A stretch of DNA of 64,000 nt from Saccharopolyspora sp. SCSIO 74807. GTDB lineage: Bacteria > Actinomycetota > Actinomycetes > Mycobacteriales > Pseudonocardiaceae. The stretch is taken from assembly GCF_037023755.1 (NCBI RefSeq), contig NZ_CP146100.1:1986501-2050500 (forward strand), in the 5' to 3' direction. Both the position numbers and the translations under genes were made by a program. Positions 1 to 64,000 of the stretch are shown one piece after another. Position 1 is the first letter of the stretch, and every line of letters begins with the position of its first letter. Below the pieces are notes generated by a model that saw nothing but the letters and a program-made list of their open reading frames with translations, was not told the DNA's origin and made no database searches.

Positions 1-837
1 ACCCTGGCGCGGCACCTCATCTGGGAGATTCGGCAAGCGGCGCGTAGGCAAGGGGCCAAAGTGGTGGATATCAGTGACGCTGCCCTACCTTCGCTTGTTG
101 CACGTTTTGCCGAGTATGATGGATTGCGGCACATTGACGGTCATTGGTACGCGTGGATCGTTAACCGCTGTGGAACGAGCTTGGAAGTTACCGCGGAGAT
201 GAACGCCGCCCGTAATGTCGTCAAGGTGGGCAGCGGGGTGCCATTGCAACCCAACCTCGGTCGACATGCGGTCGCGGAGTTCGAACGTTCGCATTGGCCG
301 GCAAAGGTCATCGACGGTGAGCTGCCGTGTTTCGCTGTCGCCATTCAGCCCAGGTGGAGTGCAGAATTGTTCGGTGAGCCACGCACGTTAACCCCGCGCG
401 GTGATCAGCTTTCCCTGGGGGTGGACCATGTATATTATCGCAGCCCCAAAAACGGCTCGCTCGCTTACCCGGCTCGAATTCTGTGGTACATGAGCGAAAA
501 TATTAAGATGACCGGGAAGGCTCGGTTTATCGGTACATCGCTCCTATACGCGGTCAATGTTGGAGACGCTGCGGAGATGCATACTGCCCTGCGGAATTAC
601 GGTGTCTTCAGGGTGGCGGACGTGCAAGGGGCCGCCGATCAGGACGGGCGGGTGCAAGTCTTGCGGTTCTCGAACACGGAACTGTTCACAAATCCGGTAT
701 GGCGCGCGGATTATGACACCTTCGGTCCGGCGATGGGTGGTCCCAGGAACTTCCTCTCCCCGGTGCGGGTCAGCCCTGCTCTCTTCGCGGAGATCTACCG
801 CCGTGGGGTTCCGGGCGAGGCTGACGACCACCCGTAA
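1..837 (+). CDS. Edge-truncated protein, possible GNAT-like start, paired with an ASCH gene
   Basis: The frame is open from base 1 to the TAA at 835-837, so the real start lies outside the window; the GTG at 61 is only the first start codon inside. The first visible residues (LARHLIWEIRQAARRQGAK, then a hydrophobic strand) resemble the last helix and strand of a GNAT acetyltransferase fold, but the acetyl-CoA-binding loop would be off-window. The rest, about 220 residues, I do not recognise. It ends 69 bp before an ASCH-domain gene on the same strand, so the two are probably co-transcribed. Codon use is less GC-biased than in the rest of the window, which hints at an accessory origin. The GNAT assignment is an inference. 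Confidence 0.6.
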   Translation, partial: TLARHLIWEIRQAARRQGAKVVDISDAALPSLVARFAEYDGLRHIDGHWYAWIVNRCGTSLEVTAEMNAARNVVKVGSGVPLQPNLGRHAVAEFERSHWPAKVIDGELPCFAVAIQPRWSAELFGEPRTLTPRGDQLSLGVDHVYYRSPKNGSLAYPARILWYMSENIKMTGKARFIGTSLLYAVNVGDAAEMHTALRNYGVFRVADVQGAADQDGRVQVLRFSNTELFTNPVWRADYDTFGPAMGGPRNFLSPVRVSPALFAEIYRRGVPGEADDHP

Positions 838-906
838 AGGTGATATCCGAGATACTTTCCCCAAGTCGCTTCGCACTGCTGTGCTAATAGTCTAGGATCT
901 CATGCT

Positions 907-1389
907 ATGAGTGCCCCCACGATTTCCCCGGTGGAACCCACGTCGCGTCCGTTGCTGCTTTCGTTGCGGCCGCGGTTCGCCGAAGCGATACTGACCGGCT
1001 CCAAAACCGTCGAGCTGCGTCGTACCCGGGTCGCTGCCCCGATTGGCACCGAGCTAGTGCTTTACGCCAGTTCGCCGGTCATGTCCGTCGTGGGCGTTGC
1101 GACGCTGTTGGGCCGGGAATCCGGCACCCCCGATTCGATTTGGCGTAAGCACAAGCAGCACGCAGGCGTACGACGCCGGGAATACGACGAGTACTTCGCA
1201 GGGAGCGGCTTGGCCACTGCGCTGTCCATCGGCAAGGCTCAGGCGTTGGCGATTCCGTACACGTTGGCTTGGCTCCGTGACGAAGCCGCTTTCCAGCCAC
1301 CGCAGAGCTACCGTTACCTGACCTCCGCGGACCCGATATCGCTGCGGAGGCTGGCCGAAATGGAGCCGAACCAAGCTGTGCCCGCGTAA
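907..1389 (+). CDS. ASCH-domain protein
   Basis: This 160-residue protein consists almost entirely of an ASCH (ASC-1 homology) fold, a PUA-like beta-barrel that binds RNA or modified bases in characterised relatives. The signature is visible: LLLSLRPRFAEAILTGSKTVELRR carries the G-x-K-x-x-E-x-R core near residues 31-38, followed by the expected strand with LVLYAS and a C-terminal aromatic block (QSYRYL). ASCH proteins often sit beside GNAT-like or PIN-like proteins in accessory loci, and the upstream partner fits that pattern. No catalytic role can be assigned from sequence. The ATG at 907 lies close behind the preceding gene. Confidence 0.8.
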   Translation: MSAPTISPVEPTSRPLLLSLRPRFAEAILTGSKTVELRRTRVAAPIGTELVLYASSPVMSVVGVATLLGRESGTPDSIWRKHKQHAGVRRREYDEYFAGSGLATALSIGKAQALAIPYTLAWLRDEAAFQPPQSYRYLTSADPISLRRLAEMEPNQAVPA

Positions 1390-1417
1390 GGGCGCAGGCC
1401 GGGGTGCATGTGTAGCT

Positions 1418-2407
1418 TCAGCCCTCTTCTCTGCTATTTCCGTTCACCGGCGGGCTCGGGACGCACGGCGGTTCTTCGGCGTCGGCCGGGTCGAGTGCGT
1501 TGAGCACGTACTGCTCGGCGCGGCGGTCGAACGAGATGCCCAAGTGGTCGGTGGCGTTGATCTCGCAACCGTCCTGCAGCAGGACGTTCGTGACGTTCGG
1601 GCCGTCGAGGAAGGCCGAGGTGTACGGGGTCACGATCTCGTCGTAGCGGGTTGCGACGACGGTGTAGTCGACACCGGGAACGGTGTCGCCGCCGGCGTTC
1701 AAGTCGGCCAGGAACGCGGAGTCGTGCATCTGGTCCCGCACCGAGTCACCGAGTCCGGCCTGCAGCAGTTCCGGCACGCCGGGCAGGTGCGCGAGCCCGT
1801 CCACGTCGGTGCCGTGGTTGGACGGCGCGAGACCCACCAAGTGCCGGACCTTGTCCGCGCCGCCGAGTTCCTTCAGGTAGTAGCGCGGCATCATGCCGCC
1901 CTGCGAGTGCCCGACGATGTCGACCTGATCGCTGCCGGTGGCGGCGCGGACCTCGTCGACGAACCCGGACAGTTCAGCGGCCGACTGCGGCACCGGCGCG
2001 GTGCCCCCGGTGGGGAAGGCGCCGGGCAGCCCGACGCCGAGTCCGGTGTCCTGCCCGTAGTTGAACGCGAAGACGCAGTAGCCCTCGTTGGCCAGCCGCG
2101 GTGCCAGCGAGAACCCGTTGTAGGTCATGTTCTCGACGGTGCCGTGCACCAGGACCACCGGCCGGGGGTGTTCCGCGGAGGGTTTGCAGGTGAAGTCGTT
2201 GGCACCGGCGGGATCGGACCCGGGCCGGGCGGTCGCGTTGGCCAGCGCGGCCACCCCGGAGTTGACCACCGGGAGTTCGTCGGCCGCCGGATCGGCAGCC
2301 GCTGGTTGGACGGCTGCCGGGATCGACGTGCCCGCGGTGGCCAGCGCCATCGCCGCCACCGCGGTCCCGAGGCTGCCGATCTTTCGCGGGCGAGTCAGGT
2401 TCGGCAT
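1418..2407 (-). CDS. Secreted triacylglycerol lipase/esterase (lipase class 2)
   Basis: This is an exported alpha/beta hydrolase of about 329 residues. The start at 2407 is chosen because AGGAGGTG lies about nine bases upstream; an in-frame codon at 2437 would place that site inside the gene. A signal peptide follows (RPRK, then a hydrophobic Ala/Thr-rich stretch, ending near AVQPAAADPA). The nucleophile elbow is GHSQGG; a downstream DHLGI supplies a plausible catalytic His, and an Asp lies in the RYDEIVTPY segment. VHGTVENM is the oxyanion-side HG strand. The family hydrolyses acylglycerols or other esters outside the cell. It is transcribed away from the downstream ASCH gene. Confidence 0.85.
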   Translation of the reverse strand: MPNLTRPRKIGSLGTAVAAMALATAGTSIPAAVQPAAADPAADELPVVNSGVAALANATARPGSDPAGANDFTCKPSAEHPRPVVLVHGTVENMTYNGFSLAPRLANEGYCVFAFNYGQDTGLGVGLPGAFPTGGTAPVPQSAAELSGFVDEVRAATGSDQVDIVGHSQGGMMPRYYLKELGGADKVRHLVGLAPSNHGTDVDGLAHLPGVPELLQAGLGDSVRDQMHDSAFLADLNAGGDTVPGVDYTVVATRYDEIVTPYTSAFLDGPNVTNVLLQDGCEINATDHLGISFDRRAEQYVLNALDPADAEEPPCVPSPPVNGNSREEG

Positions 2408-2481
2408 TGAACCCACACCTCCTGAGCAACATCGCACAGATCAATGGATCAACCGATTCCGCGATTCGGCGGAGACGGTTT

Positions 2482-2497
2482 GGTGACTCAGGTCACT
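2482..2497. promoter_or_regulatory. CRP/GlxR-like palindrome
   Basis: GTGA and TCAC are separated by six bases (GGTGACTCAGGTCACT), matching the inner half-sites of the TGTGA-N6-TCACA consensus of CRP/GlxR regulators. It lies about 75 bp upstream of the lipase start and just downstream of the Crp/Fnr-type gene. Binding is not demonstrated. Confidence 0.4.
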
Positions 2498-2527
2498 TGA
2501 TCTGCCGAGTTCGGTGCGGGTGCGGGC

Positions 2528-3235
2528 TCAGCCCGAGTCGCCCAGCAGGCGGCGCAGTTCGTCCAGGTCCGTGACGATCACCTGCCGGTAGCGCCGCAGC
2601 ACGATGCCCTGCTTCTCCAAGCCGTGCAGCACCTTCTCCACCGTGCGGCGCCGAACTCCGGACAGCGAAGCCAGATCGTCGTGGCTCAGCGGGGTGCCGA
2701 GCCGGTGGCTGCCGTCCCGGTCCAGGACTCCGTAGGTCTGCATGACCTCCAGCAGCACGCGCTGCACCCGGTCCGGCGCGCTGTGCTGCGCGTTGTCCAC
2801 CCGGCGCCGGTTGGCCCAGCGCAGCCGCTCGTTGACCATCCTGGTGAGTTCGAAGGAAGCGTCCGCGTGCCGGTGCAGGAAGTCGTTGAAGTCCGCGGAC
2901 TTGACCAGCTTCGTGCGTGCGCGCGTGCCCGCGGTGACCATCGCCGAGCGGGGGCGCTGCTCCATCGCGGCCATCTCGCCGACCAGGTCGCCGCCGAACC
3001 GCACGCCGAGCAGCGCGAACCCGCCGGCCGCCGAGACCGCCTGCACCTTCGCCGAACCGTGCAGCAGCAGGACGACGTGGGTGCTCTCGTCGCCCTGGCG
3101 CAGGATCGTCTCGCCCGCCTCGAAGATCTTCACCGTGCCCAGCCCGAGCAGCGCGTCCCGGGTCGGCGGGCGCAACCGCGCGAGCAGGCTGGCGTCCGGC
3201 CACTCGATGGCATCGGAGTTCGTTCGTTCGGCGAT
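2528..3235 (-). CDS. Crp/Fnr-family transcriptional regulator (start codon unusual)
   Basis: The protein has an N-terminal cyclic-nucleotide-binding-type beta-roll (FEAGETILRQGDE, FGGDLVGEMA) and a C-terminal winged helix (LSHDDLASLSGVRRRTVEKV), about 235 residues in all. The only canonical in-frame start is TTG at 3175, but that would remove the first helix; the residues encoded upstream (WPDASLLARL) look like genuine family sequence. No ATG, GTG or TTG exists between there and the upstream stop at 3326. A GGGGAGG sits eight bases before an ATC at 3233-3235, so I extend the gene to that position. The recognition helix has R-R-T-V-E-K where E. coli CRP has R-E-T-V-G-R, so its DNA target probably differs from GTGA. 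Confidence 0.8.
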   Translation of the reverse strand: MAERTNSDAIEWPDASLLARLRPPTRDALLGLGTVKIFEAGETILRQGDESTHVVLLLHGSAKVQAVSAAGGFALLGVRFGGDLVGEMAAMEQRPRSAMVTAGTRARTKLVKSADFNDFLHRHADASFELTRMVNERLRWANRRRVDNAQHSAPDRVQRVLLEVMQTYGVLDRDGSHRLGTPLSHDDLASLSGVRRRTVEKVLHGLEKQGIVLRRYRQVIVTDLDELRRLLGDSG

Positions 3236-3473
3236 GACCCGATCCTCCCCAGCAGGCGGTGCCGCAACCGGCTCATGCTGTCGCCGGTTGATCGCTCTCG
3301 GTAACCGCTGACCGGGTGATCTTCGTCAGCGCAGGCGGAGCTCCGCGCGGTGGGTCGCTCGGCGGGCGCCGATGCTGCGCCCCTCCGATCAGCGGGGAAT
3401 TTCCACGGCGAGATCCACTGAGTTGAGTGATCATGGTGCGGGAGGCGCAGGGCACCAGCCGGGGAGGTCGGAC

Positions 3474-4112
3474 ATGACCGAGGTCAACACGAGGACCAGA
3501 GCGAGGTTCGAGGCCGCATGGGCGCAGCGCGCCTCCGCGGACGTATTAGCGCTGCTGCTGACCGAACTGTTCTCCCCGTCGCTGATCGTGCTGGTGCTGC
3601 CGCTGGCAGTGGCCTGGAGCGCGACGCACGAGCCGTGGGCGACCCTGGGCTGGGGCCTGTTCGTGTCGCTGACCAGCAGCGTGCTGCCGATGTCGGGGAT
3701 CGTCGCCGGCTCCCGGCTCGGCTGGTGGGACGGGCACCACGTGCGCAACCGGGAAGGCAGGCTGATCCCGTTCGCGCTGCTGATCGTGCTGAGCTCGCTC
3801 GGCCTCGGAGTGCTGCTGCGGACGGGCGCACCGCACCTGATGGTCGCGCTGGACGTCGCGATGCTCACCGCGCTGCTGGCGATCGCGCTGATCACGGTGT
3901 GGTGGAAGGTTTCGGTGCACACCGCGGTCGCAGCCGGTGCGGTGGCGATCCTGGCGGTCGTCTACTCCGGCTGGTTGCTGGTGCTGTGGCTGCTGGTGGT
4001 GGCCATCGGGTGGTCGCGGGTGCGGCTGGGCGAGCACACCGCGGCTCAGGTCGTGGTCGGTGCCCTGATGGGGATCGTCGCAGGCGGGGCGGGTTACCTG
4101 CTGGCGGTTTGA
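3474..4112 (+). CDS. PAP2-like integral membrane phosphatase
   Basis: This 212-residue polytopic membrane protein has about five or six hydrophobic segments. The family marks are a KVSVHTA motif (PAP2 motif 2, S-x-H) and GWSRVRLGEHTAAQV (motif 3, S-R-x5-H). Motif 1 is weaker and is represented by the RNREGRLIP stretch. Relatives remove phosphate from lipid-linked phosphates or phosphatidic acid at the membrane. The ATG at 3474 is preceded by GGGGAGG at good spacing; an in-frame start at 3372 has no such site. It runs towards the convergent yigZ gene and ends five bases from it. Confidence 0.75.
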   Translation: MTEVNTRTRARFEAAWAQRASADVLALLLTELFSPSLIVLVLPLAVAWSATHEPWATLGWGLFVSLTSSVLPMSGIVAGSRLGWWDGHHVRNREGRLIPFALLIVLSSLGLGVLLRTGAPHLMVALDVAMLTALLAIALITVWWKVSVHTAVAAGAVAILAVVYSGWLLVLWLLVVAIGWSRVRLGEHTAAQVVVGALMGIVAGGAGYLLAV

Positions 4113-4117
4113 GCTGG

Positions 4118-4735
4118 TCAGATCGGGACTTCGGCGTAGCGGACCGCGCCGAGTTCGGCCTGTGCGGACCCGTTGGTGGCCTGCGCGAGCCACACCTCGA
4201 ACGCTTCGACCTCGTCCACCGGCACGTGCAGCTCGAACCGCACCCGCGCCGCGTAGTCCACATCGGACACCGTGAATCCGGCCGCCCGCAGGTCGTTGTC
4301 CAGCCTTCCCGCCGCGGCGTGGTCAACAGTGGTGAAGACCACGCGCACCGGCCGCAGCTCGACCAGGCCCACCTGCTCCAGTGCCGCCGACACCGCTGAG
4401 CCGTAGGCGCGGACCAGCCCGCCCGCGCCGAGCAGCACTCCGCCGAAGTAGCGCGACACCACGGCGATCACGCCGGTGATCTCGTTGCGCCGCAACACTT
4501 CCAGCATCGGCGCACCCGCGGTGCCGGCCGGCTCGCCGTCGTCGTTGGACCGCTGGGTGCGGCCGTGGTCGAGCACCTGCGCCGAGCAGTGGTGCCGCGC
4601 CTCGTGGTGCAGCTTGCGCTGCTCGGCGACGAAGTCCTTGGCCTGCTGCTCGGTCTCCACCCGGGCGAGCACGCAGCGGAATCGGGAGCGCTTGATCACC
4701 AGCTCGTGCTCGCCGTCGGCGCGAATTCGGCGCAT
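4118..4735 (-). CDS. YigZ/IMPACT family protein (UPF0029)
   Basis: This 205-residue protein has the N-terminal UPF0029 domain, with the conserved DDGEPAGTAGAPML segment near residue 66 and VSRYFGGVLLGAGGLVRAYG near residue 93, followed by the smaller C-terminal DUF1949-type ferredoxin-like domain. Length and domain order match bacterial YigZ. Relatives include eukaryotic IMPACT, which binds the Gcn1 translation regulator; the bacterial role is unsettled and is often described as RNA- or ribosome-linked. The gene is convergent with the PAP2-like gene. A CRP-like palindrome lies about 45 bp upstream of its start. Confidence 0.9.
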   Translation of the reverse strand: MRRIRADGEHELVIKRSRFRCVLARVETEQQAKDFVAEQRKLHHEARHHCSAQVLDHGRTQRSNDDGEPAGTAGAPMLEVLRRNEITGVIAVVSRYFGGVLLGAGGLVRAYGSAVSAALEQVGLVELRPVRVVFTTVDHAAAGRLDNDLRAAGFTVSDVDYAARVRFELHVPVDEVEAFEVWLAQATNGSAQAELGAVRYAEVPI

Positions 4736-4776
4736 CGGCTCCCCTTCCCGATCGCAACGCTTCTACCTGCGACGAT

Positions 4777-4792
4777 GGTGAGGTCAGTCACC
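4777..4792. promoter_or_regulatory. CRP/GlxR-like palindrome upstream of yigZ
   Basis: GGTGA and TCACC form a perfect inverted repeat separated by six bases, giving the GTGA-N6-TCAC arrangement. This is the second such site within 2.5 kb; the other is at 2482. It lies upstream of the minus-strand yigZ start and 128 bp before the plus-strand small gene at 4920. Confidence 0.4.
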
Positions 4793-4919
4793 TGAACAAG
4801 CCCGATTCGCCCGGCAGCGGGGGCGTCGCGGGGTCGCTACCGCAGGTCATCCCGTTCATCCTGGCGTCACCCGGACGCGATTTTCCGTTCCGCCTCACGG
4901 GGACGTAACGTCCTCGGTC

Positions 4920-5123
4920 ATGGAGCAGTCATCGAGTCCGCTGGAGCCTGGCACCAGGGTGCGTGCCTCGTTCGGCCGGTTCCGCGATCAGGTCGGCACG
5001 GTGGTGGAGACCGCGTCAGGGCTTCCCGACGTCTTCGACGGCCCAGTGCTGTGGGTCCGGTTCGACGGCGAGGAGGAGCCGGGGCTGGTGGCGGGCCGGT
5101 TCCTCGAACCAGCCGCCGCCTGA
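4920..5123 (+). CDS. Small SH3/KOW-like hypothetical protein
   Basis: This short frame encodes 67 residues. The sequence has a beta-strand pattern with EPGTRVRASFGRFRDQVGTVVE, a KOW- or SH3-like 'G-x-V' turn, then LWVRFDGEEEPGLVAGRFLEP. That composition is typical of small nucleic-acid or ribosome-associated barrels, but no family can be named with confidence. There is no strong Shine-Dalgarno site before the ATG. It is kept because codon position GC is natural and the residue pattern is protein-like. Confidence 0.45.
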   Translation: MEQSSSPLEPGTRVRASFGRFRDQVGTVVETASGLPDVFDGPVLWVRFDGEEEPGLVAGRFLEPAAA

Positions 5124-5231
5124 GCGCCGGGACCGAGGGTGCGCGGCGGTGCGCCGCCGCGGGCACTGCTGCCATGCACGACGGAACCTCCTCACGGCGG
5201 TCCCGCGGCAGGACCGCCGCGCGGGCTCCGC

Positions 5232-6353
5232 TCAGCCCCAGACGTCCTGGGCGACCTGCACGACCAGCCGCAGCTTCGCGACCTCCTGCTCGTAGCTGAG
5301 CGCGTTGCCTTCCTTGGTGGAGGCGAAGCCGCACTGCGGTGACAGGCACAGCTGGTCCAGGTCGACGTAGCGGGACGCCTCTTCGATCCGGCGCTTGAGC
5401 TCGTCGGCCGACTCCAGCTCACCGCTTTTCGTGGTGACCAGCCCGAGCACCACCTGCTTGCCCTTCGGCACGAACCGCAGCGGGGCGAATCCGCCGGAGC
5501 GGGCGTCGTCGAACTCCAGGAAGAACCCGTCCACGTCGAGCTGGTTGAACAGCGACTCGGCCACGAACTCGTAGCCGCCCTCGGCCACCCAGGACGAGCG
5601 GTAGTTGCCGCGGCACATGTGCGTGGTCACCGACATCGACTTCGGGCGCTCGGCCAGCGAAGCGTTGATCAGCTCGATGGTCCGCAGGTGCTCGTGCTCG
5701 GCGTCGTCGCCGCGCGCGGCCAGTTGCTCGCGCTGCTTGGGGTCGTTGAGGTAGGCGAGGCTGGTGTCGTCCAGCTGCAGGTAGTGGCAGCCCATCCCGG
5801 CCAGCGCGTGCACCTCGGCGCGGTAGGCCGCGGCGAGGTCCGCGCGGAACTCGGCCAGGTCCGGGTACACCTCCGGATCGATCGCCGCCCGGCCGCCGCG
5901 GTACTGCACCATCCCCGGCGACGGGATGGTCAGCTTCGGCGTGGTCCTGGTCGTGCGGTCGGCCAGCGCGGTGAAGGCGTCGCCGAAGATCGGCTCGTCC
6001 AGCCCGAGCTTGCCGTCCACCCGCATCTCCGGGGTGGCGAACTCGATGTCGCCCGCGGCGTTGTGGAACTGCACGGTCAGCGACGAGTCCTGCACCTGGG
6101 AGATCCCGCGCAGCTGGTACAGGAAGTCCATGTGCCAGGAGCTGCGGCGGAACTCGCCGTCGGTGGCGCTGGACAGGCCCACCTCTTCCTGCATCGCGAC
6201 CACGTCGGTGACCGCTTCGTCCTCGGCCTGCCGCAGCCCGGCGGTGTCCAGGCGACCGGCCGCGAACTCGTCGCGGGCCTCCAGCAAGCGGGGCGGGCGG
6301 AGCAGGCTGCCGACGTGGTCGGCGCGGAACGGCGGTGCGACGCGAGGGGTCAT
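5232..6353 (-). CDS. Cobalamin-independent methionine synthase-like methyltransferase (MetE C-terminal type)
   Basis: This 373-residue TIM-barrel protein corresponds to the C-terminal catalytic half of MetE, like Bacillus YxjG/YxjH. The zinc ligands can be followed: His and Cys in THMCRGN, an acidic residue in the FFLEFDD strand, and Cys in LSPQCGF. The QLDDTSLAY segment belongs to the substrate pocket. The family transfers methyl groups to homocysteine or a related thiol; without the N-terminal folate half the donor is uncertain. The ATG at 6353 is the last start before the conserved FRADHVGSLLRPP opening; an open frame extends further upstream but looks non-coding. It is divergent from the monooxygenase gene. 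Confidence 0.85.
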   Translation of the reverse strand: MTPRVAPPFRADHVGSLLRPPRLLEARDEFAAGRLDTAGLRQAEDEAVTDVVAMQEEVGLSSATDGEFRRSSWHMDFLYQLRGISQVQDSSLTVQFHNAAGDIEFATPEMRVDGKLGLDEPIFGDAFTALADRTTRTTPKLTIPSPGMVQYRGGRAAIDPEVYPDLAEFRADLAAAYRAEVHALAGMGCHYLQLDDTSLAYLNDPKQREQLAARGDDAEHEHLRTIELINASLAERPKSMSVTTHMCRGNYRSSWVAEGGYEFVAESLFNQLDVDGFFLEFDDARSGGFAPLRFVPKGKQVVLGLVTTKSGELESADELKRRIEEASRYVDLDQLCLSPQCGFASTKEGNALSYEQEVAKLRLVVQVAQDVWG

Positions 6354-6540
6354 GGCCCGGCAAGATACTGCCCGCCGCGAGGCCGTGCGGAGCCCGCTTG
6401 CCACTGGGCGGATGATCCCAGCGCAACCGGCCCGCAGGGAGGCATTCGTCACCATATGTGAGTAACGACAACCGGGATACTCCGGACGGGTGGCTAAAAT
6501 ATCGCCACGGCAGACCAGCTTCGCGGGACGGATGGAGACC

Positions 6541-7674
6541 ATGCGCGTTCTCGTCATCGGCGCCGGGATCGGTGGCCTCGCCGCGGCCAAAGGACTGCTC
6601 GAGGCCGGTCACGACGTGGAGGTCTTCGAGCACGCGGAGGCGCTGCGGGACGGCGGCGCGGCGGTGACGGTGTGGAGCAACGGAACCGCGGCGCTCGGCC
6701 AGCTCGGTGTGTCGCTGGCCGACGTGGGCAGGCCGCTGCACAGCCTCCGCTCGATCACCGATTCCGGGCGGCTGCTGTGGGAAGCCGACCTCGCCGACGT
6801 CACCGAACGCCTCGGCTCCCCCACCATCGAAACCCCGCGCAGGCTGCTCACCGGCAAGCTCGCGGCCGCGCTGCCCACGCACGTGCTGCACTTCGGCCGC
6901 CGCTGCACCGGCGTCGCGGAGACCGCGGACCGGGTCGTCGCGCGCTTCGCCGACGGCACCAGCGCCGAAGGAGACGTGCTGATCGGCGCGGACGGGCAGC
7001 GCTCGGTGGTGCGCAACCAGGTGCTCGGCGGGCGGCCCGCGCGGATGACCGGCTGGGCGAGCTGGCAAGGACTCACCCGCAGCGACCTGCCCATGGCGCA
7101 GGGGAACCAGACCGTGAACATCGCGGGGCGGGTCGCGCACTGCGGATTCATCCCGGCAGGCGGCGGCCTGCTGCACTGGTGGTTCGACCTGCCGTGGCAG
7201 GACGGCGAGCCGATCGGATCGGTCCGCGAGCTGCGCCGGGCGTTCGCCGGCTGGCCGGATCCGGTTTGGCCGCTGCTGGAGGAGATCGGCCCGGAGGACG
7301 TGGGCTTCTTCCCGCACATCCGGCACAAGGTTCCGCGGATCTGGGGCGGGCCGCGCACCACGCTGATCGGTGACGCCGTGCACGCGATGCCGCCCGCGGT
7401 GGCGCAGGCGGCGAACCAGACGCTGGAGGACGCCTGGCTGCTGTCGCACCTGCTCGGGGCCGTCGAGCGGCATCCGGAGGAGGCGCTGCGCAGCTACGAG
7501 TGCGAACGCAGGTCACGCGTGCTGAAGGTGTCGCGCACCGCCGCGCTCACCTCGGCGCAGCGCAGCACGCCGCTGCAGCGGCTCGGCCGGATGCCGAAGT
7601 CGATCGCCACCCGAAGCCAGGTCGCGTCGCTGCGCTCCGGCAGCACCGTCCTGCGCCCCCTGCCCGCCACCTGA
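6541..7674 (+). CDS. FAD-dependent monooxygenase (PHBH-type)
   Basis: This 377-residue flavoprotein opens with the dinucleotide-binding motif GAGIGGLAAAKGLLEAGHDV. The DG motif appears as VLIGADGQRSVVR, and the second FAD motif as LIGDAVHAMPP with the following QAANQTLEDAWLL. This is the class A flavin hydroxylase layout, which oxygenates aromatic or polyketide-like substrates with NAD(P)H and O2. The substrate cannot be read from sequence. The ATG at 6541 starts the Rossmann strand directly; ATG at 6532 is an alternative. A strong hairpin at 7730 follows the gene. Confidence 0.88.
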   Translation: MRVLVIGAGIGGLAAAKGLLEAGHDVEVFEHAEALRDGGAAVTVWSNGTAALGQLGVSLADVGRPLHSLRSITDSGRLLWEADLADVTERLGSPTIETPRRLLTGKLAAALPTHVLHFGRRCTGVAETADRVVARFADGTSAEGDVLIGADGQRSVVRNQVLGGRPARMTGWASWQGLTRSDLPMAQGNQTVNIAGRVAHCGFIPAGGGLLHWWFDLPWQDGEPIGSVRELRRAFAGWPDPVWPLLEEIGPEDVGFFPHIRHKVPRIWGGPRTTLIGDAVHAMPPAVAQAANQTLEDAWLLSHLLGAVERHPEEALRSYECERRSRVLKVSRTAALTSAQRSTPLQRLGRMPKSIATRSQVASLRSGSTVLRPLPAT

Positions 7675-7729
7675 AGCCGGAACACGCCCGCACTCCGAAT
7701 CGGTGCTGCGCCCGGAGCCCGGCCGCGAA

Positions 7730-7761
7730 AAGGCCCGCCCGGCGGGTGCCGAGCGGGCCTT
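7730..7761. terminator. Bidirectional hairpin terminator
   Basis: Nine-base arms AAGGCCCGC (7730-7738) and GCGGGCCTT (7753-7761) are perfect complements with a 14-base loop. It sits between the convergent monooxygenase and aldo/keto reductase genes and can serve both. Confidence 0.75.
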
Positions 7762-7794
7762 GGCGTCGCTTCGATCAGCGATGAGTGGTGTCGA

Positions 7795-8625
7795 TCACGC
7801 GCCGAAGACGTCCGGGTCCGGGCCGACGCGCTTGCCGGTCTCCAGCCCTGCCAGCACCGTCATGTCGTCGTCGGCGAGCTCGAAGTCGAAGACCTCGATG
7901 TTCTGCCGGATCCGCGCGGGCGTCGCCGACTTCGGGATCGCGACGTTGCCCAGCTGCACGTGCCAGCGCAGCACGATCTGCGCAGCGGACTTGCCGTACT
8001 TCTCGGCGAGCGAGACCAGCGTGGAGTCCTCCAGCAGGCCCTTGCCCTGCCCGATCGGGCTCCACGCCTCGGTGACGATGCCGTGCTCGCGGTGGAACGC
8101 GCGCAGGTCGCTCTGCTGCAGGTTCGGGTGCAGCTCGATCTGGTTCAGCGCGGGCGTGATCTCGGTTTCCTCGAACAGCCGGCGCAGGTGCGGGATCTGG
8201 AAGTTGGACACGCCGATGGACTTGACCCGGCCGTCGGCGTGCAGCTTCTCGAACGCCTTCCAGGTCTCGACGTACTTGTCCTGACCTGCGGCGGGCCAGT
8301 GGATCAAGTACAGGTCCACGTAGTCGAGGCCGAGCTTGGTGATGCTCTCGTCGAACGCCTTCAGCGTCTCGTCGTAGCCCTGCCGGTCGTTCCACAGCTT
8401 GGTGGTGACGAACAGGTCCGAGCGCCGGACCCCCGATTCGGCGATCGCCTTGCCGACCCCTTCTTCGTTGCCGTACGCGGCAGCGGTGTCAATGCTGCGG
8501 TACCCGGCCTCGATCGCCGCCTGCACCGGCTCGATCACCTCGTCCGGCGGCACCTGGAAAACGCCGAAGCCGATCTGCGGGATCTCTGCGCCGGTGTTGA
8601 GCGTGAGGTTCGGAACCTGGGTCAT
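7795..8625 (-). CDS. Aldo/keto reductase (2,5-diketogluconate reductase type)
   Basis: This 276-residue (alpha/beta)8 reductase reduces carbonyls with NADPH in the cytoplasm. The catalytic tetrad is present: Asp and Tyr in SIDTAAAYGNE, Lys in FVTTKLWN, and His in YLIHWP. The family signature GVSNFQIPHL and the cofactor-binding VAIPKSATPARIRQN near the C terminus are intact. Length and motifs match the Dkg/AKR5 group. An AAAGG lies shortly before the ATG. It is separated from the next minus-strand gene by about 170 bp, so it is probably transcribed alone or by read-through. Confidence 0.92.
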   Translation of the reverse strand: MTQVPNLTLNTGAEIPQIGFGVFQVPPDEVIEPVQAAIEAGYRSIDTAAAYGNEEGVGKAIAESGVRRSDLFVTTKLWNDRQGYDETLKAFDESITKLGLDYVDLYLIHWPAAGQDKYVETWKAFEKLHADGRVKSIGVSNFQIPHLRRLFEETEITPALNQIELHPNLQQSDLRAFHREHGIVTEAWSPIGQGKGLLEDSTLVSLAEKYGKSAAQIVLRWHVQLGNVAIPKSATPARIRQNIEVFDFELADDDMTVLAGLETGKRVGPDPDVFGA

Positions 8626-8798
8626 CTACTCGTACCTTTCGGGTCGAACGTTGTCGTGGCCCGCACCGTCGGCGCGTCGTGCGGGGGAGCCGCCCCGTGC
8701 AACCAGCTGCGCGGGGCGCGGATTCCCGCCGGGGCGCGTTCCATCACAGCACGCCGCCGGACGGCGAGCTATCCGCACCTGCCGGTCCCGCGCCGAGC

Positions 8799-10022
8799 TC
8801 AGCTCGCGTGCGGCGCCTCGGCCTGCGCGGCGGAACCCTGCTGCTCCGCGCGGTGCGAGGCGACGAGTTCGCCCGCCTTCGGTCCGCGGTCCAGCCAGCC
8901 CGACAGCCCAGCGAACCCGAGCCCGACCAGGGCCAGCAGCGCACCCACCCAGCTCGGCGCGGTCAGCCCGAAGCCGCCCGCGATGACCAGCCCGCCGAGG
9001 TAGGCACCCAGCGAGTTGGCGATGTTGAACGTGGACTGGATGCTGGCCGAGCCCAGCGCCGGGGCCTCCTTGGCCTTGTCCAGGATCCGCGCCTGGATGC
9101 TGGGGATCGCGGCGAATCCGGCCAGCCCGACCAGGAACACGTTGATCGCGGCCAGCGTCATGCTGTGCGCGGTGAACAGGAACCCGGTCAGCGCCAGCGC
9201 CAGCGCGGCGAGGAACGCGTAGAGCGTGCGCATCGGCGCCCGGTCCGCCAGCCGCCCGCCGATCATGGTGCCGACGGTCATGCCGACGCCGAACAGCGCC
9301 AGCAGCGCGGTCGCCATCGCCGGGGTGTAGCCGGTGACGTCGGTCAGCAGCGGCTTGATGTAGCTGTAGAACGAGAACGTCGCGGCGAAGCCGAACACCA
9401 CCACCGCGAACGCCAGCCACACCTGCGGGCGCTTGAACGCGACGAGCTCGCCGCGCAGGCTCACGTCGGTCGGCTTCGGCTGTTGCGGCACCAGCGCGGC
9501 CACGGCGGCCAGCGCCACCACGCCGATCACCGCCACCACGCCGAACGTGAAGCGCCACCCGAAGTTCTGGCCGAGCAGCGTGCCCAGCGGGACACCGACG
9601 ATGTTGGCCACGGTGAGCCCGATGAACATCATCGAGATGGCTTGCGCGCGCTTGTCGCGGGCCACGAGTCCCGCGGCCACGACGGCGCCCACGCCGAAGA
9701 AGGTGCCGTGCGGCAGTCCGGCGACGAACCGCGCCGCCAGCAGCGTGCCGTGCGTCGGGGCTAGCGCCGAGGCCAGGTTCCCCAGCGTGAACAGCCCCAT
9801 CATGCTGATCAGGATGGTCTTGCGCCGGACGCGCATCCCGGCGGCGGTCAGCAGCGGTGCGCCGACGACGACGCCCAGCGCGTACAGCGAGATGTAGCCG
9901 CTGGCGTCGGACAGCGACACGTGGAAGTTCGAGGCCACTTCGGGCAGCAGCCCCATCATCACGAACTCGGTGGTGCCGATGCCGAATGCGGCGATGGCCA
10001 GAGCCAGCAGGGCAATGGGCAA
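8799..10022 (-). CDS. MFS exporter, AraJ/YdhP type
   Basis: This 407-residue protein has twelve predicted membrane segments. The opening (LAIAAFGIGTTEFVMMGLLPEVA) is the hallmark of the DHA1 AraJ/YdhP subgroup of drug or sugar efflux carriers, and RVRRKTIL with a following hydrophobic run marks the loop 2-3 region. The start is TTG at 10022, supported by AGGAG about seven bases upstream. The C terminus ends in a short charged tail. The transported compound is unknown; efflux is a family inference. Confidence 0.88.
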   Translation of the reverse strand: MPIALLALAIAAFGIGTTEFVMMGLLPEVASNFHVSLSDASGYISLYALGVVVGAPLLTAAGMRVRRKTILISMMGLFTLGNLASALAPTHGTLLAARFVAGLPHGTFFGVGAVVAAGLVARDKRAQAISMMFIGLTVANIVGVPLGTLLGQNFGWRFTFGVVAVIGVVALAAVAALVPQQPKPTDVSLRGELVAFKRPQVWLAFAVVVFGFAATFSFYSYIKPLLTDVTGYTPAMATALLALFGVGMTVGTMIGGRLADRAPMRTLYAFLAALALALTGFLFTAHSMTLAAINVFLVGLAGFAAIPSIQARILDKAKEAPALGSASIQSTFNIANSLGAYLGGLVIAGGFGLTAPSWVGALLALVGLGFAGLSGWLDRGPKAGELVASHRAEQQGSAAQAEAPHAS

Positions 10023-10399
10023 GGCGGTCTCCTGTGCGAGCGTGCCGGACCAGGGTCAATGCCGCGACCGAACCGATTCGACAGCGGCACGTGCAGGCGC
10101 CGCCGGCTTTTCCGGCGGTGCGTGCTCAATGGATTCAGGAAGACCGGCCGACGCTGGCCGCTCCCGACGCGCACAACACTAGCCAGTGCGACTGATGTTC
10201 CCGAGGAGGATATGAAGCGGGCCACTGCGGCACCCGAGCCTTCTCACCCGTTCGGCGGCGTCGTCCGGTGCGTCGTGCGCCCCTGCCCCTGCGTTACCGG
10301 TTGCGAAACGATTTGTGCGAGGTCGGACGCTCGCCGCGAAGCCGTTGTGCACAGCGCCCACCGTGATCACGGCCGAGTTCGCGGGCGCTGAGCCCCGGA
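10023..10399. other. 377-bp non-coding interval
   Basis: This stretch lies between the MFS gene start and the end of the cytochrome oxidase gene. It should carry the exporter's promoter. A GAGGAGG sits two bases before an ATG at 10213 that opens a Cys-rich 59-codon frame, but the spacing is too tight and the composition is unconvincing. I see no convincing gene, repeat or structured RNA. Confidence 0.5.
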
Positions 10400-12097
10400 T
10401 CATTCGGAGCCGGCTCTGCGCCCGACGTGCGCCTCTTCCTCCAACCGCCGCGCCATGTGCGGGTAGTGCAGCTCGAACGCCGGCCGGATCGAGCGGATGC
10501 GGGGCAGTTCGGTGAAGTTGTGCCGCGGCGGCGGGGACGAAGTGGCCCACTCCAGCGAGTTGCCGTGCCCCCAGGGGTCGTCCACGGTCACCGGGGTGCC
10601 GAACCGGGCGCTGACGAACACGTTCCACAGGAACGGCAGCATCGAAGCGCCCAGGATGAACGCCCCGACCGTCGAGGCCACGTTCATCCCGGTGAACCCG
10701 TCCGATGGCAGGTAGTCCGCGTAGCGGCGCGGCATCCCGGCGTTGCCGAGCCAGTGCTGCACCAGGAACGTGGTGTGGAAGCCGATGAAGGTGAGCCAGA
10801 AGTGCAGCTTGCCCAGCCGCTCGTCCATCATCCGGCCGGTCATCTTCGGGAACCAGAAGTACATCCCGGCGAACACCGCGAAGACGATCGTGCCGAACAG
10901 CACGTAGTGGAAGTGCGCCACCACGAAGTACGTGTCGTGCACGTGGAAGTCCACGCCCGGCTCGGCCAGCAGCACCCCCGTCAGCCCGCCGAGCAGGAAC
11001 GTGACCAGAAAGCCGACCGAGAACAGCATCGGCGTCTCGAAGGTGATGTGCCCACGCCACATGGTGCCGATCCAGTTGAAGAACTTCACCCCCGTCGGCA
11101 CCGCGATCAGGAACGTGGTGAACGAGAAGAACGGAAGCAGCACCGCGCCGGTGGCGAACATGTGGTGCGCCCAGACCACCGCCGAGAGCCCGCCGATCAG
11201 CAGCGTCGCGAAGACCAGGCCGGTGTAGCCGAACAGCGGTTTGCGGCTGAACACCGGGATGATCTCGGTGATGATGCCGAAGAACGGCAGCGCCACGATG
11301 TAGACCTCGGGGTGCCCGAAGAACCAGAACAGGTGCTGCCAGAGGATCACCCCGCCGTTGGCCGGGTCGAACACGTGCGCTCCGAGGTGCCGGTCGGCCA
11401 GCAGCCCCATCAGCGCCGCGGTCAGGATCGGGAAGGCGATCAGGATCAGGATGCTGGTCACCAGGATGTTCCAGGTGAAGATCGGCATCCGCCACATCGT
11501 CATGCCGGGTGCGCGCATGCACACGATCGTCGTGATCATGTTGACCCCGCCGAGAATGGTGCCGAGCCCGCTGACCACCAGCCCGGTGATCCAGATGTCG
11601 CCGCCGAACCCGGCGCTGAACATCGACCGGGACAGCGGCGTGTACCCGGTCCAGCCGAAGTCGGCCGCGCCACCGGGGAAGACGAACCCGCTGAGCACCA
11701 TCAGCCCGCCGAACAGGAACAACCAGTAGGACAGCGCGTTGAGCCGCGGGAACGCCACGTCCGGCGCACCGATCTGCAGCGGCAGGATCACGTTGGCGAA
11801 CCCGAACACGATCGGCGTCGCGAACAGCAGCAGCATGATCGTGCCGTGCATGGTGAACAGCTGGTTGTACTGCTCGGTGGACAGGAACTGCAGGCCCGGC
11901 TGCGCCAGCTCGCCGCGGATCAGCAGCGCCATCAGGCCACCCGCGACGAAATATCCGAAGGCCGTGGCGAGGTAGAGCTTGCCGATCACCTTCGGGTCCG
12001 TGCTGTGCGCCCAGGAAACGACCTTGGAACTCTTCGACGGCCGGGGCGTGGTGGAAGCGCGGGTCGGTTCCGGGACGGGTCGTTGCACGGTGGCCAT
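10400..12097 (-). CDS. ctaD: Cytochrome c oxidase subunit I (aa3 type)
   Basis: This 565-residue catalytic subunit of the aa3 terminal oxidase has twelve membrane helices. Metal ligands are visible in order: His in FTMHGTIML (haem a), [13 protein letters not shown] (CuB His and cross-linked Tyr), the His pair in [10 protein letters not shown] (CuB), and [13 protein letters not shown] (haem a3 and haem a). It reduces O2 to water and pumps protons. The ATG at 12097 is preceded by AGGAG; an upstream in-frame codon at 12178 is not. No subunit II, III or assembly gene is nearby, which is usual for actinobacterial ctaD. Confidence 0.97.
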
Positions 12098-12271
12098 GCC
12101 AGCTCCTGCGGCTCGGCGACGTGTTGTCCGCTGCTCGGGCGGTTCGGCCAGTCTTGACCCGGTCGTGGGCGCCTGCAATCCGGTGCGGCGCTTGATCCGT
12201 GAGCGGTGGAAGGCTGCTGCTCGCCAGGGCGTTGCCCAGGTACGGCATCACGGCTGACATCGGAGGGAACC

Positions 12272-13075
12272 ATGGCGCTCACGCTCGGCGGCGGCCCGCT
12301 GACCACCCGGCCGCCGGAGACGGTGAACTACCGCATCGACGGCCCGCCGCACCGGTTGTTCTGGCACGACTTCCCGCGCCGCGTGCGGGCGCTGTTCGGC
12401 GGGCAGGTGGTCCTCGACAGCACCGGCGCGAAGCTGCTGCACGAGAGCAACCTGCTCCCGCAGCTCTACGTCCCGGAGCGGGACCTGCGCACGGACCTGC
12501 TCGAACCCACCGCGCACAGCACGCACTGCCCGTTCAAGGGCGACGCCGCCTACCTCTCCGTGCGGGTCGGTGATCGCATCGCGGAGAACGCGGTGTGGAC
12601 CTACCCGCAGCCCACCGAGGACGCGACCTGGCTGGACGGCTACGCCGCCGTCTACTGGGCTGCGATGGACGCCTGGTTCGACGAGGACGAAGAGGTCTTC
12701 GGCCACATCCGCGACCCGTACCACCGGGTCGACGTGCGCAGCACCGGACGGCACGTGCGGGTGCTGGCCGGGGATGTCGTGGTGGCCGAGAGCAGGCGCG
12801 CGAAGCTGCTGTCCGAGACCGGTCTGCCGAACCGCTACTACCTGCCGCCCGAGGACGTGCGCACCGACCTGTTCGGGCCGAGCGCGACGCACACGGTGTG
12901 CCCGTACAAGGGCACCGCGTCCTACCGCTCGCTGCACACGGATGACCGGCTCATCCCGGACGCGGCCTGGTCCTACCCGGAACCGTTGGACGGTGCCCGC
13001 GCGATCGCCGGGTACCTGTGCCTGCACGCGGACGGGTTGACCACCGAAGTCGACGGCGTGCCGCTGGCCGGGTAG
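12272..13075 (+). CDS. Tandem DUF427 protein
   Basis: This 267-residue protein is two DUF427 copies in a row. Copy 1 is around residues 25-130 and copy 2 around 148-250. Each carries a V(R/L)xxFGGxVV-like strand, a KLL(H/S)E segment, a YVPxxDLRTDLL-like block and a Cys in H(S/T)xCP(F/Y)KG followed by A(A/S)Y. DUF427 is a small beta-barrel of unknown biochemical role, common in actinobacteria. A GGAGGG just before the ATG at 12272 fixes the start. The stop codon is the first copy of a 19-bp tandem repeat. Confidence 0.85.
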   Translation: MALTLGGGPLTTRPPETVNYRIDGPPHRLFWHDFPRRVRALFGGQVVLDSTGAKLLHESNLLPQLYVPERDLRTDLLEPTAHSTHCPFKGDAAYLSVRVGDRIAENAVWTYPQPTEDATWLDGYAAVYWAAMDAWFDEDEEVFGHIRDPYHRVDVRSTGRHVRVLAGDVVVAESRRAKLLSETGLPNRYYLPPEDVRTDLFGPSATHTVCPYKGTASYRSLHTDDRLIPDAAWSYPEPLDGARAIAGYLCLHADGLTTEVDGVPLAG

Positions 13076-13219
13076 CTCGCCGGAGTTCGGGTAACTCACC
13101 GGGACTCGGGTAGCTCGCCGGAACCCCAGTGGCTCGCCAGCACCGGGTAGCTCACTGGGTCTGGGTGGCTCCCCGGAACCCGGGTAGCTCGCCGGAATCC
13201 GGGCAGCGCGCCGTGTTCC
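13070..13219. repeat. Degenerate 19-bp tandem repeat, about eight copies
   Basis: Eight consecutive units of 18-19 bp follow the pattern GGGTAGCTCGCCGGAACCC. The first unit contains the TAG stop of the DUF427 gene. The array fills almost all of the 150 bp between two convergent genes. Copies 1, 3 and 7 are the best conserved; copy 8 is the most divergent. Confidence 0.85.
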
Positions 13220-13225
13220 GGCGGC

Positions 13226-13789
13226 TCAGCCTTCCAGCGCGGCCAGTGCCATGCGGTGCAGCAGCGCGCCCATCGCGGCGGTGTCCAGGTGCGCGCTGTA
13301 CGGCGTCGAGTTGATCAGCCCGAGCACCGCGTGCGCGGCCGCCCGCGCCGTCGGCACGTCCAGGTCCGGCCGCGCCCGGCGCAGCACCTCCACCCAGACC
13401 TCCACGTACGAGCGCTGCACCTCGCGCACCCGGTGGTGATCGGTTTCCGCGAGGCTGTCCAGGTCGCGCATGTGCACGCTGATCAGCGCGGGGTTGGTGA
13501 GGGCGAACTCGACGTGCCAGCGCACCAGCTCCTCCAGCGCCGCCCGCGGTTCGCCGGTCGTGTCCGCGCGGCTGCGGCCGCCGTCGAGCAGCCGGTCGCT
13601 GATGCCGGTGAGCATCTCCGCGAGCATCGCGTCCTTGCTGCGGAAGTGCCGGTACAGCGCGGGACCGGAGATGCCGACGGCCCGGCCGATGTCGTCGATG
13701 CCCACGCCGTGGAAGCCGTAGCGGGCGAATAGCTCCGCCGCAGCGTCGAGCAGTTGCTCGCGGCGGGTCGGACGTGCGGTGCCGGTCAT
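13226..13789 (-). CDS. TetR-family repressor of the adjacent acyl-CoA catabolic operon
   Basis: This protein has about 187 residues. The N-terminal helix-turn-helix is clear (LLDAAAELFARYGFHGVGID, then VGISGPALYRHFRSKDAML), followed by an all-alpha ligand domain. It is divergent from the carboxylase/dehydrogenase operon, and a 49-bp nested palindrome lies in the gap. This mirrors the mycobacterial BkaR (Rv2506) arrangement with accD1, accA1 and fadE19. The likely role is repression relieved by a branched-chain acyl-CoA, by analogy only. The ATG at 13789 is preferred over GTG-type codons at 13810, which would place the gene start inside the palindrome. Confidence 0.88.
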   Translation of the reverse strand: MTGTARPTRREQLLDAAAELFARYGFHGVGIDDIGRAVGISGPALYRHFRSKDAMLAEMLTGISDRLLDGGRSRADTTGEPRAALEELVRWHVEFALTNPALISVHMRDLDSLAETDHHRVREVQRSYVEVWVEVLRRARPDLDVPTARAAAHAVLGLINSTPYSAHLDTAAMGALLHRMALAALEG

Positions 13790-13808
13790 CGGAACCGATA
13801 CTAGACGC

Positions 13809-13857
13809 ATCGGTTAGCGCTCGTTAACATCGGCCATGTTAACGATGACTAACCGAT
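13809..13857. promoter_or_regulatory. Nested 49-bp operator palindrome
   Basis: Two inverted repeats share the same centre at 13833. The inner arms are TCGTTAACAT (13821-13830) and ATGTTAACGA (13836-13845), a perfect 10-bp match. The outer arms are ATCGGTTAG (13809-13817) and CTAACCGAT (13849-13857), a perfect 9-bp match. This fits a TetR operator that covers both divergent promoters. Confidence 0.75.
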
Positions 13858-13891
13858 CCCCATCGGCACCGCGCGAGCGGAAGGTTCGCCC

Positions 13892-15505
13892 GTGGACGCA
13901 CCCATTCTGAGCAGCGCACTCGACCCGGCCGCCGAACCCGCCGCGCGGTTCGCCGCCGAGCACGAGGCGCTGGTCGACGACCTCAACGCCGAGCTCGCCC
14001 GCGCCCGGCTCGGCGGTCCGGAGAAGTCCCGCGCCCGGCACACCGAGCGCGGCAAGCTGCTGCCGCGCGACCGGGTGGACGCGCTGCTGGACCGGGGCTC
14101 GCCGTTCCTGGAGCTCGCGCCGATGGCCGCGCACGGCCTCTACGACGACGAAGCGCCCTCGGCCGGGATCATCACCGGCATCGGACGGGTCTCCGGGCGC
14201 GAGTGCGTGATCGTCGCCAACGACGCCACCGTCAAGGGCGGCACCTACTACCCGATGACGGTCAAGAAGCACCTGCGCGCGCAAGAGGTCGCGCTGCACA
14301 ACAACCTGCCGTGCCTGTACCTGGTGGACTCCGGCGGCGCGTTCCTGCCGCGGCAGGACGAGGTTTTCCCGGACCGCGAGCACTTCGGGCGGATCTTCTT
14401 CAACCAGGCCACGATGTCGGCCCGCGGCATCCCGCAGATCGCCGCGGTGCTCGGCTCCTGCACCGCCGGTGGCGCCTACGTCCCCGCGATGAGCGATGAG
14501 GCGGTGATCGTGCGCGCGCAGGGCACGATCTTCCTTGGCGGTCCGCCGCTGGTGAAGGCCGCAACCGGCGCGGAGGTCACCGCCGAGGAGCTCGGCGGCG
14601 GTGAGCTGCATTCGCGCACTTCCGGGGTGACCGACCACCTCGCGGCCGACGACGCCGACGCGCTGCGCATCGTGCGCTCCATCGTCAGCACGCTCGGCCC
14701 GCGCGAGCCGCGGCCGTGGGACGTCCTGCCGATCGAGGAACCCGTCGTGCCACCGGAAGATCTGTACGCGGCGGTGCCCACCGACAGCAGAACTCCTTAC
14801 GACGTGCACGAGGTCATCGCGCGGATCGTGGACGGGAGCCGGTTCCAGGAGTTCAAGCGCGACTACGGCAGCACGCTGGTCACCGGATTCGCCCGGCTGC
14901 ACGGGCATCCGGTGGGAATCGTGGCCAACAACGGCATCCTGTTCGGCGAGTCCGCGCTCAAGGGCGCGCACTTCATCGAGCTCTGCGACAAGCGCTCGAT
15001 CCCGTTGGTGTTCCTGCAGAACATCTCCGGGTTCATGGTCGGCAAGGACTACGAGGCGAGCGGGATCGCCAAGCACGGCGCGAAGATGGTCACCGCCGTG
15101 GCCTGCGCGCGGGTCCCGAAGTTCACCGTGGTCATCGGCGGTTCGTTCGGCGCCGGGAACTACTCGATGTGCGGGCGGGCGTATTCGCCGCGGTTCCTGT
15201 GGATGTGGCCGAACGCGCGGATCTCCGTGATGGGCGGCGAGCAGGCCGCCTCGGTGCTCTCGACCGTGCGCCGCGACCAGAAGGAGTCCCGCGGCGAGGA
15301 CTGGCCCGCCGAGGCCGAGGAGGAGTTCAAGCGCCCGGTCCGCGAGCAGTACGAGCAGCAGGGGCATCCGTACTACTCGACGGCTCGGTTGTGGGACGAC
15401 GGCGTGATCGACCCGAAGCAGACCCGCACGGTGCTCGGCCTGGCGCTGTCGGCTGCGGGCAACGCGCCGCTGGAGCAGGTCGGCTACGGCGTCTTCCGGA
15501 TGTGA
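13892..15505 (+). CDS. accD1: Acyl-CoA carboxylase beta subunit, methylcrotonyl-CoA carboxylase type
   Basis: This 537-residue carboxyltransferase transfers CO2 from biotin to an acyl-CoA, probably 3-methylcrotonyl-CoA in leucine breakdown. Conserved parts include [30 protein letters not shown], the oxyanion-forming [15 protein letters not shown] with [16 protein letters not shown], and [18 protein letters not shown] in the second crotonase-like half. Those features separate MCC beta from propionyl-CoA carboxylase. The GTG at 13892 has GGAAGG eight bases upstream. The alpha subunit starts 11 bp after its stop, so they are co-transcribed. Confidence 0.93.
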
Positions 15506-15516
15506 GGTGAGGTGCT

Positions 15517-17508
15517 GTGACGGGATCCATCGGCGCGGTGCTGGTGGCGAACCGGGGCGAGATCGCGGTCCGGGTGATCCGGACGCTGCGGCGGATGGGC
15601 GTCCGCGCCATCGCGGTGCACACCGATGCCGACCGCGGCGCGCGGCACGTGGCCGAGGCCGACACCTCCGTCCACATCGGAGCGAATCGGAGCTACCTCG
15701 ACGCCGCCAGGGTGCTCGAAGCCGCCGAGCGGACCGGTGCGCAGGCCGTGCACCCCGGTTACGGCTTCCTGTCCGAGAACGCGGAGTTCGCCCGCGCCTG
15801 CGAAGACGCGGGCCTGGCCTTCATCGGACCGTCAGCGAGCGCGATCGAAGCGATGGGCGACAAGATCCGCGCCAAGGCCACCGTGACCGCGGCCGGAGTC
15901 CCGGTGGTGCCCGGCCGCAGCGATCCCGGCATGACCGACGCGGACCTCGTCGAAGCAGCCCGCGAAGTGGGGTATCCGGTGCTGCTCAAGCCGTCCGCAG
16001 GTGGCGGTGGCAAGGGGATGCGGCTGGTCGAGTCCCCGGAGCGGCTGCCCGAGCAGATCACCTCCGCGCGCCGCGAGGCCGCCGCCGCGTTCGGCGACGA
16101 CACGCTGTTCGCGGAGCGCTTCGTGGCCCGCCCGCGGCACGTCGAGGTGCAGGTCCTCGCTGATTCCCGCGGCGGCGCTGTCCACCTCGGCGAGCGCGAG
16201 TGCAGCTTGCAGCGCCGCCACCAGAAGATCATCGAGGAGGCGCCGTCCGCGCTGCTGGACGCCTCGACGCGGGAGCGCATCGGTGCCGCGGCGGTCGCCG
16301 TCGCCCGCTCGGTGGGCTACGCCGGGGCGGGAACGGTGGAGTTCATCGTCTCCGCGGACCGGCCGGACGAGTTCTTCTTCATGGAGATGAACACCCGGCT
16401 GCAGGTCGAGCACCCGGTGACCGAGCTGGTCACCGCCGTCGGCGAACAGCGCGGCGTCGACCTGGTCGAGCAGCAGGTCCGCGTCGCGGCCGGGGAGGCG
16501 CTGCCCTTCGCGCAGGAGGACCTGCGCCTCGACGGGCACGCCGTGGAGGCCCGCGTCTACGCGGAAGATCCCACCCGCGGCTTCCTGCCCACCGGCGGCC
16601 GAGTGCTCGCGGTGCACGAACCCGCCGGTGTGCGGGTGGATTCCGGGATCTCGCAGGGCACGGTCGTCGGCTCGGACTACGACCCGATGCTGGCGAAGGT
16701 CGTCGCATGGGGCCCGGCGCGCGCGGACGCGGTGCGCAAGCTGGACGCCGCGCTGGCCGAAACGGCGGTGCTGGGCCTGACCACGAACATCGCGTTCCTG
16801 CGCAACCTGCTCGGCCATCCCGACGTGCTGGCCGGGCGGCTGGACACCGGGCTGGTCGAGCGGGAGTCCGAAGCGCTCACCACCGATCCGATGCCGCCGG
16901 AAGTGCCGGTCGCGGCGGCGCTGTTCGACCTCGCCGCGGCCGAACCGGGCGGTCCGGTGGTCGACCCGTGGGAGGTGCCGAGCGGTTGGCGGCTCGGCGA
17001 ACCGGCGTGGAGCACGTGGCGCTTCGCGGCCGGCGAGGTGCGGGTGCGCGGGCGCGCCGCCGATGCGGAGGTCGCGACCGGCGAGGAGGGCGGCCCCGCG
17101 AGCGCGGTGCTCGACGGCGATCTGCTCACCCTCACCTATCGCCGCCGGACGCACCGCTTCCGCTGCGCACGCGACGGCGACACGACGTGGCTGGCGGCCG
17201 AGGGGCGGACCTGGGCGGTGCACGAGCACCGGCTGCTGGCAGGCCCCGATGAGGACGCGGGCGGCGCGGGCGGTGCGGTCACCAGCCCGATGCCCGGCAC
17301 GGTGCTCAGCGCGGACGCCACCACCGGCGCAGAAGTCCACAAGGGACAGACGCTGTTCGTCGTCGAGGCGATGAAGATGGAGCACATCGTCACTTCTCCC
17401 GCCGACGGCACGATCACCGCCGTGAACGTCCGAAAAGGACAGTCGGTGGGCCTGGACGAGCCGCTGGCCGTCGTCACCGCGCATCCCGCTCACCACGAGG
17501 AGTCCTGA
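15517..17508 (+). CDS. accA1: Acyl-CoA carboxylase alpha subunit (biotin carboxylase plus biotin carrier)
   Basis: This 663-residue protein carries biotin carboxylase in its first 450 residues and a biotinyl domain at the end. Markers are [18 protein letters not shown], the glycine-rich ATP loop [29 protein letters not shown], and [16 protein letters not shown]. The biotin-accepting lysine is in EAMKMEH near residue 620. It carboxylates its own biotin with ATP and bicarbonate and pairs with the upstream beta subunit. The GTG start at 15517 follows GAGGTGAGG. Its TGA is one base before the next ATG, so translation is probably coupled. Confidence 0.94.
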
Positions 17509-17509
17509 A

Positions 17510-18664
17510 ATGATCGACCACCGGCTCAGCGAGGAGCACGAGGCACTGCGCGACTCCGTGCGGACCTTCGCCCGCAAGGAAGTCGCTCCGGTCATCGGCG
17601 ACTACTACGAGCGCGCCGAATTCCCTTACCCGCTGGTGCGCACCATGGGCTCGATGGGGCTGTTCGGGCTGCCGGTCGAGGAGTCCTACGGCGGCATGGG
17701 CGGGGACTACTTCGCGCTGTGCCTGGCGCTGGAGGAATTGGCCAAAGTGGACTCCTCGCTGGCGATCACGCTGGAGGCCGGCGTTTCCCTCGGCATCATG
17801 CCGATCCGCCGCTTCGGCGACAGCGCGCAGCGCGGGCGCTGGCTGCCCGGCCTGTGCAGCGGGGAGGTGCTCGGCGCGTTCGGGCTGACCGAACCGGGCG
17901 GCGGCTCCGACGCGGGCGCCACCCGGACCACCGCCGCGCTGGACGGCGACGAGTGGGTCATCAACGGCTCCAAGTCGTTCATCACCAACTCCGGCACCGA
18001 CCTGACCGCGTTCGTCACCGTCACCGCCGTCACCGGCCGGAAACCCGACGGTGGCAAGGAGATCTCCACCATCGTCGTGCCCTCCGGCACGCCAGGGTTC
18101 ACCGTCGCGCCGAAGTACTCGAAGGTCGGCTGGAACGCATCGGACACCCACGAACTCGGCTTCGACGACTGCCGGGTGCCCGCCGCGAACCTGCTCGGCG
18201 AACGCGGCCGCGGCTACGCGCAGTTCCTGTCGATCCTCGCCGAGGGGCGGATCGCGATCGCCGCGCTGGGCACCGGGCTCGCGCAGGGCTGCGTCGACGA
18301 ATGCGTGCGCTACGCCGCGGAACGCGAAGCCTTCGGCCAGCACATCGGCGAGTACCAGGCGATCCAGTTCAAGATCGCGGACATGGAGTTGCGCGCGCAC
18401 ACCGCGCGGCTGGCCTACTACGACGCGGCCTCGCGGATGCTGCGCGGCGAACCGTTCCGCAAGCAGGCCGCGCTGGCCAAGCTGACCTCGTCGAACGCGG
18501 CGATGGACAACGCGCGGGAGGCCACCCAGATCTTCGGCGGCTACGGGTTCATGAACGAGACGCCGGTCGGTCGGTTCTACCGCGACGCGAAGATCCTGGA
18601 GATCGGTGAAGGCACCAGCGAGGTGCAGCGGATGCTGATCTCCCGGGAGCTCGGCGTCGGCTGA
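17510..18664 (+). CDS. Acyl-CoA dehydrogenase of the branched-acid operon
   Basis: This 384-residue flavoprotein introduces the alpha-beta double bond into an acyl-CoA. FAD and substrate motifs are present: FGLTEPGGGSDAG, SKSFITNSGTDL, and the C-terminal QIFGGYGFMNE...KILEIGEGTSEVQR. The last motif has Glu where short/medium-chain enzymes keep the catalytic base; human isovaleryl-CoA dehydrogenase has Ala there and uses another Glu. So although operon context suggests isovaleryl-CoA (as mycobacterial FadE19), the active-site layout is that of the general family. It starts one base after the alpha-subunit stop. Confidence 0.92.
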   Translation: MIDHRLSEEHEALRDSVRTFARKEVAPVIGDYYERAEFPYPLVRTMGSMGLFGLPVEESYGGMGGDYFALCLALEELAKVDSSLAITLEAGVSLGIMPIRRFGDSAQRGRWLPGLCSGEVLGAFGLTEPGGGSDAGATRTTAALDGDEWVINGSKSFITNSGTDLTAFVTVTAVTGRKPDGGKEISTIVVPSGTPGFTVAPKYSKVGWNASDTHELGFDDCRVPAANLLGERGRGYAQFLSILAEGRIAIAALGTGLAQGCVDECVRYAAEREAFGQHIGEYQAIQFKIADMELRAHTARLAYYDAASRMLRGEPFRKQAALAKLTSSNAAMDNAREATQIFGGYGFMNETPVGRFYRDAKILEIGEGTSEVQRMLISRELGVG

Positions 18665-18675
18665 GGCGCGGAAGA

Positions 18676-18716
18676 GCTGCCGGTGAAGGCGGTCGGGGGG
18701 CGCCTTCACCGGCAGC
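18676..18716 (+). terminator. Strong hairpin terminator after the catabolic operon
   Basis: Sixteen-base arms (18676-18691 and 18701-18716) are perfectly complementary, with a nine-base G-rich loop. It begins 12 bp after the dehydrogenase stop. There is no T tract, which is common in high-GC actinobacteria. Confidence 0.85.
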
Positions 18717-18799
18717 AGGATCCGGGGTTTCGGGGGGAAGTTCGGGGAAAGCGTGCTGCGGTTTCAGATGGGGGTTCGGGGGTCGGATCGGGCGGGGGG

Positions 18800-19276
18800 T
18801 CAGCGCAGCGGACCGCGCGGAATGGTGATCTCGGTGTCGGTCTCCGCGGCCGGGAAACCGTAGTGCGCCGCGGGATCGCCGCCGAACCGGCGGGTGTCCT
18901 CCTGCTGCGGCCAAGCGGGCGTGCCGTCCGGGGTGTGGTGCGTCCGCATCGGTTCCGGGTCGGCCGGTGCCGGGCTGGGCGAGTCCGACAGGTGCTGCAT
19001 CACCCAGTCCCTGGCCAGCGCCGCTGGCGAGGTGCCGCGCCGGGCCGCGATCTCCTTGAGCTGCTCGTTGGCCATCAGCGGCAGCCGCAGCTGGTAGACC
19101 TGCGAGCCGCCGAACCGCTGACCCGTGCCGGTGGTCTCGTTGCTGCTGTCCTCCTCCGGCGCGAGGGCTGCGAGGTAGGAGTCCATTTCGTGATCCGGTT
19201 CCTCGGGCTGCTGGTTCGCGGGCCTGCCGCGTTGTTCCTGCTGCCGTAGTCCGGCCTTGATTCGTCCTAGAGCCAC
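18800..19276 (-). CDS. Ribbon-helix-helix-like hypothetical protein
   Basis: The protein has about 158 residues. A short central segment, QVYQLRLPLMANEQLKEIAARRGTSPAALARDWV, has the strand-helix-helix pattern of CopG/Arc-type DNA-binding proteins. It is flanked by charged, Pro-rich, probably disordered regions. The GTG at 19276 (GVALGRIKAG) is chosen because the next upstream start (19327) overlaps the divergent gene's leader; neither has a clear Shine-Dalgarno site. A regulatory role for the divergent arabinosyltransferase gene is possible from position, not shown. Confidence 0.65.
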   Translation of the reverse strand: MALGRIKAGLRQQEQRGRPANQQPEEPDHEMDSYLAALAPEEDSSNETTGTGQRFGGSQVYQLRLPLMANEQLKEIAARRGTSPAALARDWVMQHLSDSPSPAPADPEPMRTHHTPDGTPAWPQQEDTRRFGGDPAAHYGFPAAETDTEITIPRGPLR

Positions 19277-19388
19277 GCCGGACACGATAACGGTTCTATT
19301 GCGAACGACCGAGCCTTGTGTGGTCACTCACCGCCCGCGTGTCGGCCTCGGCCGCAGGGCCGCAGCACCGGGATGGCAGTGTCCGGGC

Positions 19389-22300
19389 GTGTCCGCGCAT
19401 CCGAACTCCGCCGCCGGTTCCCCGCTGAGATCGGCTCCCGCGCTGGTCATCGGCATCCTCGGGTTGCTGGCGGCGGTGCTGCTGCCGTTCGCGCCGGTGC
19501 TCGCCGACGAGACCACCGTGACGTGGCCGAAAGCGGGCGAGTCCCCGGAATCCACCACCGCGTTCTTCGTCCCGTACGCGCCCGCCGAAACCCACGTCGA
19601 CGTCCCGTGCCCGGTGGTGCGCGCAGCGCAGGCGCGTCCAGAACCGGCGACGCTGGTCTCCAGCACCAACCCCGGCGCGGCTTCCAAGGGCTTCGCGCTC
19701 GTGACCGCCGACGGCGATCTGCTGGTGCAGATCGGCGGCAGGCAGGTGCAGCGCACCCCGATCCCGGCGGGTGACTGCTCGGTGCGGCTCGACGCCACCG
19801 GCGACGGCAGCACGGTCCGCGTCGGCGCGAACACCTCGCAGTACCCGCAGGACCGGGTGCGCGAGGTCTTCGCGTTCACCACCGACCTGTCCGGCGATCA
19901 AGGCGACGGGATGACGGTCCGGGCGCGGACCAGCACGTGGTTCGAGAGTTCGCCGACCGGCGGGAAGATCGCGCTGATCGCCGTGCAGCTCGCCCTCGCG
20001 GCCGCCGCGCTCGTCCTGCTCGGACGGGTGCGGGTGCGTCCCGCGGACTCGTCCGACGAACCGGCGCCGTCCGATTCGTCCACTGCGGACTCGAGTCGCA
20101 TCCGCCGCTCAATGCGCTGGGGCGTCGACCTGGGGATGCTCGTCGCACTGCTCGCGTGGACGCTGCTCGGGCCGCGCACTCCCGACGACGGGTTCACCGA
20201 AGGCATCGTCCGCAACGGGCTCGGCTCCGGCGCGTTCACGAACTACTTCCGCTGGGAGAACGCGGCCGAATCACCGTTCACCGCGGTGCTCCACCTCGTC
20301 CAGCCGCTGATCGCGGCGCACGCGAGCCCGCTGCTGCTGCGGGTGCCGAGCCTGATCGCGGTGCTCGCCACCTGGCTGCTGCTCAGCCGCGGTGCACTTC
20401 CGGTGCTGCTGCCGGAGCACGCGCGGCGACCATGGGTGCGGGCCCTGCTGGCCGGCGCGCTGCTCGTGTGGTGGCTGCCGTTCGACCTGGGGGTGCGGCC
20501 GGAGCCGTTCGTCGCGTTCGGCGCGACTGCCGTGCTCACGTGCGTGCTGCGCGGCCTGCAGCGCGAGAGCCTGCTGCTGCTCGGCTGCGGCGCGCTGGCC
20601 ACCGGCCTCACCGTGGCCGTGAACCCGGTCGGGCTCACCGCGGCAGCACCGCTGCTGATCCTGGCCCCGCGGATCCGGCGGACGTTGCGCGCATCGGGAG
20701 CGCCGTGGGGCGCGTTCGCCCTCATGGCGTGCCTCGCGGCGGTGGGGCTCGTGGCGATGTTCGCCGATCAGTCCTGGTACGGGGTCAGCAGAGCCACCGA
20801 GCTGCACCAGTTCTACGGGCCGAACGTGCCGTGGTTCGAGGAGATCCGGCGCTACGAGTACCTGCTGGGCTTCGATGACGAGCAAGGCGGTCTCGGCCGC
20901 CGATTGCCGGTGTTGATCACGTTGCCGCTGCTGGCTTGTGCTGGACTGCTGCTCGCGCGCGGCGGGCGCGGGCTGCCCGGCCTGCGCAACGCGCACGTCG
21001 CGCCGGTGTCGCTCGCGGTGGCGCTCGGGCTGCTGTGGTTCACGCCGTCGAAGTGGACGCACTACTTCGGAGCGCTCGCGGGCATCGGAGCCGTCGCGTT
21101 GACGGCCTCCGCGGTGCTACTGGTGGCCGCGCGGAACGAGCTGGTCGGGTTGTTCGGCAGCGTGCTGCTGGTGATCGGCGTCAGCGTCGCGTTCGCCGGC
21201 AAGAACGAGTGGTTCCTCTACGGCGATTTCGGTGTGCCGCACGAGGAAACGCCGTTCGCGCCGTTCAACAGCCCGCTGCTGTGGATCGGGCTCGCAGTGG
21301 TGCTGCTGATCTTCGGCAGGCGGCATTGGCGCGCCGCGCTCGGCCGGATGCCCGCGTGGCTCGGCGGGCTGGCCGTCGCGACCGGAGTGGCGGTGCTGCT
21401 CGCCTCGTTCGTCATCGCCCCCATCCGGCAAAGCGACGGCTACTCCGTCGGCGGGCAGAACATCGATGCCTTGACCGGCGACGACTGCGGCATCGTGGAC
21501 GAGGTCGTGACCACCACCGACGTGCGCACGCTGGAACCTTCCGGCGGCACCGACGAATCCACCGGGTTCACCGAGCTCGGCGGCTACGCGAAGAACTCGC
21601 CGCCGCCGTCGGCGCCCGGTAGCGGCAGCGCCAAGAACCTCTGGGGCAGCCTCGATGGCGGCGCCGCCGGTACCGGTGAACTCACCACGCGCTGGTTCGG
21701 CCTGCCCGAGCTGCGGCAGAACCAGGAACTCACCGTCTCGGCGGCCGGTCGCACCGGCGACGGAAACCGGCTGGTGCTGGAGTTCGGCCGCGACGCCCAG
21801 CCGCTCGGGCAGCGGGTGCTGGACGACTCCGGCGACGACCGCGCCGCGCGGCGCACCTATCCCAGCGATCGCGTCGTGGAAGACACGCCGCAGGATCACC
21901 CGTCCTGGCGCGAGCTGTCCGTCCGCGACGTGCCGCCGGAGGCGAACACGGTGCGGATCAAGGCCGTCGACGCCACGGTCGACTCCGGCGGGTGGCTCGC
22001 CACCACTGGTCCGCGCGTGCGCGACATCGCGCCGCTGCGGGCTTCCCTCGGCCGCGGACCGACCTACGTCGACTGGTCGATGATCTGGGACGCGCCGTGC
22101 GTCCGACGCACCCCGCGCGTGTCGGGTGGGCTCGCGCAAGCACCGACGATGCTGCTCACCCCGCCCAAGGAATTGGGATTCGACGGCCAGGCGTCGTTCG
22201 TGCGCGAGATCGGCGGGGCCTTCGCGGGCATCCGGCAGGTCGGCCGGGAAACGACCATGGCGACCCGGTTGCTGGGGGCCGAGGACGAGCCGCTGCACCA

Positions 22301-22427
22301 GGATTGGGGAAGCCTGGTGCAAGTCGACTACCCGATGCGCCGCGACGCCTACGACACCGCGACCAGCTCGCAACGCCGCTGGGGCTGGGAAGGGGACCGG
22401 ACCCCGCTGGGCTACCCGCCGGCCTGA
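19389..22427 (+). CDS. Emb-family cell-wall arabinosyltransferase
   Basis: This large membrane glycosyltransferase (about 1012 residues, GT-C fold) adds arabinose from decaprenyl-phosphoarabinose to arabinogalactan or lipoarabinomannan. The N-terminal segment has a signal-anchor helix, then an extracytoplasmic beta domain. The catalytic DD pair is in RTPDDGFTEG (residues 266-267), just before the multi-helix core. The C-terminal carbohydrate-binding region (TYVDWSMIWDAPCVRRTPRV) matches EmbA/B/C. Only one copy is present here, unlike the mycobacterial embCAB trio. The GTG at 19389 precedes the first hydrophobic helix; a longer frame opens at 19257. Confidence 0.92.
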   Translation: MSAHPNSAAGSPLRSAPALVIGILGLLAAVLLPFAPVLADETTVTWPKAGESPESTTAFFVPYAPAETHVDVPCPVVRAAQARPEPATLVSSTNPGAASKGFALVTADGDLLVQIGGRQVQRTPIPAGDCSVRLDATGDGSTVRVGANTSQYPQDRVREVFAFTTDLSGDQGDGMTVRARTSTWFESSPTGGKIALIAVQLALAAAALVLLGRVRVRPADSSDEPAPSDSSTADSSRIRRSMRWGVDLGMLVALLAWTLLGPRTPDDGFTEGIVRNGLGSGAFTNYFRWENAAESPFTAVLHLVQPLIAAHASPLLLRVPSLIAVLATWLLLSRGALPVLLPEHARRPWVRALLAGALLVWWLPFDLGVRPEPFVAFGATAVLTCVLRGLQRESLLLLGCGALATGLTVAVNPVGLTAAAPLLILAPRIRRTLRASGAPWGAFALMACLAAVGLVAMFADQSWYGVSRATELHQFYGPNVPWFEEIRRYEYLLGFDDEQGGLGRRLPVLITLPLLACAGLLLARGGRGLPGLRNAHVAPVSLAVALGLLWFTPSKWTHYFGALAGIGAVALTASAVLLVAARNELVGLFGSVLLVIGVSVAFAGKNEWFLYGDFGVPHEETPFAPFNSPLLWIGLAVVLLIFGRRHWRAALGRMPAWLGGLAVATGVAVLLASFVIAPIRQSDGYSVGGQNIDALTGDDCGIVDEVVTTTDVRTLEPSGGTDESTGFTELGGYAKNSPPPSAPGSGSAKNLWGSLDGGAAGTGELTTRWFGLPELRQNQELTVSAAGRTGDGNRLVLEFGRDAQPLGQRVLDDSGDDRAARRTYPSDRVVEDTPQDHPSWRELSVRDVPPEANTVRIKAVDATVDSGGWLATTGPRVRDIAPLRASLGRGPTYVDWSMIWDAPCVRRTPRVSGGLAQAPTMLLTPPKELGFDGQASFVREIGGAFAGIRQVGRETTMATRLLGAEDEPLHQDWGSLVQVDYPMRRDAYDTATSSQRRWGWEGDRTPLGYPPA

Positions 22428-22505
22428 GACGAATTCCGCCCAATCGGCGCACTGATCGGCTCCGAAATGCACATGTAGACATTTCACCGACCGTGGAGCG
22501 CCGCC

Positions 22506-23246
22506 ATGCCGGAGTCCGACTGTCCGCCGCCCGCCCAGCGGGAAGTCCCCGCGGAGGCGGCGATCCTGGTGATCGCCAAAGCCCCCGAACCGGGCAAGGC
22601 CAAAACCAGACTGGCGCCCGCGGCAGGCGCTGCGGCCGCCGCCGACATCGCCGCAGCCAGCCTGCTCGACACCCTCGAAGCCGCCGGTGACGTCGCAGGC
22701 GGGCGGACGTTCGTCGGGTGGACCGGCGACCTCGGCAACGCGGCGCGCGCCACCGATGTCGCAGAGGCCCTGGCAGGCGTGACGGTGTTCCAGCAACGCG
22801 GCGACGGTCTCGGCGAACGGCTCGCCGCCGCGCACAGCGACGTCGCGGCCGCGTTGCCCGGAGCTCCGGTGCTCCAGATCGGCATGGACACCCCGCAGGT
22901 CACCAGCGCCCTGCTCGAAGCGGCGCTGGCCCGCCTGGCGCGCGGTCCCGCGCAGCGCCTCCCGGACGCGGTGCTCGGACCCGCCGAGGACGGTGGCTGG
23001 TGGGGCCTCGGGCTGCGCGACCCGCGCCACGCCGACGCGCTGCGGAACGTGCCCATGTCCCGGCCGGACACCGGCGAGCACACCCGCTCCGCGTTGCTCG
23101 GACGCGGACTTTCGGTGCTGTCGCTGCCCGCGCTCGCCGACGTGGACACGATCGACGACGCCCACCAGGTCGCCGCGCTCGCCCCGCGAACCCGCTTCGC
23201 CGCCGCACTGAGCGACGTGCCCGCGCCGGTCGGGGAGGCGCGTTGA
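22506..23246 (+). CDS. TIGR04282/DUF2064 glycosyltransferase-like protein
   Basis: This 246-residue protein resembles nucleotide-sugar transferases of the DUF2064 group. Visible motifs are the nucleotide-binding opening AILVIAKAPEPGKAKTRLAP, QRGDGLGERL, a metal-site-like IGMDTPQV, and LGPAEDGGWWGLGL near residue 160. Related genes are annotated in arsenosugar synthesis, but here no arsenic gene is nearby, so that name should not be taken literally. It overlaps the following methyltransferase by four bases, which indicates an operon and coupled translation. Confidence 0.8.
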   Translation: MPESDCPPPAQREVPAEAAILVIAKAPEPGKAKTRLAPAAGAAAAADIAAASLLDTLEAAGDVAGGRTFVGWTGDLGNAARATDVAEALAGVTVFQQRGDGLGERLAAAHSDVAAALPGAPVLQIGMDTPQVTSALLEAALARLARGPAQRLPDAVLGPAEDGGWWGLGLRDPRHADALRNVPMSRPDTGEHTRSALLGRGLSVLSLPALADVDTIDDAHQVAALAPRTRFAAALSDVPAPVGEAR

Positions 23247-23848
23247 GCGCCGCGTTCGACGCCGTCCTGCAGGGCCGCGCCAGCGTGCTGGAGCACGACA
23301 ACGGCACCACCACCGAGCTGCAAGTGCGGCGCTGGTTCGCCGATCCCGACGACCTCGATGCCCGGTTGGTGCGGCGCTGCCGCGGCAGCACGCTGGACGT
23401 CGGCTGCGGACCGGGCCGGTTCGTCCGCGCGTTGGCGGTCCGCGATGTACCGGTGCTGGGGCTCGACACCTCACCGGAGGCCGTGCGGCTCACCACCGGA
23501 CACGGCTGCCGCGCAATGCTGGGCAGCGTTTTCGACGACGTGCCGGACGAAGGCGAGTGGCAGCACGTGCTGCTCGCCGACGGGAACATCGGCATCGGCG
23601 GGAATCCCGTCGAACTGCTCGGGCGGGTGCGGGCGCTGCTGCGCCCGGGCGGGACCGCGCTGATCGAGACCGGTTCTCCCGGAACCGGGCTGCGCACCGG
23701 CTCCGCACGACTGCACCGCGGTCCGTGGTTCCCGTGGGCCGAGCTCGACACCGACACGCTGCGCCGGTTGGGCGAGGCCGCCGGTTTCGCCCTGATCTGG
23801 ACGGCGCAGGACCGCCACCGCTGGTTCGCCGAACTCTCCCACGGCTGA
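23243..23848 (+). CDS. Class I SAM-dependent methyltransferase
   Basis: This 201-residue methyltransferase has motif I LDVGCGPGRFVRAL, an acidic end of strand 2 in VLGLDTSPEAV, and a motif IV-like LLADGNIGIGGNP. The substrate is unknown. The TTG start at 23243 overlaps the upstream TGA and has GGGGAGG directly before it; longer frames upstream are out of phase with the preceding real gene. Position between a sugar transferase-like gene and a lipoprotein gene suggests an envelope or glycan role, as inference. Confidence 0.85.
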   Translation: MSAAFDAVLQGRASVLEHDNGTTTELQVRRWFADPDDLDARLVRRCRGSTLDVGCGPGRFVRALAVRDVPVLGLDTSPEAVRLTTGHGCRAMLGSVFDDVPDEGEWQHVLLADGNIGIGGNPVELLGRVRALLRPGGTALIETGSPGTGLRTGSARLHRGPWFPWAELDTDTLRRLGEAAGFALIWTAQDRHRWFAELSHG

Positions 23849-23857
23849 GGAAAACCC

Positions 23858-24883
23858 ATGCGCAAACCCGCCTTGCTGTTGTTCGCGATCGCTACCGCGC
23901 TCACCGGATGCGCCGCGCCACCCGCGCCGCCTCCTCCCCCACCGCCCGCTGCGCCGCAGCCGCTGCCACCGCCGGCCGAACCCGAGCAAGCGCCCGCGCA
24001 GACCGCGGCCGCCGGTGACCTTTCGCTGCCTGCGGGCGCTCCCGAAGGCGCGGTGGTCGAACCGGGCTCGCGCACGCTCGTCGTGGCGCTGCGCGAACCC
24101 GACCGGCTCGCCATGGTCGACCTCGACACCCGGCGGGTCGACGTCGTGCCCGCACCCGGGGCGGCCCGGCACCTGGTCACCGGGCGGCCCGGCGAAGTCC
24201 TGGTGCTCGGGGAGAACACCGGGCGAGTGGCCCGGGTGGCCGTGCCGAGCGGACAGGTCCTCGGCGAGGTCCCCGTCGGCCCGCAACCGCACGACGCCGC
24301 GCAGGTCGGCGAAACCGTGTTCGTGAGCAACGAGATGGGCGGATCCGTCGGTGTGGTGCGCGACGGGCGGATGGTGCGGGAGCTGCCCGGCTTGGCCCAG
24401 CCCGGCGGCCTCACCGCCACCGGCGGGCGCATCGCCGCCGTGGACGTCCGCGGCAACCGGCTGCACGTGTTCGACGCGTCGACGCTGCGCGAGGTCGCGG
24501 TGCTGCCGGCAGGTCTGGGGCCGAGCCATGTCCGGCCGATCGGCGAAGGCCGCGTAGCGGTGGCCGACACGCGCGGACATGCGGTGCTCACCTTTTCGAT
24601 CACCGGGCGCCCGCGGCAGCTCGGCGCCGCACCGCTGCCCGGGCGGGCGTACGGCCTGGCAACCGACCCGGCGCGCGGCAGGGCGTACGCGACCTCGGCG
24701 AACACGAACCAGCTCGCGGTGCTCGACATCCGGCCGGACGGGACGCCCGCCGCGCCGCGGTTGCTTCCCGCGGTGCAGCAGCCCAACGACGTCGCGGTGG
24801 ATCCGCGCAACGGCGACGTCTGGGTGGTCGGCACTGCTCGGGCGGAGCTCCAGGTGCTGCCCGCCGCGCGTCTGAGCGGATGA
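23858..24883 (+). CDS. Lipoprotein with YncE-like beta-propeller
   Basis: The 341-residue protein starts with a lipoprotein signal: MRKP, a hydrophobic core and the lipobox LTGC at about residue 19, followed by a Pro-rich linker (PPAPPPPPPP). The rest is repeated four-stranded blades (for example TLVVALREPDRLAMVDLDT, VLVLGENTGRVARVAVPS, VWVVGTARAELQVLP), typical of YncE/NHL propellers. It should sit anchored on the outer face of the membrane and bind a ligand or partner. It lies nine bases after the methyltransferase stop. Confidence 0.8.
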   Translation: MRKPALLLFAIATALTGCAAPPAPPPPPPPAAPQPLPPPAEPEQAPAQTAAAGDLSLPAGAPEGAVVEPGSRTLVVALREPDRLAMVDLDTRRVDVVPAPGAARHLVTGRPGEVLVLGENTGRVARVAVPSGQVLGEVPVGPQPHDAAQVGETVFVSNEMGGSVGVVRDGRMVRELPGLAQPGGLTATGGRIAAVDVRGNRLHVFDASTLREVAVLPAGLGPSHVRPIGEGRVAVADTRGHAVLTFSITGRPRQLGAAPLPGRAYGLATDPARGRAYATSANTNQLAVLDIRPDGTPAAPRLLPAVQQPNDVAVDPRNGDVWVVGTARAELQVLPAARLSG

Positions 24884-25301
24884 CCGACGGTGTCGACACA
24901 CTTGCCCCGAACAGCGGAGGACCCCCACGCCAGGGGGAGGAGCGCGGGGGTCGGAGGGGATCTCCACAGTCGCTGACCGGGGGTGTGTCAGCGACCTGAT
25001 TGTGGCACGCGCTCCCTGATTTGGGGAGGGATTCGCGGAGAACCGCACCGCTTGCGCCGGACCCGTTCCCTCTGGCGAAACGCGCAGCGCCGCCGACCGC
25101 TCGCGGGCGCCGGCCACCGCCCGTGCGTCCGATGTGGATCGCTTGTCGGGTGTCGCCGGAGCGGGCTCGCTGGGTGATTCCGAAGTGGATCGATCAGAGC
25201 GTCTGATTACGCAGCGTCCTAAACGAATCACTCTGTGGGGGGCTGCGGCTGTTGACAGCCTGTGGATAACCTGCGGCCGAAACCCGAGCCGGGGAGGCGT
25301 C
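24884..25301. other. 418-bp non-coding interval
   Basis: This gap precedes the small gene at 25302. It carries a perfect DnaA-box-like nonamer on the minus strand (TGTGGATAA, 25261-25269) just after a TTGACA at 25252-25257, but no matching -10 box at 17 bp. A G-rich patch lies at 24915-24960. I see no convincing gene. Confidence 0.45.
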
Positions 25302-25544
25302 ATGTACGGGTCGCTGGACGTGCGAAAGTTCCTGTGGCAGCAGGAGGAAACCGCCCACCGAGGATCCTCGGCGGTGCCCGCTCCGCGCAGCGGTGAGCCC
25401 GCCCGGATCACCGCCGACCAGGTGCACAGAGCGCGCATAGCGGTCGCCCGCAGCGCGGCGGACACCGAGGACTGCCGGCTGCTGCTGGACATGCTCGGAC
25501 TCGTCCCGGACGACGAGGACGGCGAGCCGCCGGTCATCCGCTGA
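25302..25544 (+). CDS. Small hypothetical protein, 80 residues
   Basis: The ATG at 25302 has GGGGAGG immediately upstream at correct spacing, so translation is likely. The protein starts MYGSLDVRKFLWQQEE, continues through a Pro/Ser linker, and ends in two predicted helices (ITADQVHRARIAVARSAADT, CRLLLDMLGLVPDD). I do not recognise the family. The arrangement looks like a small adaptor or regulatory protein rather than an enzyme. A strong hairpin stands about 150 bp downstream. Confidence 0.65.
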   Translation: MYGSLDVRKFLWQQEETAHRGSSAVPAPRSGEPARITADQVHRARIAVARSAADTEDCRLLLDMLGLVPDDEDGEPPVIR

Positions 25545-25991
25545 ACCCGCGGCCGCGGCCGGAAACGGTTGCGGTGTCGGCGAACCGCGCTGCGCGGTGT
25601 CGGACTCTGCTACTTCGGAGAAGCGCACCGTCCGCGGCCGCGCCTGCTCGGCGGCGAACCCGGGAGCGGATCGGCGATCCGGCGTGCGGAACCTTCCCCG
25701 CGAGGCGTGCACCCCCCGGTCGCCCGCCTCGCGGGGGAAGGAACCGGCCGAGCCGCGCCCGGCCTGCGGGAAACATACCGCGAGGTTTCTTTCCCGTTCC
25801 GTCCAGGTCACCGCTCGGTCCCGCAGTGGTCACCGGTGTGACACGGGCACGGCGCATGGGCAGCCGACGGTGCAGCGCGGTAACTTCGCGTGGCGTAGTT
25901 GATCATCCTTTCGTGGACTGCGTCACCGCATTGGTGAATGTCACCGCTCGCGCAGCGGCGCGGTCCACGTTCCAGCCGCCGGAGCCGCGCC
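25545..25991. other. 447-bp non-coding interval with one strong hairpin
   Basis: Between the small gene and the TetR gene. Frames open on both strands but their residues are low-complexity Arg/Pro/Gly and lack ribosome-binding sites. The only clear structure is the hairpin at 25692-25741. An inverted repeat GTCAC/GTGAC lies at 25829-25842, ahead of the TetR gene. Confidence 0.5.
25692..25741. terminator. Long hairpin, probable terminator
   Basis: A 16-base left arm at 25692-25707 pairs with 25725-25741, with one extra G in the right arm and a 17-base loop. The direct repeat GGAACC flanks it. It could end the transcript of the small gene at 25302. Confidence 0.6.
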
Positions 25992-26603
25992 ATGCCCCAG
26001 CAGCGCCGGGCGCAAGTCACCCGTCGTGCCATCGTCATCGCTGCTGCCGAGGAGTTCGACCGCACCGGCTACGAGGCCACGCCGTTGAGCGCCATCCTTC
26101 GCCGCAGCGGCGTCACCAAAGGCGCGTTCTACTTCCACTTCCCGTCGAAGGAGGCGGTAGCCGCCGCGCTGGTCCGCTTCCAGTCGCAGGCGTGGTCGAA
26201 GGTCTGGCAGCGCTGGACCGAACGCGGACTCGACCCGCTGACCACCGCGGTCGGCATCGTCGACGAGGCGGTGCGGATCCTGGAGCGGGACGTGGTGATC
26301 CGCGCGGGCACGCAACTGGCGCAGCGCGACAACGGCTCCGCGCTGGACTGGGAGCAGCGGCTCGGAGAGCTGTTCCGGCGTTCCGCGCAGCGCGGCCTGC
26401 TGCGTTCCGGGGTCGATCCGGTGGCGGCGACCCGCGTGGTGCACGCGGCCCTCGTCGGCGTGCGGGTGCTCGGCGCGCAGCGACGTGCGACCGGCATGAC
26501 CCAGCAGATCGGCGACGTGTGGCGGGTGATGCTCGGCGGTATCGCCAGCGCGGAGTGGCTGCGGGAGAACCCGTCGGTGAGCGCTCCCCCCGCCGGCCGC
26601 TGA
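25992..26603 (+). CDS. TetR-family regulator resembling gamma-butyrolactone receptors
   Basis: The protein has 203 residues. The N terminus (RRAIVIAAAEEFDRTGYEAT, SGVTKGAFYFHFPSKEAVAAAL) is close in wording to ArpA/ScbR receptors, which use KGA-L/F-YFHFPSKE. The ligand domain keeps the expected length. In streptomycetes these proteins bind small signalling lactones and repress antibiotic or developmental genes. No lactone synthase (AfsA-like) or biosynthetic cluster is in this window, so it may be an orphan or pseudo-receptor. GGAG precedes the ATG at 25992; an earlier in-frame start at 25938 is less supported. Confidence 0.8.
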   Translation: MPQQRRAQVTRRAIVIAAAEEFDRTGYEATPLSAILRRSGVTKGAFYFHFPSKEAVAAALVRFQSQAWSKVWQRWTERGLDPLTTAVGIVDEAVRILERDVVIRAGTQLAQRDNGSALDWEQRLGELFRRSAQRGLLRSGVDPVAATRVVHAALVGVRVLGAQRRATGMTQQIGDVWRVMLGGIASAEWLRENPSVSAPPAGR

Positions 26604-26919
26604 GAGCGGCGTCACGCGATCCGGTTTTTCGCCGCGGAGCGCCTCCGAAGCGCTCGCCGACCCCGCTCGGCCACCTCCGCCGGCTGCCCGGCGCCCATCG
26701 AAGCACCCCGGCTGAGGCGTGAAAAACGCTGGTCAAAGCGCTACCATTAGGCATTGTCGCGGCCGCTCCGGCGGCCGCGGGAGGGCGGCCCGCGCGCAAC
26801 GGACCCCCCGGTTTGGAGCCCGCCAAGGTCGTGTCGTAAGCTTTAATCACTCCGAACGGGGCGCCCCGCGAAGGGAAAGCCGGTAGGAGGCAAGGCCGGG
26901 TCGGTTCCGAATCGGCCAA
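26604..26919. other. 316-bp leader of the tRNA cluster
   Basis: No gene is seen. A promoter-like pair (TTGGAG at 26813, TAAGCT at 26837) lies about 80 bp before tRNA-Glu. A GC-rich palindrome (GCGGCCGCTCCGGCGGCCGC) stands at about 26759-26778. Confidence 0.45.
26813..26842 (+). promoter_or_regulatory. Putative promoter of the tRNA cluster
   Basis: TTGGAG and TAAGCT are separated by 18 bp, which fits an actinobacterial housekeeping promoter (-35 TTGRMM, -10 TANNNT). The predicted start is roughly 70 bp upstream of tRNA-Glu. Confidence 0.4.
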
Positions 26920-26992
26920 GCCCCCATCGTCTAGCGGCCTAGGACGCCGCCCTTTCAAGGCGGTAGCGCGGGTTCGAATCCCGTTGGGGGTA
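26920..26992 (+). tRNA. tRNA-Glu (anticodon TTC)
   Basis: A 73-nt cloverleaf. The acceptor GCCCCCA pairs with TGGGGGT, the anticodon loop is CTTTCAA, and the T arm contains GGTTCGAATCC. The discriminator is A; no CCA is encoded. Confidence 0.96.
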
Positions 26993-27008
26993 CGCTACAA
27001 CAGCACAT

Positions 27009-27085
27009 GGCCCAGTGGCGCAGTTGGTCAGCGCGCCGCCCTGTCACGGCGGAGGTCGCGGGTTCAAGTCCCGTCTGGGTCGCCA
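27009..27085 (+). tRNA. tRNA-Asp (anticodon GTC)
   Basis: The acceptor GGCCCAG pairs with CTGGGTC, the anticodon loop is CTGTCAC, and the T arm contains GGTTCAAGTCC. The discriminator is G and the 3' CCA is encoded at 27083-27085. Confidence 0.96.
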
Positions 27086-27114
27086 GAGCGATCGGCTGAG
27101 GAGCCGGGCGCCAC

Positions 27115-27188
27115 GGCCAGGTAGCTCAGTTGGTACGAGCGTCCGCCTGAAAAGCGGAAGGTCGGCGGTTCGACCCCGCCCCTGGCCA
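27115..27188 (+). tRNA. tRNA-Phe (anticodon GAA)
   Basis: A 74-nt cloverleaf with acceptor GGCCAGG/CCTGGCC, anticodon loop CTGAAAA and T loop TTCGACC. It is the last gene of the Glu-Asp-Phe cluster. An integrase remnant on the opposite strand reads into it, which marks it as a likely integration site. Confidence 0.96.
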
Positions 27189-27400
27189 CCGCTCAGACCA
27201 GCCAAAAAGCCCCACCGGTTGCCGGTGGGGCTTTTTCAGGTCTTCGTTTGAGGTCTCAGTCGCTTCCCCAAGGAAGGCGTTCAGCCTGCCCGCCGCGTCT
27301 AGCCGGATCTCGTCGGTGGCGTAGCGCTTCTTCATCGACAACGTCGACCAACCCATCATGTCCATGACGGTCCGGTCGGGGACGCCGAGGACCAGCGGCT
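27126..27400 (-). pseudogene. Remnant of a tyrosine integrase C terminus at tRNA-Phe
   Basis: Residues read from 27400 downward (LGVPDRTVMDMMGWSTLSMKKRY, then DEIRLDAAGRLNAFLG) match the end of a phage/ICE tyrosine recombinase, including the catalytic Tyr (codon 27321-27323) after the MGW helix. The rest of the catalytic domain, with its Arg, His and Arg residues, is absent: sequence upstream of about 27400 is unrelated. The frame continues through the terminator and stops inside tRNA-Phe at 27126, a typical layout where an integrase abuts its attachment site. It is the scar of a lost or decayed integrative element. Confidence 0.75.
27204..27236. terminator. Rho-independent terminator after the tRNA cluster
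   Basis: Arms AAAAAGCCCCACCGG and CCGGTGGGGCTTTTT are perfectly complementary with a three-base loop, ending in a T run. It is the most canonical terminator in the window and works in both directions. Confidence 0.95.
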
Positions 27401-27558
27401 GACGCGCCCTGAGCTGAGCACCGATTCCGGTGGGCCCGCTTGTTTCGAATTCCGCCAATGTGCGGGGCTGCTTGGAAGCGGGCGCCTGTGCTCGGCGCGG
27501 CTGATCATGCGGTGTGCGTGGTGGGGGAAGACGTGCTGAGCGCTGATCGGCCGCCGGT

Positions 27559-27792
27559 TCACTGCACGCGGGTCTCACGGACGGACGGGGAGATCGTGTA
27601 CTTGTACACCCAGACGCCGTGCGGACGCTGGTGATCCTTCACGTACCACGCGGGGGTTTCATCGGCGGGTTCCGAACCGTCTCGCGGCACGGGCAGCGGC
27701 GATAGCGGAGCGCCGTCGGCCCCGGCAGGCAGCGTGATCTCCCGGCCGTCCTCGGGGCCACCGAACAGCTCGATCCGAGTGTGCAGGTCCAC
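27559..27792 (-). CDS. Small hypothetical protein, 77 residues
   Basis: A GGAGGG eight bases before the GTG at 27792 supports translation from there. The protein (DLHTRIELFGGPEDGREITLPAG near the start, AWYVKDHQRPHGVWVYKYTI near the end) has the look of small beta-rich proteins often seen in actinobacterial phages and integrative elements. No function is known to me. Together with the integrase remnant it probably belongs to the residue of a mobile element between tRNA-Phe and the phosphatase gene. Confidence 0.6.
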   Translation of the reverse strand: MDLHTRIELFGGPEDGREITLPAGADGAPLSPLPVPRDGSEPADETPAWYVKDHQRPHGVWVYKYTISPSVRETRVQ

Positions 27793-27929
27793 GGGTGATC
27801 CCTCCCAGGGCTGGAGTCTTGCGTGCGGCCACCGGATGAGACCGCGGGCGGCGGTGACAGGTTCCCTTGTCCACACAAACGAGTGAGCATCCGCAAAGTT
27901 GCGCGAGAAAGTGAATTACCCCTGAAAGT

Positions 27930-28010
27930 AGGACGCCCCCGCGCTCAACCGGCCTGGGGGTCACCGGGAGTGCGGGGGCGTTAAGTCCACCCCTGGGGGT
28001 CAGGTGGACG
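27930..28010. repeat. Two adjacent hairpins with the same 11-base loop
   Basis: Hairpin 1 has outer arms ACGCCCCCGC (27933-27942) and GCGGGGGCGT (27972-27981) and inner CCGG/CCGG. Hairpin 2 has arms GTCCACC (27985-27991) and GGTGGAC (28003-28009). Both expose the identical sequence CCTGGGGGTCA (27952-27962 and 27992-28002). The region lies between the phosphatase gene's end and the 27792 gene's start. Confidence 0.7.
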
Positions 28011-28086
28011 CCTTCCAGGTTACTTGGTGGTATGCCGAATGTCTCTAGGTGCAGAGATCTTTTTTCCAGGAGCCCGGTGTGCAACA

Positions 28087-28914
28087 TCACACGATCGGAC
28101 TAGCGAACCGGACCAGTGCGAGCGCCTGATCGTCGTGCCGTTTCGGTCGCGGCCAGCGGGTTCCGTCCGGGTCTGCCTCCTCGGCTGCGCGCACTCGGTC
28201 CAGCACGGCTCGGGGCCCGGCGCGGGACGCCTCCTCGAGCATCGCTGACCAGTCCTCGTAGCTGCCGTACTCCTGCACTCCGCAGGACACACCGTCGGTG
28301 GCCGCCAAGGCCGCTCGCACCGCAGGCCGCGGCCAGTCGGCGCGGGCGGCGTGGAACGCTGCTTCGGGGACTGCCTCGGCGACCCAGAAACCTCCGTCGA
28401 CATTGCGCCAGCGGGACGTGCGATCCATCGACGAACCCAGCGCGCGGCGGTGCCCTGCGCCGAATCCGCCGCCGGAAAGCAGGCGTTCGCGGTAACCGCC
28501 GCCGCTGCCCAGCGCCGCGAGCTGGTCGTCGATCACCGGCTGCGGGCCGTCCCCGGTGAACACCACGATCGGGCTGTCCGCGAGAACCAGGGCCTCGACG
28601 TGGTCGTCGTCCCAGCGCAACAGCGATGCAGTGCTCGAAGGGGAGGCGCCGGGCCGGAGTTCCCAGGTGTCCGCCACATCGCTGATCGCCTCGGCGAGCA
28701 CATCCGCCAGGTCCGCGCCCGGAACGGCCAAGCGCGGCCGCAACGCCTCGGCGAGCTGCGCGGCGTACCAGCCTCCGGAGCGTGCCGCCGGGCTCAACGA
28801 CGTCGCGCCGTCGAGCACCGCCACCGCGTTGGGCAGCACCAGCACCACGTCCTCGCTCCGGCCGGGTCCGGAGAAGTGATCACCGGCCTGTTCCGCGACT
28901 TCAACGCTAGGCAT
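28087..28914 (-). CDS. PP2C-like protein phosphatase
   Basis: This 275-residue protein has the PP2C outline: VAVLDGATSL (metal-binding Asp-Gly), VEALVLADSPIVVF, AALAATDGVSCGV (third acidic motif) and KRHDDQALALVRF (last Asp pair). These residues coordinate two Mn/Mg ions in serine/threonine phosphatases. The N-terminal motif differs from classical RxxNED, so it belongs to the shorter, divergent actinobacterial group. It overlaps the YczE gene by eight bases on the same strand, indicating one transcript. The substrate is unknown. Confidence 0.78.
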   Translation of the reverse strand: MPSVEVAEQAGDHFSGPGRSEDVVLVLPNAVAVLDGATSLSPAARSGGWYAAQLAEALRPRLAVPGADLADVLAEAISDVADTWELRPGASPSSTASLLRWDDDHVEALVLADSPIVVFTGDGPQPVIDDQLAALGSGGGYRERLLSGGGFGAGHRRALGSSMDRTSRWRNVDGGFWVAEAVPEAAFHAARADWPRPAVRAALAATDGVSCGVQEYGSYEDWSAMLEEASRAGPRAVLDRVRAAEEADPDGTRWPRPKRHDDQALALVRFASPIV

Positions 28915-29557
28915 GGTCCGATTGTCCGCTGCGGCGCACCGCGACCAACGGCAGCAGCGACTGCGTGAGAACCCCGATCAGCAGGGCGTACACGACGGTC
29001 CCGACGCCGACGGAACCGCCCAGCAGCCACCCGGCGGCGAGCACGACGAGTTCGACAACGGTCCGCGCCACCCGCACCGACCAGCCGGTGCGCGCGTGCA
29101 AGCCGGTCATCAGGCCGTCCCGCGGCCCGGGGCCGAGCCGGGCGCCGACGTACACCGCAGTGGCCGCGCCGTTCAGCAGTACTCCCCCCACCAGCAACGC
29201 GAGCTGCCAGACCAGCGCGTGCGCCTGCGGCAGCACGGCCAGCGCCACATCCACCGACCCGGCTACGACCACGACGTTGGCGACGGTGCCGATGCCCGGT
29301 CGCTGCCGCAGCGGCACCCACAGCAGCAGCACGATGATGCTGGTCAACGCCGTGACAGCACCGAAGCTCCAGCCCAGCCGGTTGGTCAGCCCGTCGTGCA
29401 GCACGTCCCACGGCGACAATCCGAGCCCGGCGCGGACCATCAACGCCATGCTCGTGCCGTAGAGCCAAAGCCCGATCAGCAGCTGCGGCAGCCGGGCGGC
29501 CGGGCGCACTCGCACCGGTATCGGCGAAAGATCCACCTGAGCCGTTGTCGAAGTCAT
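28907..29557 (-). CDS. YczE-family membrane protein
   Basis: This 216-residue protein has about five membrane helices. The motif AGLGLSPWDVLHDGL near residue 46 is diagnostic for the YczE/YyaS group, and GPGPRDGLMTGLHARTGWSV is a repeat of the same theme in the second half. The group is commonly found divergent from a MocR-type regulator, as here; it is thought to be a transporter or membrane regulator. The ATG at 29557 lies just before the intergenic palindromes. It is followed by the phosphatase gene in the same transcript. Confidence 0.85.
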   Translation of the reverse strand: MTSTTAQVDLSPIPVRVRPAARLPQLLIGLWLYGTSMALMVRAGLGLSPWDVLHDGLTNRLGWSFGAVTALTSIIVLLLWVPLRQRPGIGTVANVVVVAGSVDVALAVLPQAHALVWQLALLVGGVLLNGAATAVYVGARLGPGPRDGLMTGLHARTGWSVRVARTVVELVVLAAGWLLGGSVGVGTVVYALLIGVLTQSLLPLVAVRRSGQSDHA

Positions 29558-29566
29558 GTTTCGAGA

Positions 29567-29618
29567 GGTACCCGGGTATTGGTACCGAATACGAGGTCCA
29601 ATCTGCAATTATTGGACC
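29567..29618. promoter_or_regulatory. Operator region between yczE and the MocR regulator
   Basis: Two GGTACC sites at 29567 and 29581 are 14 bp apart. A perfect 8-bp inverted repeat, GGTCCAAT (29595-29602) and ATTGGACC (29611-29618), ends one base before the regulator's ATG. A weaker palindrome GTATT/AATAC spans 29576-29592. MocR regulators usually bind paired repeats, which fits. Confidence 0.6.
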
Positions 29619-29619
29619 C

Positions 29620-31056
29620 ATGTCCCGCGTGATCGGTCGAGTCGGCGCCCGCGGTATCGCGGACCTGCTCCAGGACTGGCACTCCGGCCGCCCCAGCTCC
29701 CGCGGCCTGCACCGCGCCGTGCGGCGGCTCGTCCTCGACGGCCGGTTGCCGCCCGGTACCCGGCTGCCTGCCGAGCGCGAGTTCGCCGAAGCGCTCGGGG
29801 TGAGCCGCACCCTCGTGGTGCGCGCGCTGGAACTGCTGCGCGAAGAGGGTTTCGCGGCCAGCAGGCAGGGATCCGGTTCTTGGGTCCGGCTCCCCGGCGA
29901 CCGCGCGAACCCCGATCCGGGCGGCTGGCCCCCGGCGACCGGCGAGTTCATCAACCTCGCGCAAGCGACGCTGCCCGCGCCACCGGAGCTGACCACTGCA
30001 CTGGATCGCGCCCGGTGCCTGCTGCCCGAGTACCTCAGCGGGCACGGCTACCAGGCGTTCGGCCTCCCCGAGCTGCGCGAACTGATCGCCGCGAGCTACG
30101 CGCGCCGCGGCCTGCCCACGAACCCGCAGCAAATCCTGGTGACCAACGGCGCCCAGCACGGCTTCGCGCTCGTGCTGCGCGCACTGGTGTCTCCGGGTGA
30201 ACGGGTGCTGGTGGAGCACCCCACCTACCCGAACCCGCTGCAGGCCATTCGGGGCGTCGGTGCCGAGGCGGTGGCCGTGCCGATGCTCGCGCAGGGGTGG
30301 GACCTCGAGTTGATGTCGGCGACGCTGCACCAGGCCAACCCGAAGCTCGCGTACCTGATCCCGGACTTCCAGAACCCGACCGGCATCCGGATGGGCGCCG
30401 ACGGGCGGGAACGGCTCGCCGGGATGCTGCGCCGGACCAGAACTCCCGCGGTGATCGACGAGACGTTGGTCGATCTGGACCTGACCGACGGCGAAGCGCC
30501 CGCGCCGGTGGCCGCGTTCGACGAGGGGCGGGTGATCACGCTCGGGTCGGCGGGCAAGTCGTTCTGGGGCGGTCTGCGGCTGGGCTGGGTCCGGGCGCCG
30601 GAGGACCTGGTGCAGCGCCTGCTGCTGGACCGGGCTGCGGTGGATCTCGGCAGTCCAGTCCTGGAGCAACTGCTGCTGACCGAACTGCTCCGCGATCCGG
30701 ATCCGGTGTTGCGCCGCAGACGCGAAGAGGTGGCGCGGCTGCGGGATGTCTTGATCGCCGAGCTGGCGGAGCACCTTCCCGGCTGGCGGTTCCGCGTTCC
30801 GGACGGCGGGCTGTCGTTGTGGTGCAACTTGGGTTCCCCGGTGAGCAGCCGGTTGGTCGTGGCCGCCGAACAGCACGGGCTGCGGCTGGTTCCGGGCAGT
30901 CGGTTCGCGGTGCAGGGCTCGCTGGATCGCTATCTGCGGTTCCCGTACACCCTGCCAGCGGAGGAACTCCGGCAGTCGGTGCGGCGGATCGCCGCTGCGG
31001 CCGCGCCGCTCGGCGGCACCAGCGGTCCGTGCCCGCTGGACGTTCCGGTGAACTGA
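29620..31056 (+). CDS. MocR-type GntR/aminotransferase regulator (YczR-like)
   Basis: This 478-residue fusion has an N-terminal GntR winged helix (GTRLPAEREFAEALGVSRTLVVRALELLREEGF, about residues 45-80) and a class I aminotransferase domain. The PLP-binding Lys is in TLGSAGKSFWGGLRLGW, and the cofactor Asn/Asp are in IPDFQNPTG and VIDETLVDLDL. It should sense PLP or an amino compound and control the divergent yczE gene. No Shine-Dalgarno site exists before the ATG at 29620; an inverted repeat abuts it, so a leaderless transcript is likely. Confidence 0.88.
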   Translation: MSRVIGRVGARGIADLLQDWHSGRPSSRGLHRAVRRLVLDGRLPPGTRLPAEREFAEALGVSRTLVVRALELLREEGFAASRQGSGSWVRLPGDRANPDPGGWPPATGEFINLAQATLPAPPELTTALDRARCLLPEYLSGHGYQAFGLPELRELIAASYARRGLPTNPQQILVTNGAQHGFALVLRALVSPGERVLVEHPTYPNPLQAIRGVGAEAVAVPMLAQGWDLELMSATLHQANPKLAYLIPDFQNPTGIRMGADGRERLAGMLRRTRTPAVIDETLVDLDLTDGEAPAPVAAFDEGRVITLGSAGKSFWGGLRLGWVRAPEDLVQRLLLDRAAVDLGSPVLEQLLLTELLRDPDPVLRRRREEVARLRDVLIAELAEHLPGWRFRVPDGGLSLWCNLGSPVSSRLVVAAEQHGLRLVPGSRFAVQGSLDRYLRFPYTLPAEELRQSVRRIAAAAAPLGGTSGPCPLDVPVN

Positions 31057-31067
31057 CGCCCGGCGGT

Positions 31068-31106
31068 TCGCCCTCCGGCACGGCCCCTCGTCGTGCCGGA
31101 GGGCGA
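31068..31106. terminator. Hairpin terminator 1
   Basis: Fifteen-base perfect arms at 31068-31082 and 31092-31106 with a nine-base loop, starting 12 bp after the MocR gene stop. Confidence 0.85.
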
Positions 31107-31115
31107 CCGCGGGCA

Positions 31116-31148
31116 CCCCGGTGCCGCAGGGGCAGTGCGGCACCGGGG
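31116..31148. terminator. Hairpin terminator 2
   Basis: Thirteen-base perfect arms CCCCGGTGCCGCA (31116-31128) and TGCGGCACCGGGG (31136-31148), loop of seven. It forms a tandem with the hairpin at 31068 between convergent genes. Confidence 0.8.
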
Positions 31149-31290
31149 CCGGGGCTTCCGGGCGAGTGACAGGTCAGGTCAACATTCGCTCGTCCGGAAA
31201 GCGCCCCCGATCCCGTCCGGCCGGGCGCAGGCGGCGGGACGGGAGACTGCGGTTGCGATGTGCGCGCCGGAGGCCCGGCCGGACCCCGGT

Positions 31291-32082
31291 TCAGTCGGGT
31301 GCGGCGGACGGTTCGACCAGAGCGATGCCGCGCAAGGCGGGCGGCTCGGCGTGGCCGCCCGCGGCGCGGGCGGGCCCGGATAGCCGGACTTGCGCGGGCA
31401 GGACGGCGTGCGGCCCGCGCAACTCATGTCCCGGCGCGGACGAGGTAGGTGCGGTGATCGTGCTGGGTGCGGGTGGCGGTGGAACCGGCGACGGTTCAGG
31501 TGGCGCCTCGTGGTGCGCTTCCGGCGTTTGCACGGCGTCGGGCGGGCTCCAGGCGCTGTCGGCGTGGCCGATGTGTTGCTCTGCCGGACGTGGAGCGACG
31601 GCCCGCGGTGGAGCCGGAACGGGGACTTCGGCGTTCGGGCTCGGCTTTTGCGGTGTCAGGGACGTGGTCGCCGGTGGTGCGGAGTTGTCCGGCGAAACGG
31701 GCTCGTCGGCCTGCTCGGCGTCGCGCGCAGGTGCCGTGACTTCCTCGCCGAGCGAGGCGTCGATCGGTTCCTGCACGGCCGTGGCCAGCTGGACGTCGGG
31801 TTCTTCGACTCGGACTTGTTCGACTTCCGGGGAGCGCGGTTCGGCGATCTCGATCTCGTCCGGCTGCGCGGCTTCGGTTCGCGCGGCGATGTCCGGCATG
31901 GCTTCCTGCACCTGCGCGGACACGTCCGGCAACCGTTCCGGCTCGGCCGCCGCGACGCCGGTGCCGAGCAGCCAGGCACCGGCCGCGATGCCCGCGGCGG
32001 CGACGGCCCGCGTGGTGCAGGCGCGCAGGCGGGACCAGTGCCTGCGCCGCGCGCAGCTACCGGTCACCTGCACCACCGCCAA
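31291..32082 (-). CDS. Secreted or anchored Pro/Glu/Ala-rich protein
   Basis: The 263-residue protein has a basic N terminus and one hydrophobic stretch (AVAAAGIAAGAWLLGTGVAAAEP) that reads as a signal peptide ending near residue 46. The remainder is low-complexity: acidic first (PDEIEIAEPRSPEVEQVRVEEPDVQ), then Pro-rich (EPSPVPPPPAPST). No domain is visible. It is probably disordered and extracytoplasmic. It is divergent from the subtilisin-like gene 260 bp away, but that protease has no export signal, so a direct link is doubtful. Confidence 0.6.
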   Translation of the reverse strand: MAVVQVTGSCARRRHWSRLRACTTRAVAAAGIAAGAWLLGTGVAAAEPERLPDVSAQVQEAMPDIAARTEAAQPDEIEIAEPRSPEVEQVRVEEPDVQLATAVQEPIDASLGEEVTAPARDAEQADEPVSPDNSAPPATTSLTPQKPSPNAEVPVPAPPRAVAPRPAEQHIGHADSAWSPPDAVQTPEAHHEAPPEPSPVPPPPAPSTITAPTSSAPGHELRGPHAVLPAQVRLSGPARAAGGHAEPPALRGIALVEPSAAPD

Positions 32083-32342
32083 TTTCCGGCTGCCTGTTTC
32101 CTGGCGGCCTGTTCGTCGACTGCTGTCGTTCCGGCTGCTCGGCCGCGGTCCCGGCGGACCGCCTTCTCCGGCCGGCCCGTCTGGCGGCCGGAGCCCGGAA
32201 CAAGTGGGATCAATGGTCCCCCGCTACAGGATGGTCGGGAGCCCACACCGGTTTCAACCACCCGTACAGGCGGTCTACTGAAGCCGTTCGCAGCGCAGAT
32301 CACGCGCGTACCGCGACGAGATCCGCGCCGCTTGCCACTACG

Positions 32343-33512
32343 GTGTGTCCCGAGTGGACGAACCCGGTGACCGACCGCACAGTGTCCGCTGTGGACTCTA
32401 CGATCGGAGGCCGGTTCAGCGCCGTCGAACTGGGCCGGAACTGGGCGCACTACGGCCACGACGTCCTGGTGCACGACCAGGGCGGCCCCGCGGAATGCCT
32501 GGTGCGCCGAGGTGAACTGGTCGTCGCGCGGGACTCCCTCGACGCGGCGTTGTCGCGGGTGCGCCGTTGGGTCGATCGGGTTCAGCAGGACGACGATCTG
32601 GAACTTGCGCGGATTCGCTTGCGGCCGTCCGAGCGGGATCGCTGCGTGGACATCGCCTGCGACGTGCCGGACGCCTGCGCGAACCACCTGCACATCGGTT
32701 CGCCGGTCATGTTCGGCACGCCGGTGATGTTCGGCAGCGGGGCGGAGCCGGACCCGGCGCCGCCGGTCCCCGAGCCCTCGGACCAGCACTGGGACGTGAC
32801 CGTGGGTGTGCTGGACACCGGCTGCGACCCGCATCCCTGGTTCGCCGGGCGATCTTGGTTCGAGGAGGTGCCGGAAGTCCTGGACGCCGACGACGACAGC
32901 GATCAGGACCGCCAAGCGGGGCACGGAACGTTCGTGTCCGGTGTGGTGCTGCGCCACGCGCCGGGCGCCGCGATCCGGGTGCAGAAGGTGCTTTCCTCGC
33001 TGGGGTTCACCGACGACATGACGGTCGTGGCCGGACTGCGGGCGTTGCGCGCCGATGCCCGGCGGCGCGGTGAGCCGGTCGGCGTGGTCGTGATGACCTC
33101 CGGCTGCCACACGCCCGACGACGAATGCCCACCGGTGTTGCGGGCGGAGATCGAGCGGTTCGCGGGCAGCGTGCTGGTGGCGGCTGCGGGCAACCACAGC
33201 TCGTCGCGGCCGTTCTGGCCCGCCGCGTCGCCGCGGGTCCTGGGGGTGGCCGCGGGTGACAGGCAAGGCGGGCTCGCCGAGTTCTCGAACTCCGGCGGCT
33301 GGGTCGATGCGTGTGCGCCGGGCGTGGACGTGGTGAGCAGTTTCGTGCGGCTGCGGCCCGGGAGCGAGCGCGACTACGGCTTCGCGCGCTGGAGCGGGAC
33401 CTCGTTCGCCGCACCGCAGGTCGCGGCCGCGGTGGCGGCCGCACTCCGGGAAGGGCGGAGCAGGGACGACGCGATCAGTACCGTCCTCCGGCGTTACCCG
33501 TTCGAGGGTTAA
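32343..33512 (+). CDS. Cytoplasmic S8 subtilisin-like protease of the CHAT module
   Basis: The 389-residue protein has no signal peptide. Residues 1-140 form a non-peptidase N-terminal part ending in the repeat PVMFGTPVMFG. The peptidase domain follows: catalytic Asp158 in VGVLDTGCDPHP, His194 in AGHGTFVSGVV, oxyanion Asn284 in AAAGNHSSS, Ser354 in SGTSFAAPQVA. The full triad is intact, so it should be active. The GTG at 32343 is used; GTG at 32367 is an alternative, and neither has a strong ribosome-binding site. It is followed 75 bp later by an ECF sigma gene and belongs to a four-gene module with a CHAT protease. Confidence 0.88.
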   Translation: MCPEWTNPVTDRTVSAVDSTIGGRFSAVELGRNWAHYGHDVLVHDQGGPAECLVRRGELVVARDSLDAALSRVRRWVDRVQQDDDLELARIRLRPSERDRCVDIACDVPDACANHLHIGSPVMFGTPVMFGSGAEPDPAPPVPEPSDQHWDVTVGVLDTGCDPHPWFAGRSWFEEVPEVLDADDDSDQDRQAGHGTFVSGVVLRHAPGAAIRVQKVLSSLGFTDDMTVVAGLRALRADARRRGEPVGVVVMTSGCHTPDDECPPVLRAEIERFAGSVLVAAAGNHSSSRPFWPAASPRVLGVAAGDRQGGLAEFSNSGGWVDACAPGVDVVSSFVRLRPGSERDYGFARWSGTSFAAPQVAAAVAAALREGRSRDDAISTVLRRYPFEG

Positions 33513-33544
33513 TTGGGGTGGGGTGAATCTGATCGGCGGTCTCG

Positions 33545-33581
33545 CCCCTCTTAATCGCGAGAAGGCGATCAAGAGGGGAGG
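33545..33581 (+). promoter_or_regulatory. Hairpin overlapping the sigma gene's Shine-Dalgarno site
   Basis: Fourteen-base arms at 33545-33558 and 33565-33578 pair with one mismatch and a six-base loop. The right arm ends in GAGGGG, so four bases of the Shine-Dalgarno GGGGAGG (33575-33581) are in the stem. An upstream TTAATTGGGG (33509-33518), which includes the protease stop codon, could pair with the left arm instead. It may control sigma factor translation, or be a DNA operator. Confidence 0.6.
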
Positions 33582-33587
33582 TGCCCG

Positions 33588-34181
33588 ATGCGTGCCGTGC
33601 AGGACGGTTCCGATCCGGCTGGGGAGCCGGAGCTGATGGAGCGGGCGGCGGCCGGGGACCAGTTGGCCTGGCGGGAGCTCGTGGACCGCAACAGCGCGGT
33701 CGTGTGGGCTGCAGCCAGAGCGTATTCGCCCACGGTGACCGATGCGGAAGACGTGTGCCAGGCGACGTGGCTGCTGCTCGCGGAGAAGCTGGGGAGCGTG
33801 CGTGATCCCCGTGCGTTACCGGGATGGCTGGCCACGACCGCGCGGCGGGAGGCCGTCCGGTTGTCGAAGGCGCGGCGTCGGGAGTCACCGGTCGGATTCG
33901 AGAACGGGATCCTGGACGTGGTCGACGGGGGCGACGGGCCGGAGAGCAGCGCGCTGCGCTCGCTGACGGTTTCCCGGATGTGGCAGGCGTTCGCGCAGAT
34001 GTCGTTGCGGTGCCAGCAATTGTTGCGGGTGGTCGCGGTCGCGCCGGATGCCAGCTACGAGCAGGTCGGCAAGGCCCTGGGGATGCCGCGGGGCAGCATC
34101 GGCCCGAAGAAGGGGCGGTGCCTGGCGGCGCTGCGGGAGCAGCTTTCCGGTGGCTCGGTTCCGGAGGAGGCCGCCGGATGA
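33588..34181 (+). CDS. ECF-type RNA polymerase sigma factor
   Basis: The protein has 197 residues. Region 2 includes DQLAWRELVDRNSAVVWAAARAY and the core-binding DAEDVCQATWLLLAEKL; region 4 includes YEQVGKALGMPRGSIGPKKGRCLAALREQ. It lacks an extended C-terminal domain and has no anti-sigma factor of the zinc or transmembrane kind beside it. The ATG at 33588 has GGGGAGG six bases upstream, inside a hairpin. The last codons overlap the start of the next gene (ATGA). It probably directs transcription of its own module or of a response regulon. Confidence 0.9.
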   Translation: MRAVQDGSDPAGEPELMERAAAGDQLAWRELVDRNSAVVWAAARAYSPTVTDAEDVCQATWLLLAEKLGSVRDPRALPGWLATTARREAVRLSKARRRESPVGFENGILDVVDGGDGPESSALRSLTVSRMWQAFAQMSLRCQQLLRVVAVAPDASYEQVGKALGMPRGSIGPKKGRCLAALREQLSGGSVPEEAAG

Positions 34182-34660
34182 GGACGCGGAAACCAGCGGA
34201 GCTGCGCGTGCTGGACGATCTGTTCCACCAGTGCGATCCGCCACCGGGACGGATGCTCACCGCCGCTTATGCAGCCGTGGGCCGGGCGCACGGTTTCGAA
34301 GATCCGTCGGGGTTGGAGCTGATCGGGGACTCGGCCGACGAACCGGCCAACACCCGGCTGCACGGCGCCGCGTCTCGGACGCGGGTGCTGACGTATCTGA
34401 TGCCGGGGCGGATCGTCGAGGTCGACTTGGTGCCGATGGTCGGCGGGATGCTCCGAGCGTCCGGGATCGTGCTCAACCAAGCGGGCGATGGCGTTCCGCA
34501 AGGTGAGGTCGTCTTGCGCTGCGCCGATGATCAGCACATCGCGGAGCTGGACGAGAACGGCCGGTACGGTGCGGCCGATCTGCACAGCGGGCCGTTGAGC
34601 GTCGTGTTCCGGCCGGCGGGCGCGGCGGCGCCCGCCGTGGCTGATTGGCTGGTCTGTTGA
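34178..34660 (+). CDS. Small protein with beta-sandwich-like C-terminal half, sigma/CHAT partner
   Basis: This 160-residue protein starts at an ATG that overlaps the sigma stop by four bases. The first third is helical (LRVLDDLFHQCDPPPGRMLTAAYAAV). The second part (RIVEVDLVP, then VLNQAGDGVPQGEVVLRC, DENGRYGAADLHSGPLSVVF) has the strand pattern and D-x-x-G-R-Y turn of carboxypeptidase-regulatory or SdrD B-like domains. Its fixed place between the sigma factor and the CHAT protein suggests an adaptor, anti-sigma or protease substrate. That role is inferred from context only. It overlaps the next gene as well. Confidence 0.75.
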   Translation: MRTRKPAELRVLDDLFHQCDPPPGRMLTAAYAAVGRAHGFEDPSGLELIGDSADEPANTRLHGAASRTRVLTYLMPGRIVEVDLVPMVGGMLRASGIVLNQAGDGVPQGEVVLRCADDQHIAELDENGRYGAADLHSGPLSVVFRPAGAAAPAVADWLVC

Positions 34661-37284
34661 GCGCGGGGACCGCCGTCGCACCGGCGAGGATCTCCGAGTC
34701 GTCGGTGCTGTGGTGGCGGGATCGGGTCGGTGCGGACCCGGCTGGCGCCTTGCGCGTCGCCGAGGAAGTGCTGGCCACAGCCGGGGATCCGCAGCTGCGA
34801 GTGCTCGCCAGGCACGTCGCCTGCCTGGTCGCGGTCGAGCAGGGGCGTTCGTCGGACGCGCGGCAACACGCCCGGCTCGCTCTTGCGGCCGCGCTCCGCG
34901 CGCGGCTATGGGATCGGGCGGCGCAGGTGCGGCTGACCTACGCGTGGACCGAGTTGGACCGCGGTGATCCGGATGCCGCGTGGCAGCACCTGCTGACCGC
35001 GGAGCCGCACCTGAGCGGCGGTGACCTCGCGAGGGCCACCTGCCTGCGCGGCCTGCTGCGGTGCCAGGAGGACCGCTATGACGAGGCGGTCCGCGACCTG
35101 TCCGCGGCATTGCCGCGGTTGACCGGGCACAACGACCACCAGTGGGCGGCGAATGCGCTGGTCGGGCGCGGGCTGGCGCACCTGTACCGCAACCGGCTCG
35201 ACGAGGCGGAGTCGGACCTGGCCGCGGCCGAACGGACGTTCCGCACCCATGGCCGGGTCAACCGTGCCGCGCTGTGCAGGCACAACCGGGGCTGCGTGGC
35301 GTTGCGCGCGGGAGATCTGCCGCGCGCGTTGCAGCTGTTCGACCAGGCGCGGGTGCGGGGCGTGGACCCCGACCAGTGCCCGGAGGTCCTGGTGGACCGC
35401 GCGGAGGCGCTCGCAGGCGCAGGTATGCACGAGCCCGCGCGAGCCGAGCTGCTGCGAGCGGCCGACCGGCTGGAACGGCTCGGCCGCGCGGTGCGGCTCG
35501 CCGAGACCAGGCTGGCGCTGGCGGGATGTGCGCTGCGCGCGGGAGAACCGCTGGAAGCGATCAACGCTGCGCAGCAGGCCGCTCGGTTGTTCCGCTCCCA
35601 GCGTCGTCCGGCGTGGACCGCACTGGCGGTTGCGACCCGGTGGCAGGCGAGGTTGCGGGCCGGGGAGGCGACCCGGCGCGATCTCGCGTCGGCGCGGCGT
35701 GCCGGTTCGGCCTGCGCGGCGCACGGGTGGAGCACTGCGGCGGCCGAGCTGTGGCTCACCGCGGCCCGGGTGGCCGCGGGCCGCGGCCACCGGACTACGG
35801 CGCGACACCTGCTGGAACTGGCGGCGACGGTGCGCGGTGCGGCACCGGGTGACGCGCGACAACTGGCGTTGGGCCGGCTCGCCGAGGCACTGCTGGCCGA
35901 GGACGCCGGGGACGCGGTTCGGCTGTTCGACTCCTGCCGCGAAGGTCTGCGCGCCGTCGAGACGCACGCGGCCGGTATCGCGGCGCTGGAGCTGCGGATC
36001 GAAGCGTTCGGACTGGCGGAGGAACTCGGCGCGACGGCGGTCCGGGCGGCACTGCGCACCGGTGATCCTCGAACCGCGCTGCGCTGGACCGAACGCGGCC
36101 GGGTGAGCGCGTTGCACCGCCGGGCGCTGCGCCCGCCCTCCGATCCGGAGCTGCGCACGGCGCTGGTGCGGCTGCGCTCGGCGGTGGCCGGGATGTGGGG
36201 CGCGAAGGACGCGCGGTTGCGTCATGCGATGTCCGAGATCAGCACGTTGGAACGGCACGTCCGGGATCGGGCACTGCTGGTCGAGGGCGGGGCCGGGGAG
36301 TCCGCGGGCGCGTTCGGGATCGACGAGGTGGTCGCCGCCATCGGCGATGCGGTGCTGCTGACCTTGTTCGCGCACGACGGGGAGTTGCACGCCGTGTCCG
36401 TTGTGGACGGTCGGATCCAGTTGCACTCGCTCGGTTCGGAAGACGGCGCGGTGGCCGAGGCGCAACGGCTGCGCCACGCGCTGGGCAGGGCCGCGGAGTC
36501 CGGGGACGAACGACAGCACGCAGCCTTCCTGAGCAGCGCGCAGGTCACGGCGGATGCTCTCCAGCAGCGCCTACTCGGCCCGCTGGTCGACTCGCTGTCC
36601 GGAGGTCGCAGTTTGCTGGTGGTTCCCACCGGTCGGTTGCACGCCGTCCCGTGGTCGGCCTTGCCCGCCTGCCGCGGACGCAGCGTCACGGTGGCGCCTT
36701 CGCTGCGCTGTTGGATGCGCGGCAGGGCGGACGGTCGAAGCGAATCCGACGGGGAATCGGTGTGGGTCGCGGGCCCTGGTCTGGAACACGCTGAACGGGA
36801 GGTGCGGGCGTTGCACCGCGCCGGCGGCGGCCGGTTGCTGACCGGCGCGGACGCCGGTGCAGAACAGGTCCTGTCCGCTGTGGACGGTGCCGGTGCGGCG
36901 CACATCGCGGCGCACGGTTGGTTCCGCGCCGACCAGCCGCTGCTGTCCTGCCTGGACCTGGCCGACGGGCCGCTGTACGGCTACGACCTGGACCGGCTGC
37001 GCAGCGGCCCGCGCACGGTGGTGCTGTCGGCCTGCGAAGCGGGCCGCTCGGTGGTGGGCCGCGCCGACCAGCTCACCGGCCTCGCCGCGACGCTGCTCGG
37101 GCGGGGGACGGTGACGGTGATCGCCAGCGTCGTGCCGATTCCCGACGAGCGGACCGCGCACGTGATGGTGGCGCTGCACGATTCGCTCCGTCGCGGCGTG
37201 GCCCCGGCCGAGGCGCTGGCCTCGGCGCAGGCGCGGCACGGCGAAACGGGGTTCCTCTGCCTCGGATACGGAGGCCGATCATGA
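34657..37284 (+). CDS. TPR-CHAT caspase-like protease
   Basis: The protein has about 875 residues. The first 470 are alpha-helical repeats of TPR type (for example ALVGRGLAHLYRNRLDEAESDLAAAERTF). The C-terminal 230 form a CHAT domain with the caspase-like dyad intact: His in HIAAHGWF (codon 36913) and Cys in VVLSACEAGRS (codon 37033). VPTGRLHAVPWSAL is the usual lead-in to the fold. CHAT proteases cut partner proteins when activated through their repeats. The TTG at 34657 overlaps the preceding TGA by four bases; TTG at 34645 is an alternative. It closes the protease-sigma-adaptor module. Confidence 0.88.
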   Translation: MSAGTAVAPARISESSVLWWRDRVGADPAGALRVAEEVLATAGDPQLRVLARHVACLVAVEQGRSSDARQHARLALAAALRARLWDRAAQVRLTYAWTELDRGDPDAAWQHLLTAEPHLSGGDLARATCLRGLLRCQEDRYDEAVRDLSAALPRLTGHNDHQWAANALVGRGLAHLYRNRLDEAESDLAAAERTFRTHGRVNRAALCRHNRGCVALRAGDLPRALQLFDQARVRGVDPDQCPEVLVDRAEALAGAGMHEPARAELLRAADRLERLGRAVRLAETRLALAGCALRAGEPLEAINAAQQAARLFRSQRRPAWTALAVATRWQARLRAGEATRRDLASARRAGSACAAHGWSTAAAELWLTAARVAAGRGHRTTARHLLELAATVRGAAPGDARQLALGRLAEALLAEDAGDAVRLFDSCREGLRAVETHAAGIAALELRIEAFGLAEELGATAVRAALRTGDPRTALRWTERGRVSALHRRALRPPSDPELRTALVRLRSAVAGMWGAKDARLRHAMSEISTLERHVRDRALLVEGGAGESAGAFGIDEVVAAIGDAVLLTLFAHDGELHAVSVVDGRIQLHSLGSEDGAVAEAQRLRHALGRAAESGDERQHAAFLSSAQVTADALQQRLLGPLVDSLSGGRSLLVVPTGRLHAVPWSALPACRGRSVTVAPSLRCWMRGRADGRSESDGESVWVAGPGLEHAEREVRALHRAGGGRLLTGADAGAEQVLSAVDGAGAAHIAAHGWFRADQPLLSCLDLADGPLYGYDLDRLRSGPRTVVLSACEAGRSVVGRADQLTGLAATLLGRGTVTVIASVVPIPDERTAHVMVALHDSLRRGVAPAEALASAQARHGETGFLCLGYGGRS

Positions 37285-37313
37285 CCGGCCAGGCGCTGCT
37301 GCGTGCCCGCGGA

Positions 37314-38489
37314 TCAGGACGAGGCGAGCTTGTGCAGCCGCCGGATGCCTTCGTCCAGCACCTCGTCCCGTTTGCAGAACGCGAAGCGCACCAGGTGCCG
37401 GGTGTCCTCCGGGTTGTCGCAGAACACCTGCACCGGGATCGCGGCGACCCCGACCTTCTCCGGCAGTGCCCGGGCCAGCTCGGCCCCGTCGGTGAAACCG
37501 AGCGGGCGCACGTCCGCGCAGATGAAGTAGGTGCCTTCGCTGGCCAGCACGTCCAGACCGGCCTCGGCGAGTCCGTTGGCGAGTCGGTCCCGCTTGCGCT
37601 GCAAGCCATCCCGCAGATCCCGGACCCAGTCGAGTTCGTGCCGCAGGGCGTGCGCCACCGCGGGCTGGAACGGGGCGCCGCCGACGAAGGTGAGGAACTG
37701 CTTGGCCGCCCGCACCGCGGCGATCAGCTCGGCCGGGCCGCACGCCCAGCCGATCTTCCAGCCGGTGGCGCTGAAGCTCTTGCCGACGCTGGAGATCGAC
37801 ACGGTGCGCTCGGCCATCCCCGGCAGCGTGGCCAGCGGGGTGTGCGCCCGCCCGTCGTAGAGCAGGTGCTCGTAGACCTCGTCGGTGATGGCGATCAGGT
37901 CGTTCTCGCGGCAGACCTGCGCGACCGCGGCCAGCTCGGTGTCGGTGAGCACCGTGCCCGTGGGGTTGTGCGGCGAGTTCAGCACCAGCGCGCGGGTCCG
38001 CGGCCCCACTGCCGCGCGCAGGGCGTCCAGGTCGAGTTCGAAGCGGTGGTCCGGTCCCTGCCGCAGGCCGACGGTGCGGCGGACGCCGCCTGCCATGGCC
38101 ACGGCGACCGGGTAGGAGTCGTAGTAGGGCTCGACGAGGACCACTTCGTCGCCGGGCTCGATCAGCGCGAGCATCGAAGCGGTGATCGCTTCGGTGGCGC
38201 CGACGGTCACCAGGACCTCGCCCTCCGGATCGTGCTCGATGCCGTAGTGCGCACGGCGGTGCTCGGAGATCGCGGCGCGCAGCTCGGGCTCGCCCGCGCC
38301 GGGCGGGTACTGGTTGACGCCGTCGGCGATGGCCCGCTGCGCGGCCTGCAGCATGCCCGCCGGTCCGTCGGTGTCCGGGAAGCCCTGCCCCAGGTTCACC
38401 GCGCCGGTCCGCCGGGCCAGTTCGGTGATCTCGGCGAAGATCGTCGAGGTGAACGGGCGCAACCGGGAGGTGAGAGCTTCAGAACGCAC
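37314..38489 (-). CDS. dapC: PLP-dependent aminotransferase, probable N-succinyldiaminopimelate aminotransferase
   Basis: This 391-residue class I aminotransferase has the PLP lysine in SVGKSFSATGWKIGW, the cofactor-ring contacts in NSPHNPTGTV and ITDEVYEHL, and the N-terminal LGQGFPDTDGP of the DapC/kynurenine-type branch. It closely resembles the mycobacterial protein annotated DapC (Rv0858c), which makes N-succinyl-L,L-diaminopimelate for lysine and peptidoglycan. Exact substrate is not fixed by sequence. It is convergent with the CHAT gene, with 29 bp between the stops. Confidence 0.85.
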   Translation of the reverse strand: MRSEALTSRLRPFTSTIFAEITELARRTGAVNLGQGFPDTDGPAGMLQAAQRAIADGVNQYPPGAGEPELRAAISEHRRAHYGIEHDPEGEVLVTVGATEAITASMLALIEPGDEVVLVEPYYDSYPVAVAMAGGVRRTVGLRQGPDHRFELDLDALRAAVGPRTRALVLNSPHNPTGTVLTDTELAAVAQVCRENDLIAITDEVYEHLLYDGRAHTPLATLPGMAERTVSISSVGKSFSATGWKIGWACGPAELIAAVRAAKQFLTFVGGAPFQPAVAHALRHELDWVRDLRDGLQRKRDRLANGLAEAGLDVLASEGTYFICADVRPLGFTDGAELARALPEKVGVAAIPVQVFCDNPEDTRHLVRFAFCKRDEVLDEGIRRLHKLASS

Positions 38490-38626
38490 GGCACGGCAGC
38501 GTAGTCGAATCGACGGCCGATCCGAACGGGTGCACTCGGCCCGTCCCGCCCTGCGGACCCGCTTCCGGCGGTGTCGCCGGGCTCGATCACGCCGGACGGG
38601 CGGCGGTGTGCTGTAAGAATCGAGGG

Positions 38627-39889
38627 GTGCGAACGACAGGGGCGACCGAGGCGGACGAGCTCAAGCGACGTGCGCTGCGGCGGATGAAGACCGTCGCGGG
38701 CGGTCTGCTGCTCGCCGTCGCCGTGATCTACGTGCTCGCGCAGTGGCGGGAGCACGAGGGGGCCGCGTGGGCCGGCTACGTCCGGGCCGCGGCCGAAGCG
38801 GGCATGGTCGGTGCGCTGGCGGACTGGTTCGCGGTGACGGCGCTGTTCCGGCGTCCGATGGGACTGCCGATCCCGCACACCGCGATCATCCCCACCCGCA
38901 AGGACGCGCTGGGACACAACCTCGGGGAATTCGTCGGCTCGAACTTCCTGGCCGAGCCGGTGGTGCGGGACAAGCTGGGCCGGGCCGACATCGGCCACCG
39001 GGTCGGGGTGTGGCTCGACGACGCCGACCACGCCGAGCGCGTGACCTCGGAGCTGGCGACCGCGGTGCGCGGCGCCGTGCAGGTCTTCCGGGACGAGGAC
39101 GTGCAGGCCGTCCTGGAGCAGGCGGTGCTGCGCAAAGTCCTCGCCCAGCCGTGGGGGCCACCGCTGGGCCGGATCCTCGGGCAGGTCTTCGCGGACGGTT
39201 CGCACCACCGGCTGGTCGATCTGGTCTGCGACCGCGCTTACGACTGGGTGCGGGACAACCACGAAACGGTGCTGCGCGTGGTCAGCCAGCGGGCGCCCTC
39301 GTGGTCGCCGAAGTTCTTCGACGGCATGGTCGCGGACAAGATCTACGCCGAGGTGCTGTCGTTCGCGTGGGCGGTCAAGACCGACCCGGACCACCAGATG
39401 CGCAAGGCGGTGGACCGGTTCCTGGTCGACTTCGCGCACGACCTGCAGCACGACGAGCAAACGATCGCCAAGGCCGAGCAGATCAAGCGCCAGGTGATCG
39501 CGCACCCGGAGGTGCAGAACCTGGTCGCCTCCGCGTGGGGCACTGCCAAGAGGATGCTGCTGGACGCGGCCGAGGACCCCTCCAGCGAGCTGCGGCTGCG
39601 GGTCCGCGACGGACTGCAGGGACTCGGAAGGCGCCTCGTCGAAGAGCCCGAGCTGCGCGCCAAGGTCGACGGATGGCTGGAAGGCGCCGCGGTGTACGTC
39701 GTCTCGCACTACCGCGCCGAGATCACCACGCTGATCACGGACACCGTGGAGCGCTGGGACGCCGAGGAGACCTCCCGCAAGATCGAGCTCCAGGTGGGCC
39801 GCGATCTCCAGTTCATCCGGATCAACGGCACCGTGGTCGGCGCGCTGGCCGGCCTGGCGATCTACACCCTCACCCAGCTCGTGCTCTGA
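38627..39889 (+). CDS. DUF445 membrane protein
   Basis: This 420-residue protein has one helix near the N terminus (GGLLLAVAVIYVLAQW), a long mainly helical soluble stretch, and a final membrane helix (VVGALAGLAIYTLTQL). The conserved DUF445 opening EAGMVGALADWFAVTALFRRPMGLPIPHTAIIP is intact. The family is widespread and functionally unassigned; it may shape or scaffold the membrane. GTG at 38627 starts just upstream of the conserved part; GTG-like codons further up are less likely. Confidence 0.88.
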   Translation: MRTTGATEADELKRRALRRMKTVAGGLLLAVAVIYVLAQWREHEGAAWAGYVRAAAEAGMVGALADWFAVTALFRRPMGLPIPHTAIIPTRKDALGHNLGEFVGSNFLAEPVVRDKLGRADIGHRVGVWLDDADHAERVTSELATAVRGAVQVFRDEDVQAVLEQAVLRKVLAQPWGPPLGRILGQVFADGSHHRLVDLVCDRAYDWVRDNHETVLRVVSQRAPSWSPKFFDGMVADKIYAEVLSFAWAVKTDPDHQMRKAVDRFLVDFAHDLQHDEQTIAKAEQIKRQVIAHPEVQNLVASAWGTAKRMLLDAAEDPSSELRLRVRDGLQGLGRRLVEEPELRAKVDGWLEGAAVYVVSHYRAEITTLITDTVERWDAEETSRKIELQVGRDLQFIRINGTVVGALAGLAIYTLTQLVL

Positions 39890-39928
39890 GCGGCCGGGCG
39901 CGCCGGTGCGGCGGGCACGGCGGCGGGA

Positions 39929-40483
39929 TCAGCCCGGTGCGGTGTGGCGTTCCCGCCAGGACCGGGCCTTCTCCCGGTTCCCGCAGACCCGCATGGAGCA
40001 CCACGTCCGGGACTTGTTCCGGGATCTGTCGTAGAACGCCCACAGGCAGTTCGACGCTGGGCAGATCTTGATCCGGTCCCAGTGGCCGGTGTGCACCAGG
40101 TGCACAGCCGCCACCAGCACTCGTCCGAGTGCATCGGCGCCGGCGAGCACGGGGATCCCGTCCCGCAGTACCACCGGAACGTTCCAGCTCATCGGACTGC
40201 CGGGCGCGGATTCGGGTGGAAAAGCGGCGTGGTCGCAGGACACGGCGTGGCGCATGGCGTCGCGGATGTCTTGCGCTCGTCCCGGGGCCTCGGCCGCACC
40301 CAGGCCCTGTCCGGCGCACCACTGCCGCCACGACTCGGCCGTCCCGAGCATCTCGGTTCCCGCTTCGGCGTCGCAGGTGTTGAGGAAAGCCAGCACCAGC
40401 TCGACGTCGCGTTCGGGGTCCAGGTCCGCGAAAGCCTGCGCAGGAGCTCGGTCGGCGACGGCTTTGCTGTTCACGAACACCAT
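39929..40483 (-). CDS. ABATE/CGNR zinc-finger stress-type regulator
   Basis: This 184-residue protein has an N-terminal helical ABATE domain and a C-terminal CGNR zinc finger: ICPASNCLWAF and TWCSMRVCGNREKARSWRER provide Cys pairs with the name-giving CGNR. Such proteins bind DNA or act as sensors; targets are usually unknown. The ATG at 40483 is the first in the frame. It is divergent from the VOC protein gene, with 120 bp between. Confidence 0.88.
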   Translation of the reverse strand: MVFVNSKAVADRAPAQAFADLDPERDVELVLAFLNTCDAEAGTEMLGTAESWRQWCAGQGLGAAEAPGRAQDIRDAMRHAVSCDHAAFPPESAPGSPMSWNVPVVLRDGIPVLAGADALGRVLVAAVHLVHTGHWDRIKICPASNCLWAFYDRSRNKSRTWCSMRVCGNREKARSWRERHTAPG

Positions 40484-40605
40484 CGTAGGCGATTAGCCGG
40501 TTGCAGCTAGCACGGATAACCGCCATAATCTTTTTACTGGTTCCTCGAAGGGCGTTGGTTCGCGGAGCAGGGCTGGGAGAACAGGACGAGACGAGGGGTT
40601 CCGCC

Positions 40606-41001
40606 ATGACCGCTGCTACCACTTCCCCGTTGCGCCTCGCGGCGTTCGCGATCGACACCCCGGATCCGCGCGCGCTCGCGGAGTTCTACGGGCGCTTGCT
40701 GGGTTGGGAGATCGATGAGCCCGAATCCGCCGAGGAATGGGTGGAGCTGGCGGACCCATCGGGCGGGACGCGGCTGGCCTTCCAGCTCGACCCCGGTTTC
40801 GTGCCGCCGACCTGGCCGGATCGTGCGCGCCCGCAGATGATGCACGTCGACGTGCGGGTGGCGACGCTCGCCGAAGGGCACGAGCGCGCGGTGGCCGCCG
40901 GTGCACGCCAACTGCCGCAGCCGTCCGATCAGCTCGATGCGACTTTCCGCGTGTACGCCGATCCGGACGGGCACCCGTTCTGCATGTGCGCGGGCTCCTG
41001 A
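40606..41001 (+). CDS. VOC-superfamily (glyoxalase-like) protein
   Basis: This 131-residue protein has the paired beta-alpha-beta-beta-beta modules of the vicinal oxygen chelate fold: FAIDTPDPRALAEFYGRLLGW opens module one, and MMHVDVRVATLAEGHERAV opens module two, with the closing YADPDGHPFCMC. Metal ligands are not all clear, so enzymatic activity is uncertain; it may be a binding protein. An ATG at 40606 starts directly before the fold; longer frames upstream have no family sequence. Confidence 0.85.
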   Translation: MTAATTSPLRLAAFAIDTPDPRALAEFYGRLLGWEIDEPESAEEWVELADPSGGTRLAFQLDPGFVPPTWPDRARPQMMHVDVRVATLAEGHERAVAAGARQLPQPSDQLDATFRVYADPDGHPFCMCAGS

Positions 41002-41054
41002 CGGAGTCCGTGCTGCTCCGGGCTCCTGCCCGGCGTTGCGCAGCTCACTCGGAA

Positions 41055-41086
41055 GGGTGCAAGCACCCTGCTTGCTAGAGCTAGCA
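41055..41086. promoter_or_regulatory. Two palindromes upstream of the XRE regulator
   Basis: GGGTGC-AA-GCACCC (41055-41068) and TGCTAG-AG-CTAGCA (41073-41086) are both perfect and adjacent, about 45-75 bp before the regulator's ATG. They are plausible operator sites for autoregulation. Confidence 0.5.
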
Positions 41087-41128
41087 CTCGCGCCTACCGT
41101 GGACGGCGAACCGGAAGGAGCGCAGGCG

Positions 41129-41551
41129 ATGGAGCGGGTGGACAAGACCGTCAACAAGGCCGTGAACCAGGCGGTCAGCGACCTCGGCGGTTACATCCGG
41201 GCGCAACGCAGCAACGCCCAGATCTCGCTGCGCCAGCTCGCGAAGAGCGCGGGCGTGTCCAACCCGTACCTCAGCCAGGTCGAACGCGGCCTGCGCAAAC
41301 CCAGCGCGGAGATCCTGCAGCAGATCGCCACGGCACTGCGGATCTCCGCGGAGGCGCTGTACGTGCAGGCCGGGATCTTGGAACGCCGCGAGGGCGGGCC
41401 GGTGGTGGACGCGATCCTCGCCGACGACGAACTCAGCGAGCGGCAGAAGCAGGTCCTGCTCGACATCTACGCCTCGTTCCGGCGAGAACACGACGGCTCC
41501 GAATCCACCGACGCGCCGGAGCCGGACGGCACCGACCTGCTCAAGGAGTGA
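41129..41551 (+). CDS. XRE-family transcriptional regulator (Rv0474-like)
   Basis: The protein has 140 residues. The N-terminal helix-turn-helix is clear (ISLRQLAKSAGVSNPYLSQVERGLRKPSAEIL). The tail is acidic (DGSESTDAPEPDGTD). AAGGAG lies at suitable spacing before the ATG at 41129. It directly precedes an HbhA-like gene, the same order as Rv0474-Rv0475 in Mycobacterium tuberculosis. Adjacent palindromes suggest that it represses itself and the downstream gene. Confidence 0.9.
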   Translation: MERVDKTVNKAVNQAVSDLGGYIRAQRSNAQISLRQLAKSAGVSNPYLSQVERGLRKPSAEILQQIATALRISAEALYVQAGILERREGGPVVDAILADDELSERQKQVLLDIYASFRREHDGSESTDAPEPDGTDLLKE

Positions 41552-41557
41552 TCCGCT

Positions 41558-42256
41558 ATGGCGACGCGCACCGAAGGCACCACCAAGACGAACGAGACCG
41601 GCAACGGCCAGCCGCTGGGTGAGGCCGTGGACCAGGCCCGCACGCCGCTGCTGGCCGCGCTCGGCGCGGGCGATCTCGCCGCGCACACCATCGCCGATGC
41701 GCTCGGCAAGCTGCGCAGCAAGCTGAACGAAGGCGCCGAATCCGCCCGCAGCGGCGTCAACGAGCTGCCGCAGGACCTGCGCGAGCGGTTCGATCCGGCG
41801 GAGCTGCGCAAGCTCGTCGACGAATACACCCAGTCGGCCGTGCAGCTCTACGGCTACCTCGCCGAGCGCGGTGAGACCGCGTTCGAGCGCTTCCAGTCCC
41901 AGCCCGGTGTGCAGCGCGCCTGGGGCCAGGTCGAGCAGGCGCAGGGCCGGATGGAAGCGGCCGTGACCGACGCGCGCGGGCTGGCCGACGACGTGCTCGG
42001 CAAGGTGAGCACCGCGAGCCGCTCGTTCGGCGAGAAGGCCGCGCGGAGCACCGAGCAGGCCAGCGCCTCCGCCGCCCAGACGGTGCGCGAAACCGCCGAC
42101 GACGTGGCCGAGTCGGTCGAGGAGACCGGTTCGGAGACCGCGACGGCGACGCGCAGCACCGCGCAGAAGACGGCCAACCGCACCTCGGCGGCCAAGTCCA
42201 CCGGCTCCGCGAAGGGCGCCAGCTCGAAGCAGAGCAAGGGCAAGGCGGGCAGCTGA
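41558..42256 (+). CDS. hbhA: Heparin-binding haemagglutinin-like protein
   Basis: This 232-residue protein is mostly helical: a coiled-coil N-terminal half (EGAESARSGVNELPQDLRERFDPAELRKLVDEYT) and a low-complexity Ala/Thr/Ser/Lys-rich tail (TAQKTANRTSAAKSTGSAKG). This matches HbhA architecture, where the Lys-rich end binds sulphated glycans. In a non-pathogenic relative it more likely interacts with membranes or the cell envelope. AAGGAG lies nine bases before the ATG; the gene follows the regulator by six bases. Confidence 0.82.
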   Translation: MATRTEGTTKTNETGNGQPLGEAVDQARTPLLAALGAGDLAAHTIADALGKLRSKLNEGAESARSGVNELPQDLRERFDPAELRKLVDEYTQSAVQLYGYLAERGETAFERFQSQPGVQRAWGQVEQAQGRMEAAVTDARGLADDVLGKVSTASRSFGEKAARSTEQASASAAQTVRETADDVAESVEETGSETATATRSTAQKTANRTSAAKSTGSAKGASSKQSKGKAGS

Positions 42257-42268
42257 GTCCGCACGGCA

Positions 42269-42305
42269 CGTCGGGGCCCCGGACGGTTCTCCGGGGCCCC
42301 CGACG
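42269..42305 (+). terminator. Hairpin terminator after hbhA-like gene
   Basis: The arm CGTCGGGGCCCCGGA (42269-42283) pairs with 42290-42305, with one extra C on the right side and a six-base loop. Confidence 0.75.
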
Positions 42306-42321
42306 CACGTAAGGTGAACTC

Positions 42322-42636
42322 GTGGGTTTGTCATCCGTAGTGCCGGAGCTGCTGCTGCAGTTCTGGATCCTCAAGATCATCTGGCTGGCGGGGATCCCGA
42401 CCGGGCTGTACGCCTTCGTGCACGCGCTGTTGCAGCGCTCCGACGCGTTCACGGCCGTCGGGAAGCTGTCCAAGCCCGCGTGGCTGGGCATCACCGGTGC
42501 CGGCCTGATCCTGCTCGCGGTGCTCACCAGCGGTCCGATCACGATCATCTGGATCGCCGCGCTGATCGCCGTGCTGGTCTACCTGGTCGACGTCCGGCCC
42601 AAGGTCACCGAAGTGCAGAAGGGCAGCTCCTGGTAG
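42322..42636 (+). CDS. DUF2516 small membrane protein (Rv0476-like)
   Basis: This 104-residue protein has three hydrophobic segments (LLLQFWILKIIWLAGIPTGLYAFV, WLGITGAGLILLAVLTSG, TIIWIAALIAVLVYLVDV) and ends in VRPKVTEVQKG. It is the usual neighbour of HbhA in actinobacteria. Function is unknown. Its stop overlaps the start region of the following hydrolase gene. Confidence 0.85.
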   Translation: MGLSSVVPELLLQFWILKIIWLAGIPTGLYAFVHALLQRSDAFTAVGKLSKPAWLGITGAGLILLAVLTSGPITIIWIAALIAVLVYLVDVRPKVTEVQKGSSW

Positions 42637-43418
42637 CCACCGGCGCCTCGGCCGGGCCCGCCGGTGAGCTGCCTTCGGGTGCGCGCTGGAACTCCTACGG
42701 CCGGGGTTCGCCGGTCACGCTGGTGGCGCACGGTCTGGGCGCGACCGAAGGTGAAGCGCGGATCCCCGCGTCCGGCCTGCCCGGCACCCGGGTCGTGCTC
42801 ACGCTGCCGAGCCATGGGAACGCGCCGGATGCGCCGGAGGGCTACTGGCGTTACGGGACGATCGCCGAGGACGTGCGGTCGGTCGCGGACGCGGTCGGCG
42901 CGACCCGCGCGGTCGGCGTCTCGCTCGGCACCGGGGCGTTGACCAGGATCGTGGCCGAACGTCCTGGGCGGTTCGAGCGGTTGGCGCTGCTGCTGCCCGC
43001 CGCGTTGGACGGTCCCCGCGAGGTGACCTCGGCGTGGGCGTTGGAGCGGCTGGCCGAGGCCGTCGCCGCGGACGACGGCGGCGCGGCGCTGCGCGAGCTG
43101 GTCGCCGCCGAGTTTCCGCCCGAAGCGCAGGTCGGCGAGCATGTCGAACTCCGCGTGTCGGCGCTGCAGCGCCTGGGGGCCGCATTGCACGCCCTGAGCG
43201 ATCAGCGGGTGCTCGACGACGCGGGAACCTTGCGCGCGGTGCGTTCCGAGGTGCTGGTCATCGGGGCCACCGAGGATCCGATGCATCCGGCTTCGGCGGC
43301 GCGGCGAACCGCCGAAGCTTTTCCGGGCGCACGGCTGGAATTGCTGGATTCCCGCGCGCCGATGGTCACCCACCGCCGCGAAGTGCGGGCGTTGCTGAGC
43401 GGTTTCCTGGGCGGCTGA
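42630..43418 (+). CDS. Alpha/beta hydrolase (start uncertain)
   Basis: The nucleophile elbow GVSLGTGAL, the oxyanion-side VAHGLGATEG and the late IGATEDPMHP with a His near AAPMVTHRREV define an alpha/beta hydrolase of about 260 residues. No ATG, GTG or TTG occurs in frame between 42480 and the first conserved strand. A CTG at 42630 inside the DUF2516 stop region, preceded by AAGGG, is the best candidate; translation is then coupled to the upstream gene. Substrate is unknown. Confidence 0.75.
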   Translation: MVATGASAGPAGELPSGARWNSYGRGSPVTLVAHGLGATEGEARIPASGLPGTRVVLTLPSHGNAPDAPEGYWRYGTIAEDVRSVADAVGATRAVGVSLGTGALTRIVAERPGRFERLALLLPAALDGPREVTSAWALERLAEAVAADDGGAALRELVAAEFPPEAQVGEHVELRVSALQRLGAALHALSDQRVLDDAGTLRAVRSEVLVIGATEDPMHPASAARRTAEAFPGARLELLDSRAPMVTHRREVRALLSGFLGG

Positions 43419-43448
43419 TTCCTCGGCAGGACCCCGTATCGTCGGCGC

Positions 43449-44021
43449 ATGGCTGTTGACTGGTCGCTCGCGGCCGGGACGTTGCAGGTCTCGCCCGCCC
43501 TCGACCGCCCGGAACTGCTGGCTGAGCCGGTGCTCGCCGCGGTACGGGCGTTGCCGGGGACCGAAGCCGCTCGCGTCGGTGTCGCCGAGATCGACCCGGC
43601 GCTGGCCGACACCGCCGAGTTCTGCGCGCACTACGGCTCGCCGTTGGAGCTGTCGGCGAACTGCGTCGTGGTTACCGGCAAGCGCGGCGGCGAAGTCCGG
43701 CACGCGGCTTGCTTGGTGCTGGCGACCACCCGCGCTGATGTGAACGGCGTGGTCCGGCGGCGGCTGGACGTGCGGAAAGCCTCGTTCACGGCGATGGACG
43801 ACGCGGTGTCGCTGACCGGCATGGCCTACGGCGGCATCACTGCGTTCGGGCTGCCCGCCGGGTGGCCGGTGCTGGTCGACGCGGCGGTGGCGCGCACTCC
43901 GGCCGTGGTGGTCGGCAGCGGCCTGCGCGGCAGCAAGATCCTCACGGCGGGCGAGGTGCTGGCCGATCTGCCCGGCGCCGAAACACTCCCCGACCTGGCC
44001 CGCCCCGCGCCCGCGGAGTGA
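43449..44021 (+). CDS. YbaK/prolyl-tRNA-deacylase-like protein
   Basis: The protein has 190 residues. The editing-domain core is recognisable: LELSANCVVVTGKRGGEVRHAACLVLATTRADVNGVVRRRLDVRKASF with SLTGMAYGGITAFGLP. Family members hydrolyse mischarged Cys- or Ala-tRNA. The conserved Lys near the start of strand 4 is present (RKASF). A role in translational quality control is a family inference. It starts 30 bp after the hydrolase gene. Confidence 0.85.
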   Translation: MAVDWSLAAGTLQVSPALDRPELLAEPVLAAVRALPGTEAARVGVAEIDPALADTAEFCAHYGSPLELSANCVVVTGKRGGEVRHAACLVLATTRADVNGVVRRRLDVRKASFTAMDDAVSLTGMAYGGITAFGLPAGWPVLVDAAVARTPAVVVGSGLRGSKILTAGEVLADLPGAETLPDLARPAPAE

Positions 44022-44078
44022 AGGCCCGCCCACTACGGCGCGGCGCGCGGTGAAGTGCCTGAGCGTGCCGATCGGCGC

Positions 44079-44939
44079 TCAGAACACGACGGTGCGTTTG
44101 CCGTGCACCAGGACGCGGTCCTCCAGGTGCGCCCGCAGCCCGCGGGCCAGCACGATCTTCTCGATGTCGCGGCCCTGCCGGATGATGTCCGCGACGGAGT
44201 CGGTGTGGTCGACGCGGGTCACGTCCTGCTCGATGATCGGCCCCGCGTCGAGCTCGGCCGTCACGTAGTGGCAGGTGGCGCCCACCAGCTTCACCCCGCG
44301 CTCGTACGCCTGGTGGTACGGGCGGGCACCGGCGAACGACGGCAGGAAGCTGTGGTGGATGTTCAACGCCCTGCCCGCCCACGCTTCGCAGAGCTCGGAC
44401 GGCACGACCTGCATGAACCGGGCCAGCACGAGCGCGTGCGGCTGGTGGCCGTCCGCCAGTGCGCGGATTTCCTGGAAGGCAGCGGCCTTGCCTTCCGGGT
44501 CCGCCGCGGGCGGGAACGGCACGTGGTGGAACGGCACGCCGTGCGCCTCGGTGATCGGGCGCAGCCGCGGGTGGTTGCCGATCACCGCCCGCAGATCCAC
44601 GTCGATCTCCCCGGAGGAGATCCGCCCGAGCAGGTCGTGCAGGCAGTGGCCTTCGCGGGAAACCAGGATCACCACGCGCCGCCGCTGTTCGGTGTCGGTG
44701 ACCTGCCAGCTCGTGCTGCCCAGCTCGGCGGCGACCCGGCCGACGCGTTCCCGCAGTTCGTCCACGCCGAACGGCAGCGAGTCCGCGCGGACGACCTGGC
44801 GGGTGAAGAACCAGTTGGTGTCCGGGTCGGTGTGGTAACCGGCCTCGACGATCCATCCGCCGTGCTCGGCGAGGAACGACGTGATGCGGGCGACGATCCC
44901 GGTGCGGTCCGGGCAGCTGAGGCTGATCACGTACGACAC
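44079..44939 (-). CDS. purU: Formyltetrahydrofolate deformylase
   Basis: The protein has about 286 residues. An N-terminal ACT domain (ISLSCPDRTGIVARITSFLAEHGG) is followed by a formyltransferase-type catalytic domain. The conserved Asn and His are in LNIHHSFLPSF, and the late Asp/Gly motif is AELDAGPIIEQDVTRV. It releases formate from 10-formyl-THF for one-carbon balance and purine synthesis. GTG at 44939 places the start just before the ACT domain, as in relatives; GTG at 44957 is possible. Confidence 0.92.
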   Translation of the reverse strand: MSYVISLSCPDRTGIVARITSFLAEHGGWIVEAGYHTDPDTNWFFTRQVVRADSLPFGVDELRERVGRVAAELGSTSWQVTDTEQRRRVVILVSREGHCLHDLLGRISSGEIDVDLRAVIGNHPRLRPITEAHGVPFHHVPFPPAADPEGKAAAFQEIRALADGHQPHALVLARFMQVVPSELCEAWAGRALNIHHSFLPSFAGARPYHQAYERGVKLVGATCHYVTAELDAGPIIEQDVTRVDHTDSVADIIRQGRDIEKIVLARGLRAHLEDRVLVHGKRTVVF

Positions 44940-44979
44940 AGCTGCGCATTCTCGCACCGCAAGGCCGTCTCGGCCGGGA

Positions 44980-45714
44980 TCAACGCCCGGCGACGAGCCC
45001 GCCGAGCGCTGCGTCGCCGGTGATCATCGCGCCGCTCGGGCGGCCCCAGACCCGGCGGTAGACCGCGTCGGCGGTGCCCGCGACGGTCGCGTCGACCTCG
45101 TCGGCGCCCAGCGCGGCATCGGCGGGCGCTCCGATCTGCGGTGGCTGCCCGGCCAGGAATCGCACCAGCCAGGTCCGCCCGGCGTCGGCGGCGTGGTAGA
45201 GCACCCGGCCCTGGTGCGCGGACTGCGACCAGTCGCCCAGCGGCGCGATGACGGTGAGCATCTCGTCGATCCCGTCCGCGGCCAGCTCCGGATCGAAGAT
45301 CAGCTCCGAACCGCCGTCCGCGGCCAGCACCGCGTCGAGGCGGTGGATCGCGGTTTCGTGCGTCATGCGCCGGGTCCACGACTCGGGTGTGCCACCCGGG
45401 AAGAACGCCCACACCGCCCGCTGCGGGTCCGGCGCGGAAAGCGCCGTGGTGAGTTCGGCGAAGCGCTCGTCGAACCAGGTCAGCGCCGCGTCGAACGCGT
45501 CGGGCGCGGCGGGCGGCCGCGGCCGCTGATCGTCCGGGCCGGATTCGAGTCCCAGCTGCACCATCGCGTAGACGCGGGCCAGGTGGCGCAGCAGCTTGCG
45601 CACGTCCCAGCCGGGGCAGGTGGGCACGGTGGCGTCCGGGCCAGCTGCCACCGCAGCCGCGCGGAACGCTCCGACCTGCTCTTTCAACACTGCTTGCGAA
45701 AATTCGCCGACCAT
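44980..45714 (-). CDS. Mycothiol-dependent enzyme, maleylpyruvate-isomerase family
   Basis: The protein has 244 residues. The N-terminal DinB-like helical bundle (FRAAAVAAGPDATVPTCPGWDVRKLLRHLARVYAMV) and the C-terminal domain fit the TIGR03083 group. Its metal-binding His residues include RHLARV and AIHRLD. These enzymes use mycothiol for detoxification or isomerisation, consistent with the mshA gene later in this window. The exact reaction is unknown. Genes on both sides run in the same direction. Confidence 0.85.
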   Translation of the reverse strand: MVGEFSQAVLKEQVGAFRAAAVAAGPDATVPTCPGWDVRKLLRHLARVYAMVQLGLESGPDDQRPRPPAAPDAFDAALTWFDERFAELTTALSAPDPQRAVWAFFPGGTPESWTRRMTHETAIHRLDAVLAADGGSELIFDPELAADGIDEMLTVIAPLGDWSQSAHQGRVLYHAADAGRTWLVRFLAGQPPQIGAPADAALGADEVDATVAGTADAVYRRVWGRPSGAMITGDAALGGLVAGR

Positions 45715-45724
45715 GCCGCGGAGT

Positions 45725-46591
45725 TTACGAGCCGGGCGAGCCGGCGGGAGCCACGGCGGACCAGGCGACGGTCAGCTCGCCGGCGCGCCAGCGCCGCGGG
45801 CGATCCAGCACCGGCCAGCCGCGGGCGGCCAGCGACCGCACCGACTCCGCCCAGCGGGCCCGCGGGCCGTACGGGACCAGCGGCGCGGCCCGCGCCCAGC
45901 AGGAGTCGAGGTCGTTGAGCAACGAGTGCACCTTCTCGCCGGGGACGTTGCGGTGGATCAGCGTCTTCGGCAGCCGTTCGGCCAGATCGGACGGTCGCGC
46001 CAGGTCCGCGGGCAGGCAGGCCAGCGTGAACGTGCGGGGCCCGCCGCGGTCCAGCGCGACCCAGCAGCAACGCCGGCCGATCTCGTCGCAGGTGCCCTCC
46101 ACCAGCAACCCGCCGGGGGCGAGCCTGCCGCGCAGCTCCTCCCACGCCTTCCAGGCTTCCGGCTCGGTGTACTGGCGCAGCACGTTGAACGCGCGCACGA
46201 GCACCGGACCGGCCGCGCCGCCGATGCCAGCCGCCAGGCCCGCCAGCTCGAATCCGCCGCGCCGGAAGTTCAGGCCGGGCGGTACCGCGACCCGCCGCCC
46301 GGCCTCGACCCGCTCGGGATCGATCTCCAGGCCGAACACCCGCGCATCCGGCCGCAGCGGCCGCAGCCGTTCGGCGAGCTCGACCGTGGTGGTCGGTGCC
46401 GAGCCGAATCCGAGATCGACGACCAGCGGATCCGCCGCCGATCGCAGCGCGCGGGCGGCCCACGGTGCGCCGGTGATCCAGCGGTCCACGCGCCGCAGCC
46501 GGTTCGGGTTGGTGGTGCCCCGGGTGGCCATGCCGAGTGCCCTGGCGCGGCCCGCGGCGAGTCGCGGGGCGCGTTTGCGCGGCTGGTTCAA
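45725..46591 (-). CDS. SAM-dependent methyltransferase
   Basis: This protein of about 288 residues has motif I LVVDLGFGSAPTTTVEL and the acidic end of strand 2 FGLEIDPERVEAG. The N-terminal ATRGTTNPNRLRRVDRW block is common in a group of conserved actinobacterial methyltransferases of unknown substrate. The TTG at 46591 adds NQPRKRAPRLAAGRA, which looks family-like; ATG at 46531 would drop it. An open frame extends to 46687 but overlaps the next gene. Confidence 0.8.
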   Translation of the reverse strand: MNQPRKRAPRLAAGRARALGMATRGTTNPNRLRRVDRWITGAPWAARALRSAADPLVVDLGFGSAPTTTVELAERLRPLRPDARVFGLEIDPERVEAGRRVAVPPGLNFRRGGFELAGLAAGIGGAAGPVLVRAFNVLRQYTEPEAWKAWEELRGRLAPGGLLVEGTCDEIGRRCCWVALDRGGPRTFTLACLPADLARPSDLAERLPKTLIHRNVPGEKVHSLLNDLDSCWARAAPLVPYGPRARWAESVRSLAARGWPVLDRPRRWRAGELTVAWSAVAPAGSPGS

Positions 46592-46658
46592 GGCATGGAC
46601 CTGCGGATTCGGGCGTGCGAAGGCATGGCAGGGGCGGAATCGCCGGACGACGGGTGGT

Positions 46659-47171
46659 TCACTGCGAATGCTTCGCGAGCCATTCACCGGTGAACTGCTC
46701 CTCCCGGGCGAGCAGTTTCTGCACCTGCTCGGCCACCAGGTCTTCCACCCGCCCGCCGACGAACGGCACGTTCACCCGCACCTCGCCGTCCACGAGGAAC
46801 TCGCTGCCGGTCTCGGGCAGGTCCCGCAGCCACATCGAACCGGTGATGGTGCACGGCACCCCGGCGACCTCGGCGGCGATCTCGCCGTTGTAGTGGCCGG
46901 GCTCTTCGCACCGCCAGGACTCGGTGCGGTCGATCACCAGATCACCCGCGCCAGCCACGGTGCGCGCGACCGGCGGCAGCGCCTCCGTGCTGACCCCCTG
47001 GCGCAGCTGGAAGCGGACCGCATCACCGAGGACGTCGTGCTTGACCAGCTCGTTGCGGGTGCCGCCGAGCTCGGCGAGCCGGTCCCGCAGGTAGTCGATG
47101 TCGATGAGCGCCTGGTGCACCTGCGACGATGCCCACTCGGAGGTGCTCCGGTGCTCGATGCGGCGTGCCAT
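46659..47171 (-). CDS. DUF2505 family protein
   Basis: This 170-residue protein has an alpha/beta START-like grip fold pattern (IEHRSTSEWASSQVHQALIDIDYLRDRL, then strands to TGSMWLRDLPETGSEFLVDGEVRVNVPFVGG and a long C-terminal helix). DUF2505 is widespread in actinobacteria and may bind hydrophobic ligands. The ATG at 47171 is clear and divergent from murB by 25 bp. Frames that extend further upstream are the antisense of murB. Confidence 0.85.
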   Translation of the reverse strand: MARRIEHRSTSEWASSQVHQALIDIDYLRDRLAELGGTRNELVKHDVLGDAVRFQLRQGVSTEALPPVARTVAGAGDLVIDRTESWRCEEPGHYNGEIAAEVAGVPCTITGSMWLRDLPETGSEFLVDGEVRVNVPFVGGRVEDLVAEQVQKLLAREEQFTGEWLAKHSQ

Positions 47172-47196
47172 GGGCGGAAGGTTACCTTTGGCAGTC

Positions 47197-48315
47197 GTGA
47201 ACTCCTCGATGTCCGGTGCCGAAGGAATCCGCGGCGGCCCGGCCGGCGCTCGAACCCCCGGCGAACACCCCTTGGCGGAGTACACGACGCTGCGGCTGGG
47301 CGGCCCGGCCGCAGAGTTCGTGCTCGCCGAGCATCCCGACGAACTGGCCGAGGCGGTCCGCGAGTCGGACGCCGCCGGCCAGCCGCTGCTGGTGCTGGGC
47401 GGCGGGTCGAACCTCGTCGTCGCCGACTCCGGGTTCGACGGCCGGGTGGTGCGGGTCGCCACCCGCGGCCGCAGCTACGACATTGTGGACGGTTTCGTGC
47501 AGCTGACCGTCGAGGCCGGTGAGGACTGGGACGACGTAGTCGCCGACACGGTGCACCAGGGCCTGGGGAATCTGGAGTGCCTGTCCGGGATTCCGGGGCT
47601 GACCGGTGCGACACCGGTGCAGAACGTCGGTGCCTACGGCGTGGAGATCTCCGAGATGCTGGTCTCGGTGGACCTGCTGGACCGGCGCACGGGCCGGATC
47701 CGCACCGTGCTGGCCGAGGATCTGGGGCTGGTCTACCGCGGCAGCTCGCTCAAGCACAGCGACGAAGCGGTGGTGCTGCGCGCCCGCTACCTGCTGCGGG
47801 ACGGCGCCGAGTCCGCGCCGATCCGCTACGCCGAACTCGCCCGCGCGCTGGAGGTGCAGCCGGGCGCGCGGGTCGACGTCGCCCGCGCTCGGGAAGCGGT
47901 GCTGGAGTTGCGGCGGACGAAGGGGATGGTGCTCGACCCGGCCGACCACGACACCTGGAGCGCCGGCTCGTTCTTCACCAATCCGATCGTGGACACCGCC
48001 GACCTTCCCGGGGTGCTGGAGCTGATCGCCACTCGGGTCGGCCCGGACGAGCGGGTTCCGCAGTACCCGGCGGGCGACGGGCGCACCAAGCTCTCCGCGG
48101 CCTGGCTGATCGAACGCGCCGGGTTCGGCAAGGGGCACCCCGGTGGCGCGGCGCGGGCCGCGTTGTCCGGCAAGCACACGCTGGCGTTGACCAACCGCGG
48201 CTCGGCCTGCACCGAAGACCTGCTGGGTCTCGCGCGTGAAGTGCGCGAGGGGGTACGTTCCGCGTTCGGCGTGTCGCTGGCACCGGAACCGGTACTCGTG
48301 GACTGTTCGATCTGA
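47197..48315 (+). CDS. murB: UDP-N-acetylenolpyruvoylglucosamine reductase
   Basis: The protein has about 372 residues. FAD-binding motifs VLGGGSNLVVADSGFDG and SGIPGLTGATPVQNVGAYGVEISE are intact, as is the catalytic region YRGSSLKHS and AGSFFTNPIV; AAWLIERAGFGKG closes the substrate pocket. It makes UDP-MurNAc for peptidoglycan. The type I enzyme length is normal. GTG at 47197 is used; ATG at 47209 is also possible. A GGAAGG stands 16 bases before. Confidence 0.95.
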   Translation: MNSSMSGAEGIRGGPAGARTPGEHPLAEYTTLRLGGPAAEFVLAEHPDELAEAVRESDAAGQPLLVLGGGSNLVVADSGFDGRVVRVATRGRSYDIVDGFVQLTVEAGEDWDDVVADTVHQGLGNLECLSGIPGLTGATPVQNVGAYGVEISEMLVSVDLLDRRTGRIRTVLAEDLGLVYRGSSLKHSDEAVVLRARYLLRDGAESAPIRYAELARALEVQPGARVDVARAREAVLELRRTKGMVLDPADHDTWSAGSFFTNPIVDTADLPGVLELIATRVGPDERVPQYPAGDGRTKLSAAWLIERAGFGKGHPGGAARAALSGKHTLALTNRGSACTEDLLGLAREVREGVRSAFGVSLAPEPVLVDCSI

Positions 48316-48456
48316 AGCGTGTTTTCCGGGCTCGCTGTCCGAGGAGTCCGCGAGGGCGTTCGGCCGGGGCGGTTTCCAGCGTTCCGGAGGGCCGTCGGAG
48401 TGACTCTTCGTGACTAATGCTTACCCTGAGTGTTAAATGGTAGCTGGAGGGCCGCC

Positions 48457-49464
48457 ATGCTCAGCATCAGGGAACTTCGGGACAGAGCGGTCATTCGGCC
48501 GATCAAACGCGCGGTGGAGGACCAGCTGCTGGACCTCCCCGGGGTGACGGCCGTCGACATCGGCGAGAAGCGCATCGCAGGCCGGGGCACCGGCAGGCAG
48601 GGAATCGTGGTGTCGGTGGCGCGCAAGCGCGCGCCCGACCGGGTTTGGCCCGGCACGCAGATCCCGCCGGACGTGCTGGGCATCCCCACCGACGTCATCG
48701 AGGAAAAGCCGGTTCTGCAGCACGCCCACCACGGCGCGGAGGAGTCGGTGGCGTTGCGCGGCCGCGATTTCGCGCACGACGGCGCGGTCACCGGCGGGGA
48801 CGGCGTGGCGCCGTGCCGGTCGGTGCAGCTGTCCCCGCCGGAGGTCCGCAACGCGGGCCGCTACCGCCGCACCGGAACGCTGGGTGCGCTGGTGATCGGG
48901 CACCAGCCCGCGGCAGCGGCCATGGGGCTGACGACGTTCGACGTCGCGTGCCTGGACGATGCTTGGGCGGTCGGCGACCGGATGGTCGATCCGGACACCG
49001 GGTACGTGTTCGCCGAGCTGGCGCGCGGTGCGCTGTCCGGGCGGGTCGATGCGGCGGCGGTGACTCTCGGATGCGGCGTGCAGCACTCGCCGGTGATTCC
49101 GGGCATCGGCCCGATCGCCGGTCAGTGCGCGGCTTACCCGGGCGAGCCGGTGCGCAAGAGCGGGCACGGCAGCGGGCTCACCGCAGGAGTCGTGTCCTCT
49201 GTGGACGCGACGCTGCGGGTGGATCACGGCGCGGCTCTCGGGGTGCGGGTGCTGCGTGAGCAGATCCGGATCGACGCCGTCGATGGTTGCTTCACCGCCT
49301 CCGGTGACGCGGGCAGCGCGGTGGTCAACAGCGACGGGCGGGTGGTCGGTTTGCTGTTCGCGGGGTGCCGCACCGGATCGACCGGGTTCGCCAGTCCGAT
49401 CGTGGACGTGCTCGCCGAACTCGATGTGGAACTTTGCGTGCAGCACCAGCACATCGGCGTGTGA
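48457..49464 (+). CDS. Trypsin-fold protein, possibly inactive
   Basis: The 335-residue protein has no signal peptide. The C-terminal part reads like a Nal1/trypsin-type fold: VDGCFTASGDAGSAVVNSDGRVVGLLFAG. The usual GDSG nucleophile motif is GDAG here, so the Ser is replaced by Ala and the normal mechanism cannot operate unless the next Ser serves. Earlier, DLPGVTAVDIGEKRIAGRGTGRQ is typical of the family's N-terminal region. GGAGG six bases before the ATG at 48457 supports the start. It may have become a binding protein. Confidence 0.75.
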   Translation: MLSIRELRDRAVIRPIKRAVEDQLLDLPGVTAVDIGEKRIAGRGTGRQGIVVSVARKRAPDRVWPGTQIPPDVLGIPTDVIEEKPVLQHAHHGAEESVALRGRDFAHDGAVTGGDGVAPCRSVQLSPPEVRNAGRYRRTGTLGALVIGHQPAAAAMGLTTFDVACLDDAWAVGDRMVDPDTGYVFAELARGALSGRVDAAAVTLGCGVQHSPVIPGIGPIAGQCAAYPGEPVRKSGHGSGLTAGVVSSVDATLRVDHGAALGVRVLREQIRIDAVDGCFTASGDAGSAVVNSDGRVVGLLFAGCRTGSTGFASPIVDVLAELDVELCVQHQHIGV

Positions 49465-49764
49465 CCGCGGTGAGTTCGCACACGTTCCCGGACCGTGATC
49501 TGTTCCATTGTGGACCGTCGATTTCCGCGCGGTCCGCTCCGATCCCGCCCCCGCGCGCTCGCCGATGAAGATCGACGCAGGTCATCGGCGCACCCCGAGT
49601 CGTCGCCCGGCTACCCGGGGAAGCGATCCGCGGCACCGGCCCGCCCGAAGGCCGACAGCTGTGACGCGACACACTGCTGATCGGCGGCATCTTGGCGGAG
49701 CGCCGCACGTCTACCCAATGCAAGTCATGTCGGAACGGATCGGGGTCAAGGAGTGCTGAGCAGG
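49465..49764. other. 300-bp non-coding interval
   Basis: Between the trypsin-fold gene and the L,D-transpeptidase gene. No coding pattern or repeat stands out. It should hold the transpeptidase promoter; AAGGAG lies at its end (49748-49753). Confidence 0.45.
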
Positions 49765-50928
49765 GTGAGTCGGTCGCGGATACGGCTGCTGTGGGCTGCG
49801 CTGGCGGGAGCGCTGGCGGCCGTGCTGCTGATATCGGGGTGCGGAGCCCAATCCGCGTCCGGCGGCGGATCGGGTTCCCGGGCGTCGGCGCCGAAGGCGC
49901 AGGTGCACCTGGAGCCCGGCGGCGGTGCCGACATCAACCCCGCCGCTCCGATCCGCGCCAGCGTCGAGCAGGGACGGCTCGACTCGGTCAAGCTCACCAA
50001 CGGCGACGGCAAGGAGGTCGGCGGTCAGCTCGCCCCCGACGGGCACACCTGGACCGCGGGCGAAGCGCTCGGCTACGGCAAGGACTACACCTGGTCCGGC
50101 CAGGCCACCGGCGTCGACGGCAAGACCGTGCAGGTGCAGGGCTCGTTCCGCACGGTGTCGCCGGACAAGAAGGTGCGCGCCACGATCAACCCCACCGACC
50201 ACAGCGAGGTCGGCATCGCGATGCCGATCAGCGTGAAGTTCGACGAGCCGGTCACCGACAAGGCCGCCGCGGAGCGGGCGCTGGCGGTGCGCACCTCGGT
50301 CCCGGTCGAGGGCTCCTGGGCATGGCTGTCCAGCACCCAGGTGGACTGGCGGCCGAAGGAGTACTGGCCGGCGAACACCCAGGTCGAAGTGGACGCGAAC
50401 CTCTACGGGGTGCACTACGGCAAGGGCGCCTACGGGCGCGAGGACCTGACCACCAAGTTCACCGTCGGCCGCGCGCAGATCGTCAAGGCCGACGCGCAGA
50501 CGCACCAGATGGTGGTCGAGCGGGACGGCAAGCAGGTCGCCAGCTACGCGGCCAGCTACGGCAAGGACAAGGATCCGGAGCTGAACACGCCGAACGGCAC
50601 CTACATGGTGATGCAGAAGAACCCCGTCGAGATCATGGACAACCCGCGGTACGGCTACACCGACGTGGAGAAGAAGTGGGCCATCCGGATGTCCAACCAC
50701 GGCGAGTTCATCCACGAGAACGAGGAGAACCGCGCCAACCTCGGCAAGGTCAACACTTCGCACGGCTGCATCAACCTGTCCGAGGCGGACGCCAAGGCGT
50801 ACTTCGACAGCGCCATGGTCGGCGATCCGATCGAGGTCAGCGGTGGTGTGCGGGCGATGGAGCCGCGCTACGAGGTGTTCGACTGGCTGCTGGACTGGGG
50901 TCAGTGGCAGCAGAAGTCGGCGCTGTGA
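49765..50928 (+). CDS. Lipoprotein L,D-transpeptidase (LprQ/LdtMt-type)
   Basis: This 387-residue exported lipoprotein has a lipobox near LLISGC after a hydrophobic core. Two bacterial Ig-like domains follow (about residues 60-250), then the YkuD catalytic domain with NTSHGCINLSEADAKAYF, catalytic Cys at about residue 335. It makes 3-3 cross-links in peptidoglycan. It corresponds in order and type to Rv0483 (lprQ). GTG at 49765 has AAGGAG at 11 bases; GTG at 49753 would overlap that site. Confidence 0.93.
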   Translation: MSRSRIRLLWAALAGALAAVLLISGCGAQSASGGGSGSRASAPKAQVHLEPGGGADINPAAPIRASVEQGRLDSVKLTNGDGKEVGGQLAPDGHTWTAGEALGYGKDYTWSGQATGVDGKTVQVQGSFRTVSPDKKVRATINPTDHSEVGIAMPISVKFDEPVTDKAAAERALAVRTSVPVEGSWAWLSSTQVDWRPKEYWPANTQVEVDANLYGVHYGKGAYGREDLTTKFTVGRAQIVKADAQTHQMVVERDGKQVASYAASYGKDKDPELNTPNGTYMVMQKNPVEIMDNPRYGYTDVEKKWAIRMSNHGEFIHENEENRANLGKVNTSHGCINLSEADAKAYFDSAMVGDPIEVSGGVRAMEPRYEVFDWLLDWGQWQQKSAL

Positions 50929-51290
50929 GGATCGGTCCTTTCCGGATCGGCCGGAGTCGCCGCACCGTCGGCGCGCACCGCTGATCCGCATCCCGGCGCG
51001 AGCAGCGCGCCGACACCGGGCGCGAACGTGCCGGTCCCGTGCTGGTGGGAGTGCCCACCGGCACGGGACCTTCGCAATCGCGGGGTGTGAACGCGGTCAC
51101 GCGGGCTGCGGGACGAGCCTGGTCGGCGCGGGCGGGTGCGCGGCGTGGCGCACCGCGTTCCGGCTCCCAGGAATGTTTTCCCCGGGTGCGGCGTCGGGAC
51201 TCAAGGCGTCCGGGAAGGCGGATGCCCGCCCACGCGCGCGCGGACCAGCTCGGGCGCCGTGGTGCGTTCCCGATCTGCGATGGGCAGCCG
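50929..51290. other. 362-bp interval with a terminator, mshA leader
   Basis: The first part carries the hairpin at 51033-51070. The rest, up to the mshA ATG, has no clear gene; a frame in phase with mshA is open from 51039 but contains low-complexity Arg/Gly residues. Confidence 0.5.
51033..51070 (+). terminator. Hairpin terminator after the transpeptidase gene
   Basis: Seventeen-base arms at 51033-51049 and 51054-51070 pair with a single wobble position and a four-base loop, followed by TTC. Confidence 0.8.
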
Positions 51291-52583
51291 ATGACTTCCA
51301 GCACCGTCCGGATGCGGCCGCGCCGGGCCGCCGTGTTCTCGTTGCACACTTCGCCGCTGGAGCAGCCCGGCACCGGCGACGCGGGCGGGATGAACGTCTA
51401 CATCGCCCAGACCGCGACCAGGCTGGCCGAGCAGGGCACCGAGGTGGAGATCTTCACCCGTGCGACCTCGTCGGAGATGCCGCCCGTCGCCGAGCTGGCT
51501 CCCGGCGTGACCGTGCGGCACGTGGTGGCCGGACCGTTCGAGGGGCTGGACAAGCACGAGCTCCCCGCCCAGTTATGCGCGTTCGCGGCAGGCGCGTTGC
51601 GGGCGGAAGCGCGCCACGAGCCCGGTTTCTACGACATCGTCCACTCGCACTACTGGCTGTCCGGACAGGTCGGCTGGCTGGCGCGGGAACGCTGGGGCGT
51701 CCCGCTGGTGCACACCGCGCACACCTTGGCGAAGGTCAAGAACGCCGCGCTGGCCGAAGGCGACACCCCGGAACCGCGGGTCCGCGTGGTCGGCGAGGAG
51801 CAGGTCGTGTCCGAAGCGGACCGGCTGGTCGCGAACACCGGTGTGGAGGCCGCCGATCTGGTGGAGCTCTACGGCGCGGAACCGGAAGCGGTGGCCACGA
51901 TCCCGCCGGGAGTGGACCTGCGCCGGTTCACCCCGGGCGCTGCTGATGCGGCGCGGGCTCGGCTGGGGCTGCCCGCCGCGTCGCTGGTGTTCGCGTTCGT
52001 TGGCCGGATCCAGCCGTTGAAGGCGCCGGACGTGCTGCTGCGGGCGGCCGCGGAACTGCTCCGGCGGCGCCCCGAACTGCGCGCGGAACTGACCGTGCTG
52101 ATCGTCGGCGGTCCGTCCGGCAGCGGGCTGGACCGGCCCGAGTCGCTGCACGAGCTGGCCGCGCAGCTCGGCATCACCGACGTGGTCCGGTTCCTGCCGC
52201 CGCAGCGCGGCGAGGCGCTGGCCGACGTCTACCGCGCCGCCGACGTTGTCGCGGTGCCCAGCTACAACGAATCGTTCGGCCTGGTGGCCCTGGAAGCGCA
52301 GGCGTGCGGGACGCCGGTGGTCGCCGCGGCCGTCGGCGGGCTCCCGGTCGCAGTGGCCGACGAGCGTTCCGGACTGCTCGTGCAGGGGCACCGCATCGAG
52401 CAGTGGGCGGACGCGCTGAGCTCGGTCGCCGATCCCGCGCACCGGCGGCGGCTGGCGGCGGGCACGGTCGAGCACGCGCAGCGGTTCTCCTGGGATCGCA
52501 CCACGGAGGCGTTGCTGGACACTTATGCGCGAGCGAGGAGAACTTTCCACTCGCAGTTCAGCTTCCGGGAGGTGACGGCGTGA
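51291..52583 (+). CDS. mshA: D-inositol-3-phosphate glycosyltransferase (mycothiol synthesis)
   Basis: This 430-residue GT4 enzyme makes GlcNAc-inositol phosphate, the first step of mycothiol. Conserved parts are [33 protein letters not shown], the phosphate-binding [11 protein letters not shown], and [26 protein letters not shown] at 51291 opens directly before the first strand. It is followed by the YbjN gene with a four-base overlap, as in mycobacteria (Rv0486-Rv0487). Confidence 0.96.
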
Positions 52584-53122
52584 CCGCCGACGCGACCATC
52601 AAGTCCGCACTCGATTCGAGCGAACTCGACTACCGGCACGAGTCCCCGGGCCGGTTCTTCGTGACCTTGCCCGGCACCAAGAAGTTGCAGACCAACTGCT
52701 GGCTGATCGTCGCCGAGCACGCGCTGGTGGTGGAGGCGTTCGTGTGCAGGCAGCCGGACGAGGCGCACGAGGACGTCTACCGCTACCTGCTGCGGCGCAA
52801 CGCCAGGCTCTACGGCGTGCACTACACGATCGACAGCACCGGCGACATCTACTTGGTGGGGCGCGTCGGTTTGCACGCGGTGACCGCGGACGAGCTCGAC
52901 CGGGTGCTGGGCCAGGTGCTGGAAGCCGCCGACGGCGACTTCAACACGCTGCTGGAGCTGGGTTTCCGCACCGCCATCCGGCGGGAGTGGGGCTGGCGGG
53001 AGTCGCGCGGCGAGTCGCTGGCGAACCTCCGGCCGTTCACCGAGCTGGTGCGGCGGGACGGGCCGCTGTGGCCCGCGGACGACGCGCAGGCGCCGGAGAG
53101 CCCGGTCGGCGAGGCGCGGTGA
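52580..53122 (+). CDS. YbjN-domain protein
   Basis: This 180-residue protein has the YbjN/CesT-like alpha-beta fold: [32 protein letters not shown] and [28 protein letters not shown]. It resembles type III secretion chaperone folds, but the actinobacterial group has an unknown role. The GTG start overlaps the mshA stop, so the two are coupled. A 26-bp sequence that begins at its stop is repeated 71 bp downstream. Confidence 0.88.
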
Positions 53123-53215
53123 TCGGCCCAGCTGCGTGCTCGGCCCGACTCCTGAGCGAGCGAAGCAGCTGCGGGATCGACACGACGGTGTGATCGGCCG
53201 AGCAGCGTGCTCGGC
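53119..53215. repeat. Imperfect 26-bp direct repeat
   Basis: The unit GTGATCGGCC followed by AGC-GCGTGCTCGGC occurs at 53119-53144 and 53190-53215, with two differences. The first copy contains the end of the YbjN gene. Confidence 0.65.
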
Positions 53216-53838
53216 ACAGCTGTGTGAGCAGCAGCGCCGCGCTCAGCAGAGCGGTGTGAGCGGCACGGCGGCTGGAATTCGTCCGCCTGCGAACTAGCGG
53301 ACCGCGCGGGACGGCTCGGGAGAGAGGGGGAGTCGCGAGCTCGAACCGCCCCGCGTGGGGGTCCCGCCAGCGGGCCAAGTGGGCGGGGGGCACCCCAGGC
53401 CCGGCGGGGCGCGGATCGACGGGGGAGACGAACCGCGCTCGTTCGCTCTCGCGCGATCGGGGAGTGCGTGGGAGCCGATCAGCGAGAGCAGTGACAACTT
53501 CGCAGAGTCACGCACTGGCCACAAGGCCGACGCATTACTCCGTACGAGTGATATTCGACACGGGACGTAACGCAACGAAATCGCAGGCCGGAGATCCTGC
53601 ACTGCAGAGTGATCGCCTGCTCGCACGTGTCACGGCGCCACGGTGAATCGATAACCGTAAGGTGACAAGAGCAACGAAATCCGCGAGCCGCCGCGGTCGC
53701 TCCGCGCACCCGAAGATCGTCACTCGAAACGGTGGCGCGCTGGCGCAACGTGATCAATTCGCGTCCACCGTGAAAGGCCGAGCGCCCGCCCCGAACGGCC
53801 CGGCACGCCCGCCGCGCGCCCTGGCATAACCTGAAGCC
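53123..53838. other. 716-bp non-coding interval before gpm
   Basis: The longest gap in the window. Apart from the 26-bp repeat at its start it has a G-rich stretch (about 53310-53430) and a less GC-rich stretch (about 53490-53700) that probably contains the gpm promoter. Frames on both strands have low-complexity translations and no ribosome-binding sites. Confidence 0.5.
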
Positions 53839-54585
53839 ATGACTGTCGGGACTCTGGTACTGCTGCGGCACGGGGAAAGCACCTGGAACGCCGAGAACCT
53901 GTTCACGGGCTGGGTCGACGTCCCCCTGTCGGAGAAGGGCAAGGGCGAGGCGCAACGCGGCGGCGAGCTGCTCCGCGAGACCGGGGTGCTGCCCGATGTG
54001 CTGCACACCTCGCTGCTGCGCCGGGCGATCACCACCGCCAACATCGCGCTGGACACCGCCGAGCGGCACTGGATCCCGGTGCGCCGGGACTGGCGGCTCA
54101 ACGAGCGGCACTACGGTGCGCTGCAGGGCAAGAACAAGAAGCAGACGATGGAGACCTACGGCGAGGAGCAGTTCATGCTCTGGCGCCGCTCCTACGACAC
54201 ACCGCCGCCGGAGATCGAGCCGACCGACGAGTACAGCCAGGAAGGCGACCCGCGCTACGCCGATCTCGGCGCGGAGATGCCGCGCACCGAGTGCCTCAAG
54301 GACGTGGTGGCGCGGCTGCTGCCCTACTGGGAGAGCGCGGTGGTGCCGGACCTGCGGGCCGGGCGGACGGTGCTGGTCGCCGCGCACGGCAACTCGCTGC
54401 GCGCGATGGTCAAGCACTTGGACGGGATCTCCGACTCGGACATCGCCGGGCTGAACATCCCGACCGGAATCCCGCTGCGCTACGACCTCGACGCCGACCT
54501 GGCGCCGACCAACCCGGGCGGTACCTACCTGGACCCCGATGCCGCCGCGTCGGCCGCCGCGGCCGTGGCCAAGCAGGGGCGCTGA
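53839..54585 (+). CDS. gpmA: 2,3-bisphosphoglycerate-dependent phosphoglycerate mutase
   Basis: This 248-residue enzyme has the phospho-His motif [18 protein letters not shown] (His11), the second catalytic His in AHGNSLRA, and [18 protein letters not shown] of the dPGM type. It interconverts 3- and 2-phosphoglycerate in glycolysis. The position before senX3-regX3 is as in Mycobacterium tuberculosis (gpm1). Confidence 0.96.
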
Positions 54586-54748
54586 ACGAAGGGCCGCTGA
54601 ACCGAGCAGGACCGCGCCGCCGCCGGGCAATGCGCCGGGTGGCGGCGCGGATACCTTCGGTAGCCGCGCAGCCGGTCACTCGAACAGGAGATGCGCGGGC
54701 GTTCCGGCTCCGCCGCGTCCACCCGCGTCGACGCGAGCCCGGTCCACG

Positions 54749-54788
54749 GCTGAACCGCCGCGCACCGGACGGTGAACCGCGGGTGAAG
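54749..54788 (-). promoter_or_regulatory. PHO-box-like direct repeats upstream of senX3
   Basis: GGTGAAC (54771) and GGTGAAG (54782) are 11 bp apart, and a weaker GCTGAAC (54749) is 22 bp further upstream. Read on the other strand these are GTTCACC repeats with the 11-bp spacing of actinobacterial PHO boxes. They suggest phosphate control and autoregulation of senX3-regX3. Confidence 0.6.
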
Positions 54789-54871
54789 AACTCGCCGGTT
54801 CGTGTCACGGGCATCACGGATCGAGCTCGCGGGCTGGTCCACCCCCGCCGTCGCCTGCTTACGATGCTGAC

Positions 54872-56152
54872 GTGACCGCATTGGGCTATACCGCCCTGAT
54901 CATCGGCGTGCTTGCGATCGGTGTGGCGGCCGGCTTCCTGGCCGCGCGGGCGACGAGTCACCGCACCCCCAGGAGGCCGGCGGGGCCGACCGTCGCCGAC
55001 TTGCTGCAGCGGCTGGTGCACGCCACCGACAACGGCATCGTCGTGCTGAACCGCTTCGGCGACGTCGTGCTGCACAACCCGCGCGCCGACGAACTCGGCT
55101 TCGTACGGGACAACCAGGCCGACGTCCGCGCGCGCACGGCCGCCGGGCAGGCGCTGGAATCCGGGGAACCGGTCGCGGTGGACCTCTCCCCGGTCAACCG
55201 CTCGCTGCGCGGGCGGGGGCCCGCGGCGGTGCACGGCGAGGTCCGCCCGCTCGGCGACGGATTCACCGTGATCGACGCGGGCGACGAGTCCGACGCGGTG
55301 CGGCTGGAGGCGACCCGCCGGGACTTCGTGGCCAACGTTTCGCACGAGCTGAAAACTCCCGTTGGCGCGCTCGCGCTGCTGGCGGAGGCGGTGCTGGACG
55401 CGGCCGACGACCCCGAAGAGGTGCGCCGCTTCTCCACCAAGATCCTGCACGAGTCGACCCGGCTGGGAACCCTGGTCTCCGAGCTGATCGCGCTGTCCCG
55501 GTTGCAGGGCGCGGAACGGCTGCCGGAGCTGACCACCGTCGAGGTCGACGCGGTGATCGAGGAAGCGCTCGGCCGCTCCCGGGTCGCCGCGGAGTCCGCG
55601 GGCATCGAGATCGCCGTGGACGAGCCGACCGGCCTGCTGCTGGACGGCGACAGCACGTTGCTGGTCACCGCGCTGAGCAACCTGATCGACAACGCGGTGT
55701 CGTACTCCCCGCACGGTTCGCCGGTCTCGATCAGCCGCCGGATGGCGGGCGAGTTCGTCGAGATCGCGGTGACCGACCGGGGCATCGGCATCGAACCGCA
55801 GCACCAGCAGCGCGTGTTCGAGCGCTTCTTCCGGGTCGACCCGGCTCGCTCGCGCGCAACCGGCGGCACCGGGCTGGGGCTGGCCATCGTCAAGCACGTG
55901 GCCGCCAACCACGGCGGCGAGGTGAAGCTGTGGAGCAGGCCCGGCACCGGCTCCACGTTCACGCTCCGCATTCCGCGGCACGGCGCCGGGCAGGAGGAGG
56001 CCGAACCCGGCGCAGCCGGTGAGCAGGAGCAACCCGCGGACGAGGACGAACAGGGGCACGACCGGCACGCAACGGCGGATCGGGACCGCGGTGCGGACCG
56101 GGCCGTGACCGACAGCGGGAGTACGACCGTCGAAACGGGAGGAGTCCGGTGA
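54872..56152 (+). CDS. senX3: Phosphate-responsive sensor histidine kinase
   Basis: The protein has 426 residues. One N-terminal membrane helix (ALIIGVLAIGVAAGFLAARA), a PAS domain (GIVVLNRFGDVVLHNPRADELGF), the phospho-accepting H-box NVSHELKTP (His158) and the ATPase boxes SNLIDNAVSYS and GGTGLGLAIVKHV are all present. SenX3 signals phosphate limitation to RegX3. An acidic tail follows the kinase domain. The GTG start is at 54872, and the stop overlaps regX3. Confidence 0.95.
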   Translation: MTALGYTALIIGVLAIGVAAGFLAARATSHRTPRRPAGPTVADLLQRLVHATDNGIVVLNRFGDVVLHNPRADELGFVRDNQADVRARTAAGQALESGEPVAVDLSPVNRSLRGRGPAAVHGEVRPLGDGFTVIDAGDESDAVRLEATRRDFVANVSHELKTPVGALALLAEAVLDAADDPEEVRRFSTKILHESTRLGTLVSELIALSRLQGAERLPELTTVEVDAVIEEALGRSRVAAESAGIEIAVDEPTGLLLDGDSTLLVTALSNLIDNAVSYSPHGSPVSISRRMAGEFVEIAVTDRGIGIEPQHQQRVFERFFRVDPARSRATGGTGLGLAIVKHVAANHGGEVKLWSRPGTGSTFTLRIPRHGAGQEEAEPGAAGEQEQPADEDEQGHDRHATADRDRGADRAVTDSGSTTVETGGVR

Positions 56153-56829
56153 CCAGGGTGCTGATCGTGGAGGACGAGGAGTCCTTCGCCGACCCACTGG
56201 CGTTCATGCTGCGCAAGGAGGGATTCACCGCGGCGGTCGCGCCGACCGGCCAGGAGGCGCTGGACGAGTTCGACCGCAACGGCGCGGACATCGTGCTGCT
56301 GGACCTGATGCTGCCCGGCATGAGCGGCACCGACGTGTGCAAGCAGTTGCGGCAGCGCTCCGCGGTGCCGGTGATCATGGTCACCGCCCGGGACAGCGAG
56401 ATCGACAAGGTGGTCGGCCTGGAGCTCGGCGCCGACGACTACGTCACCAAGCCGTACTCGGCGCGGGAGCTGATCGCGCGGGTGCGCGCGGTGCTGCGCC
56501 GCGGCGGTGAGGCCGAGGAGCTGCTGCCGCAGGCCCTCGAGGCCGGGCCGGTGCGGATGGACGTGGAGCGGCACGTCGTCACGGTCGCGGGCGAGGAGAT
56601 CAGCCTGCCGCTCAAGGAGTTCGACCTGCTGGAGTACCTGCTGCGCAACGTGGGCCGGGTGCTCACCCGCGGCCAGCTGATCGACCGGGTGTGGGGTGCG
56701 GACTACGTCGGCGACACCAAGACCCTCGACGTGCACGTCAAGCGACTGCGTTCCAAGTTGGAACCGGACCCTGCGGAACCGCAGTACCTGGTCACCGTGC
56801 GTGGCCTCGGTTACAAGTTCGAGGTGTGA
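56149..56829 (+). CDS. regX3: Response regulator
   Basis: This 226-residue OmpR/PhoB-type regulator has its phospho-Asp52 in VLLDLMLPGMSG, conserved Lys in YVTKPYSARELIARV, and a C-terminal winged helix (LLRNVGRVLTRGQLIDRVWG ending RGLGYKFEV). It should bind direct repeats of GTTCACC type. The GTG overlaps the senX3 stop by four bases, so production is coupled. Confidence 0.96.
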   Translation: MTRVLIVEDEESFADPLAFMLRKEGFTAAVAPTGQEALDEFDRNGADIVLLDLMLPGMSGTDVCKQLRQRSAVPVIMVTARDSEIDKVVGLELGADDYVTKPYSARELIARVRAVLRRGGEAEELLPQALEAGPVRMDVERHVVTVAGEEISLPLKEFDLLEYLLRNVGRVLTRGQLIDRVWGADYVGDTKTLDVHVKRLRSKLEPDPAEPQYLVTVRGLGYKFEV

Positions 56830-56911
56830 GAACGGCGCTGCGCCGGGCTCGAACGGTTTTCCGCCCCCACCCGGACCGGCCGCCCGGTTGCGGCCGGTAA
56901 CGTTGGCGGAC

Positions 56912-57955
56912 ATGCGCCTAGGGGTGCTCGACGTCGGATCAAACACCGTCCACCTGCTCGTGGTGGACGCCTTTCGTGGTGCGCATCCGACCCCGATGAC
57001 TTCGGAGAAGACGGTGCTGCGGCTGGCCGAGCGGATCGGCCCGGAGCGCAGACTGGCCGCGGCCGACGCCGATGAGCTGGTGCGCACCGTCGCGGAAGCC
57101 GAAACCGCGGCGGTGCGGACCGGCTGCGAGGACCTGATGGGCTTCGCGACCTCTGCGATCCGGGAAGCCGAGAACTCCGCGGAAGTGCTGCAGCGGGTGC
57201 ACGACGAGACGGGTGTCGAGTTGCAAGTGCTCAGCGGCGAGCAGGAAGCGCGGCTGACGTTCCTCGCCGTGCGCCGCTGGTTCGGCTGGTCGGCCGGGCG
57301 GTTGCTGCTGGCCGACATCGGTGGCGGTTCGCTGGAGATGGCGATCGGCATCGACGAGCTGCCGGACCTGGCCGCTTCGCTGCCGCTCGGGGCCGGACGC
57401 GTCAACCGCACCAGGCTGCCGCAGGATCCGCCGAGCCAGCAGCAGGTCGGTGAACTGCGCGAATGGCTGGACGAGCAGCTCGCGCCGACCGCCGAGGACT
57501 TCCGCGCGAACGGGCGTCCGGACCGCGCGGTGGCGACGTCCAAGACGTTCCGCTCGCTGGCCCGGCTGACCGGTGCCGCCCCGGCCTCGGCCGGTCCGCG
57601 GGCGCCGCGCAAGCTCACCGCCACCGGGTTGCAGCAGCTGCTGGCGTTCATCACCCGGATGTCCTCGGCGGACCTGGCCGCGCTGGACGGGGTGAGCAGC
57701 GCCCGCGCGCACCAGCTGGTCAGCGGTGCGCTGGTCGCCGAGGCGGTGCTGCGCGCACTGCAGGTCGAAGAGCTCGACATCTGCCCGTGGGCGCTGCGTG
57801 AAGGGATCATCCTCCGGCGGCTGGACCACGCCAACGGAGAGGACCACACTGCGATGCGCACCATTGCACCGGTCGGGTCGACACCCGCGGCGCAGGCACA
57901 CGCTGATCGGGGAACTGGACGGCAAGCCCAGCAAACGGCACGGTGGGATCGATGA
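56912..57955 (+). CDS. ppx: Exopolyphosphatase, Ppx/GppA family
   Basis: This 347-residue protein of the short Ppx type has phosphate-binding motifs LDVGSNTVHLL and ADIGGGSLEMAIG, with LSGEQEARLTFLA between. It lacks the C-terminal HD domain of longer enzymes. It cleaves polyphosphate or pppGpp, which fits a gene beside a phosphate two-component system. It corresponds to Rv0496. The stop overlaps the following ATG by four bases. Confidence 0.92.
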   Translation: MRLGVLDVGSNTVHLLVVDAFRGAHPTPMTSEKTVLRLAERIGPERRLAAADADELVRTVAEAETAAVRTGCEDLMGFATSAIREAENSAEVLQRVHDETGVELQVLSGEQEARLTFLAVRRWFGWSAGRLLLADIGGGSLEMAIGIDELPDLAASLPLGAGRVNRTRLPQDPPSQQQVGELREWLDEQLAPTAEDFRANGRPDRAVATSKTFRSLARLTGAAPASAGPRAPRKLTATGLQQLLAFITRMSSADLAALDGVSSARAHQLVSGALVAEAVLRALQVEELDICPWALREGIILRRLDHANGEDHTAMRTIAPVGSTPAAQAHADRGTGRQAQQTARWDR

Positions 57956-59388
57956 GTCGGGACAGCGGGTCGGAGCACCCGAGCCAGCGCACCGTCGCGG
58001 AGCTGCTCGCCGAGTACGGCGGTGGCTCGCAGCGCAGCGCCCACCGGCGCCGCAGGCGTGCCGAGGACCCGAGCGAAACGGCTCCGCAGGCGATCATCGA
58101 CCGGGTGCTCTCGGACAGCGGGCAGATGCGGGCCATTCAGGAAGAGGTCCGGGAGCCCGGTGCCGATTCCGCGAGCGGGGCGCAGCAGCCGCCGGTTCCG
58201 CAGCCGCCCGCCGGTCCGCCGAACCCGCCGCAGGCAGGTGGTCCGGCCCCGAACGCCCAACCTCCGAATGCGCAGCCGCCGAGCGCCCAGGCTCCGACCG
58301 CGCAGCCGCCCGCCGGGAATCCGGCGAACGCGCAGCCACCGGCGCCGCAGGCCCCGCCCGCAGGCCCGCCGCCCGCGCAGCCACCTCCCGCCCAGAATCC
58401 GGCCGCCCAGAGTCCGGCCGCCCAGAGTCCGGCCGCCCAGAGTCCGGCCGCACCGAATCCGGCTGCCCAGAACCCAGCGCCCCCGCAAGCACCGCCGCCC
58501 ACCGGGCAGTTCGGCCCGTCCACCGGTCCGCAACGCGCCGCGCCGCAGCCGGGTCAAGCTCCGCCCGGCAGCGCCATGCCGCCGGAAGCCCACCAGGCCG
58601 AGGAAGAAGGCCCGGCAGTGGGCGAGAGCGGCGTGAGCTTCTGGGCCCGCCGGTTCGCCGCAGCCGGTTCGCCGCCGCGCAACGCGCCCGCCGACGCCGG
58701 TGACGGGGCGGGCCCGGACGGGCCCTCGACGGTCCAGCACCCACCGCTGGGCACCGGCTCGCAGGTCCCGCCGGTGCAGAACCCGTCGAACATGGCGGCG
58801 CCTCCGGTCGAAGGTGCCACCGAACAGCTGCCCCGGGTGCAGGCGGAAGCCAGGAGCGCGGGCGACGGCACCGCGATGATGGCCTATCCCGGCGTCGGCG
58901 AGGACGCGCCTGCGGACGACCCCTACGACTATCCCTACGAGGACTACGACTACGAGGGATACCGCCAGGACGACTACGCGCGCGGCGACTACGACGACTA
59001 CCCGGCCGGTGGTGCCGACTACGACGCTTACGACGCCGACGACTACGACGCGGCGCTGCCCGCCGGGATGGACGCCGACGACTACCGCGCCGACTACGAC
59101 GCGGACGACGAGGAGCCGCACCAGACCACCGGCAAGGAGTGGGCGGTGCTGGCGCTGCAGGGCGGCGCCGGGCTGGTCGCGGGCGGCGTGGTCTGGGTGG
59201 CGTTCCGCTGGCTGTGGACCTCCATCCCGATCGCCGCGCTGGTCGCGGCGCTGGCGATCACCGGTGCGCTGGTGTTCATCGCCCGGAAGTTCTTGCGCAC
59301 CGACGACCTGCAGACGATCCTGCTCGCGGTGCTGGTCGGCCTGATCTGCACCGTGTCGCCCGCCGCGCTGCTGCTGATCAGCCAGTGA
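57952..59388 (+). CDS. Pro-rich and Asp/Tyr-rich membrane protein (Rv0497-like)
   Basis: The 478-residue protein has four parts. A charged N terminus (VAELLAEYGGGSQRSAHRRRRRAEDPS) is followed by a Pro/Ala/Gln tract with a 15-bp DNA repeat. Next comes an acidic Tyr-rich stretch (DYPYEDYDYEGY, DYDDYPAGGADYDAYDADDYD), and then two or three membrane helices (VLALQGGAGLVAGGVVWVAFRWLW, IPIAALVAALAITGALVFIA, LLAVLVGLICTVSPAALLL). It shares position with Rv0497. The cytoplasmic part should be disordered. Confidence 0.8.
   Translation: MSRDSGSEHPSQRTVAELLAEYGGGSQRSAHRRRRRAEDPSETAPQAIIDRVLSDSGQMRAIQEEVREPGADSASGAQQPPVPQPPAGPPNPPQAGGPAPNAQPPNAQPPSAQAPTAQPPAGNPANAQPPAPQAPPAGPPPAQPPPAQNPAAQSPAAQSPAAQSPAAPNPAAQNPAPPQAPPPTGQFGPSTGPQRAAPQPGQAPPGSAMPPEAHQAEEEGPAVGESGVSFWARRFAAAGSPPRNAPADAGDGAGPDGPSTVQHPPLGTGSQVPPVQNPSNMAAPPVEGATEQLPRVQAEARSAGDGTAMMAYPGVGEDAPADDPYDYPYEDYDYEGYRQDDYARGDYDDYPAGGADYDAYDADDYDAALPAGMDADDYRADYDADDEEPHQTTGKEWAVLALQGGAGLVAGGVVWVAFRWLWTSIPIAALVAALAITGALVFIARKFLRTDDLQTILLAVLVGLICTVSPAALLLISQ
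58393..58467 (+). repeat. Five tandem 15-bp units (Q-S-P-A-A)
   Basis: CAGAGTCCGGCCGCC repeats five times with few changes inside the Pro-rich membrane protein gene, encoding QNPAA, then QSPAA three times, then a variant. Length variation is likely between strains. Confidence 0.8.
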
Positions 59389-59459
59389 GCCCGGTCGCGC
59401 CGCGCATGCCCGGCTCCGGCGGGCTTGCCCGGGGAAGGCGGGGCGGCACCGGGCGGCGG

Positions 59460-60371
59460 GTGAGCGCGACGGTAGGGCAGGAGATGGCACCGCAAGCACA
59501 GCCGGCTCCGCTCGACCAAGCGCGTCCGGAGATCCCGGTGGGCCTGTCCAGCGCCTCGGTGTGGCCGCAGCCCGCGCGGGCTGCTTTCGAGATGGCCGCC
59601 GACCTGGGCTTCGACGGGGTCGAGGTGATGGTGTGGGCGGACGCGGTCAGCCAGGACGTCGACGCGCTGCACCGGCTGGCGCAGGAGCACGGGGTGCCGA
59701 TCCTCGCGGTGCACGCGCCGTGCCTGCTGATCACGCAGCGGGTGTGGTCGCCGGAACCGGAGGAGCGGCTGCGCCGGGCGGTGGCGGCCGCGAGTGATCT
59801 CGGTGCCTCGACGGTCGTGGTGCATCCCCCGTTCCGCTGGCAGCGCCGCTACGCCGACGGCTTCGGCGAGCTGGTCGGCGAGCTGGAGGAGACCAGCGGC
59901 ATCCGGGTCGCGGTGGAGAACATGTTCCCGATCCGCCCGCCGAACCGGCTGAACCGGTTGCGCGGCGGCCGGTCCTCGGGGCTGTCGGCGTTCACGCCCT
60001 CCCCGGACCCGACCGACGTCGGCTACCGCAGCTACACGCTGGACATCTCGCACGCCGCGGCGGCGCACGCGGACGTGCTGGAGCTGTACAAGCGGATGCA
60101 GGACCGGCTGGCGCACGTGCACCTGGCGGACGGCACCGGCGCTCCGCGTGATGAACATCTCGTCCCCGGCCACGGCGGCCAGCCGTGCGCGCAGGTCTGC
60201 GAGGCGCTGGCCGCGGACGGGTATCCCGGCTCGGTGGTGCTGGAGGTCAACACCCGCAAGGCGCGCACACCGCAGGAACGGGCTGCGCAGCTCGCGGAGG
60301 CGCTGGTGTTCTGCCGACTGCACCTGCAGGCGCCGGGCGCGCCTCGACAGGATGCTCCGCACACCGGGTAG
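59460..60371 (+). CDS. Xylose-isomerase-like TIM-barrel protein (Rv0498-like)
   Basis: This protein of about 303 residues has the AP-endonuclease-2/sugar isomerase fold: VGLSSASVWPQPARAAFEMAADLGFDGVEVMV, AVHAPCLL, STVVVHPP, VAVENMFP, LDISHAAAAHADV and LAHVHLADGTG. His, Glu and Asp residues for the metal site are present. The reaction is unknown. GTG at 59460 is used; the ATG at 59484 has AGGAG touching it, too close to act as its own site. Confidence 0.85.
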   Translation: MSATVGQEMAPQAQPAPLDQARPEIPVGLSSASVWPQPARAAFEMAADLGFDGVEVMVWADAVSQDVDALHRLAQEHGVPILAVHAPCLLITQRVWSPEPEERLRRAVAAASDLGASTVVVHPPFRWQRRYADGFGELVGELEETSGIRVAVENMFPIRPPNRLNRLRGGRSSGLSAFTPSPDPTDVGYRSYTLDISHAAAAHADVLELYKRMQDRLAHVHLADGTGAPRDEHLVPGHGGQPCAQVCEALAADGYPGSVVLEVNTRKARTPQERAAQLAEALVFCRLHLQAPGAPRQDAPHTG

Positions 60372-60466
60372 TGATCAACTTCCTCGCGGGTTCGTAGAAT
60401 CGTGCTCATGAATAATCTGCGCGTCTCGCCCGGAAACGGGCCGCGCCGGCACTTCGCAGGCCACGC

Positions 60467-61267
60467 GTGAACGCCACCCCCTTCTTCGACACCCTCGCCA
60501 TCCGACCGCTCGGCAACGGCACGTTCGCCGCCGATCTGCACCCCGACTGGGCGGTGGGCGAACGTCCGCACGGCGGCTACTTGCTGGCCCTGCTGAGCCG
60601 GGCAGCCGTCGGCGGCGGTTCGCTGCAACCGCTCTCGGTCAGCGCGCAATACCTGCGCCCGCCGAAGGTGGGCCCGGTGCTGCTGCGCACCGAACGGCTC
60701 AAGGCAGGGCGGACCGTGACCGCGGTGCGCTCGGTGCTGGAGCAGAGCGGACAGACCTGCGTGGACGCCATGATCACGCTCGGCGAGCTGCCGGACGAGG
60801 AACCGGCGTACTCGGACCTGCCGGAGATGCCGGTGAATCCGCCGCAGGACGCGGTCGACCTCGCCAACCCGGACACCCGCGCCGCGCCGGGCCTCACCCG
60901 CACCTGCGACATGCGGATCGATCCGCGCAGTGCCGGTTTCCTGCGCGGCAGCACCTCGGATCCGCTGCGGCTGCGGCTGTGGGCGCGACCGCACGCCGGG
61001 CAGCCGGACGTGCTGTTCGGCCTGGTCGCCGGCGACCTGACGATGCCCGTGACGTTCAACCTGGGCAGGTTCGGCTGGTCGCCGACGGTGCAGCTCACGG
61101 CGCTGCTGCGGGCGCGCCCGGCGAACGGCTGGCTGCGGCTGGTGGTGGAGTCGAAGGCGGTGCACGGTGCCTGGTTCGACGAGGACACGCTGGTGATCGA
61201 CTCCACCGGCAAACTGGTGTGCCAGGCGAGGCAACTCGCGCTGAGCCCGTTGCGCGCGCCGGACTGA
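60467..61267 (+). CDS. Acyl-CoA thioesterase-like protein, double hot-dog
   Basis: The protein has 266 residues. The first half (GTFAADLHPDWAVGERPHGGYLLALLSRAA, ARSVLEQ-like strands) and the second half (TFNLGRFGWSPTVQLTALLRA, LVVESKAVHGAWFDEDTLVIDSTGKLVCQARQLAL) form paired hot-dog folds of TesB/Rv0499 type. It should hydrolyse acyl-CoA esters. It sits between the sugar-isomerase gene and a small zinc-finger-like gene. Confidence 0.85.
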   Translation: MNATPFFDTLAIRPLGNGTFAADLHPDWAVGERPHGGYLLALLSRAAVGGGSLQPLSVSAQYLRPPKVGPVLLRTERLKAGRTVTAVRSVLEQSGQTCVDAMITLGELPDEEPAYSDLPEMPVNPPQDAVDLANPDTRAAPGLTRTCDMRIDPRSAGFLRGSTSDPLRLRLWARPHAGQPDVLFGLVAGDLTMPVTFNLGRFGWSPTVQLTALLRARPANGWLRLVVESKAVHGAWFDEDTLVIDSTGKLVCQARQLALSPLRAPD

Positions 61268-61340
61268 TCGACGTCGGCGTCGTGCCGCGGTACCGGGGTT
61301 AGGCTGGCGGTCCGCCACCGTCGAACCGAGGGAGATCACC

Positions 61341-61619
61341 GTGCCCACCGTGCGCATCCACCCGCTGCAGCAGGAGTACCGGCACTCCGGCGGCGGGCAG
61401 TACTGCAAGCTCTGCGGTGCGCAGGAACAGTGGACCGCGGCGGCGCAGCCGACCGTGCAGGGCGCCGCCTACGACCGGTCGCTGCACCTGACGCATCTGG
61501 CGCGGGAGCACCTGGAGGACTTGCAGGGCACGTTCTCCGGAGCGGAGCGTAAGAAGGAGAAGTCGATCGACTCCGCGGAGTCCGATGCCGCGGACGAGTC
61601 CGAGCAGACCGAGGAGTGA
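61341..61619 (+). CDS. Small zinc-finger-like protein
   Basis: This 92-residue protein has Cys residues in YCKLCGAQEQW and His residues in LHLTHLAREH, spaced like a C2H2-type metal site. The C-terminal half is charged and acidic (SIDSAESDAADESEQTEE). The GTG at 61341 follows a GGGAG. No function is known to me. Confidence 0.65.
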   Translation: MPTVRIHPLQQEYRHSGGGQYCKLCGAQEQWTAAAQPTVQGAAYDRSLHLTHLAREHLEDLQGTFSGAERKKEKSIDSAESDAADESEQTEE

Positions 61620-61624
61620 CCCGC

Positions 61625-61662
61625 GCCGACCGCGGCCTCGCAAGGCCGAAGCCGCGGTCGGC
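61625..61662. terminator. Hairpin terminator between convergent genes
   Basis: Twelve-base arms GCCGACCGCGGC (61625-61636) and GCCGCGGTCGGC (61651-61662) are perfectly complementary, with a 14-base loop that can pair further (CCT/AGG). Confidence 0.85.
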
Positions 61663-61727
61663 ACCGGATCACCGGCACGGTTGGACCGAGGGCGCGACGG
61701 CCCTCCGGCGATCGCCGATCAGGGGTC

Positions 61728-63350
61728 CTAGGCGTGCTTGATGTCCAAGCCGCCTTCGGCGTGCTGCTTGCGCAGCTGCTTCTTGTCGTACTTGCCGACG
61801 CTGGTCTTCGGCGCCTCCGCCAGGAACGCCCAGTGGTCCGGAACCTGCCACTTGGCGATCCGCCCGGTCAGGAACTCCCGCAGCTCGGCGGCGTCGGCCT
61901 GCTGGCCGTCGAGCAGCACCACGGCGGCCAGCGGCCGCTCGTCCCACTTCTCGTCCGGCACGCCCACGACCATCGCCTCGGCCACGGCGGGGTGCGCGAC
62001 GATCTGGTTCTCCAGCTCCACCGAGGAGATCCACTCGCCACCGGACTTGATCACGTCCTTGGCCCTGTCGGTCAGCCGCAGGAAGCCGTCCGGGGACAGC
62101 GTGCCGACGTCGCCGGTGCGCAACCAGCCGTCGTCGAACTTGTCCGGGTCGTCGTCGCGGTAGTAGGACGAGGCGACCCACGGGCCGCGCACCTCCAGCT
62201 CACCGACGCTCTTGCCGTCCCACGGCTGCTCGGTGCCGCCCTCGCCGATCAGCCGCGCCTCGACGGCCGACGACAGCCGGCCCTGCGACTCCCGGTAGGG
62301 CCATTGCGCCTCGCCGGTCGCGGCCGCGGGCGGGCGCGCGACGCTGCCCAGCGGCGAGGTCTCGGTCATGCCCCACGCGTGCAGCACCGGCACGCCGTAG
62401 CGCTCCTGGAAGGTCCGCATCAGCGATGGCGGGCACGCCGAGCCGCCCACCACGACTTCCCGCAGCGCGGAGATGTCCTGCGGATCGGCGTCGAGGTGCT
62501 GCAGCACGCCCTGCCAGATCGTCGGCACCGCGGCCGCCATCGTCGGGTGCAGCGTGCTGAGCATCCGCACCAGTGGCTCGGGCTGCAGGAACCGGTCCGG
62601 CATCACCAGCGAGGCGCCGACCATCAACGCGGCGTAGGGCAGGCCCCAGGACATGGCGTGGAACATCGGCACCACGGCCAGCCCGCGGTCGGACTGCCCC
62701 AGGCCCATCCCGTCCGACATGCACACCTGCATCGAGTGCAGCCAGATCGAGCGGTGCGAGTAGACGACGCCCTTCGGGCTGCCGGTGGTGCCGGAGGTGT
62801 AGCACATCGCGGCGGCGGCGTGTTCGTCCACTTCGGGCCAGTCGAAGGTGTCCGGGTGGCCGCGCAGCAGCTGGTCGTAGTCGTGCACCTGAACGCCCGC
62901 GGGCGCTTCCAGGGCCGACGCGTCGCCGTTGGCGACGATCACGTGCCGGACGGTGCTCAGCGTCGGCAGGATCTTCCCGAACAGCGGCAGCAGGCTGCCG
63001 TCCACGACGACCACGTGGTCCTCGGCGTGGTCGGCGATGTAGGTGATCTGCTCCGGGAACAGCCGGATGTTCAGCGTGTGCAGCACGGCGCCCATCGACG
63101 GCACCGCCAGGTAGGTCTCCAGGTGCTCGGCGTTGTTCCACATGAACGTGGCGACCCGCTGGTCACCGGTCACGCCGAGCTCCCGCAGCGCGTGCGCCAG
63201 CTGAGCCACCCGCCTGCCGACCTCGGCGTAGCTGCGCCGCCGCGGCTCCGCGCCGGTCCAGGTCACGACCTCGGAGGAGCCGTGCGGGCCGGTGCCTTGC
63301 GCCAGGATCCTGGCGATCGACAGCGGGCCGTCGTGCATGGTGCTCAGCAT
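61728..63350 (-). CDS. Acyl-CoA ligase (ANL superfamily)
   Basis: This 540-residue ligase has the AMP-binding loop CYTSGTTGSPKGVVYSHRS, the hinge LTDRAKDVIKSGGEWIS, and the C-terminal lysine in APKTSVGKYDKKQLRKQH. These are the marks of a long- or medium-chain fatty acyl-CoA synthetase. It activates a fatty acid with ATP and CoA. The ATG at 63350 is used; MHDGPL at 63338 is an alternative. It is divergent from proC. Confidence 0.92.
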   Translation of the reverse strand: MLSTMHDGPLSIARILAQGTGPHGSSEVVTWTGAEPRRRSYAEVGRRVAQLAHALRELGVTGDQRVATFMWNNAEHLETYLAVPSMGAVLHTLNIRLFPEQITYIADHAEDHVVVVDGSLLPLFGKILPTLSTVRHVIVANGDASALEAPAGVQVHDYDQLLRGHPDTFDWPEVDEHAAAAMCYTSGTTGSPKGVVYSHRSIWLHSMQVCMSDGMGLGQSDRGLAVVPMFHAMSWGLPYAALMVGASLVMPDRFLQPEPLVRMLSTLHPTMAAAVPTIWQGVLQHLDADPQDISALREVVVGGSACPPSLMRTFQERYGVPVLHAWGMTETSPLGSVARPPAAATGEAQWPYRESQGRLSSAVEARLIGEGGTEQPWDGKSVGELEVRGPWVASSYYRDDDPDKFDDGWLRTGDVGTLSPDGFLRLTDRAKDVIKSGGEWISSVELENQIVAHPAVAEAMVVGVPDEKWDERPLAAVVLLDGQQADAAELREFLTGRIAKWQVPDHWAFLAEAPKTSVGKYDKKQLRKQHAEGGLDIKHA

Positions 63351-63457
63351 CGGATTCGGACCTCCTCGTCCGGCACGCTTCTGGGTGCGGACACACTAAC
63401 CGCGCACCCGCCGCCTGGGGGAGGGTCTACTCCAGGTGTTCTGGCACCCTGTGCCGC

Positions 63458-64000
63458 ATGAAGACCATTGCCGTGCTCGGAGCGGGCAAGATCGGCGAGT
63501 CGCTGCTCGCGGGGCTCCTGGACGCCGGGCGCGCCCCGGCCGAGCTGATGTTCACCGAGCGCTACTCGCAGCGGGCCGCCGAACTCACCGGGAAGTACGG
63601 CATCGAGCACGTCGACGTGCCCACCGCGGCGAACCGCGCGGACGTGCTGGTGGTGGCGGTCAAGCCGCAGGACATCGACCCGCTGCTGGACGAGGTTGCC
63701 CCCTTGCTGGGACCGGACAAGCTGCTGGTGTCGATGTGCGCGGGCCTGCCCGCCAAGCTCTTCGAGCGGCGGCTTGCCGAGGGCACGCCGGTCATCCGGG
63801 TCATGCCGAACACTCCGATGCTGGTGGGCGAGGCGATGAGCGCGATCTCCGGCGGCGCGCACGCCACCGACGAGCACCTGGAACTGGCGGAGGAACTGCT
63901 CGGCAGCGTCGGCCGCGTGGTTCGCGTGCCGGAGCAGCAGCAGGACGCGGTGACCGCGCTGTCCGGCTCCGGGCCCGCCTACTTCTTCTACCTGGTCGAG
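63458..64000 (+). CDS. proC: Pyrroline-5-carboxylate reductase, cut by the window edge
   Basis: The frame is open to the last base, covering 181 codons of an expected 270. The N-terminal Rossmann motif IAVLGAGKIGESLLAGLL and the later VRVMPNTPMLVGEAMSAIS with ALSGSGPAYFFYLVE are diagnostic. The enzyme makes proline with NAD(P)H. The gene corresponds to Rv0500. The 3' end is outside the window. Confidence 0.97.
   Translation, partial: MKTIAVLGAGKIGESLLAGLLDAGRAPAELMFTERYSQRAAELTGKYGIEHVDVPTAANRADVLVVAVKPQDIDPLLDEVAPLLGPDKLLVSMCAGLPAKLFERRLAEGTPVIRVMPNTPMLVGEAMSAISGGAHATDEHLELAEELLGSVGRVVRVPEQQQDAVTALSGSGPAYFFYLVE

Follow-up and report, generated by a model that had tools for sequence, protein, structure and literature searches.

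Four genes stand in a row in Saccharopolyspora sp. SCSIO 74807: that of an S8 subtilase is followed by those for an ECF sigma factor, a protein of 160 aa and a TPR-CHAT protease. The locus raises the question of whether two proteases, a sigma factor and a small protein form one regulatory system and, if so, which of them is proteolyzed. The window analyzed here is a 64,000-nucleotide stretch of the contig NZ_CP146100.1. The gene association is already in print: according to the review PMC8999054, genes for subtilase, CHAT and 'carboxypeptidase' proteins adjoin those of ECF54 sigma factors, and proteolytic regulation has been proposed. The set is a member of this known kind, its context matching that given there for ECF54. 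What is new is the character of the small protein and its pairing with the sigma factor, the co-inheritance of split sets, the kept catalytic residues of both proteases and a promoter-like site. A literature search found no experimental study of the four-gene set.

Composition of the four-gene locus

All four reading frames listed in an earlier note on this DNA were borne out by the checked coordinates (32343..37284). The features are as follows.

32343..33512, plus strand: S8 subtilase, 389 aa as called (Pfam Peptidase_S8, E 1e-22)
33524..33553, plus strand: conserved promoter-like site in two parts, TGAATCT-N17-CTCTTA, its end 34 bp upstream of the start codon of sigma
33588..34181, plus strand: ECF sigma factor, 197 aa (Sigma70_r2, E 2.2e-9; NCBIfam sigma70-ECF above cut-off)
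34178..34660, plus strand: small partner protein, 160 aa (two N-terminal helices and a beta-sandwich, weak CarboxypepD_reg similarity)
34657..37284, plus strand: TPR-CHAT protease, 875 aa from TTG (CHAT, E 1.8e-32)

The sigma gene overlaps the small-protein gene, and the latter overlaps the CHAT gene, by 4 bp each (ATGA, TTGA), and 75 bp separate the S8 end from the sigma start; both spacings had been read correctly before.

The S8 protein includes an N-terminal domain (approximately residues 1-145) and, after it, the catalytic domain with D158, H194, N284 and S354, that is, the Asp/His/Ser triad and oxyanion Asn of the S8 family. Translation probably begins from the GTG at 32367, since four same-genus relatives have GTG there. 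The triad Asp158, His194 and Ser354, named in the earlier note, was right and invariant in 10 aligned S8 relatives, and the D/H/N/S residues were identical in all 159 S8 proteins aligned, among which some genomes are represented twice.

The TPR-CHAT protein, whose TTG start is common to four same-genus relatives, consists of a TPR superhelix (approximately residues 14-540) and a CHAT domain (approximately 555-875) with catalytic H753 and C793; it thus combines the His/Cys dyad and helical-repeat N-terminus of CHAT peptidases. The dyad codons had correctly been placed at 36913 and 37033. Both residues are invariant in 11 aligned CHAT relatives, and Cys and His were each found in 179 of 179 aligned sequences, with 6 gapped and genomes possibly counted twice. 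The Pfam CHAT match scored 113.4 bits against a cut-off of 24, and the structure model had a pLDDT of 92.9. Among PDB sequences, the CHAT domain best matched DdvA (E 5.9e-13), followed by Craspase TPR-CHAT (E 5.5e-9 to 1.9e-7) and Csx29 (E 4.6e-6). The top Foldseek matches of the model were separase, for which the E value of the CHAT-domain sequence match was only about 0.01.

The sigma protein was counted as an ECF-type sigma factor having both region 2 and region 4, its Sigma70_r4 match lying below the cut-off. Based on gene context, it matches group ECF54 (Huang et al. 2015; Casas-Pastor et al. 2021, as reviewed in PMC8999054): a subtilase, a CHAT protein and a CarboxypepD-type protein accompany it, the last recognized by a sub-threshold CarboxypepD_reg match.

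The small protein had been described as beta-sandwich-like, and the sandwich was confirmed, with two N-terminal helices in addition. In a comparison of 124 family members with domain profiles (E up to 0.01), CarboxypepD_reg was found in 43, and CarbopepD_reg_2 and SH3_2 in one member each. No peptidase family matched any member, and a role as a carboxypeptidase was rejected. Most likely, it is this small protein, a regulatory-like beta-sandwich without a peptidase domain, that the review calls a 'carboxypeptidase'. Among the 50 fold matches listed in a structure search, none reached an E value of 0.001 and none was titled as an anti-sigma factor. The family profile, a sequence profile only, gave no Csx30 match (E up to 1) among all PDB chains, which included 8eey, titled with Csx30; membership in the Csx30 family was rejected for want of a sequence relationship.

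A hydropathy scan found neither a membrane segment nor a signal peptide in the S8, sigma and small proteins; the highest value in the CHAT protein (1.68) belongs to a stretch from residue 553 onward, at the beginning of the modeled protease domain. The earlier note saw no membrane anchor and no anti-sigma factor. The first part holds for these three proteins, and the second is probably wrong, because the small protein behaves like the cognate partner of the sigma factor.

Co-inheritance of the genes and the promoter-like site

The set recurs in many Actinobacteria. Among 296 genomes sampled from the class, the small protein was found in 101 and CHAT in 94 (approximately one third), and both were present in 93 of the 102 genomes with either; the small protein occurred alone in 8 and CHAT alone in 1. 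Five of the 8 have a nearby CHAT by a wider profile, and the remaining three (G073, G143, G309) are 75-96% complete. By the locus and co-occurrence counts, the arrangement is far from a chance one; the Fisher value for the co-occurrence ignores relatedness. The earlier note proposed a single functional unit and named co-occurrence elsewhere as its own refuting test; the unit came through that test.

When loci were fetched via the small protein alone, a sigma gene lay immediately upstream on the same strand in 106 of 109 (genomes possibly counted twice), so that the small protein is encoded directly downstream of its sigma factor, as is usual for the position of an anti-sigma factor, and coupled to it. 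A 4-bp overlap is possible in 127 of 189 adjacent pairs, a count that may also include genomes twice. Not included in these 109 loci are the window itself, partial matches to the C-terminus only and some other places. In the locus L049, a single open frame joins the sigma factor and the small protein; this fusion, which may stem from a sequencing error, is missing some of the N-terminal region of the small protein.

The two halves of the set can also be separated. Sigma and the small protein occurred without the other genes at 21 loci (with possible double counting); 15 of their genomes were searched, and all 15 have CHAT elsewhere, in each case adjoining a divergent subtilase. At 6 loci, the small protein is found with a subtilase (4 also with CHAT) and no adjacent sigma gene. 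The small protein therefore links both halves, as it joins the subtilase in these 6 loci and a sigma factor of the family is encoded elsewhere in all six genomes. In five of them (three Dactylosporangium, G125 and G331), a second small protein lies beside a sigma factor elsewhere; in the sixth, G150, the sigma factor found elsewhere has none beside it. A subtilase was not seen within 7 kb in 42 of the 109 small-protein loci, some of which are cut by contig ends; distances were bounded by the fetched stretch (approximately 7 kb on each side) and by contig ends.

The genome-contig scan with CHAT covered the best 80 of 309 loci, and the same scan with the small protein as the sole query gave no match. 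Some genomes occur more than once in the CHAT-anchored and relative sets (for example, L015/L025, L018/L037, L020/L046, L021/L044, L023/L047 and L087/L129), and L024 is near-identical to the window. The CHAT-anchored locus L097 fails the adjacency test solely since its sigma gene is about 470 bp upstream.

In a mean-field DCA of 181 triples (genomes possibly repeated), the true sigma-small-protein pairing beat one permuted pairing. Coevolution was rejected as support: similar scores were obtained for the small protein-CHAT and sigma-CHAT pairs, and the top pairs within the small protein did not convince.

The promoter-like site, written as TGAATCY-N17-CTCTTA, has one exact match per genome in 9 genomes (that of the window and 8 related ones), always before sigma. 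It was found only in Saccharopolyspora and near kin, in a set that may include genomes twice, and not in the other groups examined. In three further groups, no shared promoter scored above its shuffles, and in 15 split genomes no common site was visible by eye upstream of sigma and between CHAT and the subtilase. Extra one-mismatch copies numbered 7, in 4 of the 9 genomes, compared with 3 for a reversed control. No second target gene was evident across the 9 genomes, and inspection of two one-mismatch regions revealed no credible target. A hairpin that precedes the sigma start in the window was set aside, not being clearly conserved among relatives. Autoregulation of sigma from this site, with no second target evident, is a proposal based on the sequence.

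Proposed pathway and its alternatives

Based on the above results, we tentatively suggest a cytoplasmic, proteolysis-controlled switch of an ECF54-type sigma factor, a reading to which we give somewhat less than an even chance. The small beta-sandwich protein would be the cognate soluble anti-sigma factor and a protease substrate. The TPR superhelix may sense a cytoplasmic cue or partner and activate the caspase-like CHAT protease. Then CHAT, alone or via the intracellular subtilase, would cut or remove the small protein, and the freed sigma factor would fire the TGAATC-N18-CTCTTA promoter before its own gene, raising sigma, small protein and CHAT together. The loop would be self-amplifying, and the accumulating inhibitor could shut it off. 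We infer here that the small protein binds sigma and is cleaved, as well as the order of CHAT and subtilase, autoregulation and the signal.

Such protease-driven release of a sigma factor has a direct precedent: Csx29 cleaves Csx30, the inhibitor of CASP-sigma (PMC10028731). In line with it, DdvA, which the CHAT domain matches best in the PDB, bears the title of an anti-sigma factor. For the proteolysis class including ECF54, PMC8999054 gives the opposite arrangement, in which peptidases degrade the sigma factor and hold the system inactive. Accordingly, CHAT and/or the subtilase could degrade the sigma factor itself, with the small protein as an adaptor delivering it and a signal halting proteolysis. 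An adaptor would account just as well for the constant pairing of the small protein with sigma. However, the studied case of a TPR-CHAT protease with an ECF sigma factor cuts the inhibitor (PMC10028731), and the sigma/small-protein pairs without nearby CHAT (24 of the 109 loci) resemble sigma/anti-sigma operons, so we regard degradation of sigma as unlikely.

CarboxypepD_reg-like beta-sandwich domains are usually scaffolds or binding modules. The small protein might serve sigma or CHAT as a co-activator, chaperone or ligand-binding sensor rather than as an inhibitor, and the proteases might have another target, for instance a regulon product. The 6 loci that pair it with a subtilase, with or without CHAT, and lack an adjacent sigma gene favor such a role, but the second small protein beside sigma in 5 of these genomes speaks against it, and we consider it distinctly unlikely.

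The earlier note suggested phage or nucleic acid stress as the signal, which found no support in our analysis. The related idea of an anti-phage or cell-death system, with CHAT and the subtilase as executioners and the sigma factor tuning the response, draws on the CHAT protease of CRISPR type III-E (PMC10028731) and on the caspase-type conflict systems with ECF sigma factors described in prokaryotes (PMC8195603). PADLOC matches were also obtained for S8 ('subtilase', E 3.4e-9; IetS, E 5.5e-5) and CHAT (BovA, E 0.0017), but any subtilase or CHAT protein could probably give these. Moreover, the set has a fixed chromosomal place with conserved flanks: across 24 Saccharopolyspora loci (genomes possibly counted twice), 5 of 7 neighboring genes tested were the same in 23-24. 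Plasmid and phage records gave no match covering 80% of CHAT, and plasmid records none to the small protein. We therefore hold this explanation to be improbable. That the genes are mere neighbors without a common function can practically be dismissed, given the co-inheritance of the unlinked halves and the sigma-small-protein adjacency, with nothing found in its favor.

Relation to known systems and significance

The set resembles ECF54 in having an ECF sigma factor with a conserved context of subtilase, CHAT and 'carboxypeptidase' and no recognized anti-sigma factor; the split sets, their co-inheritance and the promoter-like site are seen here and have no mention in the ECF54 passage of PMC8999054. 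With Csx29-Csx30-CASP-sigma it shares a TPR-CHAT protease accompanied by an ECF sigma factor and a (here putative) inhibitor, whose cutting is held to free sigma in that system (PMC10028731). In contrast, the partner here has 160 aa and no Csx30 profile match, and a subtilase is added. Unlike in type III-E, no CRISPR part was noticed here. DdvA (PDB 8rot, 8rw5), known here by titles and the sequence match, likewise places a CHAT domain in sigma control, but it is by title transmembrane and itself an anti-sigma factor, whereas here CHAT is a soluble protein and its small partner a protein of its own. Separase, also a protease with a helical-repeat region, is a eukaryotic cohesin protease, unlike CHAT here.

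A bolder version of the preferred switch, which appears rather doubtful, would make the small beta-sandwich proteins a novel class of anti-sigma factors that are soluble and are destroyed by a CRISPR-free, class-wide cytoplasmic relay of TPR-CHAT and subtilase; this relay would be the general form, and Csx29-Csx30-CASP-sigma its CRISPR-captured offshoot.

The unique promoter-like site before sigma offers a ready-made reporter. If the small protein is indeed an anti-sigma factor cut by CHAT, caspase-like proteolysis would be a general cytoplasmic switch for sigma factors, and not a CRISPR oddity.

The four-gene set and its proteases

The source genome of the window comprises 6.69 Mb in one contig, and the set consists of the following four genes.

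Genes of the set (window positions; direction relative to the other three genes)
32343-33512; same direction; S8 subtilase (Pfam and NCBIfam)
33588-34181; same direction; ECF sigma factor (Pfam and NCBIfam)
34178-34660; same direction; small protein of 160 aa (sub-threshold CarboxypepD_reg match, E 0.0073)
34657-37284; same direction; TPR-CHAT protease, hereafter CHAT (Pfam and NCBIfam)

An earlier note is correct on the catalytic codons, on overlaps of 4 bp and on the gap of 75 bp, and the true start of the S8 subtilase is probably the GTG at 32367. The CHAT gene is a 100% match to one in Saccharopolyspora sp. HNM0986. Three tRNA genes are clustered upstream of the set, at 26920-27188.

Residues D158, H194, N284 and S354 of the subtilase are invariant in 10 aligned proteins, as are H753 and C793 of CHAT in 11. 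In wider alignments, the subtilase Asp, His, Asn and Ser are all kept (159/159), and the CHAT Cys and His are each found in 179/179, with a gap at each position in 6/185. The AlphaFold2 model of CHAT (70 sequences; pLDDT 92.9, pTM 0.89) predicts a long helical-repeat region followed by a mixed C-terminal domain. Foldseek with this model placed separases at the top and Csx29, DdvA and the Craspase TPR-CHAT within the best 25. A profile of the CHAT domain only matched DdvA (E 5.9e-13), the Craspase TPR-CHAT (E 5.5e-9 to 1.9e-7), Csx29 (4.6e-6) and separase (about 0.01) in the PDB. The His and Cys motifs were paired with those of DdvA and the Craspase TPR-CHAT in the displayed alignments. PDB titles name DdvA a transmembrane anti-sigma factor; no literature mentioning DdvA together with an anti-sigma factor was found.

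Linkage, splitting and co-inheritance of the set

The association proposed in the earlier note recurs elsewhere: sigma lies immediately upstream of the small protein, on the same strand, in 106/109 small-protein-anchored loci, and 93 of the 296 sampled genomes of the class have both the small protein (E up to 1e-5) and CHAT (E up to 1e-40). The small protein occurs in 101 and CHAT in 94 of these genomes; eight have the small protein only, five of them with a nearby CHAT by a wider profile, and one (G141) has CHAT only. The Fisher value for this co-occurrence ignores relatedness and is descriptive only. Among the best 80 of 309 CHAT-anchored loci, 77 contain the small protein, with sigma immediately upstream in 73/77 and S8 within 7 kb in 67/77; the other three (L084, L086 and L102) are all at contig ends. 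Around the small protein, CHAT is within 7 kb in 81/109 loci and S8 in 67/109, and a 4-bp overlap with sigma is possible in 127/189 adjacent pairs, some genomes being counted twice in all three sets.

Sigma and the small protein alone are visible in 24/109 small-protein loci (21/60 in another locus set). In 15 genomes with the pair only, a profile search found CHAT elsewhere in 15/15, matched from at least residue 161 to about 859-862, with a divergently transcribed subtilase beside it in every case. Of six further genomes with a lone pair, five have CHAT (G132, G117, G273, G147, G175), and G309, 75% complete, has none among the matches listed. S8 also adjoins CHAT in five more loci (L245-L249), four from genomes with the small protein elsewhere and one from G141; it was not seen at L250, a further CHAT piece. 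Six loci (L096, L101, L103, L121, L210, L236) carry the small protein beside S8 without an adjacent sigma, four of them with CHAT. A family sigma is found elsewhere in all six genomes, and five, including G331, have a second small protein beside it. In L049 (Kibdelosporangium persicum), a single open frame of 271 codons joins sigma to the greater part of the small protein. Based on the split sets, the S8-side small proteins and this fusion, the set is held together by the small protein, which usually pairs with sigma.

At L020/L046 (G009), CHAT is homologous from residue 422 on, most of the TPR superhelix being absent. The locus showed no subtilase but retains sigma, the small protein and the promoter-like site.

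Seven flanking genes were checked across 24 Saccharopolyspora loci: five are present in 23-24 loci, a sixth in 6, in part because some loci stop short, and the seventh, a predicted frame, solely in the near-identical genome. Plasmid records gave two partial CHAT matches, one within an 11.85 Mb record, and no match to the small protein; phage records gave one partial CHAT match. The kept neighbours and this near-absence therefore argue against a mobile defence island.

The small protein and the site before sigma

The small-protein model (124 sequences; pLDDT 88.0, pTM 0.70) predicts N-terminal helices (7-19 and 24-37) and then strands, which we read as a beta-sandwich; confidence is lowest at about 31-40. 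A PDB structure search with the model gave no match at E up to 0.001, and the sequence profile matched part of NOMO2 best among PDB entries (E 2.8e-5). CarboxypepD_reg matched 43 of the 124 members at E up to 0.01, and peptidase families none. We infer that the "carboxypeptidase" of the ECF54 literature is the small protein; if so, the named protein is not an enzyme but a binding domain. Other places, such as G291:C23:72985-73221 and G210:C4:3085032-3085265, have open frames of about 500 or more codons that weakly match the C-terminal half of the small protein; most belong to the genus having split sets.

A promoter-like site, TGAATCT-N17-CTCTTA (33524-33553), precedes the sigma start codon. 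By pattern search, TGAATC-N18-CTCTTA stands before sigma with a spacing of exactly 18 bp in 24/28 Saccharopolyspora loci; the remaining four (L026, L032, L033, L048) have, by eye, CTCTAT at the same position. After removal of near-identical upstream regions, AATC-N18-CTCT was present in 19/19, versus at most 6 in ten shuffles. In nine genomes, picked for carrying the set, exact TGAATCY-N17-CTCTTA occurs once per genome, each time before sigma; seven extra one-mismatch matches fell in 4/9 genomes, versus three for the reversed control. With up to two mismatches, the site is the sole match in the whole window (expected 0.16), and it also stands before sigma where S8 is missing (L038, L020/L046). 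Given this unique place, sigma itself may read the site, which we take to be unlike housekeeping promoters. Among 116 loci outside Saccharopolyspora and near kin, the site was not seen apart from a few partial cases: TGAATC or TGAATT in 5/116, with the second half, or nearly, only in L020, L046 and L050.

Several repeats were observed near such sites or sigma genes. A 14-bp imperfect inverted repeat (33545-33558/33565-33578) overlaps the second half of the site and the sigma ribosome-binding region and is not clearly kept in relatives. L191 (G016:C1:7903-8012) has two one-mismatch site copies facing each other, 50 bp apart, with no clear target gene in the flanking frames. A long inverted repeat with G-runs, TGACGGGYRCGTG...CACGYRCCCGTCA, lies where stand-alone sigma genes begin in loci such as L107 (about 8660-8745 by eye, minus strand), L110 and L105. 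It shows apparently compensating changes between species, and an Rfam search of L107 and L105 gave no match at gathering score.

Proposed mechanism

According to a review, proteolytic control without an anti-sigma factor has already been proposed for group ECF54, on the grounds that its gene neighbourhood conserves carboxypeptidase, subtilase and CHAT proteins (PMC8999054). The same review offers a rival to the mechanism suggested below, in which the proteases may destroy sigma directly. A study of Csx29 reports that this protease cuts Csx30, which inhibits CASP-sigma, and calls the route from cleavage to sigma release unclear (PMC10028731). No experimental study of the four-gene set was found in the literature covered, which includes few subscription journals.

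We suggest that the small protein would act as a soluble anti-sigma factor of sigma. The TPR superhelix would trigger CHAT, CHAT and the subtilase would remove the small protein, and sigma, with the small protein gone, would drive its own operon. The four-gene set thus matches the already described ECF54 context (PMC8999054), for which a sharper mechanism is proposed here.
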